Assembly (NCBI GenBank): GCA_013285595.1
Contig: JABDHF010000002.1
Coordinates: forward strand, 22,304 to 86,303
Source of the DNA: Bacteroidota bacterium
GTDB taxonomy: Bacteria; Bacteroidota; Bacteroidia; Chitinophagales; Chitinophagaceae
DNA length: 64,000 nucleotides
Direction: 5' to 3'
Shown: piece after piece, positions 1 through 64,000 of the stretch
How the letters are laid out: each line of letters opens with the position of its first letter
How positions within the stretch are numbered: position 1 is the first letter of the stretch
Translations under genes and position numbers: made by a program
Notes under the pieces: model-generated
Told to the model about the DNA's origin: nothing
The model's database searches: none
Seen by the model: only the letters and a program-made list of their open reading frames with translations

Positions 1-3000
1 TATGGTGTATACCTCTGCGAGTGTTTGCGGCCCAAAGTCGAGCGAAGTACCGGTACCTGGCATTGGAGCGCCTACAAGCGTAACCCCGTAAAACAACTGG
101 TAGTTAACACCTGGCTGAGAACCGCTAAGCCCTACATGTAAGCCACCTGCGCCGGCACAGTAGTTTCCTCCGCCTGTAACTGTATACACCACAGGCAGCG
201 GGTTGATCGTTTCAATAGTAGTAAGATAGCAGCCTGTAGGCAACTTGTAAGTAATAGTGGCCGCACCAGCTGACAAGCCCGAAACAACACCGTTAGCAGC
301 ATTAACCGTAGCGAGCGCCGTATTGCTGCTGCTCCATGTGCCGCCGGTAACAGCATCTGCCAGTGCAGCCGTGGTTGTAGCGCACAGCTGGGCAATACCG
401 GTAACAGGCGCAGGTAATGAGTTAACAAATATATTCCGGGTAGTAGTACACCCAAACTTGCTGTAAGTAATAATTGCATTGCCGGGCACAAGGCCTGTAA
501 TTTTACCAGTTGCATCAATATTTACGGTACCGGTACCAGCAGCGCTTGTCCATGCACCGCCTGGTGTAAGATCGGTAAGCAGTGTGCTGTCGTTCAGGCA
601 AACCGCATTAGCCCCTAAAATAGGCAGCGGTGACGGGTTTACTGTAAAAGCAACATCGGTAGCGCAGCCTGTAGGCAGTGTAAATGTAATATTGATAGTA
701 CCTGCAGCTACTCCGCCCACTGATCCCGAAGTCGGGTTTACTGTAGCTATAGATGTATTGCTGCTGCTCCATGTGCTTGTACCATCCGGGTTAGTAAGCG
801 AGGTTGTGAAACCTACGCACACCGCAGTGCTGCCCGCTATAGCCGAAGGCAGCGGATTAACCGTTACAGGCTTTACAGCAAAGCAGCCGGCAGGCAATGT
901 GTAGGTTATTGTCAGTGTGCCCTGCGATACGCCGTTAACTGTATTCGCGGTCAGGCTGCCTATACTGGCGTCGCTGGTAGCCCAGGAGCCGCCACTGTTA
1001 ATATCGCTCAATGCAACAGACGACCCAACGCATACATTGCCGAGGCCGGTAATTGCAGCAGGCGTAAGATTAACCGTTACATTAGTAGCGGTCTTGCAGC
1101 TTGTTGGCAATGTATAAGTGATCATGACTGAGCCTTCGCTTATACCAGTAACAGCTCCTGATCCCGCGTCAACCGTTGCAGACAGTGTATTGCCACTTGT
1201 CCAGCTGCCACCACCATCAGGGTCGCTAAGGTTAGTTATTGCACCTGTACAAACGTTGGTAATTCCCACAATGCCAGATGGCAGGGGATTAACTGTAAAG
1301 GCAGTGGTAGTAAGGCATCCGGTAGGCAATGTATAGGTAATGGTTGCAGACCCTGCTAAAACACCCGATACTATACCAGAAGAAGTACCTACCGTGGCAA
1401 TAGTACCATCGCTGCTTAACCAGGTGCCGCCACCTGCGCCAAATAAAGCTACCTGTGAACCAAGGCAAACTACATTGCTGCCTGAAATAGCAGCTGGCAA
1501 TGGGTTAACAGTAACAACAGTGGACATTGTGCAGCCTGTAGATAAAGAATAGGTGATAGCTGCAGTACCGGCAGCAATGCCAGATACGTCGCCGGAAGTT
1601 GCATCTACTATTACCGATGAATTACTGCCAGACCAGCTGCCGCCAGAAGTGCCATCCGACAAAATGATGTCAGATGCTTCACAAACCTCGCCCGGGCCGG
1701 TTATTACTGCAGGCAGAGGATTGATCATAACGGTATTGCTGGCAGCAGTTGCGCCGGTACAGCCATTAACGTCTATGTAATTTACGGTTACCATGGTGCT
1801 GCCAGGTGTCAGCCAGTTAAGCGATACCGTATTGCTTGCAGCGCCTATGCCTCCCGATGTAATAATATAGTCAGTACCCGCTACGCCCGGTACGCTCCAG
1901 GTATAAGATGCTTCTCCTGCCTGCGTGGTATACGTAGCACTGCCGGTAGCACATATATCTGTAGTCGGGGCTTCACTAAATGAAGGAACTGGTTGCGCAT
2001 TTACAGTGGTAGTGCTTGATGCAGGAACTATTCCGGTGCATCCGGCAGCAACGCCATAGTTAACAGTAACTGTTTTGCTGCCTGCGGTTAGCCACATAAG
2101 CGTTACCGTATTATCTGTAGCGCTAATGCCGCCGGAAGTGATGGTATAATCTACTCCCGCTACACCCCCAACTGTCCAGGCATAAGACAACTGTGAGGCC
2201 TGCGTAGTATATATTACGCTACTATTGGCACATGTACTTGCCGATGGAGAAGACGTAAACGTAGGCACTGGGGTTGCATTTACAGTGGTAGTGTTAGTTG
2301 CCGGGGTTGCACCTGTACAGCCCGCAGCGTCGGTATAATTTACCGTTACATTTTTACCACCCGTGGTTATCCAGGTAATTGTTATTGTATTGGTGCTTGT
2401 GCTGCCTGCTGTAATGTTATAATCAGTACCGGCAGTGCCATCGACCGTCCAGGTATAAGCTGACTGCCCGGATAATGTAGAATAGGTCAGCCCATAATTT
2501 GCACAAATATTAGCGCCCGGCGAAGAAATAAAGGTAGGCACAGGTAGCGCATCTACCGTAGTAGTGTTCGTTGCTGCACTTGCCCCGGTGCAACTATTGG
2601 CATTAGTATAATTAACGGCCACTGTTTTACTGCCGGGTGTCAGCCATACTATTGTTGCTGAATTGCTTGTACTGCCAATATCACCTGCCGTTATATTATA
2701 GTCGGTCCCGGCAACACCCGGTACACTCCATACATAAGACGACTGGCCTGCTTGCGTTTGGTACACTGTCGCGCTCGCCGCACAAGTAGCAGGAGCTGCA
2801 GAAGAAATAAATGTAGGCGTGGGCAGCAGGTTCACAGTAGTTGCAGCCGATGCCGCAACAGCTCCCGGGCAACCGCCAGCGTTAGTATAGTTTATCGTCA
2901 CTGTTTTACTGCCTCCGGTAAGCCAGGTAAGTGTTACTGTATTGCTGGCGCTGCCAATACCGCCCGAGGTGATGGTATAATCAGTACCAGCAGCGCCCGG

Positions 3001-5469
3001 CACTACCCAGTTATAAGAAGATTGGCCTGCCTGCGTGGTGTAAGTTGCACTGCTGTTAGCGCAGATCGACGCACCCGGCGCAGCAGTAAACGTAGGCACC
3101 GCCAATGCATTTACCGTTGTTGTGTTAGATGCAGGGCTTGCGCCGGTGCAGCCTGCTGTATTTGAATAGTTAACCATTACGGTTTTACTGCCCGTGGTCA
3201 GCCAGGTGAGCGTTACCGTATTGCTCGTACTGCTTATGTCACCCGCTGTAATTGTATAATCTGTGCCAGATATGCCCGGCACTGTCCAGTTGTATGCTAA
3301 CCGCGCTGCGGTAGTGGTATAAGTGACACTGCTGCCAACACAGGTATTAGGTGTAGGAGCCACTGTAAATGTAGGAACGGGTATGTTGTTTACTGTTGTT
3401 GTATTAGTGGCAGGCACTACACCCGCGCAGCTGCCAGTAGTATAATTAATGGTTACCGTTTTACCACCTGTGGTCAGCCATGTAAGTGTTACCGTGTTGC
3501 TGGCGCTGCCAGTGCCACCCGCTGTAACTGTGTAGTCTGTACCTGAAGTACCGGGCACGCCCCATATATAAGAAGACTGGCCAGGCTGTGCAGTGTAAGT
3601 TACGCTGCTATTCCGGCAGGTATTTGCACTGGCGGAAGCCGTAAACGCAGGCACGGGTGATAAGTTAACTGTTGTGGTGGTAGTAGCGGCGCTGGCACCG
3701 GTACAGCCACCTGTATTGGTATAATTTACAGTAACGGTTTTGCCGCCGCTGGTAAGCCAGGTAAGCGTTGCGGTATTGCTGGCGCTGCCTGTACCACCTG
3801 CTGTGATCGTGTAATCGGTACCGGACACACCTGGCACCGTCCATGTGTAAGCATTCTGGCCCGCTTGTGTGGTATACACTGTACTAACGCCGGAGCATGT
3901 AGCCGCACCGGGAGAAGCAGTAAACGTAGCTACCGGCAGCGGATTTACCGTAGTAGCGCTTGATGCCGCGGTTGCACCAGGGCAGCTGCCACTACTGTAA
4001 TTAACAGTTACCGTTTTGCCACCTGTAGTGAGCCACGTAAGCGTTACTGTATTGCTGCTGCTGCCAATGCCACCCGCAGTAATATTGTAATCTGTACCAG
4101 AAGCGCCCGGAACGGTCCATACATAAGATGACTGGCCCGACTGTGTAGTGTATGTTACGCTGCTGTTCACACAGATGTTAGACCCTGGGGAGGTGGTAAA
4201 TGTGGGTGTAGGCAGTGGGGTTACTGTAGCTACGTCAGCTGTGCGGGGAGTTGCAGCGGCATTCAGGCTTATTTTCCAGTTATAAAAATAAGCACGTTGG
4301 CCACCGCCTGTGATCACGCCCACAGCAGCGTCGCCCGTAAGAGAAAAACCGGCAACAGTAGCGGGATACGGCCCATAGGTAGTACCTACTCCCCTGTATA
4401 TCCAGGCTTCTGTACCATCAAATGAAGCATCGCCGCCAATCTGGTAATTGGTAGCGCCAGCCGGAACGGAAAAGCCTAGTGGTATGGTTACCGGCACTGT
4501 ATTAGATATCTGGCCGGCAGTAATAGTAACGATAGGTGCAGTGGCTAATAAGGTGCCTGCATTGTCTTTCATCACTATTATTAAATTGCCGGTAGTATTA
4601 GGGTAAACGTCGACTGAATTGATGGTTACCGCATTAGTTGATGAAAACCAGTGCAGGTCTGACCGCTGGTCCATCTGGTATGCAGCGGTAACAACAGTAT
4701 TGTCCGACAAGCTACCCGTCTGGATCGTGGCAGATTGTGATGCCTCAGCGTAATAAGTAGTTGTGCCGCTTATTGAAGGGGTGGTAAAAGATGTGCCGGT
4801 ACCTACGTTAGTGCCCGCAGTCAATGCATCAAACCAGTTGATCGTAGAGCCGGTGGAAGCTGTAGCGCTTAAAGATACAGTGCCGGTGCCGCACCTGCTG
4901 CCGGCAACAGCGCCGGTAATAACAGGATTTACAATAGTAACCGTACCGGTGGCCACGGCCGAACCAGTTACAGAGCCTGTAGATACCGCAATATTGGCAG
5001 CGGGTATAGATGCAACCGAAATGGTATGCCCAGATACCGGCGCTGAAGCAAAGGTAGGCACTACAAAGAAATAGTACGGAACACCAGAGCTTGTAGACAA
5101 GGTATAGGGCGTGCTTAAATTCATGGTCTGCAGCCCTGCGCCTGTAGCAGTTAATGTACCTGAAGGTACAAGAGTGGCGCCGCTGATGGAATTAACACCT
5201 GCATTTACATAGAGCGTAAATGTGGTAATATCTGTAGTTGTATAAGTTCCGGCTGTGGTAAATTTAACCTGTGTCACATTCGCATTGCCTACCGTTTGCA
5301 TTAAAGAAAAGCTGGCGATAGGATTACTCACCGCAGGGCTGGAGTTGATAATTGACGGGCCTATATTAGAGGTCACTATATTGCCATCGGCAAGAGCAGT
5401 GGCCTGGCCGTAACTTTTAGTTATTGAACAGCAAAGGAATAACAGAAAGATAAAATGTATCTTTTTCAT
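1..5469 (-). CDS. Giant secreted PKD/Ig-like repeat protein, C-terminus outside window
   Basis: The frame opens at an ATG at 5469 and stays open to base 1, giving at least 1823 residues; the C-terminus, including any T9SS tail, lies beyond the left edge. Residues 1-22 are a signal peptide (MKKIHFIFLLFLCC... ending in GQ). A non-repetitive head runs to about residue 420. Nine units of ~90 residues follow, each with P-x-P-T-F, one Cys, YTTQAGQ, WTVPG and VTLTWL; these read as PKD/Ig-like beta-sandwiches. Seven ~70-residue units follow, with ITG, a Cys, GG-x-WSSSN, ITY and VTVNPLP, the same unit that fills the giant gene at 6396-13634. A different domain starts near base 230. The role is probably a secreted or surface adhesin, inferred only from architecture. 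The gene is much more GC-rich than the island downstream. Confidence 0.85.
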   Translation of the reverse strand, partial: MKKIHFIFLLFLCCSITKSYGQATALADGNIVTSNIGPSIINSSPAVSNPIASFSLMQTVGNANVTQVKFTTAGTYTTTDITTFTLYVNAGVNSISGATLVPSGTLTATGAGLQTMNLSTPYTLSTSSGVPYYFFVVPTFASAPVSGHTISVASIPAANIAVSTGSVTGSAVATGTVTIVNPVITGAVAGSRCGTGTVSLSATASTGSTINWFDALTAGTNVGTGTSFTTPSISGTTTYYAEASQSATIQTGSLSDNTVVTAAYQMDQRSDLHWFSSTNAVTINSVDVYPNTTGNLIIVMKDNAGTLLATAPIVTITAGQISNTVPVTIPLGFSVPAGATNYQIGGDASFDGTEAWIYRGVGTTYGPYPATVAGFSLTGDAAVGVITGGGQRAYFYNWKISLNAAATPRTADVATVTPLPTPTFTTSPGSNICVNSSVTYTTQSGQSSYVWTVPGASGTDYNITAGGIGSSSNTVTLTWLTTGGKTVTVNYSSGSCPGATAASSATTVNPLPVATFTASPGAATCSGVSTVYTTQAGQNAYTWTVPGVSGTDYTITAGGTGSASNTATLTWLTSGGKTVTVNYTNTGGCTGASAATTTTTVNLSPVPAFTASASANTCRNSSVTYTAQPGQSSYIWGVPGTSGTDYTVTAGGTGSASNTVTLTWLTTGGKTVTINYTTGSCAGVVPATNTTTVNNIPVPTFTVAPTPNTCVGSSVTYTTTAARLAYNWTVPGISGTDYTITAGDISSTSNTVTLTWLTTGSKTVMVNYSNTAGCTGASPASNTTTVNALAVPTFTAAPGASICANSSATYTTQAGQSSYNWVVPGAAGTDYTITSGGIGSASNTVTLTWLTGGSKTVTINYTNAGGCPGAVAASAATTVNLLPTPTFISSAAPATCAASATVYQTQAGQSSYVWSVPGVAGTDYNITAGDIGSTSNSATIVWLTPGSKTVAVNYTNANSCTGASAATNTTTVDALPVPTFISSPGANICANYGLTYSTLSGQSAYTWTVDGTAGTDYNITAGSTSTNTITITWITTGGKNVTVNYTDAAGCTGATPATNTTTVNATPVPTFTSSPSASTCANSSVIYTTQASQLSYAWTVGGVAGVDYTITSGGISATDNTVTLMWLTAGSKTVTVNYGVAAGCTGIVPASSTTTVNAQPVPSFSEAPTTDICATGSATYTTQAGEASYTWSVPGVAGTDYIITSGGIGAASNTVSLNWLTPGSTMVTVNYIDVNGCTGATAASNTVMINPLPAVITGPGEVCEASDIILSDGTSGGSWSGSNSSVIVDATSGDVSGIAAGTAAITYSLSTGCTMSTVVTVNPLPAAISGSNVVCLGSQVALFGAGGGTWLSSDGTIATVGTSSGIVSGVLAGSATITYTLPTGCLTTTAFTVNPLPSGIVGITNVCTGAITNLSDPDGGGSWTSGNTLSATVDAGSGAVTGISEGSVMITYTLPTSCKTATNVTVNLTPAAITGLGNVCVGSSVALSDINSGGSWATSDASIGSLTANTVNGVSQGTLTITYTLPAGCFAVKPVTVNPLPSAIAGSTAVCVGFTTSLTNPDGTSTWSSSNTSIATVNPTSGSVGGVAAGTINITFTLPTGCATDVAFTVNPSPLPILGANAVCLNDSTLLTDLTPGGAWTSAAGTGTVNIDATGKITGLVPGNAIITYSKFGCTTTRNIFVNSLPAPVTGIAQLCATTTAALADAVTGGTWSSSNTALATVNAANGVVSGLSAGAATITYKLPTGCYLTTIETINPLPVVYTVTGGGNYCAGAGGLHVGLSGSQPGVNYQLFYGVTLVGAPMPGTGTSLDFGPQTLAEVYTI

Positions 5470-5654
5470 GTGGAGTGCGGTTTTTGTGCAGTATAAACCT
5501 ACCCATTAAAATTCAAATAAACAAATAGCGCAATTGATTATGAATGCACTATATATTGTTTAACCCGGAGTTATTATTAATAGCACAATGGCGAAAATAA
5601 TTCAGTTCAAAATCGGGTTTCCGATATATATAATAAAAAATATCAGGCAATCCT

Positions 5655-6178
5655 TTATAAACCGGTAACCACCTGTTTAAGCGCCTCAATGATATGATCA
5701 TTATAAGAGATGGCCGCCACCACGTACATTCCGGTTGCAAAGCCATTTATTTCTATTACGTTGCGCCCTGCCACATCTTCTTCCCACACTTTACGGCCCA
5801 GCATGTCGCGGATAACTATGGACTTAATATCCTTGTTACCGTTTATGCCTACGAAGAAGCTGCCATTCGTTGGGTTAGGCCACAGCACCATATTTCCGTT
5901 AGGGTTGCTTTGTGTATTTATGGTTACGGTGTCGGTATAGCTTGCATACCTCACTTATCTACCAGCACCAGGCGGTAGAAGCTTATACCCTGCCAGTCGT
6001 TAGAGTCAGTCCTGTTGTACACAGACCCTGCGGTCACCATGCCGGGCGCTTTGGACGCTACAGTGTCCAGAACTTTGAATTGGATCTCGTTACTCAGCCG
6101 GCGCTGCATGACGAAGTACTCGTTATTTATTTCGGGATTGGTAACCCAGTACAGGTATACTTGCTTATCGTTCAGCCT
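5655..6178 (-). pseudogene. Remnant of a T9SS-sorted secreted protein (C-terminal end only)
   Basis: Two minus-strand frames join into the end of a T9SS cargo protein. Bases 6178-5955 encode a Fn3-like stretch (YLYWVTNPEINNEYFV ... ISFYRLVLVDK) ending in TGA. In another frame 5954-5655 encodes VRYASYTDTV, then the sorting-domain hallmarks LWPNPTNGSFFV, DMLGRKVWEE and GMYVV, ending QVVTGL-stop. Intact proteins of this type read FYRL-x-x-VDKDGTVRYS without a break, so a small deletion or frameshift near 5955-5957 split the gene. Everything upstream is gone and the sequence switches to an opposite-strand remnant near 6180. No start codon or signal peptide survives. Sequencing error alone would not explain the missing upstream part. 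Confidence 0.75.
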
Positions 6179-6363
6179 ATGGCCAGCAAGGAGGAACCCT
6201 ATACAGTAGATATAAGCCGCGATGAGCTTGCTACCCTTACGGGCACAGCCACAGAGTCACTCATCCGCCGTTAAGCGATTTTAAAAGCGAGCATCTTATA
6301 GACATCAAAACCGGCAAGGTGGTACTCATTAATAAAAAGAGGCTGGAAAACCTGGTAAGATAG
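6179..6363 (+). pseudogene. Remnant of a Crp/Fnr-family regulator (C-terminal winged helix)
   Basis: Bases 6179-6271 translate to ASKEEPYTVDISRDELATLT and then GTATESLIRR. This is the conserved recognition-helix region of Crp/Fnr regulators, where S-R-x-E-L-A and G-T-x-x-E-S-x-x-R are typical. A stop follows at 6272. Shifting frame at 6271 recovers LSDFKSEHLIDIKTGKVVLI and NKKRLENLVR-stop, the normal family end. A one-base deletion near 6270 therefore breaks the gene, and the whole cyclic-nucleotide-binding half is missing. The fragment abuts, tail to tail, the T9SS remnant on the other strand, which marks an old rearrangement junction. Confidence 0.7.
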
Positions 6364-6376
6364 GTTTTTCAGCCTC
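6339..6376. terminator. Bidirectional intrinsic terminator
   Basis: A 14-base stem (GAGGCTGGAAAACC at 6339-6352 against GGTTTTTCAGCCTC at 6363-6376, one G-T pair) encloses a 10-base loop. T-rich DNA follows on the plus side (6377-6386), and an A-run (6331-6338) becomes a T-run on the minus strand. It sits just past the stops of the giant minus gene (6396) and of the plus-strand Crp remnant (6363), so it can end transcription from both sides. Confidence 0.7.
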
Positions 6377-6395
6377 TTTCATTTTTCGGCAATTA

Positions 6396-9300
6396 CTAAT
6401 TGCTAACCACAACCTTCGCCACATAACTTCTGTTAGCAGTAGCTGCTGTTATAAAATAAACACCAGCTGCCGCATTAAGTTTCAGCTCTGCATCTTTGTT
6501 GGCAGTAGTACTAAATTCCCTAACCTTTTCGCCTACAAGATTAGTGATGATCACCCGTACCGGCTCATCCGTTGCCGATGATAATACTATAGTGAATGTT
6601 CCATTATTAGGGTTAGGCCATACACGCAGCAGCTCTCTTTCTCCGGCAACAGCTTGTACCGCGCTTCCAGCAGGTGTACTGCACACTGATACCGGGAATA
6701 CAGCAACAGCCTGGCCACATGCATTACTCAACGTATACACAATAGTATCAGCCCCCGATGCCATACCCGTAATGATAACACCTGTGGGAGTTGCCGTAAT
6801 GGCTACGTTGTTATTGCTGGTAGTCCATGTGCCGCCCGGCAGTGTTACGGCCAGCGTATCCTTAGTGCCCACGCATATGGATGTTCCACCTGTAATAACG
6901 CCTGCTGCAGGCAATGCGCCTATGGTTACGGTATAATTTGCAGTCGCCGTACCGCACATGTTCGTAACAACATAGGTTATCGTATCAATACCCGTAGATA
7001 CAGCATTCACGATACCGGCACTGTTAACGCTCACGTGGCTGTTAGCCACGCTCCAGCTTCCACCTGTTACTGCGTCGGCCAGTGTAATATGGATTCCTGT
7101 ACACAGGGCATCATCCCCGGTAATGGGCGCTACTTCCGGTAGTGCATTTACAGTTATCGGTTTTTCAGCCATGGCAATACCACAACTGGTGGTAACGGTA
7201 TATTTTATAGTATCTAATCCTGCGGTTACACCGTGAATTGTACCGCCGGCAGCCGTTGTTGCCGCAGTGCTATTGCTCCATACCCCGCCGGCAGCCGCAT
7301 CTGCTAATGTAATATTGTTGCCCGCACATACACTGGCAGCTCCCGTTATTACACCTGCAAATGGCAATGGATTAATGGTAACGGATCTTGTGGCCACAAC
7401 GCTGCCGCAACTATTGCTTACCGTATAGCTGATAATGCTTGTACCCACTGCTACCCCTGAAACAAAACCATCCAAAACCGTTACCGAGAGATTACTTCTG
7501 CCCCATATGCCCCCCGGCGCCACATCTGATAACGCGGTAACATCACCTATACACACAGAAGCAACACCATCAATACTACCCGCAGATGGAGGTACATCGA
7601 CCGTTATAGTCTCTGCCGATGAGCAACCGGTAGGCAATGTATAGCGAACAGAAGTAGTACCCGCTAATATCCCGGAAATAACACCAGCGCCTGAAATTGC
7701 ACCCACCGCGGTATTACTGCTGCTCCACGCGCCACCAGCCGTGGTATCACTTAGGTTTTCGGTACTTCCTAAACATAAATGATTCAGCCCTACAACCGGA
7801 CCCGGTGATGGGTTTACTATCAGCGTTGTCGTAGTATAGCAACCAAGCAGCAATGTATAAGTAACCGTAGTGATCCCCGAAGAATAAGGTGTTACTACAC
7901 CCGTAGACGATATGCTTGCCGAAGTGCTTGTCCAGAAACCTCCCGTTACAGCGTCAGACAGGGATAGCGTACTGCCATAAGCACACATATCACCCATCCC
8001 CGTTATTGGTGGCACCGCTATTACGGTTACTAAACGTATGGCCGTGCATCCTGCACTGTTGGTATAACTTATAGTAGACGCGCCCCCGGTCAATCCATTG
8101 ACCACACCGCTGCCCGTGATCGTAGCAATTGCTGTATTACTGCTGCTCCAGGCGCCGCTGGCCGATGCATCGGCCAGCAACGTAGCATAACCAATGCATA
8201 CCTCTGTAGTGCCTGTAATAGGCAACGGCGTTGCATCTACAGTCACTATCGCAGTCACTGTGCAGCCTGCACCCATAGAGTAAGCAATAACAGCATTCCC
8301 GGCAGATACACCGGTTACCAGCCCGGTTGATGCCACTACCGTTGCCACCCCTGGTGATATACTGCTCCATACACCGCCACCTACATCTGATAATGAGGTG
8401 GTTGTTCCTGCGCATATCCTTGCAGCCCCGCTTATAGCCGCCGGCAGCGAATTAATGCTAACTATCGTAGTTCTTATACAGCCGTTTACTGCATAGCTAA
8501 TGGTGGCCGTCCCCAGGTCGTTACCACTAACGGCACCGGTGGCAGACACCGTGGCCACCGTTGTATTATCACTGCTCCATACCCCGCCACCCACGGCATC
8601 GCTGAGCAATGTTACAGCGCCAACACAAATACCGGTAATCCCAGAAACAGGTGGTGGCGCGCTATTGATACTTATAGTAACCGCAACGCCGCACCCTGCA
8701 GCCAATGTGTAGCTAACTATTGCCGTACCCGCAGCTACCCCGGTAATATCCCCGGTCAGGGCATTTGCGTTGGCAATGCCCGTATTACTGCTGCTCCATA
8801 TGCCTCCTGTAGCAGCATTCCCCAGCGTTGTCATCGTACCTGCACATACATGCAGTATGCCGGTTATAGCGCCCGGCAGTGTGTTCACCGTTACCGTTGT
8901 ATTTACGGCACAGCCATTTACAGTATAAGAAACCATAGCAGTGCCCGCAGTAGCAGTGGTTACCACTCCTGTACCACTTATCGTAGCCGCAGTAGTAGCA
9001 GCAATGCTCCATATGCCACCTGTAGCAGCATCGGCAAGCAACGCCGTGGCGCCTGCGCATAAATTAACTGTTCCTGTTATAGCCGCCGGCGCAGCATTAA
9101 CTGTAGCTACTGCCGATGTAGTGCAGCCACCGCCCAGGGAGTAAGTGATCGTTGTAGTACCATGAATACTACCAGACACAACCCCCGAGCCTGTAACCGT
9201 AGCCACCGTAGTATTGCTGCTGGTCCATACGCCGCCACTGGCGCTATTGCCCAGAGTAGTAGTTGCTCCTGCGCATACACTCAGCACACCACTTATAGCA

Positions 9301-12300
9301 GACGGGGCAAGATTCACTGCCACCACACTGTTGATAATGCAGCCGGCGGGAGTAGTATAAGTGATCATAGCAGTACCCGGGGTACTGCCTGTTACTAAAC
9401 CGGCAGCATTCACCAAAGCTATAGAGGTTGCCCCGCTGCTCCATGTGCCACCCGTTACCGCGTCAGATAATGTTGTTGTGGCTCCCACACACATACCAGT
9501 ATTCCCCGTTATCGTGGCAATAGGATTTACTGTCACTACCTTCGTTACCACACAGGTTGCACCCAGTGAGTAGGTAATATTAGTGGTACCGGGCAATGCC
9601 CCCGTCACCGTGCCCGTGGCATCAATGCTGGCAATAGCAATATTGCTGCTTGTCCATGAGCCACCAGCTACTGCATCGCCTAGTATAGTTGTGGCGCCCG
9701 CGCACACATGCAGCGTACCCGATATTGCTGATGGTGTCAGATTCACCGTTACCATCGTGCGGGTCATGCAGCCTGCCCTGGTATATGTGATGGTATCAAC
9801 ACCTGCAGCACTACCTGTCACCAATCCCGTGCCCGATATATTGGCAACCGTTGTAGTGTTGCTGCTCCATACACCTCCTCCTGTTAAGTCAGCCAGTTGT
9901 GTAGTGGCGCCTATGCATATGCTTGTTCCCCCGGTTATAGCCAGCGGGGCAGGATTTACCGTTATTGTTTTATTTACAGTGCAGCCCGTACCCAGTGAAT
10001 AGGCAATACTGGTAGTGCCTGCTACCACACCTGTTACAATTCCGTTCAGTGAACCTATGGTAGCCACGCCCGTATTACTGCTGCTCCACGCGCCACCACC
10101 TACAGCATCGTTCAGGCTCATAGTATCGTTAGCGCATACAGCAGCGCCTCCTATGATCGCTGTTGGCGAAAGGCTTACGGTAATAGTAGTAAGCGCAGTG
10201 CAGCCGGCGGTAGTAGTATATTTAATAACCGTAGTGCCCGTAGCTGCACCGGTTACTGTACCCGACGATCCTACAGTGGCCACACTGGTGGAAACACTTA
10301 TCCAGGTGCCACCTGCAGGGCTCGTACTTTCGGTTATTGTTGCACCCACACATTCTGCGGTAGGCCCTGTAATGGGCGATGGCAGCGGGTTTATACTCAT
10401 TATAGCTGTTCGTGTGCAGCCTGCTGTGTAAGAAATTACCGCAGTTCCACCGCCAACACCGCTTACCACGCCACCCGGCGTTATGGTAGCTACAGAGGCT
10501 GGGCTGCCCGTCCACAGGCCACCGGTGGCCACATCATGCAGTGTAAGTGTGGCGCCCGCGCAAATGGCAGCTACTCCGGTAATAGCCGGAGGCAACGCAT
10601 TTACAGTGATCACTGCACTTCTACTGCAGCCGGTAGGTAAGGTATACGTTATTGTAGCGGTACCGGGTACCGAGCCACTTATCATACCTGTAGCGTTTGT
10701 CGTTGCTATGATCGTGACGCTGCTGCTCCATGTCCCTCCTGTCGAAATATCGCTTAGCAGTGTAGTTGCTCCGGGGCACATACTCATACTGCCGCTTATA
10801 ATTGCCGGCAAGGGGTTGATAGTTATCGTAATATGCGCGGTGCAGCCATTGGCTGCAGAGGTAAACGTGATCGTTGCCGTACCGCCCGCTACACCGGTGA
10901 TAACACCTGAGGACGAGCCTGCAGTAGCAATAGCAGTATTATTGCTGCTCCAGGTGCCGGTGCCATCGCTTAGCAGTGTAGTGCCTGCAGCGCAGGCAGC
11001 AGCAGTGCCGCCTATAGCCGGGGGCAGCGGGTTTACCGTTACAATAGCCGTTGAGCTGCAACCCACACCCAGCGAATAGGTGATGACAGATGTGCCGGGT
11101 ATTATACCGCCCGTTATACCTGTGGCGCCTATCGTTGCTACCCCGGTATTGCTGCTGGCCCAGGTGCCACCGCCACCATCAGTAAGGGTGGTGGTGAGCC
11201 CCGGGCATAAATGGATTGTACCACCTATAGGGCTTGGCGATGAGTTCACCGTAACAATGGTAGTCACAGAGCAGCCCGTAGGCAGCCTATATACGATAGA
11301 GGCAATGCCAGGGCTATTCCCCCGCGCCAGGCCGGTGGCTATATTCACCGAAGCTACAAAGGTGTTACTGCTGCTCCAGGTGCCACCGCTTGTAGCGTCG
11401 CTAAGAGTTGTTGTAAGGCCGGCGCACACTACTGTAGTGCCCGTTATAGCCAATGGCAGCGGGTTCACCGTAACTATTGCGGTAACGGTGCAGGTAGCAA
11501 AGGTGTAAGATATAGTCGTTGTGCCTGGCGATACGCTATATAAGCCACCTATGCCATCTATTGTTGCTACCGTTGTATTGTCGCTGCTCCAGCCACCACC
11601 GCTTATATCGTCGTTTAAAAAAGTGGAGGCTCCCGCACATACTGAGAATATGCCGGTTATAGGTAGCGGCCCTATGTTAACGGTCAATATCGCCGTTGCA
11701 GCACAAGTGGTGCCCAGGGTATACGAGATCGTGGTAGTGCCGGTAGATAGCGCCCCCGCTGTTACAACACCGGAAAACGGATCGATAGCCGCTGTAAAAG
11801 AGTTACTGCTTGTCCAGAAGCCCCCTGTTGTGGCATCTGTTAAAGTGGTAGTAGTACCCATACAGATATTGAGTGCGCCGGCGATGGGGGCCGGCACTGG
11901 GTTCACGGTCATTATGGCGGTAGCAGAGCAGCCGCCGGCCATGGTGTAAGATATAACCGAGGTTCCCGGCGCTCCACCCGTTACATTCCCGGTAGCCACT
12001 ATAGATGCTACTCCCGTATTGCTGCTCCCCCAGGCGCCGCCTATAGGAGTACAAGACAACAAAGACGTTGATCCCTGGCAAAGAAGAATGTTCCCTGATA
12101 TAGAAGATGGCTGTGGATTAACAGTAACTATTTTCGAGGCGCTGCAGCCTCCTGCTATGGTATAAGTAATGGTTACCAGGCTCACCGCGGTAACATTACC
12201 ACCTGTCACAATGCCTGAGCCAACATTTACCGTAGCAATAATGGTATTGCCACTACTCCAGGTGCCACCCGTGGTCGACTCGCTTAAAGTAGTCGTTGTG

Positions 12301-13634
12301 CCACTGCACACCGCCGCTGTGCCGGTAATAGGTGTCGACAGTGAATTCACTGTCGCTGTTGCTGTCGTTGCACAGCCGGTAGGCAATGTATAGGTGATCA
12401 TTGATGTACCCACCGCCACGCCACCCAATACGCCGGTCCCGAATCCCGCAGTGGCAATACTGGTATTGCCGCTGGTCCAGGTGCCGCCTGTCAGGCCATC
12501 ACTCAGTGTGGTGGTTACCCCCTGGCACACGCTTAGGCTGCCGGTAATTGCCGTGGGCAGCGGGTTTACAGTTACAGTTATTATGGAGTATACACTGCCG
12601 CATGGAATGGTAACAGAATAAGTGATAATGGCCGTTCCTGCTGATATTCCGGATACGACCCCTGAGGAAGATACTACCGTGGCAATGGCTGTATTGTTGC
12701 TGGTCCATGTGCCGCTGCTGTTGCCTACAGTATCTATAAGCGTTGTTGTGGTGCCGTTGCAGATTGATGTATTTCCCGTTATAAGCCCGGCGCTGCAGTT
12801 CACAACTATACTCACATAACCATTGCCCGTGCGAACGCCCGGGGTAGTAGTACCACCGGTTACTCCCACGCCGCCATAAAACGACGATCCGCCACACCCG
12901 CTCCCGCTATATGACCCGCCGGCGCCGAACCAGCCGCCGCCGCCACCGCCGCCCCAGAAATTACCAAATGCATCTCCTCCAAACCCAAATCCGCCTGCCG
13001 TTCCGTTTTGCCCTACCATACTAGAACCCAATGTTCCTCCCGACACCTGCGTCCCGGGCGAACCTGCCTCTGCCGGATTGTACGCTGTGCAGGATATCCC
13101 GGTTCCCCCGGTAAGTCCACCGCCAACGCCTCCATTTTCGTTTCCGCAATCCCACGCGCCGCCACCGCCGGCGCCCGCAGCTATTAAACGGCTGCTCAAC
13201 GATGTAGCAGGGCTTGCCGTATAAGATACGGTACGTATATCTGTAGATCCGCCACCGGCAGCGCCACCCTCATTCATGCTTCCGGCGCCGCCATTCGCGC
13301 CCCCTCCCGAATTAGTGCCACCAGGAGGTGGGGCCACAAGGCCACATGGGTAGCACCCTGCAGTGCCTTTTTGCCCTACATAAATATACAGTAGCTCACC
13401 GGGCGTTACCGCTAAGTTGCATTGCACACGCCCCCCCAGCCCGCCCGATGCTACAGGCGCCGTAGTATAATCGCCGCCCTGGGCGCCATAGATATCTGCA
13501 CTAAGGGATATTACCCCTGGCGGAACCGTATAAATTTGTACAGCGCCGGTATACACATAGGTGCTTGTTTGGGCTGATGTCTTGCAGAAACATCCGGAAA
13601 GGATGAGTAAAAGGAGAGTTAGGGTACGTTTCAT
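6396..13634 (-). CDS. Giant secreted protein: Gly-rich head, 28 Ig-like repeats, T9SS tail
   Basis: 2412 residues. Residues 1-22 are a signal peptide (MKRTLTLLLLILSGCFC ... SAQ). Residues ~24-275 form a glycine-rich domain (TVPPGVISLSADIYGAQGGD, YIYVGQKG, many GG and GAGGGG runs) resembling the Gly_rich family of secreted proteins. I count 28 consecutive units of ~70-75 residues from about 276 to 2325; each has I-T-G, V-C-A-G-A-T-T-T-L, GG-x-WSSSNT, IAT, G-V-V-x-G, ITY, a second Cys and VTVNPLP. This is the style of bacterial Ig-like domains, and the two Cys could form one disulfide per unit. The last ~75 residues are a type A T9SS sorting domain (LRVWPNPNNGTFTI, NLVGEKV, GVYFI). It is a cell-surface or secreted product, likely adhesive by architecture. 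The repeat DNA encodes many spurious plus-strand frames. Confidence 0.9.
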   Translation of the reverse strand: MKRTLTLLLLILSGCFCKTSAQTSTYVYTGAVQIYTVPPGVISLSADIYGAQGGDYTTAPVASGGLGGRVQCNLAVTPGELLYIYVGQKGTAGCYPCGLVAPPPGGTNSGGGANGGAGSMNEGGAAGGGSTDIRTVSYTASPATSLSSRLIAAGAGGGGAWDCGNENGGVGGGLTGGTGISCTAYNPAEAGSPGTQVSGGTLGSSMVGQNGTAGGFGFGGDAFGNFWGGGGGGGWFGAGGSYSGSGCGGSSFYGGVGVTGGTTTPGVRTGNGYVSIVVNCSAGLITGNTSICNGTTTTLIDTVGNSSGTWTSNNTAIATVVSSSGVVSGISAGTAIITYSVTIPCGSVYSIITVTVNPLPTAITGSLSVCQGVTTTLSDGLTGGTWTSGNTSIATAGFGTGVLGGVAVGTSMITYTLPTGCATTATATVNSLSTPITGTAAVCSGTTTTLSESTTGGTWSSGNTIIATVNVGSGIVTGGNVTAVSLVTITYTIAGGCSASKIVTVNPQPSSISGNILLCQGSTSLLSCTPIGGAWGSSNTGVASIVATGNVTGGAPGTSVISYTMAGGCSATAIMTVNPVPAPIAGALNICMGTTTTLTDATTGGFWTSSNSFTAAIDPFSGVVTAGALSTGTTTISYTLGTTCAATAILTVNIGPLPITGIFSVCAGASTFLNDDISGGGWSSDNTTVATIDGIGGLYSVSPGTTTISYTFATCTVTAIVTVNPLPLAITGTTVVCAGLTTTLSDATSGGTWSSSNTFVASVNIATGLARGNSPGIASIVYRLPTGCSVTTIVTVNSSPSPIGGTIHLCPGLTTTLTDGGGGTWASSNTGVATIGATGITGGIIPGTSVITYSLGVGCSSTAIVTVNPLPPAIGGTAAACAAGTTLLSDGTGTWSSNNTAIATAGSSSGVITGVAGGTATITFTSAANGCTAHITITINPLPAIISGSMSMCPGATTLLSDISTGGTWSSSVTIIATTNATGMISGSVPGTATITYTLPTGCSRSAVITVNALPPAITGVAAICAGATLTLHDVATGGLWTGSPASVATITPGGVVSGVGGGTAVISYTAGCTRTAIMSINPLPSPITGPTAECVGATITESTSPAGGTWISVSTSVATVGSSGTVTGAATGTTVIKYTTTAGCTALTTITVSLSPTAIIGGAAVCANDTMSLNDAVGGGAWSSSNTGVATIGSLNGIVTGVVAGTTSIAYSLGTGCTVNKTITVNPAPLAITGGTSICIGATTQLADLTGGGVWSSNTTTVANISGTGLVTGSAAGVDTITYTRAGCMTRTMVTVNLTPSAISGTLHVCAGATTILGDAVAGGSWTSSNIAIASIDATGTVTGALPGTTNITYSLGATCVVTKVVTVNPIATITGNTGMCVGATTTLSDAVTGGTWSSGATSIALVNAAGLVTGSTPGTAMITYTTPAGCIINSVVAVNLAPSAISGVLSVCAGATTTLGNSASGGVWTSSNTTVATVTGSGVVSGSIHGTTTITYSLGGGCTTSAVATVNAAPAAITGTVNLCAGATALLADAATGGIWSIAATTAATISGTGVVTTATAGTAMVSYTVNGCAVNTTVTVNTLPGAITGILHVCAGTMTTLGNAATGGIWSSSNTGIANANALTGDITGVAAGTAIVSYTLAAGCGVAVTISINSAPPPVSGITGICVGAVTLLSDAVGGGVWSSDNTTVATVSATGAVSGNDLGTATISYAVNGCIRTTIVSINSLPAAISGAARICAGTTTSLSDVGGGVWSSISPGVATVVASTGLVTGVSAGNAVIAYSMGAGCTVTAIVTVDATPLPITGTTEVCIGYATLLADASASGAWSSSNTAIATITGSGVVNGLTGGASTISYTNSAGCTAIRLVTVIAVPPITGMGDMCAYGSTLSLSDAVTGGFWTSTSASISSTGVVTPYSSGITTVTYTLLLGCYTTTTLIVNPSPGPVVGLNHLCLGSTENLSDTTAGGAWSSSNTAVGAISGAGVISGILAGTTSVRYTLPTGCSSAETITVDVPPSAGSIDGVASVCIGDVTALSDVAPGGIWGRSNLSVTVLDGFVSGVAVGTSIISYTVSNSCGSVVATRSVTINPLPFAGVITGAASVCAGNNITLADAAAGGVWSNSTAATTAAGGTIHGVTAGLDTIKYTVTTSCGIAMAEKPITVNALPEVAPITGDDALCTGIHITLADAVTGGSWSVANSHVSVNSAGIVNAVSTGIDTITYVVTNMCGTATANYTVTIGALPAAGVITGGTSICVGTKDTLAVTLPGGTWTTSNNNVAITATPTGVIITGMASGADTIVYTLSNACGQAVAVFPVSVCSTPAGSAVQAVAGERELLRVWPNPNNGTFTIVLSSATDEPVRVIITNLVGEKVREFSTTANKDAELKLNAAAGVYFITAATANRSYVAKVVVSN

Positions 13635-13949
13635 GGGTGGTGGTTTGAGTTTGTTACTAGAGTATCATCGTTATTTTTTTACTGATTTTTTTAACCTAAT
13701 ACAAAAGAAATTCAATGCGGCACGATCCGTTTTCAAAGCAGCATTCACCTAAATCTACCCTTTTTTAAAAAAATATTACCTACTAGTCATGACTATTTTA
13801 TTTCATTAACAAAAAATATATAACTGTATTAATCCACAGTTATTATTGCCCGCCAAAAAATTGCCAAAGTTATTTTGGGATGCTTCGAAAAGGTGGGAAT
13901 TAATGGTTGGAATGTATTTTCGTACCTAGGTTTTAAGCTAGCGCAACGG
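13635..13949. other. Upstream region of the giant repeat gene
   Basis: No gene is seen. The region should hold the promoter of the giant minus-strand gene. On the minus strand TAACTTTG (13872-13865) fits the Bacteroidota -7 consensus TAnnTTTG, but it lies about 230 bases before the ATG and I see no clear -33 element. The foreign block begins at its right edge. Confidence 0.35.
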
Positions 13950-13967
13950 TTACTTTCCGATACAGAA
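13950..13967 (-). other. attL-like site: duplicated mnmE 3' end (FCIGK-stop)
   Basis: Read on the minus strand these 18 bases encode F-C-I-G-K-stop, the same final codons as the intact mnmE gene at 48012-48029; 15 of 18 bases match. The upstream residues (KRLGI) do not match MnmE. This is what integration into the mnmE 3' end should leave: the tip of the target gene stranded at the far boundary in the same orientation. Crossover probably lay within CCGATACA (13957-13964). Confidence 0.65.
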
Positions 13968-14220
13968 TATTCCCAATCTTTTGAAACGCACTAGAATCAA
14001 TATTCTTCACGAAATTTTCTATTCCGAGTAACAACGAAAGACCAATAAAAAGGCAAACAATAGCAAACAAACGCAAATAAAGGAAAGATGCAAAGTAATA
14101 TTAATTAGTTCTTTGTAGCCAGTTATCTTCCTTGTTTTTGCTCTATTAAGTTGTTTTTTATGATAACAAAAAAGGATGTTCTTATCTATTTTTTAGTAGA
14201 GATAATTAGTTGTTTGTACA
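13968..14220. repeat. Left-end arm region of element A
   Basis: No gene. It holds the arm sequence at 13983-14007 (GAAACGCACTAGAATCAATA and five more bases), shared with 27301-27325 in the same orientation and with 18991-19016 and 47946-47971 in the opposite orientation. AAATAAAGGAAAGATG at 14075-14090 recurs exactly at 19062-19077 and as a variant at 27393-27408. These are plausible recombinase-binding arms. Confidence 0.5.
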
Positions 14221-15342
14221 TCAATATAATTTAAGGTACTCTTCAAAGGAATACATTCTACCTCTTTTGCCTCCAGTTAGTTCTTTTAATATTCCGAGTG
14301 TTTCTAAATCACTAATTAGTTTGTATCCAGATGCTGCCGATATTTCTGCAGCTTCGCTTATTTTGGCCGCATCTGCAATTGGTCGCTGATAGAGATAATT
14401 TAGTACTTTCTGCGCATTTGCAGCCCTGCTTCCCAATGTATGAATTTGGGCTTCAACTTTTCTTTGCAGCCTTAGTATACTGTCAAATGTCGTAATGCCA
14501 TTTTTTGCTGTTTGTATTATTCCAACTAAAAAGAATTTAAACCATTGCGCTAAATCATTTTTTTCTCTTACCCGCATAAGGTTATCATAGTAAGCAGTTC
14601 TATTCCTTTCAAAAAAATCTGACAAATATAAAATCGGCATTTTGAGTATGCCTTTGTTAACTAAATAGAGAGTAATGAGTAATCTACCCACACGACCATT
14701 TCCATCCAGAAACGGATGTATAGTTTCAAATTGGTAATGAATCAAAGCAATTTTTAAGAGCTCAGGAAAATATACAGATTCATTGTGTGCAAATTTTTCA
14801 ATATCACTCATTAATTCTTGGATAGAAGTTGATACTGGAGGGACAAAGACTGCATCATTAATTGAAGCACCACCAATCCAATTTTGACTTTGTCTAAAAT
14901 CGCCGGGTTGTTTATGCTCTCCTCTAACTCCCTTTAATAAGACTTTGTGTGTCTCACGGATAAGGCGGGATGAGAATGGAAGAGTTTGTAACAATTCCAT
15001 TGCATGGTTCATAGCGGCTATATAATTCTGAACCTCCTCCCAATCATCTCTTTTATCTAGAGGAATATCCTCGCGATCAAGCAAAGCTTCTTCTATATTT
15101 GTTTGAGTACCTTCAATTTTACTTGATTGAGTTGCTTCTTTTAGTACGTGCATACTGATAAACAAATCAATATTGGGTATATAGTCTGAATACATGTCTA
15201 ATCTTCCTAGTTCTCTATCGGCTTGGCTTAGAAGTTGAATTACTTCCATATTATCCAATTGCCAATCTTTGTTTATTAACGTAGGCTGAAAGCTTTTATA
15301 ATACCTTTGACTTACATAAGTTCCTGCTTTGAATCCTTTCAT
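14221..15342 (-). CDS. Fic family protein (AMP-transferase type)
   Basis: 373 residues. The Fic core HPFLDGNGRVGR sits at residues 209-220, with the catalytic His and the phosphate-binding GNGR intact. N-terminal SSKIEG at 73-78 fits the inhibitory helix motif (S/T)xxxE(G/N), so this is a class II self-inhibited Fic protein. A winged-helix-like C-terminal region (~300-373) suggests DNA binding. Fic enzymes usually transfer AMP to a Ser, Thr or Tyr of a target protein; the target here is unknown. It is divergent from the primase-helicase gene, and a set of CTAAAATAAG half-sites just upstream suggests autoregulation. It lies at the left end of element A, where B and C carry zeta toxin pairs, so it may be a stability or defence cargo. 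Confidence 0.88.
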   Translation of the reverse strand: MKGFKAGTYVSQRYYKSFQPTLINKDWQLDNMEVIQLLSQADRELGRLDMYSDYIPNIDLFISMHVLKEATQSSKIEGTQTNIEEALLDREDIPLDKRDDWEEVQNYIAAMNHAMELLQTLPFSSRLIRETHKVLLKGVRGEHKQPGDFRQSQNWIGGASINDAVFVPPVSTSIQELMSDIEKFAHNESVYFPELLKIALIHYQFETIHPFLDGNGRVGRLLITLYLVNKGILKMPILYLSDFFERNRTAYYDNLMRVREKNDLAQWFKFFLVGIIQTAKNGITTFDSILRLQRKVEAQIHTLGSRAANAQKVLNYLYQRPIADAAKISEAAEISAASGYKLISDLETLGILKELTGGKRGRMYSFEEYLKLY

Positions 15343-15355
15343 TAGTATTGAAATT

Positions 15356-15420
15356 TAAAATAAAGATAAGGCTTATTTTAGTTTTTGATGAAAATCTAAA
15401 ATAACGAGCAGGCTTATTAT
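15356..15420 (-). promoter_or_regulatory. Fic promoter with TAAAATAAG/CTTATTTTA operator
   Basis: Half-sites lie at 15356-15365 (TAAAATAAAG), 15372-15381 (CTTATTTTAG), 15396-15405 (CTAAAATAAC) and a partial one at 15413. On the minus strand TATCTTTA (15368-15361) looks like the -7 box and overlaps the operator. The same sites with identical 24- and 17-base spacing recur without a Fic gene at 27516-27566. Confidence 0.5.
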
Positions 15421-15470
15421 CGATTTAAACTAGCTTAAAGAGATATGGAAATAACTCATAATTGCCAAGT

Positions 15471-18400
15471 ATGTTAAGCTATGCAAACATAGAGAATTAC
15501 ATATCCCTCTTTAGAGGCAGGGATGATGTATTTGCTGTCAGATGGGAGAAAAAGGATAAAAGTGGGTATATGCCTGCCTATGAAGTTGATTGGAATGGCT
15601 TCGATTTACATAAAACAAATGGAGGAACATTTAAAAACTATCCAAATAAGAAATACTTAAAGCTAAATCAACAAAAAATAATAGACCATTTAGATGGAAA
15701 CGAAGTAATAGGTATATATCCCCTATTATCAGACAACACATCATGGTTCCTTGCGGTGGATTTTGATGAAAAGAATTGGAAAGATGACGTTCTGAATCTT
15801 TATGAACGATGTCAACTGCATAAATTGACTGCATACATCGAACGTTCTCGTTCTGGCAATGGAGGACATTTATGGATATTTTTTGAAGAGCCTTACCCTG
15901 CTATTAAAAGCAGAGCAATTATTAAGCACCTATTAAATGAAGCCAGTATTAATCTCAAATTAGCCAGTACTTCCAGCTTTGATCGAATATTTCCCAATCA
16001 AGATTTTCACACGGGCAAGGGCTTAGGTAATCTCATTGCATTGCCTTTACAAAAAGCAGCATTGGAATTAGGGAATGCATGTTTTATAAACCCACTAACA
16101 CTTGAAGCATACTCTGATCAATGGGATTTTCTTGCGACTATAAAAAGAGTAACTGTAGACACGCTTGAAGAAATCAATAGTCAATTCGGACATATCGCGT
16201 CAAAGGTTACAGATAGTACGCCCGCTCTAAAAAATGATGAAAATCACATAGAGATAACCTTAGACAACACAATAACTATTGCGAGAAACAATCTGTCGTC
16301 TGAGGTTGTCTTATTCTTGCGCAATAGTCTCAAATCAAACAACCCAAATTTCTTCATTAGGAAAGCTACCGGACAAAATACCCATGGTATTGCTGCATCC
16401 TCCACATCACTTGAAGAATATACAGACAGAATAATTATCCCTAGGGGTTACATTGGTACAATAATTCGATATTTCAAAGCAAACAGAATTAAATACCAGC
16501 TAAACGACAATAGAAAGAAATTGCCGGAGGTGAATTATGAAATGCGAGGTCAGTTATATGATTTTCAGCTTCCCGCACTGTTGATTACTGAAAAAAAAGA
16601 AATGGGCGTTATTGTTGCACCTCCGGGTTCCGGCAAGACTATTATCGGTTTATCCATCGTCGCCCATAAGAAACAGCCGACACTTATTATTGTTCACCGC
16701 CGACAACTGTTTGATCAATGGATACAACAAATACAATCATTCTTGGGCATACCAAAATATAAAATTGGTAGAATCACCAAGGGTCATATAGATATAGGAG
16801 AGGCTGCAACAGTAGCGATGATACAAAGCATAAGTAATAGTCGTGAAGTACTAACAAAAATCAAAAATGCTTTTGGTACTATTATTATCGATGAGTGCCA
16901 TCATGTACCATCTGATTCTTACAAAACAGTCTTACAACAGTTGCATACTTACTACCTCTATGGATTAACCGCCACTCCAATTAGAAAGAATAAGGACGAA
17001 AAAATAATTTTCACACAAATTGGCGACGTTATCAATGAAGTGATACTCCCGAATGACAACAATGAGAGTGGTTTGTTCATAAATGTAAGGGACACCGATC
17101 TAGAAGTCCCATTTAACGAAGCAAATGATAATTTTGAAACGTTATCCGATATACTTATCCATGATGCAGCAAGAAATAGTTTGATTACAGATGATATACG
17201 TTCGGAAATAAATAATGGCAAAAGTGTTTTAGTACTTACTGAGCGAAAGGCGCATATAGAAATACTCAATCAATTTCTAAAACAAGATTGCGAAACCATA
17301 GTCTTATCTGGCGATGATACAGATTCCTCAAGAAAAGCTAAAATTAGACAAATTGAATATGGTCGGTTTCAGGCAATAATTACAACAGGGCAATTTATGG
17401 GAGAAGGTATTGACATTGGTATACTTGACTGTCTGTTTCTTGTCTATCCTTGTTCATTCGAAGGCAAACTGATTCAGTATATAGGTAGAGTTCAAAGAAG
17501 TAAAAATGCGCCTATTATTTACGACTACCGTGACCTGAATATTCTTTATTTAGAAAAGATGTTTCAAAAAAGAAATAGGTACTACAATAAGCTTGCAAAC
17601 TCGGGTCATGTAAAAGTCTCAGAAGAATACCTGCTGAAGTTTGAAGATGATAGATTTTATATTGACAACTATACAAACGCGTACCCCGTATCTATTCTAG
17701 ATATAGGTATGAATATTGAGGGGTTTCAACCTGGAGTAATATGGAGGATCAAGGTTCTTAAATATCAAGAACAGGAATGTAGCGTATTTGCTGAAATTCT
17801 TAGTTACGGGGTAACAATTCTGGAAGTATCACAGCAACTTTCATTGCCATTGCTGCCAATTGAACAAATCAGGTTTAGAACTCTTGATACGGCGGGGTTA
17901 TTGAAGTCTGTTGTTTTGAAAAAGTCTTTACTCCCTTTGCCCAATACCGAACGAGTTTTTGTAAATTCAATACCCTCACAACAAATAGGGCAATGGTGGA
18001 TTTTTGAAAAAATCATCAAAGTGCCATTTAAGAAAGTTACGTTTGGAAATGGCTATGTTAATGTATCATTCTATTTGGCGGCCATTAAACACGACGTTAC
18101 AATAGAGATTCAAAATCCTGATATCCGGCCGGAATTTGAAGTAATCAAAGAGTATTTCTCAAAAATTCTCAAATCAAAATCCATTTCAGTATCTCTTATT
18201 ATTAAGCATGATAAGAGAAAGGTTCTTTCTTACGAAGCAGCATCAGATGAAATCAATGCTATTAACACTGATATTATCGATTCCGTGCGATTTGAATTTG
18301 TACGTAAACATTTCATCAAATTACGAGATGTTGATAATGACAAATTGCTTCAAACGTTTGATGATCTGAAAAAAACAAGCGATGCAGTCAATACACTTCT

Positions 18401-18812
18401 GCAAGACGAAACGGCATTGTTAAATGAAGTTTTAAAAATCGAATCGGCAAAACACTACTTACAATTAAAATATCTGGCCGAAAAGCATGAAGCCGCGGTA
18501 TTGAAACTTCGTTTTGTTTTACAGCCATTTTCTTTCATTTTTCTCGCTTCTGGTGAAAATAAATATCATATAGTATGGGAAACATTCGACAGTGAAGAGG
18601 CAACATACTTATGGCATATTGATAAAAATAAAGAAGCGCTACGTAATGCTATCGGGCAAATTGAGATAAGTTTGAGCGAAATGAAGCAAACTGGAAGAAA
18701 CTCTTATATCAAAAAGGCTCCAGACTATTTTAGCCGAATAATACATGACTACTCTGATGCAAAAAAGGGGTTTATAGAGTGGAAAGGGCTCTTGGAGGAA
18801 CGTCTTGTATGA
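15471..18812 (+). CDS. TOTE-type AEP primase fused to a superfamily 2 helicase
   Basis: About 1113 residues from the ATG at 15471 (an in-frame TTG lies at 15462). The N-terminal ~230 residues match the archaeo-eukaryotic primase domain of TOTE conflict systems: LAVDFDEKNW near residue 97 supplies the D-x-D metal site and SGNGGHLWIFF the S-x-H motif. A helicase follows: Walker A VIVAPPGSGKT near 380, DECHH near 472, GLTATP near 497 and motif VI IGRVQRSKN near 670. The last ~400 residues are unrecognised. TOTE systems pair primase and helicase with a nuclease, thought to act against invading transcripts or replicons, but no nuclease domain is obvious here. Single gene, divergent from fic, followed by a strong hairpin. 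AT-rich, hence likely acquired. Confidence 0.8.
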   Translation: MLSYANIENYISLFRGRDDVFAVRWEKKDKSGYMPAYEVDWNGFDLHKTNGGTFKNYPNKKYLKLNQQKIIDHLDGNEVIGIYPLLSDNTSWFLAVDFDEKNWKDDVLNLYERCQLHKLTAYIERSRSGNGGHLWIFFEEPYPAIKSRAIIKHLLNEASINLKLASTSSFDRIFPNQDFHTGKGLGNLIALPLQKAALELGNACFINPLTLEAYSDQWDFLATIKRVTVDTLEEINSQFGHIASKVTDSTPALKNDENHIEITLDNTITIARNNLSSEVVLFLRNSLKSNNPNFFIRKATGQNTHGIAASSTSLEEYTDRIIIPRGYIGTIIRYFKANRIKYQLNDNRKKLPEVNYEMRGQLYDFQLPALLITEKKEMGVIVAPPGSGKTIIGLSIVAHKKQPTLIIVHRRQLFDQWIQQIQSFLGIPKYKIGRITKGHIDIGEAATVAMIQSISNSREVLTKIKNAFGTIIIDECHHVPSDSYKTVLQQLHTYYLYGLTATPIRKNKDEKIIFTQIGDVINEVILPNDNNESGLFINVRDTDLEVPFNEANDNFETLSDILIHDAARNSLITDDIRSEINNGKSVLVLTERKAHIEILNQFLKQDCETIVLSGDDTDSSRKAKIRQIEYGRFQAIITTGQFMGEGIDIGILDCLFLVYPCSFEGKLIQYIGRVQRSKNAPIIYDYRDLNILYLEKMFQKRNRYYNKLANSGHVKVSEEYLLKFEDDRFYIDNYTNAYPVSILDIGMNIEGFQPGVIWRIKVLKYQEQECSVFAEILSYGVTILEVSQQLSLPLLPIEQIRFRTLDTAGLLKSVVLKKSLLPLPNTERVFVNSIPSQQIGQWWIFEKIIKVPFKKVTFGNGYVNVSFYLAAIKHDVTIEIQNPDIRPEFEVIKEYFSKILKSKSISVSLIIKHDKRKVLSYEAASDEINAINTDIIDSVRFEFVRKHFIKLRDVDNDKLLQTFDDLKKTSDAVNTLLQDETALLNEVLKIESAKHYLQLKYLAEKHEAAVLKLRFVLQPFSFIFLASGENKYHIVWETFDSEEATYLWHIDKNKEALRNAIGQIEISLSEMKQTGRNSYIKKAPDYFSRIIHDYSDAKKGFIEWKGLLEERLV

Positions 18813-18836
18813 AATCTGCAACCTCCTGTCCAAATT

Positions 18837-18869
18837 TATAGACAAAAATAATGGCTATTTTTGTCTATA
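18837..18869. terminator. Perfect 14-bp hairpin after the primase-helicase gene
   Basis: TATAGACAAAAATA at 18837-18850 pairs perfectly with TATTTTTGTCTATA at 18856-18869 around a five-base loop. It lies 25 bases past the stop. The A/T-rich stem is weak for an intrinsic terminator, so an operator or recombinase-binding dyad is also possible. Confidence 0.5.
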
Positions 18870-18972
18870 ATACCAGTAATCCGAATTGATAAGTATCGCC
18901 TGCAATGCAGTGGTATCAATGCTTTTAGCAGACATCATCAATTAAAATAATAGCAAACAAAAAGTGACATAT

Positions 18973-18986
18973 CCGCGATACAGAAT
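18973..18986 (-). other. Internal att-like site between elements A and B
   Basis: CCGCGATACAGAAT is identical to 27273-27286 and shares CGATACAGAA with the left boundary site (13958-13967). The arm sequence at 18991-19016 follows at once, but inverted relative to sites 1 and 3. AAATAAAGGAAAGATG follows at 19062-19077. Confidence 0.5.
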
Positions 18987-19087
18987 GTAAAGAGTACTGA
19001 TTCTAGTGCCTTCTACGTTGACGAGTACCAAAATAGTACCAAATTTGAGGAAAACATCGGAAAATAAAGGAAAGATGAAATAAAGTT

Positions 19088-19885
19088 CTACTCTGTGTCG
19101 TTGGCTTTCCTCATAGAATAATGCTTCTTAAACCAGATCGGATCATTTTTCTTTTTTCTCTTATCCCACTTCATCTTTTTATCTACTCTTTTGAAGTGGG
19201 CAAACATCTTAAAATCCGTTCCTTCCTCAGAATTATCAAAATAGTATGCCTGATAAGCAATTTGTGAGGCCTCAAACAACAATTCAAGAGAGCGATAGTA
19301 TCTGCTAATGATTTTATCCTTCGGAACGTCATGCCCTCCCTTTGTCTTTCTCGCTAGCACCCTAAATGTATTGATGTGTGGAGATTCAGTTGAAACAAAG
19401 TATAGGTATACTTTGTAACCCATGTTGGCAGCCTGTTTCATTATATCCAATTTAGACGGATGTGAAAAAACAGTCTCAAATGAAAATTTCTTTTTTTCCA
19501 GCAATAATTTTTTTCGCAGGAAATCTGCGATTATCTGAGCCAGCCTTTCATCAACTTTCTTATCTCTTAGTTTAAGATTATTGTCTTTAAGGGTATAGGA
19601 TTTTTTGAAAGCCGTCTCATCAAATTCTCTGCCGATGAGACCAGATTCTAAAACAATCTCAACAAACTCATTAGCACTTACTTGTATTTCGTAGTTGTCA
19701 AATGAAAATTCGCCTTCTCTTAAGCTTCTCGCAATATCGTCCGCATTTATATAAATCCCAAAGTCAATGGGCCGTCCATTTACTTTTTGATCTCGCACAT
19801 ATTGTATTACTGTACTTTTACCTGAGCCATTTGGCCCTGCAAATACTCGTAACCGAAGATGAGTATCTGTTTTAGAAGAACGCAT
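19088..19885 (-). CDS. Zeta toxin family P-loop kinase
   Basis: 265 residues. Walker A AGPNGSGKST lies at residues 16-25, followed by INADDIARSL and a distal SFETVFSHPSK stretch, as in zeta-like kinases. Family members phosphorylate UDP-sugar precursors of the cell wall or related small substrates; the substrate of this subfamily is unknown to me. It starts one base after the stop of the small upstream gene (19887-20120), so the two are translated together as toxin and probable antitoxin. It is paralogous to 27616-28365, with the same order, orientation and place in the element. Highly basic C-terminus (KKMKWDKRKKKND). Confidence 0.8.
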   Translation of the reverse strand: MRSSKTDTHLRLRVFAGPNGSGKSTVIQYVRDQKVNGRPIDFGIYINADDIARSLREGEFSFDNYEIQVSANEFVEIVLESGLIGREFDETAFKKSYTLKDNNLKLRDKKVDERLAQIIADFLRKKLLLEKKKFSFETVFSHPSKLDIMKQAANMGYKVYLYFVSTESPHINTFRVLARKTKGGHDVPKDKIISRYYRSLELLFEASQIAYQAYYFDNSEEGTDFKMFAHFKRVDKKMKWDKRKKKNDPIWFKKHYSMRKANDTE

Positions 19886-19886
19886 T

Positions 19887-20120
19887 TTATGGATTTATAG
19901 GTTCAATCTGCTCTACTCTTCCATCAGCGTATTTCTTAACAACCCAACCATTTTGAGCAATTACTATATACCCCATGATTTGCATTGTTTCGACAGCAGC
20001 TTTACGTATTCCACGTTTCGCAGCACTTACTAACAAACGCTTAGTCAAATATGGTTTGGAGTCCTCTGCTTTTACCTTAGCGGAAACTTTTTTATGAGTT
20101 ATGTCAGCATTCTTTCTCAT
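19887..20120 (-). CDS. Probable antitoxin partner of the zeta-like toxin
   Basis: 77 residues, basic (MRKNADITHKKVSAKVKAED...), with a central helix-rich part and a short beta-like end (YIVIAQNGWVVKKYADGRVE). I do not recognise a named family. Its role is inferred from position: directly upstream of and coupled to the toxin, matching the 28365-28622 gene. The final strand resembles the paralogue's ITVVRGSKIVRINPD. A TACCTTTA box sits only five bases before the ATG, so the mRNA leader is probably very short. Confidence 0.6.
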   Translation of the reverse strand: MRKNADITHKKVSAKVKAEDSKPYLTKRLLVSAAKRGIRKAAVETMQIMGYIVIAQNGWVVKKYADGRVEQIEPINP

Positions 20121-20125
20121 AACTA

Positions 20126-20133
20126 TAAAGGTA
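20126..20133 (-). promoter_or_regulatory. -7-like box of the zeta antitoxin gene (element B)
   Basis: TACCTTTA on the minus strand, five bases before the ATG at 20120. The same arrangement, TATCTTTA then ATG, precedes the element C antitoxin (28634-28627), and TATCTTTA also precedes fic. Confidence 0.4.
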
Positions 20134-20249
20134 CAACATTAACGTTATCCACTGGAATCATTGCGAACATTTTGTATATTTTTTAATAGTGTCCAAGGAA
20201 AATGAAATAGGCACTTATATAGTAAAGCGTTTTATTATCTTAGCGCAAT

Positions 20250-20270
20250 AAAGGATAACTAAACATTATC
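20250..20270 (+). promoter_or_regulatory. Shared leader motif, copy 1 (before aminotransferase)
   Basis: AAAGGATAACTAAACATTAT plus C, ending five bases before the ATG at 20276. The same 21 bases occur inverted at 22905-22925 before the pentapeptide gene. AAGGAT may serve as ribosome binding site, but the identity extends well past it. Confidence 0.55.
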
Positions 20271-20275
20271 AGCCT

Positions 20276-21421
20276 ATGGACTTTAATAAGTATTTCGATA
20301 AAGATGAATATCCAGAGTTAAACAGACAGTTTTTCTTACCACTAAGAGAGAGTGGAGATATTTCTGCTGATCCCTCTGGCTGGACTGATACTCATTCAAA
20401 CGTCGATATTTATTCTCCATTCAAACAAGAAATACAGAACTACTATTCTGATTTTTACAGCCAGCTCAATCCACTAAAAAATAAACTTTTGCCACTTTTT
20501 AGTGAATGGGATGACATTTCTCTACTGCCCGAAAATATTACTCTTTGCCATTCTGCAACAGTAGGGTCTGCAATAACATTAGCTTTCCTAAAGGCGAAAG
20601 GCATTAAAAATGTTATTCTTGAAACCCCAAATTACTTTGCTACCTACTACCAAGCCGAAATCTTAGGGCTTAATATTGTTCGAATTCCAACTTACCATGA
20701 GCAGGGATATTGGTTGAACATTTCCAAAGAAATAATCAAGTGCTATTCGCCGTGCGCTATTTTTCTAACGCAACCTCGTACTGCTTTGGGTATAAATCAA
20801 GAAACAACTGATCTATTGAAATTATCAGCAATGCTCAACCCAAACGATTTTATAATAATTGATGAGGCAACAGAACAAATGTTTCCAAGTAAATTGTACG
20901 ATTTTAATTTCAACAATTTTGAAAACGTAATTAAAATAAGAAGTGTTTTCAAGGGGATGGGTGTAAATGGAGTAAGAATTGCTTACATAATCCATCATAC
21001 AAGACATAGAGCTTTAATTGCCGAAGAAATGGAGGTCATGCAGGGAGCTCTCGACATTCATAGCTTAAAAATGGCAATAGAAATTGCCGCAGATATTCCG
21101 AGGTTTAAACAATTACTTTACATAGCAAATAGTCAAGTCATTGATTTGAGAAAAAAAGCTCAAAATCACATTATTGGATCTAATTGCCATTTATCACAAA
21201 TAACTAACGGATATATTGGAAGCGTTGCGGTAAGACTTTCCGGCGAAAACGAAAAACGTGAATTTGTAGAATATTGCGCACGGAAAAAAATGCCAATAAT
21301 CATCGGCTCTAGTATGGGCTTTCCGAAGCATAACGAATTAGAATTTGTTAGACTAAACTATTTCAATAGGGAACGGCATATCCTTGATGGCTTAGACATA
21401 ATGACAAGCTTTGGACAATAG
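20276..21421 (+). CDS. PLP-dependent aminotransferase, fold type I
   Basis: 381 residues, the usual size of class I/II aminotransferases. Visible marks are ETPNYFATYYQAE (cofactor-stacking region), FLTQPRTALG, the PLP-binding Asp in FIIIDEATEQM, and RSVFKGMGVNGVRIAY, where the Lys would carry the Schiff base and the Arg follows as in the S-x-S-K-x-x-G-x-x-G-x-R pattern. Substrate is unknown; I cannot place it in a biosynthetic family. It sits between the zeta pair and a pentapeptide gene transcribed towards it (stops two bases apart) and shares its leader with three other genes of element B, which suggests a common programme with the amino-acid permease and the CDP-alcohol phosphotransferase. 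AT-rich. Confidence 0.8.
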   Translation: MDFNKYFDKDEYPELNRQFFLPLRESGDISADPSGWTDTHSNVDIYSPFKQEIQNYYSDFYSQLNPLKNKLLPLFSEWDDISLLPENITLCHSATVGSAITLAFLKAKGIKNVILETPNYFATYYQAEILGLNIVRIPTYHEQGYWLNISKEIIKCYSPCAIFLTQPRTALGINQETTDLLKLSAMLNPNDFIIIDEATEQMFPSKLYDFNFNNFENVIKIRSVFKGMGVNGVRIAYIIHHTRHRALIAEEMEVMQGALDIHSLKMAIEIAADIPRFKQLLYIANSQVIDLRKKAQNHIIGSNCHLSQITNGYIGSVAVRLSGENEKREFVEYCARKKMPIIIGSSMGFPKHNELEFVRLNYFNRERHILDGLDIMTSFGQ

Positions 21422-21423
21422 TG

Positions 21424-22902
21424 CTAGGCTACTTTATCTTTTTTGTCAAAAATGATAATATCCTTCACTATTTTCATAAGCCTTTTATATCGATCTGGAC
21501 TAATTTGCAATACTAAATTAAGTCCTGTTTGGCCTGGCAGTAATGTTTTCAGACGAAATGAAAAGTTATTAGACTTTTCAAGGAAGCCGGATTCTAATGT
21601 TAAAATTTCATTGCCTCGCGTAATTTGTTGGCTTCTCGTTTTTATCAGATTGGTTTCAGAGTCAAGTTTATACAACTCAATCTTGAATTTTGTTGAAAAA
21701 ATAAACACGATTAATGGCCACAAATGCTTAATGTCTTCCCAGTGTACAAATATTTCATTTGGAGAATTGTGTTTTATTATTTTCATAAACTTAATAGGTG
21801 CTATCTCCAAAAGATCCTTTAATTCAGTGGAATAAAAACTGAGTTCTAGTGGCCCTTCAACTAGTATGCGACAAACGTCGTCTTGTTCACATTTCGCAAG
21901 AATAATTTTCGCGACGGTAAAGTAATATTCAAGAATTCGCTCCAAAGTCAGAAAAACACCATCAACCGTTCGCTGTAATTCGAGCAAATCTGGGCGTTGT
22001 GATATCGTTTCAGATAATTCCGAACTGACTTCAAATAGTTGAAACAAAGTTCTTAGTCTTATATTGTTTGAATCAAACTGATATAGTAGGAAAGCGTGAA
22101 GCTTTTCAATCTGTAGTTTAAATCTATTAGGATTACGGCAGAGCTTGAGCCAATCACCGATGTCGAATAGATTATCCATTTGTTTTGATACGTCACCTAT
22201 AAGTTTGGGATTGAGAAAATATTCAAGTTTAAATTTCTGAATGTTGTTTACTTCATTTTTTAAAATTTCATCTATAAGTTGTATTGACTTTTTAGCTGTG
22301 CTTTTCTTTGGTTTGCCATCTGCGATTTTCCATATCGAACAGTCAATAACATTCGCTGACGAAAGGCCAAAATTGCCTAGAATTGTCTCAACTTCGATAT
22401 TCATTGCCCTAAAACTACAGTCAAAAATCAAGCTCGACTCGATCATCTTATTCGATGTGATACAACTGCTAAAGACGCAATTTAAAAACTTACAATCGCT
22501 AATAATGACATTGGTAAAGTCACAATTAGTAAACGTGCAATTTGAAAAATCTGATAAAGTTATTGATGTTTGGCTAAAGGTGCAGTTTGAAAAATGACTG
22601 TCTTTTATCCAATTATTATTGTGAGAAGAATTATTGAAATTACATTTTTCAAAAACACAATTCTTAATTCTAGAGTCTTTAATATCAGAATTATTAAAGC
22701 TAACTTGAAGAGCATGTAATGAATCTAAAAAGGATGATATGATATTTGCTTTCGTTAGTTTGTGAATTTTGGTCATTTCACCCGTAAGCCTTGCATTTGA
22801 AATATTCTTTCCTTTAAAGACAAATTCTTTTGCAGCAATAAAAACTATATTGATCTCAAGCTCTGAATTATTTAGATTGCTATTTAAATCGAGGTTAGGC
22901 AT
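21424..22902 (-). CDS. Pentapeptide-repeat-like protein
   Basis: 492 residues. Residues ~30-165 consist of runs such as IKNCVFEKCNF, FSNCTFSQTS, FSNCTFTNCDF and ISDCKFLNCVF, the five-residue F-x-N-C-x pattern of a quadrilateral beta-helix. The remaining ~330 residues are helix-rich (ILKNEVNNIQKFKLEYF ... LLDLLEIAP-type segments) with no motif known to me. There is no signal peptide, so it is cytoplasmic. Pentapeptide proteins act in DNA-gyrase protection, scaffolding or immunity; nothing here decides between these. Its leader contains the shared GGATAACT motif. Confidence 0.65.
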   Translation of the reverse strand: MPNLDLNSNLNNSELEINIVFIAAKEFVFKGKNISNARLTGEMTKIHKLTKANIISSFLDSLHALQVSFNNSDIKDSRIKNCVFEKCNFNNSSHNNNWIKDSHFSNCTFSQTSITLSDFSNCTFTNCDFTNVIISDCKFLNCVFSSCITSNKMIESSLIFDCSFRAMNIEVETILGNFGLSSANVIDCSIWKIADGKPKKSTAKKSIQLIDEILKNEVNNIQKFKLEYFLNPKLIGDVSKQMDNLFDIGDWLKLCRNPNRFKLQIEKLHAFLLYQFDSNNIRLRTLFQLFEVSSELSETISQRPDLLELQRTVDGVFLTLERILEYYFTVAKIILAKCEQDDVCRILVEGPLELSFYSTELKDLLEIAPIKFMKIIKHNSPNEIFVHWEDIKHLWPLIVFIFSTKFKIELYKLDSETNLIKTRSQQITRGNEILTLESGFLEKSNNFSFRLKTLLPGQTGLNLVLQISPDRYKRLMKIVKDIIIFDKKDKVA

Positions 22903-22904
22903 AT

Positions 22905-22925
22905 GATAATGTTTAGTTATCCTTT
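22905..22925 (-). promoter_or_regulatory. Shared leader motif, copy 2 (before pentapeptide gene)
   Basis: Inverted exact copy of 20250-20270, ending two bases before the ATG at 22902. Confidence 0.55.
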
Positions 22926-22944
22926 ATTCAGATAACCAACACTA

Positions 22945-24255
22945 TCAATATTGTTTCTTTTGAAGATTCCTTTGTGCAAATCGCCAAGCTACATGTGCGC
23001 TAATTATCAATAAAAAAACCAGTCCAAACGCCTTCAATGCATCTTCTTCTTTCATCAAAATATCAGTAAATGCAATTAAATATATAGTAGTAGGGATTAA
23101 CAGCATTACACAAAGGCCAATAGTATTAAGGGGTATCTTGAATGGCCTGAGTATATTCGGTTCTCGAATTCTAAGAACGATGAGACTTAAAAACTCAAGT
23201 GTCATGCCTAAAAAGTACATTGATATATCCACTATCAACAACTTGTCAAAAGTAAAGGCAACAAGAAATGTTACAACAATAGCACACAAAAGAATCGATA
23301 AATAGGGAGTTCCAAACCGAGGGTGCAAAGCACATATTTTTTGCGGCAACAGTTTGTCGATAGACATTTTCTCCGGAACTCGTGCGATAGAAAGAAGTAC
23401 TGCTAAGAATATCCCTATTGAGCTAATCATTCCACCAATGGCAACAAACGTGGAGAGCCACTTACCACCAATCTTCTGTGCTAGGACAGGATAACCATTA
23501 TTTTTAAGGTCGGATATTGGAATACCGGAGTTTACAGCGATTACAGTTACAAGAATATACATACAGAAAATCAATACAAAAGCTGAACTAATCCCTTTTA
23601 AGTAAGAAGTAGTTGGTTTCTGAACTTCTTCTGCATAGGTTGTGACATTATCCCACCCTATATAGTTCCAAATGATTGTAAATATCGCCAATCCAAAATA
23701 AGAAGGCGATGAAGTCGTTTTTTGAAGGCCGTTGAAATACAAGTGACTACTACCCAAAAAGAACATAACAATAAAGGGAACTAAAACGAGAATGCCTAAT
23801 ACAATAGACGTTCGGCCTACTTGTACAATTCCTAAAATATTAATGATGGCACCCATCCAAACTATAAGAATGCACATAGGTATTCTATATGGCGCAATTT
23901 CAGGAAATAGAAGACTTGCATACATTATAAATAGTTGCGGGTAGATTGCTAGATCAATAAAGGTGGTTAACCAAGACCACCAGCCCTCATAAAATGCCCA
24001 TCTAAGCCCCAATGCATGTTTAATCCATAAATAATATCCTCCTATTTTAGGCATCATGCCATTTAGTTCAAGTACTGTCAGAATAATGGGTATATCCCAA
24101 AGGATCGGTACTACAATAAGTAGAATGATCGATTGTTTACCACTACAATAAGAAAGTAAAGGTTCTAAGCCGTAAGGACCACCTGAAATAGTAAAAAAAA
24201 TCACTGCAACAAGTGAAAGCGTACTCAGCTTCTTAATTGATGGGTTAGTGGGCAT
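22945..24255 (-). CDS. APC-superfamily amino acid permease
   Basis: 436 residues with about 12 hydrophobic segments. TM1 holds the broken-helix glycine motif FFTISGGPYGLEPL, typical of APC amino-acid/polyamine transporters, and the next loop has MPKIGGYYLWIKHALG. It is an inner-membrane protein and probably moves an amino acid or amine, alone or by exchange; substrate is unknown. The 41-base gap to the pentapeptide gene, same strand, allows co-transcription. It is divergent from the membrane-protein gene at 24351. Confidence 0.85.
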   Translation of the reverse strand: MPTNPSIKKLSTLSLVAVIFFTISGGPYGLEPLLSYCSGKQSIILLIVVPILWDIPIILTVLELNGMMPKIGGYYLWIKHALGLRWAFYEGWWSWLTTFIDLAIYPQLFIMYASLLFPEIAPYRIPMCILIVWMGAIINILGIVQVGRTSIVLGILVLVPFIVMFFLGSSHLYFNGLQKTTSSPSYFGLAIFTIIWNYIGWDNVTTYAEEVQKPTTSYLKGISSAFVLIFCMYILVTVIAVNSGIPISDLKNNGYPVLAQKIGGKWLSTFVAIGGMISSIGIFLAVLLSIARVPEKMSIDKLLPQKICALHPRFGTPYLSILLCAIVVTFLVAFTFDKLLIVDISMYFLGMTLEFLSLIVLRIREPNILRPFKIPLNTIGLCVMLLIPTTIYLIAFTDILMKEEDALKAFGLVFLLIISAHVAWRFAQRNLQKKQY

Positions 24256-24332
24256 TCAGAAACCATAGTTTAGATATAATCATACTTATAAATGTATTAC
24301 TTTTACTTTGCTTTATAACTACACTTTCTAAC

Positions 24333-24350
24333 GAAGGATAACTCTTTATT
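24333..24350 (+). promoter_or_regulatory. Shared leader motif, copy 3 (before membrane protein)
   Basis: GAAGGATAACTCTTTATT directly abuts the ATG at 24351. It shares GAAGGATAACTCTTTATTAT with 26056-26076 inverted, and GGATAACT with copies 1 and 2. Confidence 0.55.
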
Positions 24351-25481
24351 ATGTCAATTTCAGACGCTGAGGGTATTTATGAGAATTATCCAATATTTCG
24401 TTTTATAAAAAGAATAACTTTTTTTACAAGACGAGCGATTGTTTATAAATCGCTTTTGTGGACAATTCTATTTTGCCTTGGTATTCTGTTGGGGTCTTTA
24501 TTGGATGGTACGCTCATTTTATCAGGAGAGAATTGGGGGCTTTTACAACATCCGACAATTTGGGCTTTTTTTTTTATTCAAGCAATCGTACCATTTAGCA
24601 TAAACTTCTCACTAAAAAGGTTATTTCTTTTCTTGAAGAAAAACGACTTAATCGACTCTGACCTAGATTTAGCAAAATATATTGACGTACTAAAAACGTA
24701 TACAACACGCAGCACTAATTTAAGTAGAATGTGTTACTATCTCCTATTTTGCGTGGGTGTAATTTGTTTTGCTTGGAATTCTTATCAAAATCAGGCCCCG
24801 TATAAATTTGTAGGATTCGATTTTTGGGATTCAATAAATCATCCCTTCGGTTATTGGACAACTAGACTATATAAAATTTATCTGTGGCTGTTTTTCTTGC
24901 CGGCCTTGGTTCACATTCAATTTTCAATATTAATGACGGTAAATAAGCTATTAAAAGAAGTAAAAGCAGGAAATCGTTTGAGGTTAAAACCATATCATCA
25001 AGACGGATATGGAGGCGTCGGTAGAATCATAAAAATTGTGATTAATCCAGTTATTCCTGTTTTGATTATTTCTTGCTGCGGGGTTATCGGAGTTTTTATT
25101 ATTCATAGAAATTTTGGGATTACACTAGGTATTGGACTTTTAATTCTTAGTTCTCTATTTATTTTCATCTACTTAGTCCCTGCAGTGAAATTGAGAAAAA
25201 TAATAATCGCCGAAAAAAAAAGACAACTTACTGAAATAAGCAATACGCAGAACTCAATTTTTTATTCTTTGATTAAAAATAAGCCGGACTTAATGCATAG
25301 TAACATAGACGTACTAAATGCCTTGGAACCCGTCACAAAGCAAATAAAATCGATTTCAAACTGGCCATATCTTAATTCCGTTATTAAGGTAATTAGTATC
25401 GTAAATACTCCAATTATCCTGAGTGGAATCAAACAATTAGTACCATTTGCATATGCGATGCTCGGTAATATCAGACACTAA
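24351..25481 (+). CDS. Integral membrane protein of unknown function
   Basis: 376 residues with about six hydrophobic segments (near 32-52, 75-95, 125-142, 180-200, 235-252, 255-275) separated by charged loops; the C-terminal ~90 residues are soluble. I do not recognise a family. The conserved-looking stretch RLKPYHQDGYGGVGRI lies between membrane segments and may be functional. It is transcribed away from the amino-acid permease with the shared leader at its start, so it is probably controlled together with the other element B cargo. Confidence 0.55.
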   Translation: MSISDAEGIYENYPIFRFIKRITFFTRRAIVYKSLLWTILFCLGILLGSLLDGTLILSGENWGLLQHPTIWAFFFIQAIVPFSINFSLKRLFLFLKKNDLIDSDLDLAKYIDVLKTYTTRSTNLSRMCYYLLFCVGVICFAWNSYQNQAPYKFVGFDFWDSINHPFGYWTTRLYKIYLWLFFLPALVHIQFSILMTVNKLLKEVKAGNRLRLKPYHQDGYGGVGRIIKIVINPVIPVLIISCCGVIGVFIIHRNFGITLGIGLLILSSLFIFIYLVPAVKLRKIIIAEKKRQLTEISNTQNSIFYSLIKNKPDLMHSNIDVLNALEPVTKQIKSISNWPYLNSVIKVISIVNTPIILSGIKQLVPFAYAMLGNIRH

Positions 25482-25491
25482 AAATTCTTAG

Positions 25492-26055
25492 TTATTGCTC
25501 AAAAGATAATAGAATTTGTTTCCAATTATAAGTTATCTTATAAACTAAGTTAGATAGAAAGATCAATCCAATCATCCAATAGTAATATTTAAATATTACC
25601 AAGGGAATTTGTAAGACTTCAGGTGCTTGCAACAAAAGAATAGCGCCTAGCCATACTGGAAGAATTGTTAAGGTCCCCAGTAGTCTTTGCGGAGGAAACA
25701 ATGGTTTGCCATCTAACAAAATATTCCTCATGGACAAAAGAAATACTTCGCGCAATATTGCCAGAGAGCAAGGAAGTATGGGCATTCCTCTAGCTATCGC
25801 ATATGTCAGCGAAATAATAGTCAAAAACTTATCTCCGAATAAATCTAGAATGCCTCCGGTATTACTTGTAGAGGATAGTTTTCTTGCAACAAAGCCATCT
25901 AACATATCACTAATGCAGGCATAGGAAAGCAGCGCTGTTGAGAAAATATTATTGTGACAATTTAGAGCAATAGTAATAAACCCTAATCCAGCTAACGCTC
26001 TACTTAGTGTTATACTCTGTATTAAAATCAATTTCTTTTGTCGCAGAGAAAGCAT
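25492..26055 (-). CDS. CDP-alcohol phosphatidyltransferase family protein
   Basis: 187 residues. It carries the full family signature D-x2-D-G-x2-A-R-x8-G-x3-D-x3-D as SDMLDGFVARK followed by TGGILDLFGDK, which coordinates two metal ions and the CDP leaving group. Multiple hydrophobic helices place it in the inner membrane. It would join an alcohol head group to a CDP-linked lipid, or a similar pair; the alcohol is unknown. Next to an aminotransferase and an amino-acid permease, an amino-alcohol head group is a thinkable but unproven substrate. The ATG lies 12 bases after the integrase stop, and the shared leader motif overlaps the end of the integrase gene. Confidence 0.85.
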   Translation of the reverse strand: MLSLRQKKLILIQSITLSRALAGLGFITIALNCHNNIFSTALLSYACISDMLDGFVARKLSSTSNTGGILDLFGDKFLTIISLTYAIARGMPILPCSLAILREVFLLSMRNILLDGKPLFPPQRLLGTLTILPVWLGAILLLQAPEVLQIPLVIFKYYYWMIGLIFLSNLVYKITYNWKQILLSFEQ

Positions 26056-26076
26056 GATAATAAAGAGTTATCCTTC
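26056..26076 (-). promoter_or_regulatory. Shared leader motif, copy 4 (before CDP-alcohol transferase)
   Basis: Inverted copy of GAAGGATAACTCTTTATTAT. It includes the last codons and stop of the integrase gene (E-G-stop reads GAA GGA TAA), so it cannot be only a leader of free non-coding DNA. A weaker relative, AGGGATAATTCTTTTATTAA, precedes the integrase itself (27070-27050). Confidence 0.5.
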
Positions 26077-27033
26077 ATTGGAACAACTAAATATATCAAT
26101 AGAGAAATCCTTTCTAGGGTGTTTTGTTCGAAGAATTTGTTTCTGTTTTTCCTTATTGACATGCGTGTAAATTTGTGTAGTCATTATAGAACTATGACCT
26201 AGCATGGATTGAATGTATTTTATGTCAACATCTTTTTCCAGAAGAAGAGTTGCAAAGGAATGTCTAAAGACATGGGGGGTAACGTGCGTTTGTATTTTCG
26301 CTTTCTTTGATAAGGCACTTACAATATTTCTTATAGACTGATCGGATAGTTTATTGTTGAAGCGATTTACTAAGAAATAGTCATTAGCAGCTTTTATTTT
26401 GCTATGAGATATTCGCCTATATTTTTTCAAGAGAGTAATAGTCTCTTTATTGCAGATCTGAATAATTCGTTCCTTTTCCCCTTTTCCTTTTATGATAACT
26501 TGGCCAGAATTCAAGTCAATTTGATTATCCTTGAGGTTCGAAATTTCAGAAACTCTTCCACCAGTCGCAAAGAGCAGTTCGATCACCGCAATATTTCTTA
26601 TCTCTGCAAAATATGAATAACAGTTTTTGTCTTCCGACGTTGCATTAGCGTTATATACGGACTTAAAGATGTCGCAAATTTCTTTTATGTTCAGTGCTCG
26701 TGGAAGTTGTTTAGGTTCCTTTATTTTTATCCGCATTTTTCGCAACGGATTCAATGAAACAACATCATCGAATTCTAGATAGTTGAACATAGCTTTGATT
26801 GTTGCAATCTTTCTTTTTATTGATTTAGCTTTTAGACCTGAGATTACTTCCAGATAATCACGCACCTCAACCTTTGTAATTTTGACAACGTCTATACTAT
26901 AGCCTTTGTCCAACAAGAACTTCTGGAATTGATTTAAATCGGTCTGATATGCCTTTATCGTTTTTGAGCTAAGGTTCTTTTCAAATTTGCAGTGACTGAT
27001 AAATTCGCTTGTAGCAATTGGAAGAGTACACAT
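26068..27033 (-). CDS. Tyrosine recombinase (XerC/D-like), element B integrase
   Basis: 321 residues: N-terminal SAM-like core-binding domain (~5-90) and catalytic domain. The catalytic set is visible: Arg in LLFATGGRVSEISNL, Lys in IIKGKGEKER, H-x-x-R in TPHVFRHSFATLL, His in LGHSSIMTTQIY, where the Tyr is the nucleophile. It lies at the right end of element B, ~240 bases from the internal att-like site 27273-27286, the usual place for an integrase. It differs in class from the element C integrase (no arm-binding N-terminal extension), so B and C are not simple duplicates. Confidence 0.9.
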   Translation of the reverse strand: MCTLPIATSEFISHCKFEKNLSSKTIKAYQTDLNQFQKFLLDKGYSIDVVKITKVEVRDYLEVISGLKAKSIKRKIATIKAMFNYLEFDDVVSLNPLRKMRIKIKEPKQLPRALNIKEICDIFKSVYNANATSEDKNCYSYFAEIRNIAVIELLFATGGRVSEISNLKDNQIDLNSGQVIIKGKGEKERIIQICNKETITLLKKYRRISHSKIKAANDYFLVNRFNNKLSDQSIRNIVSALSKKAKIQTHVTPHVFRHSFATLLLEKDVDIKYIQSMLGHSSIMTTQIYTHVNKEKQKQILRTKHPRKDFSIDIFSCSNEG

Positions 27034-27272
27034 TATAATATTTGTTTAGGTTAATAAAAGAATTATCCCTACAAATATGATATCCCTTATCGTGCCGTCC
27101 TATTGTTATGCCATTACTAGTTTCTGTGGAGCAAATAAATGGTAACAGAATTTGCCATGTAGCTACTTGTATCGTTGTGTTGCAATAACAAAGTAAAGCG
27201 GAACAATACCAGTAAAATCAATACTTGTAGCTGTTTTGAATATTTAATTATAGAAATGGAAAGTAACGGGAG
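27034..27272. other. Right end of element B, non-coding
   Basis: Integrase leader plus right arm. It contains AAAATCAATACTT near 27216, a partial match to the arm sequence seen at the other sites, and GCAATAACAAA near 27182, also found at the right end of element C near 47880. Confidence 0.35.
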
Positions 27273-27286
27273 CCGCGATACAGAAT
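27273..27286 (-). other. Internal att-like site between elements B and C
   Basis: CCGCGATACAGAAT, identical to 18973-18986. The arm at 27301-27325 has the same orientation and distance as at the left boundary site, so this looks like a true left end of element C. Confidence 0.55.
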
Positions 27287-27615
27287 CTAATCAATTCCTT
27301 GAAACGCACTAAAATCAATGCTCTTCAATTAAAAAAGATTTTGAAGTAACATTATAGCAACAAAAACAAGTCAACCACTAGAAAACAGAAGAAAACAAAG
27401 GAAAGACACATCCAACTATAAATCAGTTTCTTAGAACTTTTTTACACCATCATTCTAATGGTTTAGATGCAATTTTTATGGTAACAAAAATCGAAGCTAC
27501 CTTTAAGATTCAACGCTTATTTTAGTTTCTCGCAAATATCTAAAATAAGGTCGGTTCTTATTTTAGATTCCAACTGGAAAACGAATTAACGAAAGCCATA
27601 CCATGCAAGAATTTA
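27287..27615. repeat. Left-end region of element C
   Basis: No gene. It holds the arm (27301-27325), AAACAAAGGAAAGACA (27393-27408, a variant of the A and B left-end motif), and a stretch near 27470-27495 (TTTTTATGGTAACAAAAA) similar to the DNA before fic in element A (near 14155). Confidence 0.45.
27516..27566. promoter_or_regulatory. Orphan copy of the Fic operator
   Basis: CTTATTTTAG at 27516-27525, CTAAAATAAG at 27540-27549 and CTTATTTTAG at 27557-27566. Spacing of 24 and 17 bases matches the fic operator at 15372, 15396 and 15413 exactly, but no gene starts here. It suggests that element C once carried a fic gene, later deleted. Confidence 0.5.
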
Positions 27616-28365
27616 CTAGATGTTTTTCAGTTTGTTTACCACATTCTTAATATACCAATTGGGCAATTCCTCCTCTGGTACTTGCAAATGGATTTTCTTG
27701 TCTCGATTTACGCGGGCGATCAAATGTGAGCTCTCTTTTGAGTTATCAAACAGATAAGACTTGTAACTCGCCTTTAGCGCATTCAACAATAACCCAAGAG
27801 ACCGAGAATATCTCGCTTTGATTTTATCAGCACTCACATGATGGCCGCCTTCAGCTACCCGTGTAGCTACCCTGTCAATATTCAATTTGTAGTTATCAAG
27901 ACAAACATAATATAAGTACACTTTATATCCTTGCTCGGTTGCTTTCTTGATAAAGGAAACTTTGTCCTTGTGGCTCATTACAGTTTCAAAAGAAAAATCG
28001 TTCCCGTTTTCAAGATTAAACTCTCTTAAGAACTCGGATATTATTGCAGCAGAATATTTAGGCGTTATGTCGGTTATAGACTTAACTTTCAGATTGTTTC
28101 TTTCTACAAAAAAGATCGATTTGAGTTTATCAAGATCGGACTTCTCTTTCACAAAAGAAGATTGTTCGAAAAAGTTATAGAGTATTTCTGTATTAGCTTT
28201 GACCCCGTATTTATTTAGACCTATCCCAAGCCCATTTGTAATGCTTCTTTCAATATCATCCGCATTAATATAATAACCAAGATCAACGGTAGAAGGAAGT
28301 AATTGCAGGATTGTTGATTTGCCTGATCCATTAGGCCCTGCGAAAATCCGTAAGCGTTTTTCCAT
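27616..28365 (-). CDS. Zeta toxin family P-loop kinase (second copy)
   Basis: 249 residues. Walker A AGPNGSGKST at 9-18, then YYINADDIERSI, FSFETVMSHKDKVSFIKKA and GGHHVSADKIKARYSRSLG, all alignable with the element B toxin at 19088-19885. Its ATG overlaps the TAA of the upstream small gene by one base (TAATG), a classical coupling arrangement for toxin-antitoxin pairs. The substrate is unknown; family members phosphorylate sugar nucleotides or similar molecules. Clear divergence from the B copy indicates an old paralogue or separate acquisition rather than recent duplication. Confidence 0.8.
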   Translation of the reverse strand: MEKRLRIFAGPNGSGKSTILQLLPSTVDLGYYINADDIERSITNGLGIGLNKYGVKANTEILYNFFEQSSFVKEKSDLDKLKSIFFVERNNLKVKSITDITPKYSAAIISEFLREFNLENGNDFSFETVMSHKDKVSFIKKATEQGYKVYLYYVCLDNYKLNIDRVATRVAEGGHHVSADKIKARYSRSLGLLLNALKASYKSYLFDNSKESSHLIARVNRDKKIHLQVPEEELPNWYIKNVVNKLKNI

Positions 28366-28622
28366 TAAGAAAGGGACATGACTTTTTGAATTTTAACTTT
28401 AGCAGCAACCTTCTTTATTTTACCAATTACTTTAGTAGTTTCATCAGGATTGATACGAACGATCTTACTTCCTCTTACAACAGTTATTGACGCATTACTT
28501 TTAAATGCTTTTTCTTTTACCATAGAGGGCAGACGCTTTATAGCAATCTTTATTTCCCTTTCAAACAAGGCATCCTTGGATTCAGCTTTTTTGTGTGCGA
28601 TTAAATTTGCCGCTTTTTTCAT
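28365..28622 (-). CDS. Probable antitoxin partner (second copy)
   Basis: 85 residues from the ATG at 28622 (MKKAANLIAHKKAESK...). Upstream in-frame starts exist at 28640 (ATG) and 28655 (TTG). I chose 28622 because a TATCTTTA box lies four bases before it, exactly as for the element B antitoxin. Basic, helix then strand (ITVVRGSKIVRINPDE). No named family recognised; the role is inferred from coupling to the toxin. Confidence 0.55.
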   Translation of the reverse strand: MKKAANLIAHKKAESKDALFEREIKIAIKRLPSMVKEKAFKSNASITVVRGSKIVRINPDETTKVIGKIKKVAAKVKIQKVMSLS

Positions 28623-28626
28623 AATA

Positions 28627-28634
28627 TAAAGATA
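28627..28634 (-). promoter_or_regulatory. -7-like box of the zeta antitoxin gene (element C)
   Basis: TATCTTTA on the minus strand just before the ATG at 28622, with a possible -33 TTG near 28655. It matches the element B arrangement at 20126-20133. Confidence 0.4.
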
Positions 28635-28656
28635 CGACATTGTCCGATTTGTCAAG

Positions 28657-28688
28657 TTGGTTTAAAACAACATCGTGACATAATTTTG
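28657..28688 (+). promoter_or_regulatory. Bacteroidota-type promoter for the 28705 gene
   Basis: TTGG at 28657-28660, a 20-base spacer, and TAATTTTG at 28681-28688, a full match to the -7 consensus TAnnTTTG. The ATG at 28705 lies 16 bases further on. It is back to back with the antitoxin promoter. Confidence 0.55.
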
Positions 28689-28704
28689 CAAAAATACCGT
28701 TACC

Positions 28705-29481
28705 ATGATTGTAATTACTCGTAAAGACTATCAAGCTGCGATTGAAACTTGCCAATACTCTATGGGAAGTTTAGGGCTAAAGAACTTTATCGATGATTTT
28801 ATACGAGAACACAACTCATCTAATACAGACATTCTTTCCACACTAATGGAATATGTTCTAGAAATTTATCCTGAAGTTGAGGATAGTGATAACTGGGAAA
28901 ATTTTCACGAAAAAGACTATAGTAATTTTAATGAAGAGGTTCGTTGGTACGATCAGCCCCAATTACAGTATCTCTATAGTTACTTGGTCTATTTATCAGA
29001 AAAAGAATTTGGATACTTAAATGAAAACGGAGAGGTTGACTACACTCCAAGTAAAATAAAAAAAGTTGCAATAACTAATGGCGATGTTTCTCTAAAATCT
29101 GATCTATCAAAAGAAAAACTTAGTGCTATTTGTGATTGGCTAATTGAACATAGGCTCATTGAAAAAATCAAGAAAGATGATTTCACAAAAATATTTAGTT
29201 CAATACCACTTGCCAAAATAAATGCGCATATCAAATGGCAAGCAAAATATGGTAATGGCAACGACAACGTCTTATTATTTTACTTATTGGACAGGCTCTC
29301 AACATCTAATGTTGATCCATCTTACACACATACTTGTGTTTTAATAAAGAATCTGTTTACCCTGAGAAATACGCAGAAGTCATTAAGTAAATCTTTCAAC
29401 ACTTTTAAAGACCTAACCATTGACAAGAGAAAACGCTTAAGAGATTTAGAGAATTTTCTCGATACAATAATTCTCCACTAA
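28705..29481 (+). CDS. Hypothetical element C protein
   Basis: 258 residues, acidic in the N-terminal third (EVEDSDNWENFHEKDYSNF), helical and Lys-rich after that. There is no signal peptide or membrane segment. I recognise no family. It is the first plus-strand gene of element C, with its own good promoter and a hairpin (29503-29530) after its stop. Genes in this spot of Bacteroidota islands are often element-specific accessory proteins, but nothing here allows a functional call. Confidence 0.5.
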   Translation: MIVITRKDYQAAIETCQYSMGSLGLKNFIDDFIREHNSSNTDILSTLMEYVLEIYPEVEDSDNWENFHEKDYSNFNEEVRWYDQPQLQYLYSYLVYLSEKEFGYLNENGEVDYTPSKIKKVAITNGDVSLKSDLSKEKLSAICDWLIEHRLIEKIKKDDFTKIFSSIPLAKINAHIKWQAKYGNGNDNVLLFYLLDRLSTSNVDPSYTHTCVLIKNLFTLRNTQKSLSKSFNTFKDLTIDKRKRLRDLENFLDTIILH

Positions 29482-29502
29482 ATCACTTTCTGAACTCGGA
29501 CG

Positions 29503-29575
29503 ATAGTGATATTCTAAGAAATATCACTATGCGCTACTATGTTCCACTATGCCGCAAGATAGCTTCGCACTATAG
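29503..29575. promoter_or_regulatory. Hairpin and ACTATG repeats upstream of the HTH gene
   Basis: ATAGTGATATT at 29503-29513 pairs with AATATCACTAT at 29520-29530. ACTATG then recurs at about 29526, 29536 and 29547, with ACTATAG near 29570. This may end the upstream gene or form operator sites for the HTH protein encoded 50 bases on. Confidence 0.4.
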
Positions 29576-29627
29576 AATTGATATTGTATATCAGTTCTGT
29601 ATTTCGAAACTATAAAATGCTATTTCA

Positions 29628-29927
29628 ATGTGCGAGTTTGAGATTATTCTGAAGAAGCTAAATGTTCTGGAAGAATTAGTTACGACACAAAAGCCTGTAC
29701 TTAATATCGATGAATGCGCTCGTTTAACAGGTCTCAGCAAGTCGTACATATATAAGCTAACTTCTTCTAAACGCATACCACATTATACTTCGATGGGAGG
29801 CTCACATCTCTTTTTCAAAAGAGACGAGCTCCTAAACTGGATGACAGCCCACCGTGTACCTACGATGGATGAAATCGAAGCACAGGCAATCAGTTATGTG
29901 AATAAGACCAAATTGAAAACAAAATAA
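29628..29927 (+). CDS. Excisionase-like helix-turn-helix protein
   Basis: 99 residues. NIDECARLTGLSKSYIYKLT followed by SKRIPHYTSMGGSHLFFKRDE and LLNWM is the MerR/excisionase-type HTH_17 pattern: helix-turn-helix, then the R-x-x-P-x-Y wing and the F-x-R-x-E-L-x-x-W end. An N-terminal coiled segment (IILKKLNVLEELVTTQK) may dimerise. In Bacteroidota islands such proteins steer excision or switch on the replication/mobilisation genes that follow; here the primase-like gene starts 12 bases after its stop, so they form an operon. Confidence 0.8.
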   Translation: MCEFEIILKKLNVLEELVTTQKPVLNIDECARLTGLSKSYIYKLTSSKRIPHYTSMGGSHLFFKRDELLNWMTAHRVPTMDEIEAQAISYVNKTKLKTK

Positions 29928-29938
29928 ATAACTAGAAC

Positions 29939-31012
29939 ATGGCGAAGGCAAAGTTAACAACGGAAGACACGCTCTTAAAGTCTGATGGTGGGTTTAAATA
30001 TTTTAAATCATTTTTTCCGCAGCTTAAACTACGTAGTAATGACAATACTAAGTGTATTAGCATTGATAGTCCTTTTCATAATGAAAGACCCAAAAGCCTA
30101 AGTATATATCTACGTTACGGCAAATGGCAATTTAGCGACCATGCCGGGCAAAATTATTGGGGCGATGTCTTCAAGTTTGTTGCTTACACTAAGAAACTTA
30201 ACTACCAAAAAGACTACTATAAAATTCTACAGATAATAAACGAAACTGTTGAAGGACACAACATTCCACAAGAAAGGAGTTCAAATACCAACGAGCAAAT
30301 CTCAATTACATATGCTGGTGACTATACCTGCAAAATTTTATTCAAAAAATATTTTGACGAAATATGCGGTAATCTTTCAAATACACAATTCAAAGTTAAA
30401 TTAGTTGAAAAAGCAAGATTCTTCGATGAAAACGGAGAAGTTATAGAACTTGAAAGCGACCTTAAGGATAACGAGGAAATATATTTTTCATTTGCCAATC
30501 CTTATTCAGAGGTAGAACTAATATACAACCCCAGGCAACAGAAATTCTATTACGCTTGTAAAGATGGTGCATTGCCGACAACATACATATTCGGCTGGTA
30601 CGAAGCATTGATGCACATGAACTTTTCCTATCCTGACGTTGCTGGCAATTTGATCATAACTAATTCCATCGAAAATACACTGCTAATCCAATCTCTTGGC
30701 TTTCCTGCAATTGGGCTAATTGATGATGTACCAGAAGCATCTGCCTACTTATTGGCTGTCGTATTACCACAGTGCAAAAATGCTCGAATATTTTTTGATA
30801 GATCAAGTAAACTTAATCAAGCTGCCAAAAGGCTCTCAAGGCAAACTCGAATACCCATTATTGAATTTAGCCAGGAGATGATGGGGTATGTAGAAGATAT
30901 CACAAATGCAGATAAGACAATGCAGGTGGAGATTTCAGCCTACCACCAATGGATTGATGCTGACCATGTGGGCGAATATTTATCTCAATTTATGAATTAC
31001 ACAGAAATTTAA
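29939..31012 (+). CDS. DnaG-like primase relic (degenerate zinc and Toprim sites)
   Basis: 357 residues. The N-terminal pattern SPFHNERPKSLSIY, WQFSDHAG and GDVFKFVAY matches the CHC2 zinc-binding domain of mobile-element primases, but only isolated Cys/His remain, so zinc binding looks lost. Towards the C-terminus IITNSIENTLLIQSLGFPAI and ARIFFDRSSKLNQAAKRL follow the Toprim fold; the Glu and first Asp are kept and the second Asp is Ser. It was probably once an element replication primase; present activity is doubtful. It lies between the HTH gene and the Pif1-like gene in one operon. Confidence 0.65.
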   Translation: MAKAKLTTEDTLLKSDGGFKYFKSFFPQLKLRSNDNTKCISIDSPFHNERPKSLSIYLRYGKWQFSDHAGQNYWGDVFKFVAYTKKLNYQKDYYKILQIINETVEGHNIPQERSSNTNEQISITYAGDYTCKILFKKYFDEICGNLSNTQFKVKLVEKARFFDENGEVIELESDLKDNEEIYFSFANPYSEVELIYNPRQQKFYYACKDGALPTTYIFGWYEALMHMNFSYPDVAGNLIITNSIENTLLIQSLGFPAIGLIDDVPEASAYLLAVVLPQCKNARIFFDRSSKLNQAAKRLSRQTRIPIIEFSQEMMGYVEDITNADKTMQVEISAYHQWIDADHVGEYLSQFMNYTEI

Positions 31013-31037
31013 ACAATAGAAAAATCAAGCACTAAAT

Positions 31038-32360
31038 ATGAAAGATCAAAGAATCAATTTCGATTTTGCAGGGAACGGCCCAGCCTTGGATGCGCTTAAC
31101 CTAACAGTGAACAGTAAACATTCGATTCATTTATCTGGTCACACTGGCACCGGCAAAACCACGCTAATTAACAAAATAAAACAAGCAAAATTTGCAATGA
31201 ATAAAAGCGTTGTAGTACTCGCACCGGATTGGCATTCCGCTAATAGGATAAAAGGAGTAAGTATTTCAAGATTTTTCAATTTACAAGACAAAGGAATTAC
31301 ATCAGTGCTTCCGGAAAAATTAGACAAAGTGAAGCATTCATGGGATGATTTAGTATTTATTAGAAATCTAGACTTAATAATTATTTATAAGGTGGAAAAT
31401 GTTTCTGGACAATTGCTTGATATAATGGATTACATGTTGAGAAAGATAAGAGGAAATACTTTGCCCTTCGGTAATATTCAGGTGCTAACTGTGGGTGATC
31501 ATTTTAATTGTGCGCCTCACGCGCTAAAGGACTTCAATGGTAATGATGTTGAAGGCACTAATTTCTTTTCTTCTCGGTCATTCCAATCTCTTAACATGTT
31601 ACATATATGCCTAAGAAAGTGCTATGCAAATATTGACCCATTGCATTTGGAAATCCTTAATGGCATCCGTACAAAAAGAAAGTGCCTCAAATACTTCAAA
31701 ATTCTAAATGAAATTGTAGAAAAAAACAGAAATAAGCAGACAAAAAGAATCCGAGTGACTAAACGGTTAAGTACTGCACAATGGATTAATGAGAATGGGA
31801 TAAAAGAATCGATTTTGAATAGGATAACAGATAGAGGGCGCATCGAGCTTAACTTTCAGGTGTACGCGAGAGAAATAAAACGGCTAAAAAGGTGCTTTTT
31901 TGCTGGTGAGGACGGGGATTACTTTACATATAGATATTCTCAAATTGTTTTCTTGGAAGACGCCGAAGACGGTAGTTATAAAAAAGGAGATATTGGGATT
32001 GTCACGCGTGGTGGTGGTTTCGGCTGCGAACTCGACTTAAGCACTCTACACGTTAAGCTTCGATGGAAAAGGCAAAACGGATATTTGATCCCGCCTCCAG
32101 TTAGAGTTTGTCAGGCGATATATATTTCTGAATGCATCGATGTAAAATTGGAATATGTCGAATTTGAATTGGAGGAAAATGAAATTCATGGTAAAGCACA
32201 CATTGCATTAGCGATGTGTAGAAGTTTAAAAAGTTTGACATTTTCAAGACCATTAAATCTTAATGACGTTACCTCACCAGATCCAATCTTTGCGTTTGAT
32301 GAAATTGTAAAAAGTTCAAAAGCGGCTAATTTAGTGGAACGCGCTTTGTCAGATATTTGA
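31038..32360 (+). CDS. Pif1-like helicase relic with lost Walker B
   Basis: 440 residues. Walker A GHTGTGKTTL is intact near residue 35. The rest follows Pif1 helicases position by position but is degraded: IIDEISMV has become IIIYKVENV, GD-x-x-QLPPV has become GDHFNCAPH, and the TIHKSQG-type motif reads AIYISECID, while IRGNTLPFGNIQVL and LRKCYANIDPLHLEILNGIR remain recognisable. ATP may be bound but hydrolysis is unlikely. Located 25 bases after the primase relic. It may persist as a structural or regulatory protein, or be on the way out. Confidence 0.65.
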   Translation: MKDQRINFDFAGNGPALDALNLTVNSKHSIHLSGHTGTGKTTLINKIKQAKFAMNKSVVVLAPDWHSANRIKGVSISRFFNLQDKGITSVLPEKLDKVKHSWDDLVFIRNLDLIIIYKVENVSGQLLDIMDYMLRKIRGNTLPFGNIQVLTVGDHFNCAPHALKDFNGNDVEGTNFFSSRSFQSLNMLHICLRKCYANIDPLHLEILNGIRTKRKCLKYFKILNEIVEKNRNKQTKRIRVTKRLSTAQWINENGIKESILNRITDRGRIELNFQVYAREIKRLKRCFFAGEDGDYFTYRYSQIVFLEDAEDGSYKKGDIGIVTRGGGFGCELDLSTLHVKLRWKRQNGYLIPPPVRVCQAIYISECIDVKLEYVEFELEENEIHGKAHIALAMCRSLKSLTFSRPLNLNDVTSPDPIFAFDEIVKSSKAANLVERALSDI

Positions 32361-33156
32361 AAATAGCACAATCCTTATTCTCACTTTTTCAGGTACTGTT
32401 ATTTACAACTTGAAGAACAGCACCTAAACATTCTATTGCCATTCGCTGCAAAAGAGTAACATGAAAAACATGCATTCTGCCGATTCTATATCGCGAGAGA
32501 TTAAATTCAATAGACAGAATTTCATTTTGGAATAATTACAAAAGACTAAGTTGAAAAATACTTTTTTGATTTTTCTTTACCACTATATTATATACTATAT
32601 AGTTAACAATATAGTTACAATATTGTTTTTTTAAAAAAACTATATAGTTAGAACAATATAGTTATTGTTTACAATATAATTAGTGGATTTCTCAAAAAAA
32701 TCGAAGAAAGATAGTGATGTACATGTTTGCACTTGCATAAAATGACATCTTACTATTATCTCTTGCATTCTATAAAAAGAGTAATCAAAGAAATAGTGTT
32801 CCTGCTCATTTTACGATTTGAGTTTACTCTTCTGTAATGATAATTTCAAAGTATGAGCTTTCCTCTGCTTGATAAGTGTTAAAACGTTTGGATTAGGCAC
32901 TAAGCGTCCCCACCTTTGCATAATAATTTGCGATTGCTATAACTTACTTTGGCAGATAGGGCCGATTTTTGACGTAAAAAAAGTGATCTTCTGCGCCCAG
33001 GTATGCAGTCTGCTTCAAATCTTTGTTATAGCTCATTGAATATTCTTAGTAGTGATGCTCTGCTGTATCGGCATAAGCTGTATTTTGAAATTAAAAGTAC
33101 AAATTGTAATTATGTAGTCACATGACAGGTCATCTTACCCCTTAAAAGTATTGATC
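32361..33156. other. Long AT-rich intergenic region
   Basis: About 800 bases without a convincing gene. Its only clear structure is the repeat cluster at 32594-32664. The last ~100 bases should hold the promoter of the 33157 gene, but I see no confident box. Confidence 0.5.
32594..32664. repeat. AT-rich iteron-like repeats, possible origin or operator
   Basis: ACTATATAGTTA occurs at 32594-32605 and 32639-32650, and AACAATATAGTTA at 32605-32617 and 32652-32664: a two-part unit repeated with 45-47-base spacing, split by a T7/A7 run (32624-32639). More relatives (ACAATATTG, ACAATATAAT) surround it. Placed just after the primase/helicase relics, it could be the element's replication origin. Confidence 0.4.
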
Positions 33157-33798
33157 ATGCCACGAATTAAGAAAAGAGTAGAATATCACCACCAACCAAG
33201 CACACACGAAATTCTATTGTGTCTTGAATCAATGCCCAAATGGGTTGACATACTGTTGGAAAATTCGGACAAAGCATACTGCACGTTTGTCAAGTGGTAT
33301 GCAGATAATGATTTTTTTAAGGAAAGAACTGATAGGGTAACGGTAAAACAGTTATCGAAAGATTACGGTAAGGCTGATACAGTCAAAATAACCAAATGGA
33401 TAGCGGAGGTATATAACGACATTTTGGACTTGCACATTGAAAAGCCGCAGGTATTTAAGGAAGAAAAAGGAATTAGACAAAACTTCTATTGCAAAAACAA
33501 TGATGATTCGGCGTCAATCACCATGTATCTCCCGGTGGTTCCGAGAATGTACGAAGAATTAAAAATTCCTTTTCTGAAAGGAAAACTAGGAGTGGATTTC
33601 TTTTGGGTCTGTAAAGTAAATTATGAAATTGAAAATGATGAATTATTGATAACAGTATGGCTGCGGGGCGGATTTGCGAATCAATACAGGGACACGCTTT
33701 TACAACGAGCCGAATTTGAGCGAGTAATTAGCTTCTATGAGCGGTACACTAAACATGACTATGAGCTTGACGATGAATTGCGGCAATGGTATAAGTAA
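33157..33798 (+). CDS. Hypothetical element C protein
   Basis: 213 residues from the ATG at 33157 (an in-frame TTG lies at 33151). Soluble, mixed charge, no signal peptide. It starts MPRIKKRVEYHHQPSTHEIL; later VTVKQLSKDYGKADTVKITKW looks like a helix-turn-helix-like segment followed by a beta-rich C-terminal half. I recognise no family. It stands alone between two long intergenic stretches. Confidence 0.5.
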   Translation: MPRIKKRVEYHHQPSTHEILLCLESMPKWVDILLENSDKAYCTFVKWYADNDFFKERTDRVTVKQLSKDYGKADTVKITKWIAEVYNDILDLHIEKPQVFKEEKGIRQNFYCKNNDDSASITMYLPVVPRMYEELKIPFLKGKLGVDFFWVCKVNYEIENDELLITVWLRGGFANQYRDTLLQRAEFERVISFYERYTKHDYELDDELRQWYK

Positions 33799-34093
33799 TG
33801 ACGATAATCCCTCCCATGTATTATAATTTCATAGGTAATATTTCATTTAAGCTAATCTTTGTTTTAAACAAGAAATTGGCAGAAGTAAGGCAATACTATG
33901 ATTTTAGCACTTTCGGACGTTTAAACACAAGATAATCGCGCGTTTTGCATGTTTTTATAGTTTTACAAGACACTGGACAAAATACGGATTAAAAAACATT
34001 GTGAATGTGGAATTAAAGACAGAATTTTATGATTGAAAATAATCATCAAGAACAATGACATAGATATAAGATATTGATATAAAGATTTTGCAT

Positions 34094-34234
34094 TTAGCAA
34101 ACTATCCTCGCCTCTGAAAGGTCGAAAATTCAAGTGCAACGAGGGAAGTGGGCAAGTGCTCAGGCGTGGGCTTGGGCTTTGCTTCACTTTCGTTGCACAG
34201 GGATTCGACCCCCTCAGAGACGGAGTGAATGCTA
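34094..34234. repeat. Long imperfect inverted repeat (~141 bp)
   Basis: Successive arms pair from outside in: TTAGC (34094) with GCTAA (34230), CCTCTGA (34111-34117) with TCAGAG (34214-34219), GGTCGAA (34120-34126) with TTCGACC (34204-34210), GTGCAACGA (34134-34142) with TCGTTGCAC (34190-34198), AAGTG (34146) with CACTT (34185). The region is far more GC-rich than its surroundings. It may be a MITE-like element or a structured RNA; no transposase or tRNA fits. Confidence 0.5.
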
Positions 34235-34285
34235 AGGTTCCAAGCCTGTTTGTTTTACCCAACGCACAAAACAAAACACCTGAGT

Positions 34286-34903
34286 ATGAAAAACCGGATC
34301 AACTATAAAATAGGGTCGATTTTTATTGCGTCGATAATATTTTTTTGTTTTCAAAATTGCAATTCATACAACAACAATGAGAACATTGACTCCTTGAAAA
34401 ATCAAAAAGGAGAATTTAAATATGAATGGATTCCCGATAAAAAAGATGATTTTCAGATCGACTATCAGGAATATGGTGATAGAAAGCTCTATCCTCATCT
34501 AATAAAATATATAATAGAAGGAAAAATTAAAAACAACACTTGCAACATTTATAAAAAGGCGAAGTTGACATTAATTTTATTATTCGAGCTCGAAAATGGC
34601 AAGATGTTATCAGGGGATGATGTGAATTATTCTAAGATGTTTGGGGGGTGTAATGATTTTACTATCTGGTCTAACTGGAAGCCATCAGAAGAAACAATAA
34701 TTTCAGATTTACATTCCTGTTCTTTTTCCACCGAATACATAGATTATCCGATAAAAAGAGCCATAATACAATGCCGGATAGAGTTAGTCGATCAGATTAA
34801 CGGAACAAACGAAACAATAATCAATTCACAAAATGATGTAACCGACAAATGGCAGGGTATTGTATCAAAAGTTAAAAAAGATGCTAAAGGAATACATAAA
34901 TGA
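34286..34903 (+). CDS. Putative lipoprotein of unknown function
   Basis: 205 residues from the ATG at 34286; an upstream ATG at 34229 falls inside the inverted repeat and would add a non-signal leader. The start encodes MKNRINYKIGSIFIASIIFF followed by CFQNC, a signal peptide with a lipobox-like Cys, then an N/E-rich linker, suggesting an outer-membrane or periplasmic lipoprotein. The mature part has four Cys and is beta-rich. No family recognised. Confidence 0.55.
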   Translation: MKNRINYKIGSIFIASIIFFCFQNCNSYNNNENIDSLKNQKGEFKYEWIPDKKDDFQIDYQEYGDRKLYPHLIKYIIEGKIKNNTCNIYKKAKLTLILLFELENGKMLSGDDVNYSKMFGGCNDFTIWSNWKPSEETIISDLHSCSFSTEYIDYPIKRAIIQCRIELVDQINGTNETIINSQNDVTDKWQGIVSKVKKDAKGIHK

Positions 34904-35072
34904 CTTTGTGGGTCTTGTTGAATAATTGCAAATTGGTCTTGACCTTTAGTCCATCAACATAGCATGACTGTATTAATAGGAGGTCATGTTGTATTTTGTT
35001 TCTAGCTTTATTTTGAGACGATTTTTTCCTCCTTTATCAATCAAAAACCACTGAAAACTAAAGCTGGGATGA

Positions 35073-35098
35073 TTAACGAGAAGGCGCCTTCGAGTTAA
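35073..35098. promoter_or_regulatory. 26-bp dyad upstream of the six-gene operon
   Basis: TTAACGAGAAGGC at 35073-35085 faces GCCTTCGAGTTAA at 35086-35098; 11 of 13 positions pair and the core GAAGGCGCCTTC is perfect. It lies ~100 bases before the operon start. It could be an operator for the HARE-HTH protein or another regulator; because T-rich DNA follows it could also act as a terminator of upstream transcription. Confidence 0.5.
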
Positions 35099-35200
35099 TT
35101 TATTTTTCCAAGAATAGCACTCCATTCTTTTTTTTTGCTATATATTAGCCGCTATTTTGTATTTTCTATTGCAAACGGTAACATTAACTCGCAGGTTATT

Positions 35201-36679
35201 ATGGCACAAGAATTCATTAAAGCTGCTGCCGATATTTTACGAGACCATGGAGAGCCTTTGCTTGTAAAAGACATTTATCATCTTGCCCTTGAAAAACAGA
35301 TATTAAAATCGGGAGGAAAAACTCCTGTTAATACTCTTAGGGCAAGGCTATCAGAGCATATTCGAAGAGAAAAAGAAGCATCACTATTTAAGCGTATTAG
35401 TCCAAATAGATTTGCTCTTAGAGAATGGGATCAATTTACAGAATATAAGGCTCCTCCTTTTGACAAGAATAGAAGTAAGGAAGTAGTTGTTTGCATTACT
35501 CAAGAACTAGTTGACAAGAACGGTCGCTTTTTTGGATTCTCAACTCGATTTCAGCCATACTTGAAGGATCTGGAAGACACAGCTAATATCTTGTTGATTA
35601 ATCGCGAGGAGGCGAAAAATAGGACTGATATTAAGCAACTCGTTTCTTATGTACTTATTAGAGATGCCCAAGGGAGGATCTTATCATTCGTTAGGGGAAG
35701 CTATGGCCAAAAGGAGAGCCTATTATTAGGAGTCTTATGCATTGGATTTGGCGGCCATGTTAATAATAAAGACATTGATTTATTTACTGAAGATGCTGGC
35801 GTTTCAAATTCTGCCAGAAGGGAAATATATGAGGAAATTAAGGGGTTAGTAATTCAGAACTTAGCTTGTGTTGGTGTTATCAATGATGATTCATCGCCTT
35901 TAGGTTTGAACCATTTTGCTTTTGTCTACGAGGCTAAGCTGCCTAAATGCTTTCCTATAGAAAAGATACATAAAGAGAAAGCGATTAGCAAAGTAAAACT
36001 TTTAGATCCCTATGAGGCATGGGAGAAGTTTCATGAAATGGAATTCTGGTCGCAATTACTCATGAAGAAATTTATACCGAAGCCAGACAGCTACATTCCG
36101 GTATTTGTAAAGGATAAGACAGGACGGTACCATAATGCGCCGTTGGCAATAGTGGGCGAAGTTGGTTGCGGAAAGTCTGAAGCAGCAAGGTTTATGTCAA
36201 ATAGATATGACATGCCAATAGTTTCTACTCGGCAGTGTATTGCCAAGCTTATCAGAGAACCAGATTTTGGCGTTGGAGATCGACAAAAGTTTCAGATAAA
36301 ATCGTTAAAGTTTATTTCACAACCAGATGGAATAAAGAAGCTTGCAGAGAAAATTATTAAAGAAGTCAGGCGTTGTAAAGTGTCCAATGTAATTATCGAT
36401 GGAATAAGAAATGTTGAAACATACGACTATCTAAAAAATGAATTGCCCAATCTGAATCTGATGTATATAGATGTACCACGTGACACCGCATTGGGTTTAT
36501 TCACAAATAGGAGTAGAAATCGCAATGTTAGCATTAACGAATTTAGGCAAGCACGTGATCATCAGGTGGAAAAAGAAATAATACTATTCAAGACAAGAGC
36601 AGATATATATCTTTTCAACGGCGGTACGTTGGGTGACCTAACAAAAACAATAAAAAAATGGTGGGATGAAGCAGAATAA
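35201..36679 (+). CDS. HARE-HTH, Nudix-like and P-loop kinase fusion
   Basis: 492 residues from the ATG at 35201 (an upstream in-frame TTG at 35135 adds an unlikely leader). Residues 1-75 are a HARE-HTH winged helix (EFIKAAADILRDHGEPLLVK, then NTLRARLSEHI, RFALREW), a domain of restriction and chromatin proteins. Residues ~145-265 are Nudix-like: LIRDAQGRILSFVRG, GFGGHV and ARREIYEEIKGL, close to the Nudix box but with one extra residue. Residues ~305-490 form a nucleotide kinase: AIVGEVGCGKSEA near 313, NVIIDGIRN, and an Arg-rich lid (FTNRSRNRN). It probably binds DNA and handles a nucleotide. First gene of a tight operon; its end overlaps the next gene by 14 bases. Confidence 0.75.
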   Translation: MAQEFIKAAADILRDHGEPLLVKDIYHLALEKQILKSGGKTPVNTLRARLSEHIRREKEASLFKRISPNRFALREWDQFTEYKAPPFDKNRSKEVVVCITQELVDKNGRFFGFSTRFQPYLKDLEDTANILLINREEAKNRTDIKQLVSYVLIRDAQGRILSFVRGSYGQKESLLLGVLCIGFGGHVNNKDIDLFTEDAGVSNSARREIYEEIKGLVIQNLACVGVINDDSSPLGLNHFAFVYEAKLPKCFPIEKIHKEKAISKVKLLDPYEAWEKFHEMEFWSQLLMKKFIPKPDSYIPVFVKDKTGRYHNAPLAIVGEVGCGKSEAARFMSNRYDMPIVSTRQCIAKLIREPDFGVGDRQKFQIKSLKFISQPDGIKKLAEKIIKEVRRCKVSNVIIDGIRNVETYDYLKNELPNLNLMYIDVPRDTALGLFTNRSRNRNVSINEFRQARDHQVEKEIILFKTRADIYLFNGGTLGDLTKTIKKWWDEAE

Positions 36680-37304
36680 ACACAAATACCAAGAAGAGTA
36701 TGAAAACACTGTCGGGCTATTTTGGGATAACAAGCCTGCAAAGTATGTTCGGCTATTTACTGAAACAATACAAAATGATTTGTCTAACTGGAAAGTTCTA
36801 GACCTTGGTGCTGGCGAGGGTAAGAATGCAGTATTCTTAGCGGGATTAGGTGGTAGAATAACAGCAGTTGACATATCGTCAGTGGCTTTATCAAAATTTC
36901 ATTTGCAGCCCAATTACGATAATTACAAGAATAATATAAATAGAGTAAATTGCAATATTTTAGATGTTGCGTTTGAAGAGTTGAGCTTTGATTTGATTAT
37001 CGCTTATGGAATACTTCATTGTCTGTCCGATAAAGAGGAAATAAAGCGGTTTGTTCAGCGGCTAAAAAAATGGGGCAAGAGTGGCAGTTACTTTATCGGA
37101 GCGACATTTACTGACGCTATTCCACCTCCAAGCATTCAAGATTACTTGGGCATTGAGGCCTTTCTTTCAGCAGGCGAGTTTGAAGAGTTATTTGGGGATT
37201 GGAGTGTTGTTTGTAGTGAAGATGCGATAATCACTGAAAGTCACCCCACCTCGGGACTATCTCATCAGCATTCAATAACTAGACTTATAGCCAAAAAAAT
37301 ATGA
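36666..37304 (+). CDS. Class I SAM-dependent methyltransferase
   Basis: 212 residues. Motif I WKVLDLGAGEGKNAVFLAG (SAM-binding glycine loop, ~43-60), acidic motif II GRITAVDISSVAL, and LIIAYGILHCL after strand 4: the TehB/UbiE-like small-molecule methyltransferase pattern. No target-recognition domain or N-P-P-Y-type motif is seen, so a base in DNA is a less likely direct target than a nucleotide or other small molecule. It begins inside the end of the kinase fusion gene and overlaps the SIR2 gene by four bases (ATGA). Confidence 0.8.
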   Translation: MKQNKHKYQEEYENTVGLFWDNKPAKYVRLFTETIQNDLSNWKVLDLGAGEGKNAVFLAGLGGRITAVDISSVALSKFHLQPNYDNYKNNINRVNCNILDVAFEELSFDLIIAYGILHCLSDKEEIKRFVQRLKKWGKSGSYFIGATFTDAIPPPSIQDYLGIEAFLSAGEFEELFGDWSVVCSEDAIITESHPTSGLSHQHSITRLIAKKI

Positions 37305-38125
37305 CAATGCCACACTCTGAGGAAATTCAAAAAGCAAATCAAGAAGGCCGGTTAATACCGTTCGTAGGGTCTGGTTTTTCCAAACCACTTGGTTTGCCTG
37401 ACTGGCGTGGGCTTATTGCTCAGGTTGCCGAGAAAGTTGGATATGAGTCTGATCTTTTTTTTCTACACGGCAGCTACCCTCAACTTTTAGAATATTTGAG
37501 CAGGTATCACCAACATGAATGGAATGAATTTGTTCATAACATGACTGTGAAATTCGATTCCGAGGATGCAGTCCAAAAACGAAAAAAATCACCTACACAC
37601 ATAGCTTTAACGCAGTTGAACGTTAAAACAATTTACACAACAAATTACGATACTCATATTGAGAGTTGTTTGCGTGATAGTGGTAAATGCGTACGAGAGT
37701 ATGCAAGTCTTGCAGACTTTGTCCGGGCAGAAGACAAATCAATTGAATGCGAGGTAATCAAATTTCATGGAACATTGGTCGACCCTTCAACCCTTGTCTT
37801 AACGGAAAGTCAGTATTTCGATAGGATGTCATTAGAAGAGGCTGTGGATCAGCGCTTGAGGTCTGATTTATTAAGCAACAGTTTCTTATTTATGGGATAT
37901 AGTTTCAACGATACCAATATTAGATACATCTGGTATAAAATAAATAAGCTGAAAAGTCTGCAGAATAGGGCTTCTGGATTTACTTTAAGACCTTCATATT
38001 TTGTCACTTTCGGTAACGAGCCTATCCAATCGGAACTTCTGAAAAAGTGGGACATAATCACGATCAATCTTGACCCTGTTGACCCCACAAATAGCCTTGC
38101 TGACTTTCTAAATCAAATAAAATGA
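37301..38125 (+). CDS. SIR2-like domain protein (probable NADase effector)
   Basis: 274 residues. LIPFVGSGFSKPLGLPDWRG is the NAD-binding glycine motif, TIYTTNYDTHIE carries the catalytic-type Asn-Tyr-Asp, IKFHG the conserved His, and FLFMGYSFNDTNIRYIW the late SIR2_2 motif. SIR2-like proteins of this kind deplete NAD in phage-defence systems such as Thoeris and DSR. Here all key residues look intact, so it is the best candidate for the killing or abortive-infection arm of the operon. Four-base ATGA overlaps on both sides make it part of a translationally linked chain. Confidence 0.82.
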   Translation: MTMPHSEEIQKANQEGRLIPFVGSGFSKPLGLPDWRGLIAQVAEKVGYESDLFFLHGSYPQLLEYLSRYHQHEWNEFVHNMTVKFDSEDAVQKRKKSPTHIALTQLNVKTIYTTNYDTHIESCLRDSGKCVREYASLADFVRAEDKSIECEVIKFHGTLVDPSTLVLTESQYFDRMSLEEAVDQRLRSDLLSNSFLFMGYSFNDTNIRYIWYKINKLKSLQNRASGFTLRPSYFVTFGNEPIQSELLKKWDIITINLDPVDPTNSLADFLNQIK

Positions 38126-38682
38126 CACAACTCTATTTTAATACGGTCAACAAAAATAAAATGGCGGAAATAACTGCTATTTTTTCAGATGTTGATGTGG
38201 AAATAAAATTTTTGGAGTATGATATTCAAGAAGTATTGTCTCATGACCTGAAAACTGTGATTCAGGCAAAAGCAGCAGAAGCATACAAAGCATGTAGAGT
38301 TCCTGTCATTGTGGAGCATGGTGCATTATGTGTTGAATACTTTAATAATTTTCCTGGGGCCTTATCTAAACCAATGTGGGACTTGATGAATGCGAAAATC
38401 TGCAAATTAATTCCGCATGGAGAAACAAGAATTGCATCTGTGTATTCGGGCGTGTGTTATTGTGACGGCAAAATCAGAAAGTCCTTCATTGAAAAAACAG
38501 AAGGAACAATAGCTATTGATGGAAGGGGAACTTTAGGATTTCAATTTGATCCAATTTTTATTCCAAATGGAGCGACATTAACTTATGCTGAAATGGCACT
38601 TGATGAAAAACTAAAACATTCGCAGGCAGTAAAGGCATATAACATGTTAAAAAAAGAACTTAGACTAAGCAAAAAAAAATAA
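38122..38682 (+). CDS. HAM1/ITPase-like nucleotide pyrophosphatase homologue, altered active site
   Basis: 186 residues, the normal family size. Recognisable marks: YFNTVNKNKMAEI (start), DIQEVLS, VIVEHGALCVEYFNNFPG, GTLGFQFDPIFIPNG and TYAEMALDEK. HAM1/ITPase enzymes remove pyrophosphate from non-standard purine NTPs. Compared with ITPA-type enzymes from memory, VED-T has become VEH-G (probable loss of the catalytic Asp), the Trp of GWDP is Phe, and the S-H-R base-binding motif reads HSQ. Either the substrate is unusual or the protein is a sensor. Overlaps the SIR2 gene by four bases. Confidence 0.75.
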   Translation: MTQLYFNTVNKNKMAEITAIFSDVDVEIKFLEYDIQEVLSHDLKTVIQAKAAEAYKACRVPVIVEHGALCVEYFNNFPGALSKPMWDLMNAKICKLIPHGETRIASVYSGVCYCDGKIRKSFIEKTEGTIAIDGRGTLGFQFDPIFIPNGATLTYAEMALDEKLKHSQAVKAYNMLKKELRLSKKK

Positions 38683-38686
38683 AAGA

Positions 38687-39532
38687 TTGGAAAAGAAAAG
38701 CACAGCAGAAATCAAGGGAACAAAAGCAAAGCCATTTTTACGATGGGCAGGAGGTAAAAAATGGTTACAAAAGCATTTAAATTCATTACTACCCACATCC
38801 GGCTTTAATAATTATCATGAACCATTTTTGGGTGGAGGGGCTATGTTTTTTTCCTTACAGCCATCAAATAAAGCATTTTTATCTGATCTCAATAATGATT
38901 TGATTGCAACTTATCAGACTTTAAAAATAGATGCGTCTGAAGTAATTAAAGAGCTAAAAAAATACAAAAATGAAGAAGATTTTTATTATGAAATAAGAGA
39001 TAAGAAATATAGGAACTCAGCTCGTTTGGCTGCGAAATTCATATACCTAAATCAAACTTCTTTCAATGGTATTTACAGAGTAAATCTAAGGGGCGAATAT
39101 AACGTTCCATTTGGCTATCGAACAAAGGACTTTGTTGAAACGGAGAATTTACTATCAGTAAGCAAAACCTTAAAATCTGCGACAATCTTTAATGGCGATT
39201 TTGAATTGGCAACAGACAACATAAAAAAGAAGGATCTGGTTTTTTTAGACCCACCTTACACAGTTTCACACAATGACAATGGCTTCATAAAATATAACCA
39301 AAAGCTGTTTTCGTTAGAAGACCAATACAGATTGAGTAAGTTAATTGATGTCGTTAAATCGAAGGGGGCATACTACATACTAACAAATGCGGCACATGTG
39401 GCTATTGATGAAATTTTTGAGAAAGGAGACAGGAAATTAGAATTGAGTCGAGCTAATTTGATAGGAGGTACTAATGCACAACGTGGCCATACCAAAGAAT
39501 TTATTTTCACTAATATTGAAAACGAATTATGA
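38687..39532 (+). CDS. Dam-type N6-adenine DNA methyltransferase (D12 class)
   Basis: 281 residues. FLRWAGGKKWL at ~18-28 is the Dam SAM motif, EPFLGGGAMFF follows, FIYLNQTSFNGIYRVN is the central Dam motif, and DPPYTVSHNDNGFIKY is the catalytic motif IV. The family (M.DpnIIA, Dam) methylates adenine, often in GATC; the specificity here is not proven. The only start before the conserved region is TTG at 38687, four bases after the previous stop. Overlaps the DGQHR gene by four bases. As part of the operon it could mark self-DNA. Confidence 0.87.
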   Translation: MEKKSTAEIKGTKAKPFLRWAGGKKWLQKHLNSLLPTSGFNNYHEPFLGGGAMFFSLQPSNKAFLSDLNNDLIATYQTLKIDASEVIKELKKYKNEEDFYYEIRDKKYRNSARLAAKFIYLNQTSFNGIYRVNLRGEYNVPFGYRTKDFVETENLLSVSKTLKSATIFNGDFELATDNIKKKDLVFLDPPYTVSHNDNGFIKYNQKLFSLEDQYRLSKLIDVVKSKGAYYILTNAAHVAIDEIFEKGDRKLELSRANLIGGTNAQRGHTKEFIFTNIENEL

Positions 39533-41841
39533 CAGCAGAACAAAAAGATAAATTTTGGGAGAATATTATTTCTCCTAAAAATTTCAATAGTTTAATTAAA
39601 AATCGGACTAGTCCATTTGTCATAGAATCCGTGCCAGCCGCAAACGAGGCTGAATATATCACTGCTGGATGGACAATCGAAAAACGTTTCAAGAATAAAG
39701 TACGTGTTAAGAAAGCAAAACCGACAGATATATTGTTTGAGGATGAGGTATGGGCTACAATTGCAGAATTAGGGTTTCTGCATTTGAATAAATCCAGAAA
39801 ATTCAAAGTGCCATATTCCGATGACTTGGTATCATCGCAGGACGTTGATGTAGTTGCAGCTGACAATGAAACAATTTTATTAATTCTCTGTAAAGCGACA
39901 GATGGTGAACCTAAAAGAGGAAATTTTAAAGATGTAATTGAAACTATAGGAGGGAGAAAGGAAGGGTTATTGAAAAATCTGAGAAAATTTTTTCCCGGTG
40001 CGAAGCATAAAGTGAAAATTATTTTTGCTACTAAGAACTACATTTTATCAGAACCAGACAAAGAACGATTGGATAATTTCGGCATACTACATTTTGATGA
40101 AGAAATTGTCGCCTATTATAAAGACCTAACAAAACACTTAGGGTTATCGGCCAGATTTCAGCTTCTTGGTAATTTGTTTGAAGGACAAACCATACCAGAA
40201 ATGGATAATCAAATTCCTGCTATTCAAGGGCGAATGGGAGGTCATGTGTATTATTCATTTTCAATTGAACCCGAGAAACTATTAAAAATTGGTTATGTTT
40301 TACATCGAAATAAAGCTAACAAAAAATTGATGCCTACCTATCAAAGGTTAATTAAAAAAGCAAGATTAAAATCAGTACAGAGCTTTGTAGAGAATCACGG
40401 ATTTTTCCCAAATTCGATAATAATAAACATCAACACTAATGGAAAGAAAGTGAGGTTTGATTTTTCTGGATTGCAATCAGAACATTCAATTTCTAAAATA
40501 GGATTGCTATACTTGCCCAAGTCCTATAGGTCTGCGTTTATTATTGATGGGCAACATAGATTATATGGTTATGCCAATTCTATCTATAAAAGTACCAACA
40601 CTATCCCCGTGGTTGCGTTTATTGATCTTGATAGAAATGAGCAGGTCCGTCTTTTCATGCAGATCAATGAAAATCAAAAAGCGGTTCCAAAAAATCTTAG
40701 AAATACGTTGGATTCTGATTTGTTATGGAATTCCGATAAAATTACCGAGCAAATAAAGGCTTTAAAATTACAGATTGCGCAGGACTTAGGTGAAGAATTG
40801 TCATCGCCATTGTTTGACAGAGTTATTGTAGGTGAGAATGTCAAGACGTCTACGCGCTGCATTACTATTGATACTATAAGGCAGGGACTAGAAAGAAGCA
40901 ACTTTTTTGGTGCGTTTTCTAAAAATGCGGTAAAAGCAGAAGGTACCTTTTATAAAGGTAATAACGATGATACATATAATGCCATACTTCCTTTTTTGAT
41001 CGGGTGCTTTAGTTTTATCAAAGAGCAAATACCGGATGAATGGAATAAAGGTGAAAACAACAATGGATTTATTGCAATTAACGCTGGTGTTGAAAATTTA
41101 ATTAGGATTTTTAGCGACATCATTGATCATCTTATTGGGGGTAATAAGCTTAATCCTAAAATTGACAAAACAGACATTGTTGTAAAAGAAGTAGCTTATT
41201 ATTTAGAACCGCTTACGGAGTTCTTTAAAAAGCTCAATAACGAGGAAAAGTCCGATCTAAGAAGAAGTTACGGTACAGGAGGGAGAGTCAAGTATTGGCG
41301 GAGATTGCAGAAAGCAATTAACCAATCAAGAAAGGATTTTATTCCCGATGGTTTTAGTAAATATTGGCAGGATGAAGCAAAGGCATTTAATGAAGATTCT
41401 TTTAGAATGATAAGAGATTTGGAGACGTTCATGAAAAATGATTTTCAACAGAAATTAAAGGATGCATTTGGGAATAAATGGTTTAAAGATGGAGTGCCAA
41501 ACGCAGTTCATATGGACGCAGTTACACGAGCCGCACAAAAAAATTTGGAGAATAGTGAAGAAGAAAATGAAGATTTTGAGCCTTGGGATTGCTTAAATAT
41601 TATCGATTACCGAAAAATTGCTACTTATGGTAAGAACTGGAGCGAAATATTTGAGGGTTGCTATACAATGCCCGGTGAAGAGAAAATAAGAGGTGGTAAG
41701 GAGGAAAAAACCAAATGGATGCAAAAACTTGAAAAGATCAGAAACCAAAATTTTCATTCTTACAGCGTAAAGGAAGATGAGTATAATTTTCTATCTAAGC
41801 TATATAAATGGCTTATTGAAAGAAAAGGGGAAGACGATTAA
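39529..41841 (+). CDS. DGQHR-domain protein (DndB-like) with N-terminal nuclease-like region
   Basis: 770 residues. FIIDGQHRLYGYA near residue 336 and FMQINENQKAVPKNLRN near 375 are the two hallmarks of the DGQHR/DndB family, known from phosphorothioate DNA modification where DndB regulates and senses. Residues ~60-220 resemble a PD-(D/E)xK fold (QDVDVVAADNETILLILCKA), but the usual Glu before C-K is Leu, so cleavage is doubtful. The long C-terminal half (to 770) is helical and unrecognised. Last gene of the six-gene operon. No dndA/C/D/E homologues are in the window, so this is not a Dnd system. Confidence 0.78.
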   Translation: MTAEQKDKFWENIISPKNFNSLIKNRTSPFVIESVPAANEAEYITAGWTIEKRFKNKVRVKKAKPTDILFEDEVWATIAELGFLHLNKSRKFKVPYSDDLVSSQDVDVVAADNETILLILCKATDGEPKRGNFKDVIETIGGRKEGLLKNLRKFFPGAKHKVKIIFATKNYILSEPDKERLDNFGILHFDEEIVAYYKDLTKHLGLSARFQLLGNLFEGQTIPEMDNQIPAIQGRMGGHVYYSFSIEPEKLLKIGYVLHRNKANKKLMPTYQRLIKKARLKSVQSFVENHGFFPNSIIININTNGKKVRFDFSGLQSEHSISKIGLLYLPKSYRSAFIIDGQHRLYGYANSIYKSTNTIPVVAFIDLDRNEQVRLFMQINENQKAVPKNLRNTLDSDLLWNSDKITEQIKALKLQIAQDLGEELSSPLFDRVIVGENVKTSTRCITIDTIRQGLERSNFFGAFSKNAVKAEGTFYKGNNDDTYNAILPFLIGCFSFIKEQIPDEWNKGENNNGFIAINAGVENLIRIFSDIIDHLIGGNKLNPKIDKTDIVVKEVAYYLEPLTEFFKKLNNEEKSDLRRSYGTGGRVKYWRRLQKAINQSRKDFIPDGFSKYWQDEAKAFNEDSFRMIRDLETFMKNDFQQKLKDAFGNKWFKDGVPNAVHMDAVTRAAQKNLENSEEENEDFEPWDCLNIIDYRKIATYGKNWSEIFEGCYTMPGEEKIRGGKEEKTKWMQKLEKIRNQNFHSYSVKEDEYNFLSKLYKWLIERKGEDD

Positions 41842-42035
41842 ATATTATAACAAATTGCAAAATGGTGGTTGATTTTTGATTGTTTGTTCTTTCATTGTTA
41901 CCGCTTAAAGAGAGCGCGTTGATTTTAGTGCATTTGAAAGCTGTTTTTACTTTCTAGCATAGAATGTACTTGGCGTTTAACGACTTTTATATATATGTTT
42001 GAATTGAAAAAATCTCTTAAATATCTATTTGCTTA

Positions 42036-43139
42036 ATGGAAAGGAAATATACTTTAGACGAATTGGTGCATTTGGCAGAAACCCAAGGGAGCTTAGAGGG
42101 TGTTAGTGGTGTTATTGTACGATTATACGAATCTGGCACACCAACAAGCTTAGATTTGCTTTTAAACCTTGCCTTGTCTGATTATGGAGGTATAACTTAC
42201 AAATCAGACTATCAAATGATTTCGATCATTGGAACAGTCTATTGGGGTGCAGTTGGACTACGCAAATTGGGTGAAAGAGCAATTGCGAATAATGGGTTCA
42301 GAGCGATAACGAACGTAACCTCTTTTTTGAGCCATGTTTCAAGCAAAACACTTAACGAATTCGCATCAACGTATAGAAACTTCGAGAATGTCCAGCAGTT
42401 AGATTTATCAAGTGATAAATACTTGACAGAAGAACTTGTAAGTACTGCAAAAGAAGTATTGATCGCTTTGATCCAATCAGTAGAAAAAGAAAATACTTTC
42501 CCAATGGGGATTATTCACAACTTGGGTTGGGGAGCGAACGAAATCGCCCAAGAACATGTTTTTGCAGCATTAATGGCTAGATGGTTCAATTTTAGTCCCA
42601 TTGGATTAGATAATTATCAAAAGTTAGTATCGAATTCGAAGACAACAGAATCGGAAGTTCACAATTTTCTTAAATCGGCACCATATGTCCTTGAGCCATT
42701 TCATGCTCAAATTTGGTCAAAACCAAAGTTTGGTGAAAAATTGATACCAGATTTCCTAATTAGATCAATGGACAATAATTATACGATCGTCGAAATAGAA
42801 CAACCAAGTTTTTCAATAATTACAAAGTCTGGCGAACTATCGGCGAAAGCCACTCATGCAAAAAGACAAGCGCTGGATTTTAGAAATTGGGCTATCAACA
42901 ATAGCTTATACGCAATCCAAACTTATAAAAATATTTATCGACCATTTTGTTTGGTGGTCATTGGTAATGAATCTACATTAAGTGCTATGCAGGCTGAAAG
43001 ATTGAAACAAGAAAATGAATCTACTCAAGGTGTTCTGAAAATTGTTGGATTTGACTGGCTTTATGCTCGCGCAAAAGCTACTTTTGATAATATCGTAAAA
43101 TTTGGTTTTGAAAGAAACACTTTCAAATCGGTAAGCTAA
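42036..43139 (+). CDS. Shedu-like (DUF4263) nuclease domain protein
   Basis: 367 residues. The C-terminal ~170 residues match the Shedu SduA nuclease pattern: ESEVHNFLKSAPYVL, GEKLIPDFLIRS, YTIVEIEQPSFSI and KATHAKRQALDFRNW. The acidic pair is E-x-E rather than E-x-K, which I recall as common in part of this family. The N-terminal ~190 residues are helical and unrecognised and may be the sensor. Shedu proteins are single-gene anti-phage systems; here the gene is followed by two tightly linked partners. Begins 194 bases after the six-gene operon. Confidence 0.75.
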   Translation: MERKYTLDELVHLAETQGSLEGVSGVIVRLYESGTPTSLDLLLNLALSDYGGITYKSDYQMISIIGTVYWGAVGLRKLGERAIANNGFRAITNVTSFLSHVSSKTLNEFASTYRNFENVQQLDLSSDKYLTEELVSTAKEVLIALIQSVEKENTFPMGIIHNLGWGANEIAQEHVFAALMARWFNFSPIGLDNYQKLVSNSKTTESEVHNFLKSAPYVLEPFHAQIWSKPKFGEKLIPDFLIRSMDNNYTIVEIEQPSFSIITKSGELSAKATHAKRQALDFRNWAINNSLYAIQTYKNIYRPFCLVVIGNESTLSAMQAERLKQENESTQGVLKIVGFDWLYARAKATFDNIVKFGFERNTFKSVS

Positions 43140-43179
43140 TACTTATGAAATAAAGTTTTCGCAGTTAATTCATTTGAAA

Positions 43180-44328
43180 ATGTTTTTGCTACAATTGTTT
43201 AGAAACCATGAAAATTGGCTGAGATATCGGGTAAAGCGTATGATTGCTGTTAAGCATAAAGATGTTTTCGATTCAAATTTCCAATCAGTCAAAAAACGTT
43301 GCACACAGTATTTTTTTAACAGAAATAGATGGTGGCTAATACTACTATTGGTAATTATTGCATACACAGTTGGTGTGAGTATCGATGTGAAGTATTTGAA
43401 CATTCTATCGCTGTCAAATCTATCAGCCAAAATCATCATTGACCAGAGAGCAACAAATGTTGCGACTATTATTAGTATGACATTAGCAGTCGTTGGCTTT
43501 TTGATTGGCAATATAGCCATTAAAGAATCTCAGACGTATAAACTACTTTTTACAAACTCTAAGCTATATCCAATTATATACTTCACATTAAGCACGATAG
43601 GGTCACTGATGATAATCTCATTATTGCGTGATTCTGTTACTTCAGAATTTATTTATTCAAGATTGGTAATTACGGGAACATATCTTGTGATTGTTGTTTT
43701 ACTGCTTATAGGGTATCTTTTTAGGACAATCATACATTTTACTGATGCAAAAAAGATACATAATTTTTTGCATTTGGAATTTATAGAAGAAGGCAAGAGG
43801 AATTTGTATACTATCCTTATTGAAAAGTATAGTAAAATCGAGTACGATAGGCTGATGAATGATAAAAGTATTAAGCGTAGGAATTTCTTTGATGATCTCG
43901 ATTTCAATTTTGATGGAAGGCTGCCCTTAGAGGATAACGGCATGGCAACTGAGTTGGATGATTTGCTTGCACAGGACAAAGTATTGCTTGATGTCAATAT
44001 GGTTGATATAGAATACTATATTTCACTAAAACAGAAGCAAGGTCAACTCTATTATAGCGAGTTGCAGTTAGGGCAGTTTTTTGATGCGCAATCCCAATAC
44101 CTCTCATGTACGGATTCGCCAAATTCAAAGGCAGAGCAAAAATTATTGCGAAACAGTCTGGTAGTAAGAAAGAAAAATGTTGTTGATGATCCTTTCCCAA
44201 TGCGAAAGTACTTTGATCAAAAACTTGAGGAATATTCACAAGAAGGCAAACACAAGAACTTAGAACCGATTCTTCAATCATACTTAGAATATTATTCCTT
44301 GCAAATGAAATGTGAAGTCAAACCATGA
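43180..44328 (+). CDS. Four-helix membrane protein of the Shedu-like cassette
   Basis: 382 residues from the ATG at 43180 (an in-frame TTG lies at 43174). Basic N-terminus, then four hydrophobic segments (near 48-66, 92-110, 125-142, 160-180), and a ~200-residue soluble C-terminal part rich in Lys, Glu and Tyr, probably cytoplasmic. No family recognised. It starts 40 bases after the Shedu-like gene and overlaps the next gene by four bases (ATGA), so it belongs to the same cassette. Membrane partners are common effectors in defence systems. Confidence 0.6.
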   Translation: MFLLQLFRNHENWLRYRVKRMIAVKHKDVFDSNFQSVKKRCTQYFFNRNRWWLILLLVIIAYTVGVSIDVKYLNILSLSNLSAKIIIDQRATNVATIISMTLAVVGFLIGNIAIKESQTYKLLFTNSKLYPIIYFTLSTIGSLMIISLLRDSVTSEFIYSRLVITGTYLVIVVLLLIGYLFRTIIHFTDAKKIHNFLHLEFIEEGKRNLYTILIEKYSKIEYDRLMNDKSIKRRNFFDDLDFNFDGRLPLEDNGMATELDDLLAQDKVLLDVNMVDIEYYISLKQKQGQLYYSELQLGQFFDAQSQYLSCTDSPNSKAEQKLLRNSLVVRKKNVVDDPFPMRKYFDQKLEEYSQEGKHKNLEPILQSYLEYYSLQMKCEVKP

Positions 44329-46268
44329 ATGACAAATCAGACATAACGCTCGGCATTGACTCAATTGTGTTGACCGGGATTGAGAAAGCAATTGAAAGAA
44401 GCAGTAAAGAGACATTTAACATCCTCTTGGGATTCGTTAGAAATGTTTTACAACTGGCGATAAGTCACGGTACAATCAAGCACTTTCAAGAGTATATTTT
44501 TTCTCCAGCATTTATTTACGGAACATCGTATTTAAAGGCAAGACAAAATCCGGCGATTGCTTATTTACATCCGGTCTATTCAAAACAGGCCGCAGCAAAC
44601 TTAAAGGAAATCATTTGGTTTGATATTGGGGTTCTTATAAGCAATTCCAAAAATATCGAGCAAAAAAAGCAGTTAAATGAGTTTTACTATTGGGCGTTTA
44701 ATGGTTTTAGCAGGTTATTTTTTTTCATAGCTAACAATGGGGATGTTGCGACATTTAAAACTGCTATTCAGGAGTATAATCAGATTTTCAGTTTTCGCGA
44801 AGAAAAATATTATGAGCTTTCTCGTGCTAAGCTGGATATTGAGATGCAAAATCCTGAAGATAAAGACATACGCTTAAAGGTCTTGGATGATGAAATTGAG
44901 CTCGAAAAGAAGTTCAGTGAATATCGAAGACACGCCCTTTTAGGAGTCTATTATTGGATAGTTTTTTTGTTTTATGTTGGCAAAATAAATGCTGAGATCG
45001 CGAATGATTTGCTAAATGAAATTGCATTGCAGTATAACGATAGCAGAGAAATAATTTATGACATTCTTCAACTTAGGGATAAGTCCCCTTTGGGTTACTT
45101 TGAATGGCAGGGATGGGATTATATGGAAAGACCGTCTGGTGAAATGTACCATCCACCATATCCTAATGATTGGTTAACGATGGGTTTTGCTGCCGCACAG
45201 GTCAGAATTGACAATGCTTACTATGACTTTAGCGGTTTAGATTCTAAGCAATTGAAAAACGCTGTTTTTCTCGTTGACGCTGTGGAAAGCAACTTCAAAA
45301 TTTTTCAAAGCGAATTTGAAAAATGGGCGAAACTATTGAATGTGAAAAATAAGGAGGAATTAATTAAAAGGTGCGATAATGTTCTGCATCAGCTTGTAGT
45401 TGTAAAAAGGCAGAATATTGGAAACAAAGAGCAACAAATAGCACAAGCCCCGCTAAGCCAGGAGAAAATAGATGAATTCAGAAGAGTTATTGGCGAATCA
45501 TGGAAAACACAGGCTTTGGTGCGCCAAGTTTTTGAAAGAAAGAACTGTAAAGAGTTAATAACAAGTACAGAGGTAAAGCTAAAGATAATTGGGCAAAGAA
45601 CTTTTTTCGAAAAAGCTAAAATGATGTTTATTGAAGGAGAATACTATCAACCGATTTACAATATTGGGCAAATTGGCGGTCAAATCGGGAGATGGGAAGA
45701 TGATAACTTTTTTAACACTGCAATCGTAGGCAAGGGTGATAAGCTCACTGCGGCATCAATTTTGGTGTTGCTTGAAACTGCTCTTTCGAGTCTAAGAAAG
45801 GATAACGTAAATCCTGACATTATTTTCATGAGTCCCGAACATAGCTATCAAGATCACGAATTGTTAGCTTCTTCAAAATTTGTTTCGAGAATCAAAGGGG
45901 TAGATGCAGTTCAAGGTACGCTTGGATTCTTTGAAGATATTCCAATATACTATTCTTACAGTAATTTCTTAAATAATAGGGTTGTAGTCGCCAAGTTTAA
46001 TGACGCTTTCAAAATGCGTTTTAAGACAGATGAGCGATGGTACGAAAATGAGTTGAATGTGACAGTTGCGGCGATTACGGATGAGCAAGCCGAAAAAAGG
46101 TTACGCGAAGAACCTTCGAAATGGAAGATCACAGACGATGGAAGCGAACTTAGCGACAAGGAAGCATTAATGCTCATTAAAACGTCTGTTATTATTGATC
46201 TTTGGACAGTACTGGATTTTCAAATATTGAGTAGTGATGCTTATACCGTTGGGTTTCTTAAAAAGTAA
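44325..46268 (+). CDS. Large unknown protein of the Shedu-like cassette
   Basis: 647 residues, soluble, mostly helical up to ~430. The C-terminal ~200 residues have a different, beta-containing character (NPDIIFMSPEHSYQDHEL, GTLGFFEDIPIYYSYSNF, NRVVVAKFNDAFKMRF, then a TDERWYENE stretch). The order of these segments faintly recalls the end of HK97-type major capsid proteins or encapsulins, but I would not call it that without a structure comparison. No catalytic motif seen. Coupled by ATGA overlap to the membrane protein; ends ten bases before the oppositely oriented integrase gene. Confidence 0.55.
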   Translation: MNDKSDITLGIDSIVLTGIEKAIERSSKETFNILLGFVRNVLQLAISHGTIKHFQEYIFSPAFIYGTSYLKARQNPAIAYLHPVYSKQAAANLKEIIWFDIGVLISNSKNIEQKKQLNEFYYWAFNGFSRLFFFIANNGDVATFKTAIQEYNQIFSFREEKYYELSRAKLDIEMQNPEDKDIRLKVLDDEIELEKKFSEYRRHALLGVYYWIVFLFYVGKINAEIANDLLNEIALQYNDSREIIYDILQLRDKSPLGYFEWQGWDYMERPSGEMYHPPYPNDWLTMGFAAAQVRIDNAYYDFSGLDSKQLKNAVFLVDAVESNFKIFQSEFEKWAKLLNVKNKEELIKRCDNVLHQLVVVKRQNIGNKEQQIAQAPLSQEKIDEFRRVIGESWKTQALVRQVFERKNCKELITSTEVKLKIIGQRTFFEKAKMMFIEGEYYQPIYNIGQIGGQIGRWEDDNFFNTAIVGKGDKLTAASILVLLETALSSLRKDNVNPDIIFMSPEHSYQDHELLASSKFVSRIKGVDAVQGTLGFFEDIPIYYSYSNFLNNRVVVAKFNDAFKMRFKTDERWYENELNVTVAAITDEQAEKRLREEPSKWKITDDGSELSDKEALMLIKTSVIIDLWTVLDFQILSSDAYTVGFLKK

Positions 46269-46278
46269 CAGTTCAATC

Positions 46279-47394
46279 TCAAAGTTTGAACTTAGGCAAA
46301 CTATCAACAGCTTCACGTTTCTTTGAGTCAATCACCTTTGTATAAATCTGAGTGGTCTTGATGTGGCGGTGGCCGAGCAGCTTACCTACTGTATAAATAT
46401 CGGCACCGTTCGTTAAACTCATTGTAGCCATAGTGTGACGGGCAACGTGAAAAGTTACTTTCTTCTTTATACCAGCAGCCATTGCCCACTCTCGTAATTT
46501 CACGTTGTTCCATGCGCTATAGGTTAAATGAAATACTCTTTCTTTCTCGTCTTTACGTTCGCCTAAGAAATACAATGCTTGCTCTGACACAGGTAAATAT
46601 TCGATACCGCCTGTCTTTTTCTGTTGGAACATTATCATGTCCTCCCTAACTTCCGACCATTTTAGTTTCTCTATATCACTCCAACGCAGGCCTGTAAGAC
46701 AGCTAAACAAAAATGCTCTTTTTAACTGCGGATCATCACACTCGGTATTAATCAACTTTTGAACTTCCTCTGCTGTTAAATATTCTCGCTTGCTATCCTC
46801 TGATTTTACACCGATAGAAGCTTGTGCCGGATTGAAGTTTGTTAGTTTCTCTTTAAATGCTTGTTTAAGACATGCGACAACCTTATTGTAGTAAGAGAAA
46901 ATAGTGTTCTTTGATAATTTTTTCTCGTTTTTAGTTTTTGTTGTTTTTAAGTAAGAGTGCCATTCACCCAGCCAATTTTCATTTACCTGTGATAACATAA
47001 TATTTCCGCTCTCAAACGCTTGTAGGTGCTTTAATGTACTTTGCCAGTTCTGATAATTACTCTCGCTATCTTTTCGCTTTTCCATCTGCTTTTCAAAATA
47101 GTCAGTCAAAGGAATAGTCTTCTTGAAAGCAGGCATAAAGTCATAATCGCCGCTTGATATTTCCAGTTGCCTTTTGGAGCGGATGTTCTCTGCTAACAAT
47201 TCTACATTAGCATTATGGTCACGATTAATCTTGGTAGAGCCTTTTACTAAACGAAGGTTCAAGAACTCATAGTAACGTTTGCCTTGATAGTATATGTCAA
47301 GGAACAGAGTTGTTTCACCACTTTTCAGAACTTTCCTACGAATCTTCACAATTTGATTTTGCCGGGGTGCAGCTTTCTTCTTTTTATTTTCCAT
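46279..47394 (-). CDS. Tyrosine recombinase with arm-binding domain, element C integrase
   Basis: 371 residues of the Bacteroidota island type: basic arm-binding N-terminus (MENKKKKAAPRQNQIVKIRR, GETTLFLDIYYQGKRYYEF), a SAM-like core-binding domain (~105-200) and the catalytic domain. The active site is complete: Arg in CLTGLRWSDIEKLKW, Lys in MFQQKKTGG, HVARHTMATM, LGHRHIKTTQIYTKV with Tyr nucleophile. It sits at the end of element C, ~620 bases from the mnmE tip, and is the likely enzyme for insertion there. Its start overlaps the end of the frameshifted excisionase-like gene. Confidence 0.92.
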   Translation of the reverse strand: MENKKKKAAPRQNQIVKIRRKVLKSGETTLFLDIYYQGKRYYEFLNLRLVKGSTKINRDHNANVELLAENIRSKRQLEISSGDYDFMPAFKKTIPLTDYFEKQMEKRKDSESNYQNWQSTLKHLQAFESGNIMLSQVNENWLGEWHSYLKTTKTKNEKKLSKNTIFSYYNKVVACLKQAFKEKLTNFNPAQASIGVKSEDSKREYLTAEEVQKLINTECDDPQLKRAFLFSCLTGLRWSDIEKLKWSEVREDMIMFQQKKTGGIEYLPVSEQALYFLGERKDEKERVFHLTYSAWNNVKLREWAMAAGIKKKVTFHVARHTMATMSLTNGADIYTVGKLLGHRHIKTTQIYTKVIDSKKREAVDSLPKFKL

Positions 47395-47760
47395 TGTTGA
47401 AAATTTTATTGATGTCTTCTTTTTTGATTAGATGTTTAGTGCCGTGTTGGTATGTAGGAAGCAAGTCGCCTTTAATCCACCGAACAAAGTATTTCTGGAC
47501 ACACCGACTAAAGCGCATGTTTCCGTAACGCTTAAAAAGTCTTTTGCTTTTATTTCTGCTAATAGGAGGGTTGAAGTAGGTGCTGGTATTCCCTTTTTAT
47601 TTGGCAAGCTTTTATGGCTATCAATGCGCTCTTGTCGCTTAATAGCTTTGTACCCTTTTTTATTGCAGGTGTGAGAACAGTAACGTGTATATAAAGTGCG
47701 AGCTGTATATAGCTTACCGCAGTATTCACAGTTTTTGACGATTTCTATCTTGCTACTCAT
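47384..47760 (-). pseudogene. Excisionase-like zinc-finger HTH gene with a frameshift
   Basis: The first frame (ATG 47760) encodes a two-Cys pair zinc-ribbon (CEYCGKLYTARTLYTRYCSHTC), a linker, and DFLSVTETCALVGVSRNTLF, then runs into nonsense. One base off, near 47481-47488, the frame continues RWIKGDLLPTYQHGTKHLI and KKEDINKIFNNGK-stop, the normal HTH_17 wing and end, stopping at 47384 inside the integrase start. Restoring one base would give a complete ~125-residue protein. It is either a disabled excisionase, which would trap the element, or a sequencing error; programmed shifting is possible but no slippery heptamer is seen. Confidence 0.65.
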
Positions 47761-48011
47761 AAAAAGTGATATTCAAATCGAAGCAAAACGGATCAAAATA
47801 GCGCAAAACGTCGCAAAATCACCCCATCATTTGCATCGACCACCATAAAAGTAACAAGAAAAGACCACTAAAGTAACACTGCAATAACAAAAAATGAGAA
47901 AGGAATGATCAAACAACATCTAAAGAATAACAAAATAAATTCTCAAGAGTATTGATTTTAGTACGTTTTACATTTTGTACTCGTATTAAATAATTGTAAT
48001 AACACAGCATT
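47761..48011. repeat. Right-end arm region of element C
   Basis: No gene. It contains the arm AGAGTATTGATTTTAGTACG plus six bases (47946-47971), the inverse of the left-end arm at 13983-14007 and 27301-27325, as expected for the two inner sides of an integrated element. Confidence 0.5.
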
Positions 48012-48029
48012 TCACTTCCCGATACAAAA
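48012..48029 (-). other. attR-like site inside the mnmE 3' end
   Basis: The last five mnmE codons plus stop (FCIGK-stop). Matches 13950-13967 at 15 of 18 bases in the same orientation; the exact shared core is CCGATACA (48019-48026). Confidence 0.6.
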
Positions 48030-49403
48030 CTTAGAAAATATATAGTCCAGTTTATCTTCAGTAGTTACCTCCCCGGTTATTTCACCAAGTGCATAGAGGC
48101 AGGTGCGGATATCGAGCGCTATAAGGTCGCTGGAGATATCATTATCTAAGCCGGTCTTAATATCGTGCAGCGAGGTGAGCACTTCTTGCAGGGCACTGTA
48201 GTGTCGTGCATTGGTAATGATAGTACCCTCCTGTTTTACTTTACCTTCAGTTACCAGGTCATATAAGGCGTCTTTCAGTTGATGTATGTTCTCTTTGTTC
48301 TTAGCAGAGATAAACAACACGTCTTTAGCAATAGGCTTAAACGTTTCCATGGCTTCGTTAATGTCAATATCATCCACCTTATTGCCGACCAATAAATATT
48401 TAATACCAGCAGCTTCGAAAGTCCCTTTTTGTTCCAGTACCCGCTCACTTTCGACTTTCGACTTTTGACTTTCGACCAAGTCAAACAAATACACCACCAC
48501 ATCAGCCTTATTCATGGCCGCCACGCTTCTTTCTATCCCTTGCAGCTCTATAACGTCTGTGCTATGCTCCCTTATACCGGCAGTATCTATAAGCCGGAAG
48601 AGAAGCCCGTTGATATTGAGCACCTCTTCTATGGTGTCGCGGGTAGTGCCTGCTATATCGCTTACTATGGCCCGCTCTTCATTCAGCAGTGCATTGAGCA
48701 GCGTGCTTTTACCCGCATTGGGCCTGCCTATTATGGCTACACTCACCCCATTCTTTATCACGTTACCCAGCCTGAAAGAGTCCAGCAGTTGTTGCGTAGC
48801 TATGGTCAGCCGCTGTATCAGCTCATAAAATTTTGTACGGTCCGCAAACTCCACATCTTCCTGGCTAAAGTCTAGCTCCAGCTCTATCAGCGCGCTAAAC
48901 TGTATCAGTTGCTCACGCATCTCTTTCAGATCTTCGCTGAAGCCGCCACGCAGGTTATGTATCGCTGCCTTATGCGCTGCCCCACTTTGGCTGGCTATCA
49001 GGTCTGCCACGGCCTCTGCCTGTGTCAGGTCCAGCTTGCCTTTCAGGAATGCCCGGAGGGTAAATTCTCCAGGTTGGGCCATCCTCGCTCCGTGCTCTAT
49101 ACACAAGTTAAGTACCTGCTCCAGCACATAATCCGACCCATGACAGCTTATCTCTGTCACATCCTCACCGGTATAACTTTTAGGCCCTTTATACAGGCTT
49201 ACTACTACCTCATCTATTATCTTATCGCCGTCTTTGATCTTGCCAAAGTGCAGCGTATGGCTTTGTTGTTTCGTAAGGTCCTTACCTGCAAATAGGGTAT
49301 TCGTTATCGTTATAGCATCACTGCCGCTAAGGCGTATTATGCCTATAGCCCCTTCTCCTGGCGGAGTGGCAATAGCTACTATGGTATCATTAAGATTAAA
49401 CAT
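48012..49403 (-). CDS. mnmE: tRNA modification GTPase MnmE
   Basis: 463 residues from the ATG at 49403 (an upstream in-frame TTG exists). The N-terminal tetrahydrofolate-binding domain begins NDTIVAIATPPGEGAIGIIR; the G domain has P-loop [16 protein letters not shown] (~223-238), DIAGTTRDTIEE, DTAGIRE and LLVGNKVD; it ends with FCIGK, the conserved C-terminal Cys motif. With MnmG it installs the carboxymethylaminomethyl group on wobble U34 of tRNA. The gene is intact although a mobile island is inserted at its 3' end. A repetitive insertion (ESQKSKVESERVLEQ) lies in the loop before the NKVD motif. Confidence 0.95.
   Translation of the reverse strand: MFNLNDTIVAIATPPGEGAIGIIRLSGSDAITITNTLFAGKDLTKQQSHTLHFGKIKDGDKIIDEVVVSLYKGPKSYTGEDVTEISCHGSDYVLEQVLNLCIEHGARMAQPGEFTLRAFLKGKLDLTQAEAVADLIASQSGAAHKAAIHNLRGGFSEDLKEMREQLIQFSALIELELDFSQEDVEFADRTKFYELIQRLTIATQQLLDSFRLGNVIKNGVSVAIIGRPNAGKSTLLNALLNEERAIVSDIAGTTRDTIEEVLNINGLLFRLIDTAGIREHSTDVIELQGIERSVAAMNKADVVVYLFDLVESQKSKVESERVLEQKGTFEAAGIKYLLVGNKVDDIDINEAMETFKPIAKDVLFISAKNKENIHQLKDALYDLVTEGKVKQEGTIITNARHYSALQEVLTSLHDIKTGLDNDISSDLIALDIRTCLYALGEITGEVTTEDKLDYIFSKFCIGK
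48447..48476. repeat. Heptad repeat inside mnmE
   Basis: Four tandem units of CTTTCGA/CTTTTGA in frame with mnmE, encoding SQKSKVESE. Similar heptads (CTTTAAC, CTTTTGA) occur in intergenic DNA at 50949-50970 and 54012-54033. Confidence 0.6.
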
Positions 49404-49462
49404 GGAGCGCAAAAGTAAATACTATTAGGCGATTCATTTATTATTGTCAATTTTGCACCATT

Positions 49463-49915
49463 ATGAGAGCAATTATCCAGCGGGTCTCTACCGCAAGCGT
49501 CACCATAGATGCCGATGAAAAAGCGGCCATAGGCAAGGGTTTTATGATCTTATTAGGAATAGAAACAGAAGATGCCACTGAAGATGTAAGCTGGCTATGT
49601 GGCAAAATAGCACAGTTAAGGGTGTTTGCCGACGACCAGGGCATGATGAATAAAGACATCAAAGAGATCAACGGCGATATACTGCTGGTCAGCCAGTTTA
49701 CCCTGCATGCATCTTATAAAAAGGGCAATAGGCCGTCATTCATAAAGGCTGCCCGGCCAGAACAAGCTATACCACTATACGAAGCTTTTATTGCCGACCT
49801 CTCCGAAAAGATAGGGCGCCCTATAGTTACAGGCACTTTTGGCGCAGATATGAAGGTGGCCCTGGTAAACGATGGCCCCGTGACCATTATTATGGATAGC
49901 AGAAACAGGGAGTAA
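49463..49915 (+). CDS. dtd: D-aminoacyl-tRNA deacylase
   Basis: 150 residues, the family size. MRAIIQRVSTASVTID at the start, LLVSQFTLHASYKKGNRPSF (the S-Q-x-x-T motif) and VNDGPVTIIM (the Gly-cisPro motif) are diagnostic. It hydrolyses D-amino acids, and glycine mis-charged on tRNA-Ala, from tRNA in the cytoplasm. It starts 59 bases from the mnmE start on the other strand, so the two share a short divergent promoter region. Followed by a CCCCTAAAGGGG-type repeat. Confidence 0.95.
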   Translation: MRAIIQRVSTASVTIDADEKAAIGKGFMILLGIETEDATEDVSWLCGKIAQLRVFADDQGMMNKDIKEINGDILLVSQFTLHASYKKGNRPSFIKAARPEQAIPLYEAFIADLSEKIGRPIVTGTFGADMKVALVNDGPVTIIMDSRNRE

Positions 49916-49916
49916 A

Positions 49917-49951
49917 ACCCCTGACCCCTAAAGGGGAACCTGCTATTTAGC
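49917..49951 (+). repeat. CCCCTAAAGGGG repeat, copy 1
   Basis: ACCCCTGACCCCTAAAGGGG followed by AACCTGCTATTTAGC, just after dtd. Member of a family with copies at 50508-50543 and 55621-55655 and inverted relatives at 50029-50055 and 55774-55803. Confidence 0.7.
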
Positions 49952-50028
49952 TGCAGTTAAGACATTGAGCTTTTGAAGCTATATTTGGGTAAATTATTTT
50001 TAACAAATATCAAACTCCTACGAAACGA

Positions 50029-50055
50029 GGGGAAGCCCCTTTTAGGGGTTTGAGG
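50029..50055 (-). repeat. CCCCTAAAGGGG repeat, copy 2 (inverted)
   Basis: GGGGAAGCCCCTTTTAGGGG then TTTGAGG, inverted relative to copy 1; the pair brackets the dtd-tadA gap. Confidence 0.6.
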
Positions 50056-50063
50056 TTAGAGTT

Positions 50064-50507
50064 ATGGAATTCAACGACGAATACTTTATGCGACAGGCAC
50101 TGCAACAGGCCAGGCAGGCTTATGACGCAGGCGAAGTGCCCGTGGGCGCAGTGGTAGTGTGGGACAACAAGATCATAGCCCGCGGGCACAACCAGGTGGA
50201 ACAGCTTAACGACAGCACGGCCCATGCCGAGATGATAGCGCTTACCGCAGCATTCAATACGCTGGGCAGCAAATACCTGCCTGAGGCTGCACTTTATGTA
50301 ACAGTAGAGCCCTGCCTTATGTGCTGTGGGGCCATGTACTGGTCTAAGCTGGCGCGTATAGTGTATGGCGCCGAAGATGTGAAAAACGGCTACCGCAAAA
50401 CCACTGGCGACAACTGGCCTTTTCACCAAAAGGCCGAACTGACAAAAGGAATAATGGCCGATGAGTGTGCCCAACTGATGAAGGACTTTTTTGTACAGAG
50501 AAGGTAA
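50064..50507 (+). CDS. tadA: tRNA-specific adenosine deaminase
   Basis: 147 residues. The zinc-deaminase motifs are complete: HAEMIAL (His ligand and proton-shuttling Glu) and VEPCLMCCGAM (two Cys ligands). QALQQARQAYDAGEVPVGAV is the typical TadA start. It converts A34 to inosine in tRNA-Arg(ACG). A guanine or cytosine deaminase of the same superfamily is the main alternative, but the C-terminal KNGYRKTTGD...MADECAQLMKDFF fits TadA. Flanked on both sides by CCCCTAAAGGGG repeats. Confidence 0.85.
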   Translation: MEFNDEYFMRQALQQARQAYDAGEVPVGAVVVWDNKIIARGHNQVEQLNDSTAHAEMIALTAAFNTLGSKYLPEAALYVTVEPCLMCCGAMYWSKLARIVYGAEDVKNGYRKTTGDNWPFHQKAELTKGIMADECAQLMKDFFVQRR

Positions 50508-50543
50508 ACTCCTGAACCCCTAAAGGGGAACCATCTATTAAGC
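50508..50543 (+). repeat. CCCCTAAAGGGG repeat, copy 3
   Basis: ACTCCTGAACCCCTAAAGGG followed by GAACCATCTATTAAGC, directly after the tadA stop; very close to copy 4 at 55621-55655. Confidence 0.7.
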
Positions 50544-50588
50544 TTTGCTAGGAACCTTGAACAATAGGACAAGATTCAACTTTAAATT

Positions 50589-50921
50589 ATGGGCATGATT
50601 GTGTTTAACTGGCATAAAATAGACGCGGTTTCTTTTCCATCTCTTCCTGAAGGTAAAATGATTGAAACATTTGTATCTGGCAAACGTATTGGCTTGATCA
50701 AACGCAATAGCGCTGTTTATGCGTTTACCGCTGCATGCCCACATGCCGGCGCACCGCTGTGCGATGGCTGGATAGATGGCATGGGTCGCATAGTATGCCC
50801 TGATCATAAATACCGCTTCGACCCTGCGAATGGCCGCAATACTACTGGCGAAGGTTATAAGTTATTTACTTATCCGGTGGAGATTAAAGAGGACGATATC
50901 TATATAGGTTTTTTGCCTTAG
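50589..50921 (+). CDS. Rieske [2Fe-2S] ferredoxin-like protein
   Basis: 110 residues. The two ligand boxes are C-P-H-A-G (CPHAGAPLCDG) and C-P-D-H-K (VCPDHKYRFDP), the C-x-H ... C-x-x-H Rieske arrangement. There is no signal peptide or membrane anchor, so it is a soluble electron carrier or a small subunit resembling NirD. No oxygenase or reductase partner lies nearby, so its partner is unknown. Start at 50589 (an alternative ATG is at 50595). Confidence 0.88.
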   Translation: MGMIVFNWHKIDAVSFPSLPEGKMIETFVSGKRIGLIKRNSAVYAFTAACPHAGAPLCDGWIDGMGRIVCPDHKYRFDPANGRNTTGEGYKLFTYPVEIKEDDIYIGFLP

Positions 50922-50948
50922 CTTTATTGGGCAACACCACTTTTTGGT

Positions 50949-50970
50949 TTTAACCTTTAACTTTTGACTT
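50949..50970. repeat. Heptad repeat before the LD-carboxypeptidase gene
   Basis: TTTAACCTTTAACTTTTGAC plus TT immediately precedes the ATG at 50971 and so occupies the ribosome-binding region. Confidence 0.55.
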
Positions 50971-51918
50971 ATGTTCCACCCGCCATTCTTAAAGCCAAGT
51001 TCTGTAATAGGTATTACTGCACCAGCTGCGGGCCCTGTTATCGGTATTACCTGCCCGTCGGGCTATGTGTCTGATGAGCGCGTAGCGGGCGCCATTCCTA
51101 TATTAGAGCGCTGGGGATTTAAGGTAAAAGTGGGTGCCACTGTGGGTACACAGCACAATTACTTTTCCGGCACCGATGATGAGCGCCTTGCAGACCTGCA
51201 GGCCATGCTAGACGACCCGAATATCAATGCCATACTCATGGGCCGTGGCGGCTATGGCATGAGCCGCATTATTGACCGCCTCGATTTTACAGCCTTCCTG
51301 AAAAACCCCAAATGGATATGTGGCTTCAGCGATATAGTGGTGCTGCATAATCACCTGCAGTCCCGCTACGAAATGCCGTCCCTGCATAGCCCTATGTGCG
51401 GGGCCTTTAAGCCAGAAACGGAGCACGAGGCATATCTAAACACCTTCCATGCAGCGCTTACGGGAGAATCTATAATGTACCATATAGACCCATCGCCACG
51501 CAACAGGCCGGGAACGGCAAAGGCAATCCTGACCGGCGGCAACCTTGCTATACTCGCCCACCTTACCGGCTCTGCATCAGAGGTGAATACCGAAGACAAG
51601 ATCCTTTTTATTGAGGACATAGGCGAATACCTGTATAATGCCGACCGTATGCTCATGAACCTGAAAAGGGCCGGTAAGTTTGACCACCTGAAAGGCCTGA
51701 TAGTAGGCGGCTTTACCGATATGCAGGATACCGAGCGGCCTTTCGGGCAAACCATTGAAGAGATAATATGGGATAAGGTGAAAGAATATGACTACCCGGT
51801 ATGTTTCAATTTCCCCTGCGGCCACCAGGATATTAATTATACGCTAACCCTGGGCGTAGAGCACAAGCTGGCAGTAACCAATAATGGCGTGATACTGGAG
51901 CTGAAGCGGGAAAACTAA
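50971..51918 (+). CDS. LD-carboxypeptidase (peptidase family S66)
   Basis: 315 residues. GRGGYG at 91-96 and ICGFSDIVVLHNH with the nucleophile Ser at 120 are family marks; the Glu and His partners lie in LFIEDIGEYLYNADRM and FPCGHQDINYTLTLG. The enzyme trims the terminal D-Ala from murein tetrapeptides during cytoplasmic peptidoglycan recycling; MccF-like immunity proteins share the fold. The N-terminus carries a near-duplication (VIGITAPAAGP then VIGITCPSGYV). Convergent with the rhodanese gene (four-base overlap of ends). Confidence 0.88.
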   Translation: MFHPPFLKPSSVIGITAPAAGPVIGITCPSGYVSDERVAGAIPILERWGFKVKVGATVGTQHNYFSGTDDERLADLQAMLDDPNINAILMGRGGYGMSRIIDRLDFTAFLKNPKWICGFSDIVVLHNHLQSRYEMPSLHSPMCGAFKPETEHEAYLNTFHAALTGESIMYHIDPSPRNRPGTAKAILTGGNLAILAHLTGSASEVNTEDKILFIEDIGEYLYNADRMLMNLKRAGKFDHLKGLIVGGFTDMQDTERPFGQTIEEIIWDKVKEYDYPVCFNFPCGHQDINYTLTLGVEHKLAVTNNGVILELKREN

Positions 51919-52229
51919 CCCACCTGTTCTTTCCAGCTATTCATACCGCCCGATAGATTGATAAGATTGTGAAACCCCAATGTTTCCAGCCGCTGTATGG
52001 CCAGCACACTGCGTATGCCCTTTTCGCAATAGAGCACTACGTCTTTATCTTTAGGCAGCTCATTCGTTCTGCCTATAAGATCACCAAGTGGTATGTGCCT
52101 GCCGCCGATGTTATAGCGCTCACGTTCCCAGTCCTCTCTTATATCTATCAGCACAAAATCTTTACCGCTGGCTATCCATTTTTTCAGTTCAGTAGGGGTT
52201 ACTTGTTTCATAGTTTGGATACTATTCAT
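51915..52229 (-). CDS. Rhodanese-like sulfurtransferase domain protein
   Basis: 104 residues, single domain. DFVLIDIREDWERERYNIGG is the start of the fold and VVLYCEKGIRSVLAI carries the active-site Cys in the C-x4-R loop. Single-domain rhodaneses carry sulfur as a persulfide in the cytoplasm. Starts at ATG 52229, overlapping the TMEM175 gene by eight bases; 52211 is an alternative start. Likely co-transcribed with the channel gene. Confidence 0.9.
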   Translation of the reverse strand: MNSIQTMKQVTPTELKKWIASGKDFVLIDIREDWERERYNIGGRHIPLGDLIGRTNELPKDKDVVLYCEKGIRSVLAIQRLETLGFHNLINLSGGMNSWKEQVG

Positions 52230-52872
52230 TTTTCTCTATTATTTTCTCAGCCAGCACTTCATCGTCCACGCCATCGGGTATAAAAAACAATATAGGCGCT
52301 ACCGCAAAACATGCATAAGCCGCATATAAAGACCAGAACGAAGCAGGTATAGAAATAAGATAGGCTGCCATGCCTATATAGTTCTTTACTATCGCCCGCC
52401 TGTTTGCCTTGTTTACCGATGTATTTAGTGCGTGCTCTTCTTCCATGAAGAAAAAGTTGTGCCGTATAGCATACCTGCGCAGCAGCATAAAGGCAAACGA
52501 CGACATAAATAATACTATGCCGTATATAGCAGCAGAATAAGACAGATCGGGGGCAGCGCCCAATAGGTTGGTAGGGAATGGTATGAGGCTAAGCCAAAAA
52601 AGCAGGTGCAGGTTCAGCCACAGGAATTTCTCATCCGCCTTCCTGATCATGTGGAATAGGTGGTGATGATTGAGCCACATAATGCCCAGCACCGTAAAAC
52701 TAAACAGGTACGCTACAAGTTGGGGAGATAACACCAGTAGTTCCTTCAGCTCACGCTTGTTAGACAGGTGCATGATGTTATCAGGCAGCTTTATGTCAAA
52801 CACCATTATGGTTATAGCTATAGATATAACACAGTCGCTAAATGCCTCTACACGATTGGTAGCTATATTCAT
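52222..52872 (-). CDS. TMEM175-family (DUF1211) potassium channel-like protein
   Basis: 216 residues with six hydrophobic helices. The first begins TNRVEAFSDCVISIAITIMV, carrying the R-x3-F-S-D signature of bacterial TMEM175, and TVLGIMWLNHHHLFHMI is the typical third-helix region. Bacterial relatives form potassium-selective leak channels in the inner membrane as tetramers. Upstream of and overlapping the rhodanese gene. Confidence 0.85.
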   Translation of the reverse strand: MNIATNRVEAFSDCVISIAITIMVFDIKLPDNIMHLSNKRELKELLVLSPQLVAYLFSFTVLGIMWLNHHHLFHMIRKADEKFLWLNLHLLFWLSLIPFPTNLLGAAPDLSYSAAIYGIVLFMSSFAFMLLRRYAIRHNFFFMEEEHALNTSVNKANRRAIVKNYIGMAAYLISIPASFWSLYAAYACFAVAPILFFIPDGVDDEVLAEKIIEKNE

Positions 52873-52923
52873 ATTTGGCTATATGGGTTACACTAAAGTT
52901 AGTATAAACAATACAGAACAAAA

Positions 52924-53922
52924 CTATGCCGGGTCGGTCAGCGCCTGCCACAGCATATCTTTCAGTTCTACAAGCCCCTGGTTAGCAGCAGATGATATGA
53001 AAATGTGGGGAATGCCCTCTGGCAGTGTTTCTGCTATGGCATTTTTTAGTTCATCGTCCAGCATGTCACTCTTGCTGATGGCAATAATTATCTTTTTTTG
53101 CAACAGCTCGGGGTTATACTGCTCCAGCTCATTAAGCAGTATGTCAAATTCAGCAGCATGGTCGTTACTGTCTGCCGGTATCAGGAACAGCAATACGGAG
53201 TTTCGCTCTATATGCCTCAGGAAACGATGCCCTAATCCTTTACCTTCAGCCGCACCCTCAATAATGCCCGGCAGGTCTGCCATGGCAAAAGATTTGTTGT
53301 CCCGGTAAGATACTATACCCAACTGGGGAGTAAGGGTAGTAAATGCGTAGTTGGCTATCTTAGGCTTAGCAGCGCTCACTACAGATAACAGGGTAGATTT
53401 ACCGGCATTAGGAAAGCCTACCAGGCCCACATCGGCCAGTATCTTTAGCTCCAGCACCTTCCAGCCTTCAGAGCCCATTTCACCCGGCTGGGCGTATTGC
53501 GGGGTTTGGTTGGTTGCAGTGGCAAAGTTTGCATTACCCAGCCCGCCACGGCCGCCTTTTATCCATGTTACCTCCTGGCCATCTTCCAGTATCTCTACTT
53601 CTTCCTCACCGGTTTCCACGTCTCTTGCCACGGTGCCCAGCGGCACTTCCAGTATTATATCGGCGCCATCGTGCCCGGTAGAGTTATTCTTCAGGCCGTT
53701 CTCGCCGTCTTTTGCCAGCACGTTTTTATAATAGCGCATGTGTAGCAGCGTCCACAGTTGGGCATTGCCCCTGAGTATGATATGGCCGCCACGGCCGCCA
53801 TTGCCCCCGTCAGGGCCAGCCATTGAATCAAACTTATTGCGCTCGAAGTGAGCACTGCCTGCACCGCCCTTACCCGACCGGGTGAATATCCGTATATGAT
53901 CTACAAAATTTCCTCTCTCCAC
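52924..53922 (-). CDS. obg: Obg GTPase (ribosome assembly)
   Basis: 332 residues. The N-terminal Obg fold with glycine-rich loops ([30 protein letters not shown]) runs to ~158, then the G domain: [36 protein letters not shown]. There is no long C-terminal domain, as in many short Obg proteins. It binds 50S precursors in ribosome maturation and stress control. An essential chromosomal gene, placed upstream of the rhodanese/channel pair on the same strand. Confidence 0.95.
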
Positions 53923-54011
53923 TATATAATTATTTCTCCTGCTTTAATAGAATCATGAATACTGCTGCGTACAGGTAGCTTTTGGCGCTGCGAATCGCAG
54001 ATACTTCCAGG

Positions 54012-54033
54012 CTTTAACTTTTAACCTTTAACT
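54012..54033. repeat. Heptad repeat downstream of adk
   Basis: CTTTAACTTTTAACCTTTAA and two more bases at the adk 3' end, related to 50949-50970 and to the in-gene copy in mnmE. Confidence 0.55.
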
Positions 54034-54036
54034 TAA

Positions 54037-54621
54037 CTAAGCTACTGGCAAAAGGTACTTGGTTACGTGCTTAGATAACGTCTTAAACGTTTCCGGTATG
54101 GTATGGTTGCCCACCACACGCTCTAACTTGCCCTGCTCATCGTAGTAGCTGGCTACGGGTTGCGTTTTCTGGTGGTATTCTTTTATGCGTTTGGTGATCA
54201 CTTCTTCCGTATCATCGCTACGGCCAGAGGTTTCGCCCCTGCCTATAAGCCTCTTTATCAGCTCCGGCTCCGGCACTTCCAGCGCCAGCACCAGGTTTAT
54301 TTTAGTGCCTTTAAATTCCAGCAGCTTATCCAGCGCTTCGGCCTGCGGGCGTGTACGCGGAAAACCATCAAATATAAATCCGCGGGCATCGGGCATGTCG
54401 TCTATTTTTCCGCTTATCATGCCTATCACCACTTCATCTGGCACCAGCAAACCCTGGTCCATATATTTTTTAGCCTCTGTTCCCAGTGGGGTGTGCCTCG
54501 TTACTTCATCGCGCAGGAGGTCGCCGGTAGAAATGTGCTGTAGTTTATACGTCTTTACTATATTTTCTGATTGTGTGCCTTTACCACTGCCAGGAGGGCC
54601 GAATAACACTAAATTAAACAT
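54037..54621 (-). CDS. adk: Adenylate kinase
   Basis: 194 residues from ATG 54621 (MFNLVLFGPPGSGKGTQSEN); an upstream in-frame TTG-type start at 54657 would add a non-conserved leader. Walker A GPPGSGKGT at 8-16, GDLLRDEV, FDGFPRTRPQAEALD and LIGRGETSGRSDDTEEVI: the lid is the short form without zinc Cys. It converts AMP and ATP to two ADP in the cytoplasm. Length and lid fit Bacteroidota Adk. Confidence 0.95.
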   Translation of the reverse strand: MFNLVLFGPPGSGKGTQSENIVKTYKLQHISTGDLLRDEVTRHTPLGTEAKKYMDQGLLVPDEVVIGMISGKIDDMPDARGFIFDGFPRTRPQAEALDKLLEFKGTKINLVLALEVPEPELIKRLIGRGETSGRSDDTEEVITKRIKEYHQKTQPVASYYDEQGKLERVVGNHTIPETFKTLSKHVTKYLLPVA

Positions 54622-54749
54622 GTACAAGAAATTGTTGTGCAGCGCAAAAATAACCATACTTGTGAAATAGTAAGAAACTATTTAGTTAACGCACCCATGT
54701 TTGCCTGCCTATAATTGTTATTAACCTGTCAAACAGCTTAATGTAAGCG

Positions 54750-54775
54750 TTTAAATATATACTTCGATATTTAAA
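54750..54775. terminator. AT-rich hairpin downstream of the rluE-like gene
   Basis: TTTAAATAT at 54750-54758 pairs with ATATTTAAA at 54767-54775 around an eight-base loop. Weak as a terminator because it has no G-C pairs; the only structure seen in this gap. Confidence 0.3.
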
Positions 54776-54825
54776 TAGATTTGATAACACCTGGCTCTGC
54801 CAATATTCGTATGCATCGCAGATGC

Positions 54826-55410
54826 CTATTTCTCAAACAACATCTTTTTAATGCCCTCATCCATCAACCGGTGATGTCCCGGTTCTATCTTTTCTATTGT
54901 CACTCCACCAATAGAATATCTTATCAATCGCAAAGTAGGATATCCCACCGCTGCGGTCATCTTTCTTACCTGCCTGTTTTTTCCTTCAGTAAGTGTAAGT
55001 GCTATCCACGATGTCGGAATATTTTTCCGGAAACGTATAGGCGGGTTTCTTTCCGATACAACTGGCGCATCTAAAATTTTCGCTGTTGCTTTTTTAGTGC
55101 GGTATTGTTTACTGTCTACATTTATTAGCACACCTTGCTCCAATTGTTGCAGTGCTTCTTTAGTCAACTCACCTTCCACCTGCACCCAATAAGTTCGCGG
55201 ATGCGCAAATGATGGATCGAGCAATTGATGTGTGAGTAGTTTATCATCAGTGAGCAACAGCAATCCTTCACTATCAAAATCAAGACGGCCTACGGGATAA
55301 ATATTTTTGGGCAGCTGCGGAAAAAAATCGGCTAACGTTTTTTTATCACCCTCTTTCGAAAATTGAGAGAGCACCTGGTAGGGCTTGTGAAAAATATAAT
55401 ACTGCTGCAT
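54826..55410 (-). CDS. 23S rRNA pseudouridine synthase, RluE/RsuA type
   Basis: 194 residues from ATG 55410 (MQQYYIFHKPYQVLSQFSKE); an earlier in-frame start at 55461 overlaps a hairpin and is less likely. YPVGRLDFDSEGLLLLTDD contains the catalytic Asp in the G-R-L-D motif; LTEGKNRQVRKMTAAVGYPT is the RNA-binding K-N-R-Q-x-R-x-M motif. There is no S4 domain, so it is nearest to RluE, which modifies one 23S rRNA uridine. RluB/RluF relatives are the alternative. Confidence 0.85.
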   Translation of the reverse strand: MQQYYIFHKPYQVLSQFSKEGDKKTLADFFPQLPKNIYPVGRLDFDSEGLLLLTDDKLLTHQLLDPSFAHPRTYWVQVEGELTKEALQQLEQGVLINVDSKQYRTKKATAKILDAPVVSERNPPIRFRKNIPTSWIALTLTEGKNRQVRKMTAAVGYPTLRLIRYSIGGVTIEKIEPGHHRLMDEGIKKMLFEK

Positions 55411-55467
55411 AAAAAATCGTGTTGTCTGAAAGCCGCGCCTGTAAAGGGTTGTAGAGGGCACAAAAAA

Positions 55468-55496
55468 AGTCCGGCGAGGTTGTGGGCTGCCGGACT
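55468..55496 (-). terminator. Intrinsic terminator between bat and rluE-like genes
   Basis: AGTCCGGC (55468-55475) pairs with GCCGGACT (55489-55496). On the minus strand seven T follow at once. It would stop transcripts coming from the bat gene before the rluE-like gene; 58 bases from the rluE-like ATG, so attenuation is also possible. Confidence 0.65.
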
Positions 55497-55620
55497 CTAT
55501 AAAGGATGGGTTAGTAAGTACAATCCTTACACAATATTAAAAAGAATTTCTTCCATAAAAAAAATATTTGCAAAAAAATTTCAGAATACTAAAAAGATAT
55601 TGACAGCTTATCCACAAAAA

Positions 55621-55655
55621 CCCCTGAACCCCTAAAGGGGAACCATGCATTAAGC
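55621..55655 (+). repeat. CCCCTAAAGGGG repeat, copy 4
   Basis: CCCCTGAACCCCTAAAGGGG then AACCATGCATTAAGC. With copy 5 (inverted) it brackets a ~120-base gene-free stretch downstream of the bat gene. Confidence 0.7.
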
Positions 55656-55773
55656 ATCGTGCTTGCTCTCTGCTTCAGTTAAAAATTTAGCGATGCTATT
55701 TTTGGTATACTGTAAAAAAAATAGAACTGCTCAATGAAGAAATGAAGATGATGATTTTTAAATCAGCCAAATC

Positions 55774-55803
55774 TTGGTTCCCCTTTAGGGGTCAGGGGTG
55801 AGG
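55774..55803 (-). repeat. CCCCTAAAGGGG repeat, copy 5 (inverted)
   Basis: CTTGGTTCCCCTTTAGGGGT then CAGGGGTGAGG, the inverse of copy 4, 13 bases from the bat stop. Confidence 0.7.
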
Positions 55804-55815
55804 TCCGCACTGGCG

Positions 55816-57561
55816 TTACCAATCCTTCTGCATCTTCACGGGCACTCCTTTTTCTTTCTTCATTTTGTCCTGCAGTTTCCTTTCTTCTTGTTGCAGTGCG
55901 TTCAGCAATTGATCGGCTTGCTGCTGAGAAAGCTTGCTGGGCTGGCCTTGCGGGTGTTGGTCTTCTTTATCTTTCTCACCTTTGTCTTTATCGTCTTTGT
56001 TATCTTTATCCTGCTTGTTCTTGTCCTGGTCTTTATTCTTCTGGTTCTGCTTGTCTTTATCTTTCTGGTCTTTGTTCTGTTTATTTTGCTTGTCCTGTTT
56101 CTTGTCTTTGCTCTGCTGGTCTTGTTTCTTCATCATCTGCTCTGCATACGACAGGTTATACTTAGCATCTACATCCTGTGGATTATTGCGCAGGGTTTGC
56201 TTATACGCATTAGCAGCATCTTCCCATTTTTGCTGAGACATGTAGGTGTTACCTATGTTGTAATCCACAGCAGCCTTCGATGGTTTATCTTTTGCCAGCT
56301 TCTCAGTAGCGGCCAATACTTTTCTCGATGAGTCGTATTGCTTCTGCTGGTACAGCGAATTGCCGAGGTTAAAATATCCCGGTGTGTTATTAGGATCTCT
56401 GGATATCGCCTTGGCATAGTCAGCGGCAGCAGCTTTATAGTCTTGCTGCTCATAAAATTTATTACCCTGCTGCAAATACCTGCTCGTTTGCCCGAAAGCT
56501 GCGTTACTCACCAGTATCATTAACAGTACAAGCACAGCAGCAGGCAATGCCCCTTTAGTATTCTTGACCTTCTTCTTATCAGTACCCGGCAGCAGCCACT
56601 CTATAAGCAACGCCAGGAAGCCGGCAAAAAGGAAATACTGATAGTAGCTGGTAAAGTCGGTAAACACTACCGAGCCAAGGCTCTTTTGTTCCATACCTTC
56701 CAGTTCCCCCTCTATCTTCGTAGCTACATCATCTGTATTTTGCAGCAGGCTATAGGTGCCGTGCCCTGCACCAGCTATCGCCCGCATCTCTTCTTCATTC
56801 AGCTTGCTCACTATCGGGTTACCATTCTCATCCAGCTTTACCGACTTTGTTTCGGGGTCATACAGCGTAGTTCCCTGTGGCGATCCTATGCCTATGGTAT
56901 GAACGATCACTCCTGCATCTGCCGCTTCGCGCGTCTTTTGTATAGCGGTCTCGTCATGGTCTTCGCCATCAGATATAATGATGAGCGATTTAAACTTGCG
57001 TTCGTTCTTGGTATACGATTGCATCGCCATATCTATTGCATCGCCTATCACGGTGCCCTGGGTAGGTACCATATCCGGCGTTACGGTTTGCAGCAGCATT
57101 TTTACTGCGCTGTAATCTATAGTCAGGGGTACTTGCAAATACGCCTTGCCTGCAAATACCACCAGCGCCACCCGGTCGTTGTGCATTTTATCGGTCAGGC
57201 TCATGATGAATTGCTTGGCGCGCGTCAGCCTGTCGGGCGATATATCTTTTGCCAGCATGCTCTTGCTCACGTCGAGCGCCACCACTACGTCTATACCCTT
57301 CCGCTGCACCTTCTCGCTCTTATCGCCCATCCTCAGGTTTGCCCAGCCAATAATAATAGCAGACAAAGCAAACGTCATTAAAATGAACCGCGTGGCATTT
57401 CTGCCGGGTATAAAGCCACGTATCTGCTCGTTTACCAGCGTTTCATCGCCTAGCTTTTGCAGCTTCCGTTTTCTCCAGTATACTACGCTTATAAATAACA
57501 CCACCAGCAATGGCACTACGCCAAGCGCATACAAATGGTTTATGTGCTGAAATTGAAACAT
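55816..57561 (-). CDS. BatB-BatC fusion: von Willebrand A plus TPR protein
   Basis: 581 residues. TM helices near 8-26 and 58-76, then a VWA domain (~90-290) with the metal-site motif VALDVSKSMLA. After a further membrane segment near 308, a second hydrophobic stretch (PAAVLVLLMILVSNAAFGQ, ~350) looks like the former signal peptide of a separate protein; it is followed by TPR units (YLQQGNKFYEQQDYKAAAAD, YFNLGNSLYQQKQYDSS) and a Lys/Asp/Gln-rich tail. BatB and BatC are adjacent genes of the Bacteroidota aerotolerance operon, here joined in one frame. No MoxR or BatA gene is in the window. Function: envelope stress or oxygen tolerance, exact role unknown. Confidence 0.85.
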   Translation of the reverse strand: MFQFQHINHLYALGVVPLLVVLFISVVYWRKRKLQKLGDETLVNEQIRGFIPGRNATRFILMTFALSAIIIGWANLRMGDKSEKVQRKGIDVVVALDVSKSMLAKDISPDRLTRAKQFIMSLTDKMHNDRVALVVFAGKAYLQVPLTIDYSAVKMLLQTVTPDMVPTQGTVIGDAIDMAMQSYTKNERKFKSLIIISDGEDHDETAIQKTREAADAGVIVHTIGIGSPQGTTLYDPETKSVKLDENGNPIVSKLNEEEMRAIAGAGHGTYSLLQNTDDVATKIEGELEGMEQKSLGSVVFTDFTSYYQYFLFAGFLALLIEWLLPGTDKKKVKNTKGALPAAVLVLLMILVSNAAFGQTSRYLQQGNKFYEQQDYKAAAADYAKAISRDPNNTPGYFNLGNSLYQQKQYDSSRKVLAATEKLAKDKPSKAAVDYNIGNTYMSQQKWEDAANAYKQTLRNNPQDVDAKYNLSYAEQMMKKQDQQSKDKKQDKQNKQNKDQKDKDKQNQKNKDQDKNKQDKDNKDDKDKGEKDKEDQHPQGQPSKLSQQQADQLLNALQQEERKLQDKMKKEKGVPVKMQKDW

Positions 57562-57670
57562 AATTGATGCGCAAATTTAATCGGCTATGGCAGTAATACA
57601 ATAATAAAGGAATGTGATTTTGAATTTCTTTAACACATTGCATCTATGAAAATTGCAGAATGGAACGCTT

Positions 57671-58768
57671 TTATGACTTTACGTCGTCCTCTTTTACCTG
57701 CAGGGCAGGCTTTTTTTCGGTTTCTTCCACCCCTATCAGCAGCGCCCAGGCTTCCAGGCCTTCTACCCGCTCACATACAAGCTTTATGATGCCGGTAATA
57801 GGTATAAACAGGAACATTCCGGGAATACCCCATACAAACTCACCCACTATCACCGCTATAATGGTAATAAACGGGTTCATCTTTACCCTGCCGCCTACAA
57901 TGCGCGGGAATAATATATTAGAATCGAGCAGGTGTACTATAAATAGCCCTATACCTACTTCCAGCGCCATAGGTCCGGAACTGTTGGCAAACGTGACCAG
58001 CATACCTATAACTATAGAGGTATAAATGCCCAGGTAAGGAATAATATTGAGCACAGCGGCCATCACGCCCAGCAGCAGCGCATACTTTATGCCCATGATC
58101 AGGAACATGGAGCAGTTAACAATACTTATCAGCACCATCTCTATCACCAGGCCCACCACGTAGGAGTTGATCATGCTCTTAGTCTCCATGATCACTTCCT
58201 TTACCTTGTCCTGATGGCCTTTCTTAAACAGTTGCAGCACAAACTGCATCAGCATTTTGCGGTGATATAAAATGAAGAAAGTAAAGATCAGAACAAATAC
58301 CGTGAGCAGTAAAATACCGGTAACAGATACAAAAAGGTTACTTACTGACTGCGCCGCAGACCCCATAAAACCGTTTATAGACTTATTGATATAGGCGGTC
58401 TGCTGCGAGTTGTTGACATGGAACTTATAAGCAAACCAGTGCTGCAGATCGCCAAACATCTCCTGGAACCTTTTCTTCAGCAACGGAAAATCATCGGAGA
58501 AGCCAATGATCTGTATGGCAAGGAAATAAACGAACCCCAGCATAGCCGAAATAAATAGCATCACCGATAACATAGCTGACCCTGTGCGGCCAAGGCGCAG
58601 CTTGTTTTCAAAAAACTTATTGAGTGGGTACAGCAATATGGCTATCAGCAACCCAAACACCAGAGGGATGAATATATTACTAGCCTCTCGCAGTATTAAA
58701 TACAGCAATACCACTGCCAGTAATATAAGCGCTACTCTTGCATAAAAGGGGAACTTGACTTTATCCAT
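57671..58768 (-). CDS. AI-2E family transporter (PerM-like)
   Basis: 365 residues with 7-8 hydrophobic segments: a double helix hairpin at the start (ARVALILLAVVLLYLILREA, IFIPLVFGLLIAILLYPL), a soluble middle, and the conserved C-terminal block VMAAVLNIIPYLGIYTSIVI, then GMLVTFANS and GIPGMFLFIPITGIIKL. The family contains transporters for autoinducer-2, ions or other solutes; the substrate here is unknown. Stands alone between the bat gene and rnhB. Confidence 0.88.
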   Translation of the reverse strand: MDKVKFPFYARVALILLAVVLLYLILREASNIFIPLVFGLLIAILLYPLNKFFENKLRLGRTGSAMLSVMLFISAMLGFVYFLAIQIIGFSDDFPLLKKRFQEMFGDLQHWFAYKFHVNNSQQTAYINKSINGFMGSAAQSVSNLFVSVTGILLLTVFVLIFTFFILYHRKMLMQFVLQLFKKGHQDKVKEVIMETKSMINSYVVGLVIEMVLISIVNCSMFLIMGIKYALLLGVMAAVLNIIPYLGIYTSIVIGMLVTFANSSGPMALEVGIGLFIVHLLDSNILFPRIVGGRVKMNPFITIIAVIVGEFVWGIPGMFLFIPITGIIKLVCERVEGLEAWALLIGVEETEKKPALQVKEDDVKS

Positions 58769-58921
58769 GATATATTTTATAACCTATTTATATCAAACCT
58801 AATAGAATTATGCCACAGCGCAAAACTATGGGGATGTTATTTGCCGGTGCATAAATATTTCTGGTGCAATAGCCTGTAGTTATAGCCTTTTTCTTTTACT
58901 TTGTTTAAAAGAAAGGTGCCG

Positions 58922-59545
58922 GTGCTGAAACGTTTTTTTAAGAAGGGGCTAATAGAAGCAGGTTGCGATGAGGCAGGTAGGGGTTGCCTGGCAGGCCCGG
59001 TCTTCGCGGCATCTGTTATCCTGCCCGAAGGTTTCCGCCATACACTGCTCAACGACAGCAAGCAGGTGACTGAAGAAGACCGCAACAAACTAAGACCTAT
59101 AATAGAGCGCAAAGCCATAGCATGGGCCGTAGCAATGGTAGACCATGAGGAAATAGACCGCATCAATATACTCAAAGCTTCCTTCAAGGCTATGCACCTG
59201 GCCATAGACCAGCTAGCTACCCGGCCTGACCTGTTGCTTATAGACGGGCATATGTTCTCTCCTTACTTCGGTATAGTGCACCAGTGCGTAATACAGGGCG
59301 ATGCCATATACACTGCCATAGCTGCAGCAAGCATACTGGCAAAAACCCACCGCGACGAATACATGCTGCGCATGCACGAAGAATATCCCCACTACGGCTG
59401 GAACGATAATAAAGGTTATGGCACAGCCCATCACCGCAGGCAGATCAATGAGCATGGCATATCACCGTACCATCGCAAAACTTTTGGTATCTGCAATGAA
59501 TTCGCAGCAAAAGAACAATTAGCCGCCAGTGATGTACCAGCTTAA
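58922..59545 (+). CDS. rnhB: Ribonuclease HII
   Basis: About 207 residues from GTG 58922 (reads VLKRFFKKGLIEAGCDEAGR); in-frame TTG 58901 and GTG 58916 are also possible and no ATG is available. Catalytic acids: D-E in CDEAGRGCLAGPV, Asp in LLIDGHMF, and the later Asp in AKTHRDEYM. It removes RNA and single ribonucleotides from DNA-RNA hybrids. Full family length, no neighbour that suggests an operon. Confidence 0.93.
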   Translation: MLKRFFKKGLIEAGCDEAGRGCLAGPVFAASVILPEGFRHTLLNDSKQVTEEDRNKLRPIIERKAIAWAVAMVDHEEIDRINILKASFKAMHLAIDQLATRPDLLLIDGHMFSPYFGIVHQCVIQGDAIYTAIAAASILAKTHRDEYMLRMHEEYPHYGWNDNKGYGTAHHRRQINEHGISPYHRKTFGICNEFAAKEQLAASDVPA

Positions 59546-59572
59546 TAAGATATGAGAAGCAGGCCTAGCCTA

Positions 59573-59647
59573 TTAATCTTCAGAAGAGCGCCCTTTGATA
59601 ACACCTATGATCACGATAATTACAACTAACCCAACAAAAAACAGCAT
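59573..59647 (-). CDS. Possible 24-residue membrane microprotein
   Basis: Reads MLFFVGLVVIIVIIGVIKGR then SSED-stop: one hydrophobic helix with a basic-acidic cytoplasmic end. Codons are plausible and there is no competing gene on this stretch, but length alone makes it doubtful. Confidence 0.3.
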   Translation of the reverse strand: MLFFVGLVVIIVIIGVIKGRSSED

Positions 59648-59737
59648 ACGATCGGTTTTGAAATAACAAGATACTTATTTTTTATTAGCCTCCTAATTTT
59701 GCGGAAACTACCGATCATATAATCCGTAAATTTGGTA

Positions 59738-60565
59738 ATGCCGCCAGTTGCAAAAACTATCATCAAAAAAGTAACCGCCACCAGTGCCATAGATGCCGAA
59801 GACCTGCTGGCCGCAGAAGAGCCGCTGGAAATAAAGCTGGCGTATGGCCCAGCCAATAAAAGGACGCAAAAAAGCATCTCCGTGACCATGCGCACCCCTG
59901 GCAACGACGGGGAACTGGCAACCGGCTTTCTATATACCGAAGGTATCATTACCTCCGCTGCCGATATAGTTTCATTTGAATACACCGGCACCAATAACGA
60001 AAATGTAGTGCGCCTGTCGCTAAACGATAGTGTAATGCCTGATACCGGCAAGTTGGAGCGGCACTTTTATACCACTTCCAGTTGTGGCGTGTGCGGTAAA
60101 GCATCTATAGAAGCCGTGCGGATAGCCTGCAATATCCCGGACAGGCCAGATAGCCTGCGGCTTCCTGCATCCCTTATTTACCTGTTGCCCGATATGCTCC
60201 GCAAACAGCAGGAAGTCTTTGAAAATACTGGTGGCCTCCATGCCTGCGCATTATTTGATACCAATGGCGCCTTACTGCTATCGCGGGAAGATGTGGGCAG
60301 GCATAATGCGCTGGACAAACTGATAGGCGCTGCGCTTATAGAAGATATACTGCCATTAGATAAACATATTCTACTCCTCAGCGGCCGTGCCAGCTTTGAG
60401 CTGATACAAAAGGCGGTGATGGCGGGGATAAAGATAGTGGCTGCAGTAGGTGCTCCATCGAGCCTGGCAGCGGAGATGGCGGAGGAATGGGGCATGACGC
60501 TGATAGGCTTTCTGCGGGGCGAACGGTTCAATATTTACTCCGGTGCCGAAAGAATATTAGTTTAG
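59738..60565 (+). CDS. fdhD: Formate dehydrogenase accessory sulfurtransferase FdhD
   Basis: 275 residues from ATG 59738 (an in-frame TTG is six bases upstream). SCGVCGKASIEAV holds the C-x-x-C sulfur carrier; SREDVGRHNALDKLIGAAL and LLLSGRASFELIQKAVMAGI are the conserved FdhD blocks. It transfers sulfur from a desulfurase to the molybdenum/tungsten cofactor of formate dehydrogenase or a related enzyme. No molybdoenzyme gene is in the window. The next gene begins four bases after its stop, so they are one unit. Confidence 0.92.
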   Translation: MPPVAKTIIKKVTATSAIDAEDLLAAEEPLEIKLAYGPANKRTQKSISVTMRTPGNDGELATGFLYTEGIITSAADIVSFEYTGTNNENVVRLSLNDSVMPDTGKLERHFYTTSSCGVCGKASIEAVRIACNIPDRPDSLRLPASLIYLLPDMLRKQQEVFENTGGLHACALFDTNGALLLSREDVGRHNALDKLIGAALIEDILPLDKHILLLSGRASFELIQKAVMAGIKIVAAVGAPSSLAAEMAEEWGMTLIGFLRGERFNIYSGAERILV

Positions 60566-60569
60566 CAGC

Positions 60570-60941
60570 ATGAAGATCAGGATAAAGGGCAACTCTATCC
60601 GTATACGGCTCACCCGCACCGAGATAGATAATTTTGGCAGCCACGGCTACCTTGAAGAGCATACCGAATTTAGCAACGGGTCATTTATCTATGCCCTCCA
60701 AAGCAGGGACGGTATCGACAATCTGTCGGCAACACTTGCGGATGGCAAGGTAACGGTGATAGTACCCTCTACCATTACCAAAGAATGGACGACCACAGAA
60801 ACCGTAGGCTACCAGCACAATATGGACATTAGCGACGGCAAACAACTATTCCTGCTGATAGAAAAAGACTTCAAGTGCATAGACGCTCCCGCTCACGAAG
60901 ACCAGTCTGATAATTTTGAGCACCCCACTAACGTTTGCTAA
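60570..60941 (+). CDS. Small conserved protein coupled to fdhD (DUF7009-like)
   Basis: 123 residues. Starts MKIRIKGNSIRIRLTRTEID, a pattern I associate with a small Bacteroidota family found beside molybdenum-cofactor genes. Beta-rich, soluble, with a His/Asp-containing C-terminal tail. Starts four bases after fdhD, so a helper role in cofactor insertion is likely but unproven. Confidence 0.6.
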   Translation: MKIRIKGNSIRIRLTRTEIDNFGSHGYLEEHTEFSNGSFIYALQSRDGIDNLSATLADGKVTVIVPSTITKEWTTTETVGYQHNMDISDGKQLFLLIEKDFKCIDAPAHEDQSDNFEHPTNVC

Positions 60942-60985
60942 TTAATTATATATCATTATTTATTATTTTAAAATAAAAGCCGCTA

Positions 60986-61238
60986 CTGGCTTGCATTTAA
61001 GGGCTGTTTTCGGGGAGGACTACGGTATATTTTCTTGCCTTGACTTTGCCCTGATCTGCTAACAGACTTTGTACCTTTTTATTTGTGTCGGCAAGGAAAA
61101 CATTGGGGAGGAAGAGCCTATTTATCATATAGCATTATTTACTGCCCGAAAAATGGAAGCCTTTCCAGGCTTGGCTTTTAGGGCGTTTTTCGGGGAGGAG
61201 GAGGGTATATTTTCTTGCCCTGGTTTTGCTATAATTTG
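60986..61238 (+). repeat. Pair of ~73-bp imperfect direct repeats, 180 bp apart
   Basis: Copies at 60986-61058 and 61165-61238 share CGGGGAGGA and GGTATATTTTCTTGCC at exactly 180-base spacing. One frame reads RAVFGEDYGIFSCLDFALIC in the first and RAFFGEEEGIFSCPGFAIIC in the second, so peptide similarity is as strong as DNA similarity. This fills the gap between the fdhD unit and the kinase genes. Function unknown. Confidence 0.6.
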
Positions 61239-61267
61239 TCGGTTTATCATTATTCAGTTTTGGTTTT

Positions 61268-61468
61268 ATGAACATTGCTTTTACTAATGATCATGTGATG
61301 TTGAGGTTGAGGCATAGGAATACTAACCCGCTCAACAGCAGTTTTGAAGAGTATAAAACAAAGGTAGAAGGTATTAATGCGAGTGGAAAATATGTTACGG
61401 CTCTTAAGTTTGAAAATAAAGAAGTGGTAACGTTCCTTATATATACCTACGCCCTATTTCGCCAATAA
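61268..61468 (+). CDS. Hypothetical 66-residue protein
   Basis: MNIAFTNDHVMLRLRHRNTN to the stop, starting 30 bases after the second 73-bp repeat. No family recognised. The last 15 bases overlap the convergent kinase gene. Codon use is plausible but the evidence for a real gene is weak. Confidence 0.3.
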   Translation: MNIAFTNDHVMLRLRHRNTNPLNSSFEEYKTKVEGINASGKYVTALKFENKEVVTFLIYTYALFRQ

Positions 61469-62761
61469 CCGGCTATCCACCTTCTCTTTTACCGGAAGCG
61501 ATATGATAAACGTAGTACCCTCGCCCACGGTGCTGGTGGCGTTAATGGAGCCGCCATGCTGCTCTACTATTTTTTTGCAGATAGAGAGGCCTATGCCTGT
61601 GCCTTCAAATTTGTCGTAACTGTTCAGCCGCTTGAAGAGTGTAAAGATGTCATCGGCATATTTCTGTTCAAAGCCTATGCCGTTGTCCTTTACATAGATG
61701 TTGTAATAATCATCCTGGTACAATTCATTCCTGATGCCGGGCATATGCATGCCCTTTATTTTCTCGGCATAGATCTCTATTTCGGGCGCATTGTCATCTT
61801 TAGAAAACTTAAGAGAATTGATCACCAGGTTTTGAAACAACTGCCTGAACTGGCTGGGGACGATCTTCAATACCGGCAACTGGCCAATATTTACCACGGC
61901 ATTCTTCTGCTGTATTGATATCTCCAGGTCTGATAAAATACCTTCCAGCAGCGTTTGCAGGTCTGTCTCCTCATAAGCATCAGAGTTGGCAGACGAGCGG
62001 GAAAAGCTCAGTATGTTCTTAATAAGCACACGCATGCGTTCAGAAGCCTTCATTATCCTTTCCACAAAATCATTACCTTCTTCCTTTAGTATTGTTCCAT
62101 ACCTGGCGGATAGCTGGTCGCTGAAAATAATGATCTTGCGCAGCGGTTCCTGGAGGTCGTGCGAGGCTACGTAGGCAAACCGTTCCAGCTCTTCATTGGT
62201 AGCTTTAAGCCGGTTGATATTCTCCATCAGCTGCTTATTCAGCGAGGTTATTTTGGCTTCAGAATTGATGCGCTCTTTAATTTCCCGTTCCAGCTGCCGG
62301 TTGGCGGCAGCCATCCGCTGTTCCTGCGCCAGCAGCTGGTGATTTTTCCGGTACAGCTCTACAAACACTGCTACCTTTGCCCGCAGCAATTCAGGGTTTA
62401 TGGGCTTGTAGATATAATCCACGCCGCCCATCTGGTAGCCTTTAAACACACTCTCATCGCCATAGTCGTTGGCGGTAATAAATATGATAGGGATATGCTT
62501 CAGCTTATCCCTATCATAAATCATTGTTGCGGTATCAAACCCGTTAAGATCGGGCATCTGCACATCCATCAGGATGAGTGTAAAATCATCTTCTTTCAAA
62601 AGGGTTCTCAGCGCCGCCCTGCCCGAATTCGCCTTCCTGATGGTATAGCCATCCTGCTCCAGTATGGTTTCGATAGAGAAAAGGTTGTCTTCCCGGTCGT
62701 CTACTACCAGTATTTTTATATCGGGCCTTGCGGGTAAAATAATTTCTGTTGCGTCCGCCAT
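61454..62761 (-). CDS. Response regulator-histidine kinase hybrid
   Basis: 435 residues: receiver domain 15-130 (VVDDREDN, phosphoacceptor in LILMDVQMPDLNG, Lys in YIYKPINP), a coiled coil (~140-195), HisKA box with the phosphorylated His in YVASHDLQEPLRKI, and HATPase boxes FQNLVINSLKF, KDNGIGFEQK, GTGIGLSICKKI. No membrane segment, so it is cytoplasmic. It lies 11 bases after the upstream multi-receiver gene, so it probably takes phosphate from it in a phosphorelay. Two-component output is unknown; no DNA-binding regulator is in the window. Confidence 0.9.
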   Translation of the reverse strand: MADATEIILPARPDIKILVVDDREDNLFSIETILEQDGYTIRKANSGRAALRTLLKEDDFTLILMDVQMPDLNGFDTATMIYDRDKLKHIPIIFITANDYGDESVFKGYQMGGVDYIYKPINPELLRAKVAVFVELYRKNHQLLAQEQRMAAANRQLEREIKERINSEAKITSLNKQLMENINRLKATNEELERFAYVASHDLQEPLRKIIIFSDQLSARYGTILKEEGNDFVERIMKASERMRVLIKNILSFSRSSANSDAYEETDLQTLLEGILSDLEISIQQKNAVVNIGQLPVLKIVPSQFRQLFQNLVINSLKFSKDDNAPEIEIYAEKIKGMHMPGIRNELYQDDYYNIYVKDNGIGFEQKYADDIFTLFKRLNSYDKFEGTGIGLSICKKIVEQHGGSINATSTVGEGTTFIISLPVKEKVDSRLLAK

Positions 62762-62772
62762 TCTCTACAATA

Positions 62773-64000
62773 TTATTTGTACATCCATACTCTCATTAAC
62801 GATAATAACTGGTCTATTTTCACCGGTTTGGTAATATAGTCTGATGCGCCTGCTTCTATACACTTCTCGCGGTCGCCCTTCATCGCTTTCGCTGTCACTG
62901 CTATTATAGGCAGGTGGCTATTGGTGTGCTCCCTGCGTATCTTCTGCGTGGTCTCGTAGCCATCCATTTCCGGCATCATTATATCCATCAGCACCATGTC
63001 TATACCGGGGTTCTCATTGAGGATGTTTATAGCATCCTGCCCGCTCTCTGCCGTTATGGTGTTGATGTTATATTTCTCAAATGCCGTGGTCAGTGCAAAC
63101 AGGTTGCGCACATCATCGTCCACCACCAGCACCTTCTTGCTTGCCAGCACATCTTCTTTCAGCCTCAGGTTCTCTATTATCTTTCTCTTCTCCGGCAGCA
63201 GGTCTTTATGGTTCAGGTGCAGGTGCATGACGGTTTCTTCCAGCAGTAGTTCCAGGGAGTTAACACTCTTCAGCAATACCCTGTTGGCATACTGTTTAAG
63301 CTGCGTTTTCTCTTTAGGTGAAAAGTCTTTAGCGGAATAAACGATCACCGGCATCATAGCCGTTTTCTTATGAACATTTATCTCCATCACAAAATCGAGG
63401 CCCGCAATGTCCGGCAGCATATAATCCACGATCACACAATCGAAATTCTGTTCCTTGATCAGGTCCAGCGCTTCTTTACCTGTAGATGCAATGCTGATGT
63501 TTATCAGCTCACCATTTTCCAGCTCTTTAACTATCTGGGAGCAGTCTATCTCATTATCTTCTACCACCAATAAACTCTTCTCTACCCTGCTGCCAAAGTC
63601 TACAATATCATTGTACAGCACAGACAGCGCTTCATTTTTCAATGGCTTCAAATGAAAACTTCTTGCACCGCGCTTGATAGCAAGGATCCTGTTTTCCTCC
63701 CCTGATATAAGATGAACAGGTATATGCCTGAAATTCATATCGTTCTTAAAGAGGTCCAGTATCTTCCATCCGCTGGCATCCGGCAACTTCACGTCAAGTG
63801 TTACGGCGCTTGGGTTATATTTATTGGTGAGCTCAAACACCTCGCCGAAGTTTGTAGCCACGATAGCTTTGAGGCTCATCTCATGCGCCTTGTCTATCAT
63901 TATCTTGGCAAACCGCAGGTCATCCTCTACTACCAGTACCACCTTGTCGCTTGGCGCTATATTGTTCCGGTCGTCGCCGGCGCTGTTAATGATCTCATTC
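62773..64000 (-). CDS. Hybrid sensor kinase C-terminal part with three receiver domains
   Basis: The frame is open from base 64000 (NEIINSAGDDRNNIAPSDK) and the N-terminal part lies outside the window. Three receivers follow one another: the first with VTLDVKLPDASGW, the second with CVIVDYMLPDIAGL, the third with MVLMDIMMPEMDGY and ITKPVKI. All three keep the phosphoacceptor Asp; the second has SVNSLELL where the others have K-P. The linker at the right edge is like those after HATPase domains, hence the hybrid-kinase reading. Operon partner of the 61454 gene. Confidence 0.85.
   Translation of the reverse strand, partial: NEIINSAGDDRNNIAPSDKVVLVVEDDLRFAKIMIDKAHEMSLKAIVATNFGEVFELTNKYNPSAVTLDVKLPDASGWKILDLFKNDMNFRHIPVHLISGEENRILAIKRGARSFHLKPLKNEALSVLYNDIVDFGSRVEKSLLVVEDNEIDCSQIVKELENGELINISIASTGKEALDLIKEQNFDCVIVDYMLPDIAGLDFVMEINVHKKTAMMPVIVYSAKDFSPKEKTQLKQYANRVLLKSVNSLELLLEETVMHLHLNHKDLLPEKRKIIENLRLKEDVLASKKVLVVDDDVRNLFALTTAFEKYNINTITAESGQDAINILNENPGIDMVLMDIMMPEMDGYETTQKIRREHTNSHLPIIAVTAKAMKGDREKCIEAGASDYITKPVKIDQLLSLMRVWMYK

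Follow-up and report, generated by a model that had tools for sequence, protein, structure and literature searches.

Introduction

Kissing-loop RNA pairs, such as a plasmid antisense RNA and its target, have complementary hairpin loops, and their stems can merge into one long duplex. Terminator/antiterminator leader RNAs have their own promoter, a structured leader with a strand common to two exclusive helices, a U-run, and a coding start soon after it. In Flavobacterium psychrophilum, many unnamed structured leaders (5' regions) and Rfp sRNAs have been reported (PMC9723704).

The element analyzed here, from a Bacteroidota bacterium of the Chitinophagaceae (contig JABDHF010000002.1), resembles terminator/antiterminator leaders in each of the features named above. 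It lies in a stretch of 64,000 nucleotides, hereafter the window, whose coordinates are used unless another locus is named. An original prediction had described a GC-rich nested inverted repeat at 34094-34234 in AT-rich island DNA, and had offered two readings of it: a small transposable element, or a structured RNA upstream of a lipoprotein gene. We report that the element is one copy of an apparently undescribed structured RNA family found across Bacteroidota.

Results

The nested inverted repeat at 34094-34234 was confirmed, and its arms pair in the order that had been predicted. Folding of the segment 34084-34244 as RNA gave a minimum free energy of -69.9 kcal/mol, compared with -47.1 ± 4.2 kcal/mol for dinucleotide shuffles (z -5.4), and none of the 200 shuffles equalled it. 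The opposite strand of this segment folded nearly as well, as is the case for any long inverted repeat. The GC content of 34094-34234 was 52% against 35% for the island, in agreement with the earlier description. As noted in the original prediction, the window contained no second copy; the element was also single in its own genome (59.6% complete).

The extent of the element had to be redrawn. The arms stood, but the boundary did not: the conserved unit was wider, at about 34028-34256, and included a promoter-like box and a U-run. The outermost pair, TTAGC / GCTAA (34094-34098 with about 34230-34234), was not conserved. In homologues its left piece is part of a small 5' hairpin and its right piece is part of a terminator arm.

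All parts of the window copy lie on the plus strand. The promoter-like box (TATGATTG, 34028..34035) differs at one position from the Bacteroidota -7 consensus TAnnTTTG and is at -56 from the modelled RNA start. The small 5' hairpin, P0 (TTTGC / GCAAA, 34087..34101), covaries in the genus alignment, for example as GUUUGC..GCGAAUC in L010. The left strands of the long hairpin are P1 (34109..34117), which pairs with 34214-34222, P2 (GGTCGAA, 34120..34126), which pairs with 34204-34210, and P3 (34134..34142), which pairs with 34190-34198. The P1 left strand has the P3 left strand as its alternative partner, and that pairing gives a left hairpin with the P2 left strand in its loop. The apical hairpin P4/P5 occupies 34146..34189, the loop of its arms being at about 34166-34169, and its right strand (about 34169-34189) is common to the terminator hairpin. 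The right halves of P3, P2, and P1 (34190..34222) include the sequence GGG..P2'..CCC (GGGATTCGACCCC), for which a small hairpin of its own is possible, with P2' in the loop. The tail (AGTGAATGCTAAGGTTCCAAGCC, 34224..34246) is complementary to about 34169-34189 and is the 3' arm of the alternative terminator hairpin, and the terminator U-run (TTTGTTTT, 34249..34256) was read from the sequence. The downstream gene (34286..34903) starts 29 nt after the U-run and encodes a product of 205 aa with a lipoprotein-type signal sequence, for which no Pfam match was found. A tRNA or tmRNA was looked for on account of a TTCGA motif; none was found, and the motif is the P2' strand.

Copies were found in other genomes. 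A nucleotide search of 60 related genomes placed ten copies, with identities of 70-78%, in nine further genomes from within the genus. The homology was limited to about 34051-34244, and the flanking genes differed. The arms change together among these homologues, GTGCAACGA/TCGTTGCAC in the window being replaced by GTACAACAA/CGTTGTAC or CCTACAAAG/CTTTGTAGG in other copies. A first covariance model, built from the ten genus copies, had 20 hits, spread over 14 of the 35 genomes of the genus; in the wider sets it matched 28 of 150 genomes of the family and 16 of 249 of the order. A second model, built from 53 copies, matched 74 of 295 genomes of the class and 47 of 346 of the phylum, with up to nine places per genome, and gave no match on unrelated viral contigs used as a negative control (0.94 Mb, E up to 10). 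A scan of the same contigs with a 14-nt pattern was rejected, as the pattern was too short and returned chance matches. No plasmid or phage sequence searched by blastn matched the window element. An unannotated copy was seen at 4990-5154 of the complete mobilizable plasmid pB3-10 of Rhizosphaericola mali (NZ_CP044017.1, locus L226), where it adjoins a replication initiation gene and precedes an open reading frame that reads as a signal-peptide protein.

No Rfam 15 family matched the whole window at the gathering threshold, and a search of 39 related loci with E up to 1 gave no match over the element; the best weak match for the element was mir-7910 (E 1.2). In the openly licensed literature searched, including PMC11109978, no description of the RNA family was found. 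The kind of RNA to which the element would belong, the attenuating leader RNA, is known, while the family itself appears to be undescribed in Rfam 15 and in this literature. About a quarter of the class genomes sampled carry it, even though the main database of RNA families contains nothing that matches.

The helices were then compared across copies. P2 was paired in 99.7% of the cells of 82 aligned copies, an alignment that was fitted to a model containing P2 and so favours it, and all seven of its pairs showed all four Watson-Crick types. P2 also pairs in a ten-sequence MAFFT alignment built without structure. When P2 was taken together with the GG..CC hairpin, 98.5% of the cells were paired, and the covariation score was 0.70, compared with 0.13 for shuffles and at most 0.11 for slid partners. 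In the small GG..P2'..CC hairpin the GG-N..N-CC pairs were paired in 95.9% of the cells; the third pair, which closes this hairpin and does not occur in the long one, also covaries (UA 27, CG 25, GC 21). For each of P1, P3, P5, and the arm:tail helix, own strands beat swapped strands, and control pairings differed little or not at all. The energy of P3 was -13.1 kcal/mol with its own strands and -5.9 kcal/mol with swapped strands (82 copies), and the own arm:tail pairing was better than the average swapped pairing in all 53 of 53 copies. The corresponding values were -7.3 against -5.0 for the left hairpin and -5.8 against -5.1 for the inner part of the right hairpin, which is weakly own-strand-specific.

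In each of the 81 copies examined, the right half with the tail formed an uninterrupted hairpin on its own (mean z -4.9), and 77 of the 81 had at least five U in the next nine bases. In the window copy (L152) the right half alone gave -37.9 kcal/mol (z -4.1); its U-run is weaker, and its promoter box is present only in the one-mismatch form. The left half can also fold alone with the P2 strand in its loop, to a modest degree (mean z -0.8). Because one strand is common to both, P5 and the arm:tail helix are mutually exclusive, and the terminator-like fold excludes the apical helix of the long hairpin. At the level of sequence, the element has what marks an intrinsic-terminator attenuator, namely a terminator hairpin with a U-run that cannot form together with a second conserved helix.

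In several chromosomal copies the two-hairpin state was already the minimum-energy fold of the whole RNA. In the window copy the two states had energies of -71.3 and -59.0 kcal/mol, values in which a possible kissing P2 helix is uncounted. Since both pairing sets are own-strand-specific, and in view of these two-hairpin minima and two-state energies, the RNA is predicted to be bistable. The minimum-energy folds of a growing chain showed the left hairpin first, then P5, and then the extended hairpin; the tail came last and must invade.

A TAnnTTTG box was found upstream of 53 of 81 copies, compared with 8.9 expected, and on the opposite strand of only 6 of 81. Its position was mostly -53 to -61 in window-like copies and -22 to -31 in a chromosomal group. 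In most window-type copies the downstream gene started 7-65 nt past the end of the model, and there is little room for another promoter because the start codon follows so closely after the U-run on the same strand. Promoter box, structure, U-run, and start codon kept one fixed order in related copies that lay beside unrelated genes. Signal-peptide-like N-termini, called by a simple rule of charge and hydrophobicity and not by a trained predictor, were found in 41 of the 61 copies with an open reading frame starting within 130 nt, compared with 39 of 142 other open reading frames of the same loci. The homologues, the covariation, the promoter position, and the terminator-like anatomy support the original reading of a structured RNA upstream of the lipoprotein gene; the transposable element offered beside it is not supported. 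Of the conditions under which the original prediction was to fall, the data contradict two, a lack of copies elsewhere and a lack of covariation.

Copies of the chromosomal group had no close downstream gene and therefore cannot be attenuators of a gene in cis. Of 24 loci checked, 22 had a small divergent gene whose start lay 103-190 nt upstream. Loci with such a gene include L174, L178, L190, L204, L206, L207, L209, L215, L216, L218, L224, and L225, among others. Six of the divergent-gene proteins were scanned: three matched a Cro/C1-type HTH above the Pfam cut-off, one matched weakly, and two did not match. These HTH proteins belong to different families. Tandem TAnnTTTG boxes between the chromosomal copy and the divergent gene suggest a shared regulatory region. 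Some copies of the group precede ECF sigma factor-like genes (L174, L175, L181), as judged by sequence reading and one weak Pfam match.

The island in the window carries genes for a tyrosine recombinase, an AlpA/HTH_17-type regulator, a PIF1-like helicase, and zeta-toxin-like, Sir2/ThsA-like, and DNA methyltransferase proteins. The Sir2/ThsA-like protein and the methyltransferase, which is Dam-type, are encoded at 37301-38125 and 38687-39532 of the same island and are PADLOC matches. The protein encoded at 35201-36679 combines a HARE-HTH domain with an AAA_17-type nucleotide-binding domain, and no PADLOC match was found for it. The DUF805b RNA (RF02914) was seen near three copies, at 1687-1719 of L167, 2286-2321 of L166, and 2921-2955 of L157; one of these matches passed the gathering score and the other two fell short of it. 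At the gathering threshold this RNA was absent from the window.

In one subtype of the family the gene that follows encodes an N6/N4 DNA methylase, in most cases a type III modification subunit (L156, L171, L184, L227, L228, L231, L234). A third small hairpin (UUUUGUGG-loop-CACAAAA) was observed just after the U-run, ending at the start codon, in L156, L184, L228, L231, L235, and L239. In 6 of 8 copies of the methyltransferase subtype, 5-7 nt of the copy's own P2 left strand recur in the loop of the third hairpin, so that the third and the left hairpin could be rivals for the terminator-hairpin loop. Over all copies, a downstream copy of the P2 left strand was found in 9 cases compared with 2.3 expected, a modest excess carried by the methyltransferase subtype. 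A general rule that the loop of a post-terminator hairpin pairs with the tail is not claimed, as the enrichment was weak (26 copies compared with 17 expected, for at least 6 nt).

Discussion

We think it probable, from comparison of the sequences, that the element is a bistable 5' leader RNA through which transcription attenuation controls cargo genes that move horizontally. On the simplest account, the choice between read-through and termination is made by one strand exchanging its partner. RNA polymerase would start about 50 nt upstream of the hairpin, and the nascent RNA would take one of two mutually exclusive folds. In fold A, the presumed ON state, the left half would pair with the right half in one extended hairpin (P1 to P5) and leave the 3' tail free, and transcription would run on into the exported-protein gene. 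In fold B, there would be two separate hairpins with the complementary P2 strands in their loops, where kissing is possible; the right hairpin would take the tail and, with the U-run, form an intrinsic terminator that would stop transcription before the gene. A signal, which may be a ligand, a protein, or another RNA, would shift the balance between the folds. The sequences themselves show both sets of pairing, the covariation of P2, the U-run, and the places of the promoter box and of the element ahead of start codons; synthesis of the RNA, termination by fold B in cells, the ON state of fold A, and the signal are inferred. Termination would be favoured if the left hairpin or the P2 contact were steadied, and read-through if the left hairpin were opened. 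Several points count against attenuation: the U-run of the window copy is weaker and its promoter box has a mismatch, the terminator arm must displace P4/P5, which forms earlier, the inner part of the right hairpin has little own-strand specificity, and chromosomal copies that lack a close downstream gene have none in cis to attenuate.

The main rival is a free-standing, trans-acting sRNA, for which the U-run hairpin would simply be the terminator, and neighbouring genes would be read by leaky read-through or stand there by chance. This probably applies to the chromosomal group, where copies from other genera come with a promoter box and U-run of their own, besides the divergent upstream gene and the lack of a close downstream gene described above; RNAs with two or three hairpins and of similar size are also known among flavobacterial sRNAs (PMC9723704). 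As an account of the element itself it is rather unlikely, since in window-type copies the close start codon, on the same strand, leaves little space for another promoter, the enrichment for exported proteins is strong, and a constitutive terminator would have no evident need of the conserved alternative of P5 and arm:tail.

The element might instead act at the level of DNA, as a site in which a single strand folds into a promoter used during conjugation (as Frpo of plasmid F does) or into a recombination site resembling attC. Such a site would fit the long imperfect hairpin, the copies on mobile islands and on one mobilizable plasmid, and the ArdC-like or integrase genes directly upstream of some copies. 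We regard it as improbable: TAnnTTTG, the sole box tested, occurs inside the element in 1 of 95 copies on the plus strand and 2 of 95 on the minus strand, the RYYYAAC ... GTTRRRY core pair of attC sites was found near the ends of 0 of 95 copies, the promoter box has a fixed place outside the hairpin, and the U-run is conserved on one strand only. Ribosome-coupled attenuation through a leader peptide is very improbable, although mutually exclusive helices before a U-run are its classical layout, because the ATG frame of the window leader has only two codons, the left part searched lacks an ATG in 37 of 95 copies, and the left strands vary by insertions that would break a frame. A small transposable element (MITE) or a chance palindrome, to which a long inverted repeat in an AT-rich island might point, is scarcely credible given one copy in the 59.6% complete genome and up to nine, diverged, in others, related copies without mobile-element ends, a conserved place before genes, compensatory changes across the phylum, and no shuffle that folds as well.

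The attenuation leader is the reading that we prefer. If this mechanism is true, it would open a way to understanding how Bacteroidota regulate horizontally acquired genes, modification methyltransferases among them, and would offer a clean natural test case of a bistable RNA with one strand common to two conserved helices. A wider proposal, which we offer tentatively and hold to be doubtful, is that the family forms a phylum-wide class of RNA switches serving as a plug-in regulator of horizontal cargo (exported proteins and type III modification genes), in which the terminator-hairpin loop would choose between the left hairpin loop and, in the methyltransferase subtype, the third hairpin at the start codon. 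Competing kissing loops would then couple transcription termination and translation, and the cargo would be silent until a host signal.

Compared with terminator/antiterminator leaders, the proposed states differ, being an extended hairpin on the one side and two hairpins with complementary loops on the other, and the present family precedes many unrelated cargo genes instead of one pathway. The varied downstream genes suggest no ligand, and the element is not filed as a riboswitch. The structured 5' regions and Rfp sRNAs of F. psychrophilum, likened here by description only, come from the same phylum and are similar in size, structured, and mostly without an Rfam match (PMC9723704); some of these leaders or sRNAs may be members of the present family. 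The DUF805b RNA is also a cis-regulatory motif of Bacteroidota, but it is a separate 35-nt motif outside the element. Unlike antisense RNAs and their targets, the family rarely has promoter boxes on the opposite strand. It is like kissing-loop pairs in having two hairpins with complementary loops, and unlike them in that both hairpins lie on one RNA.
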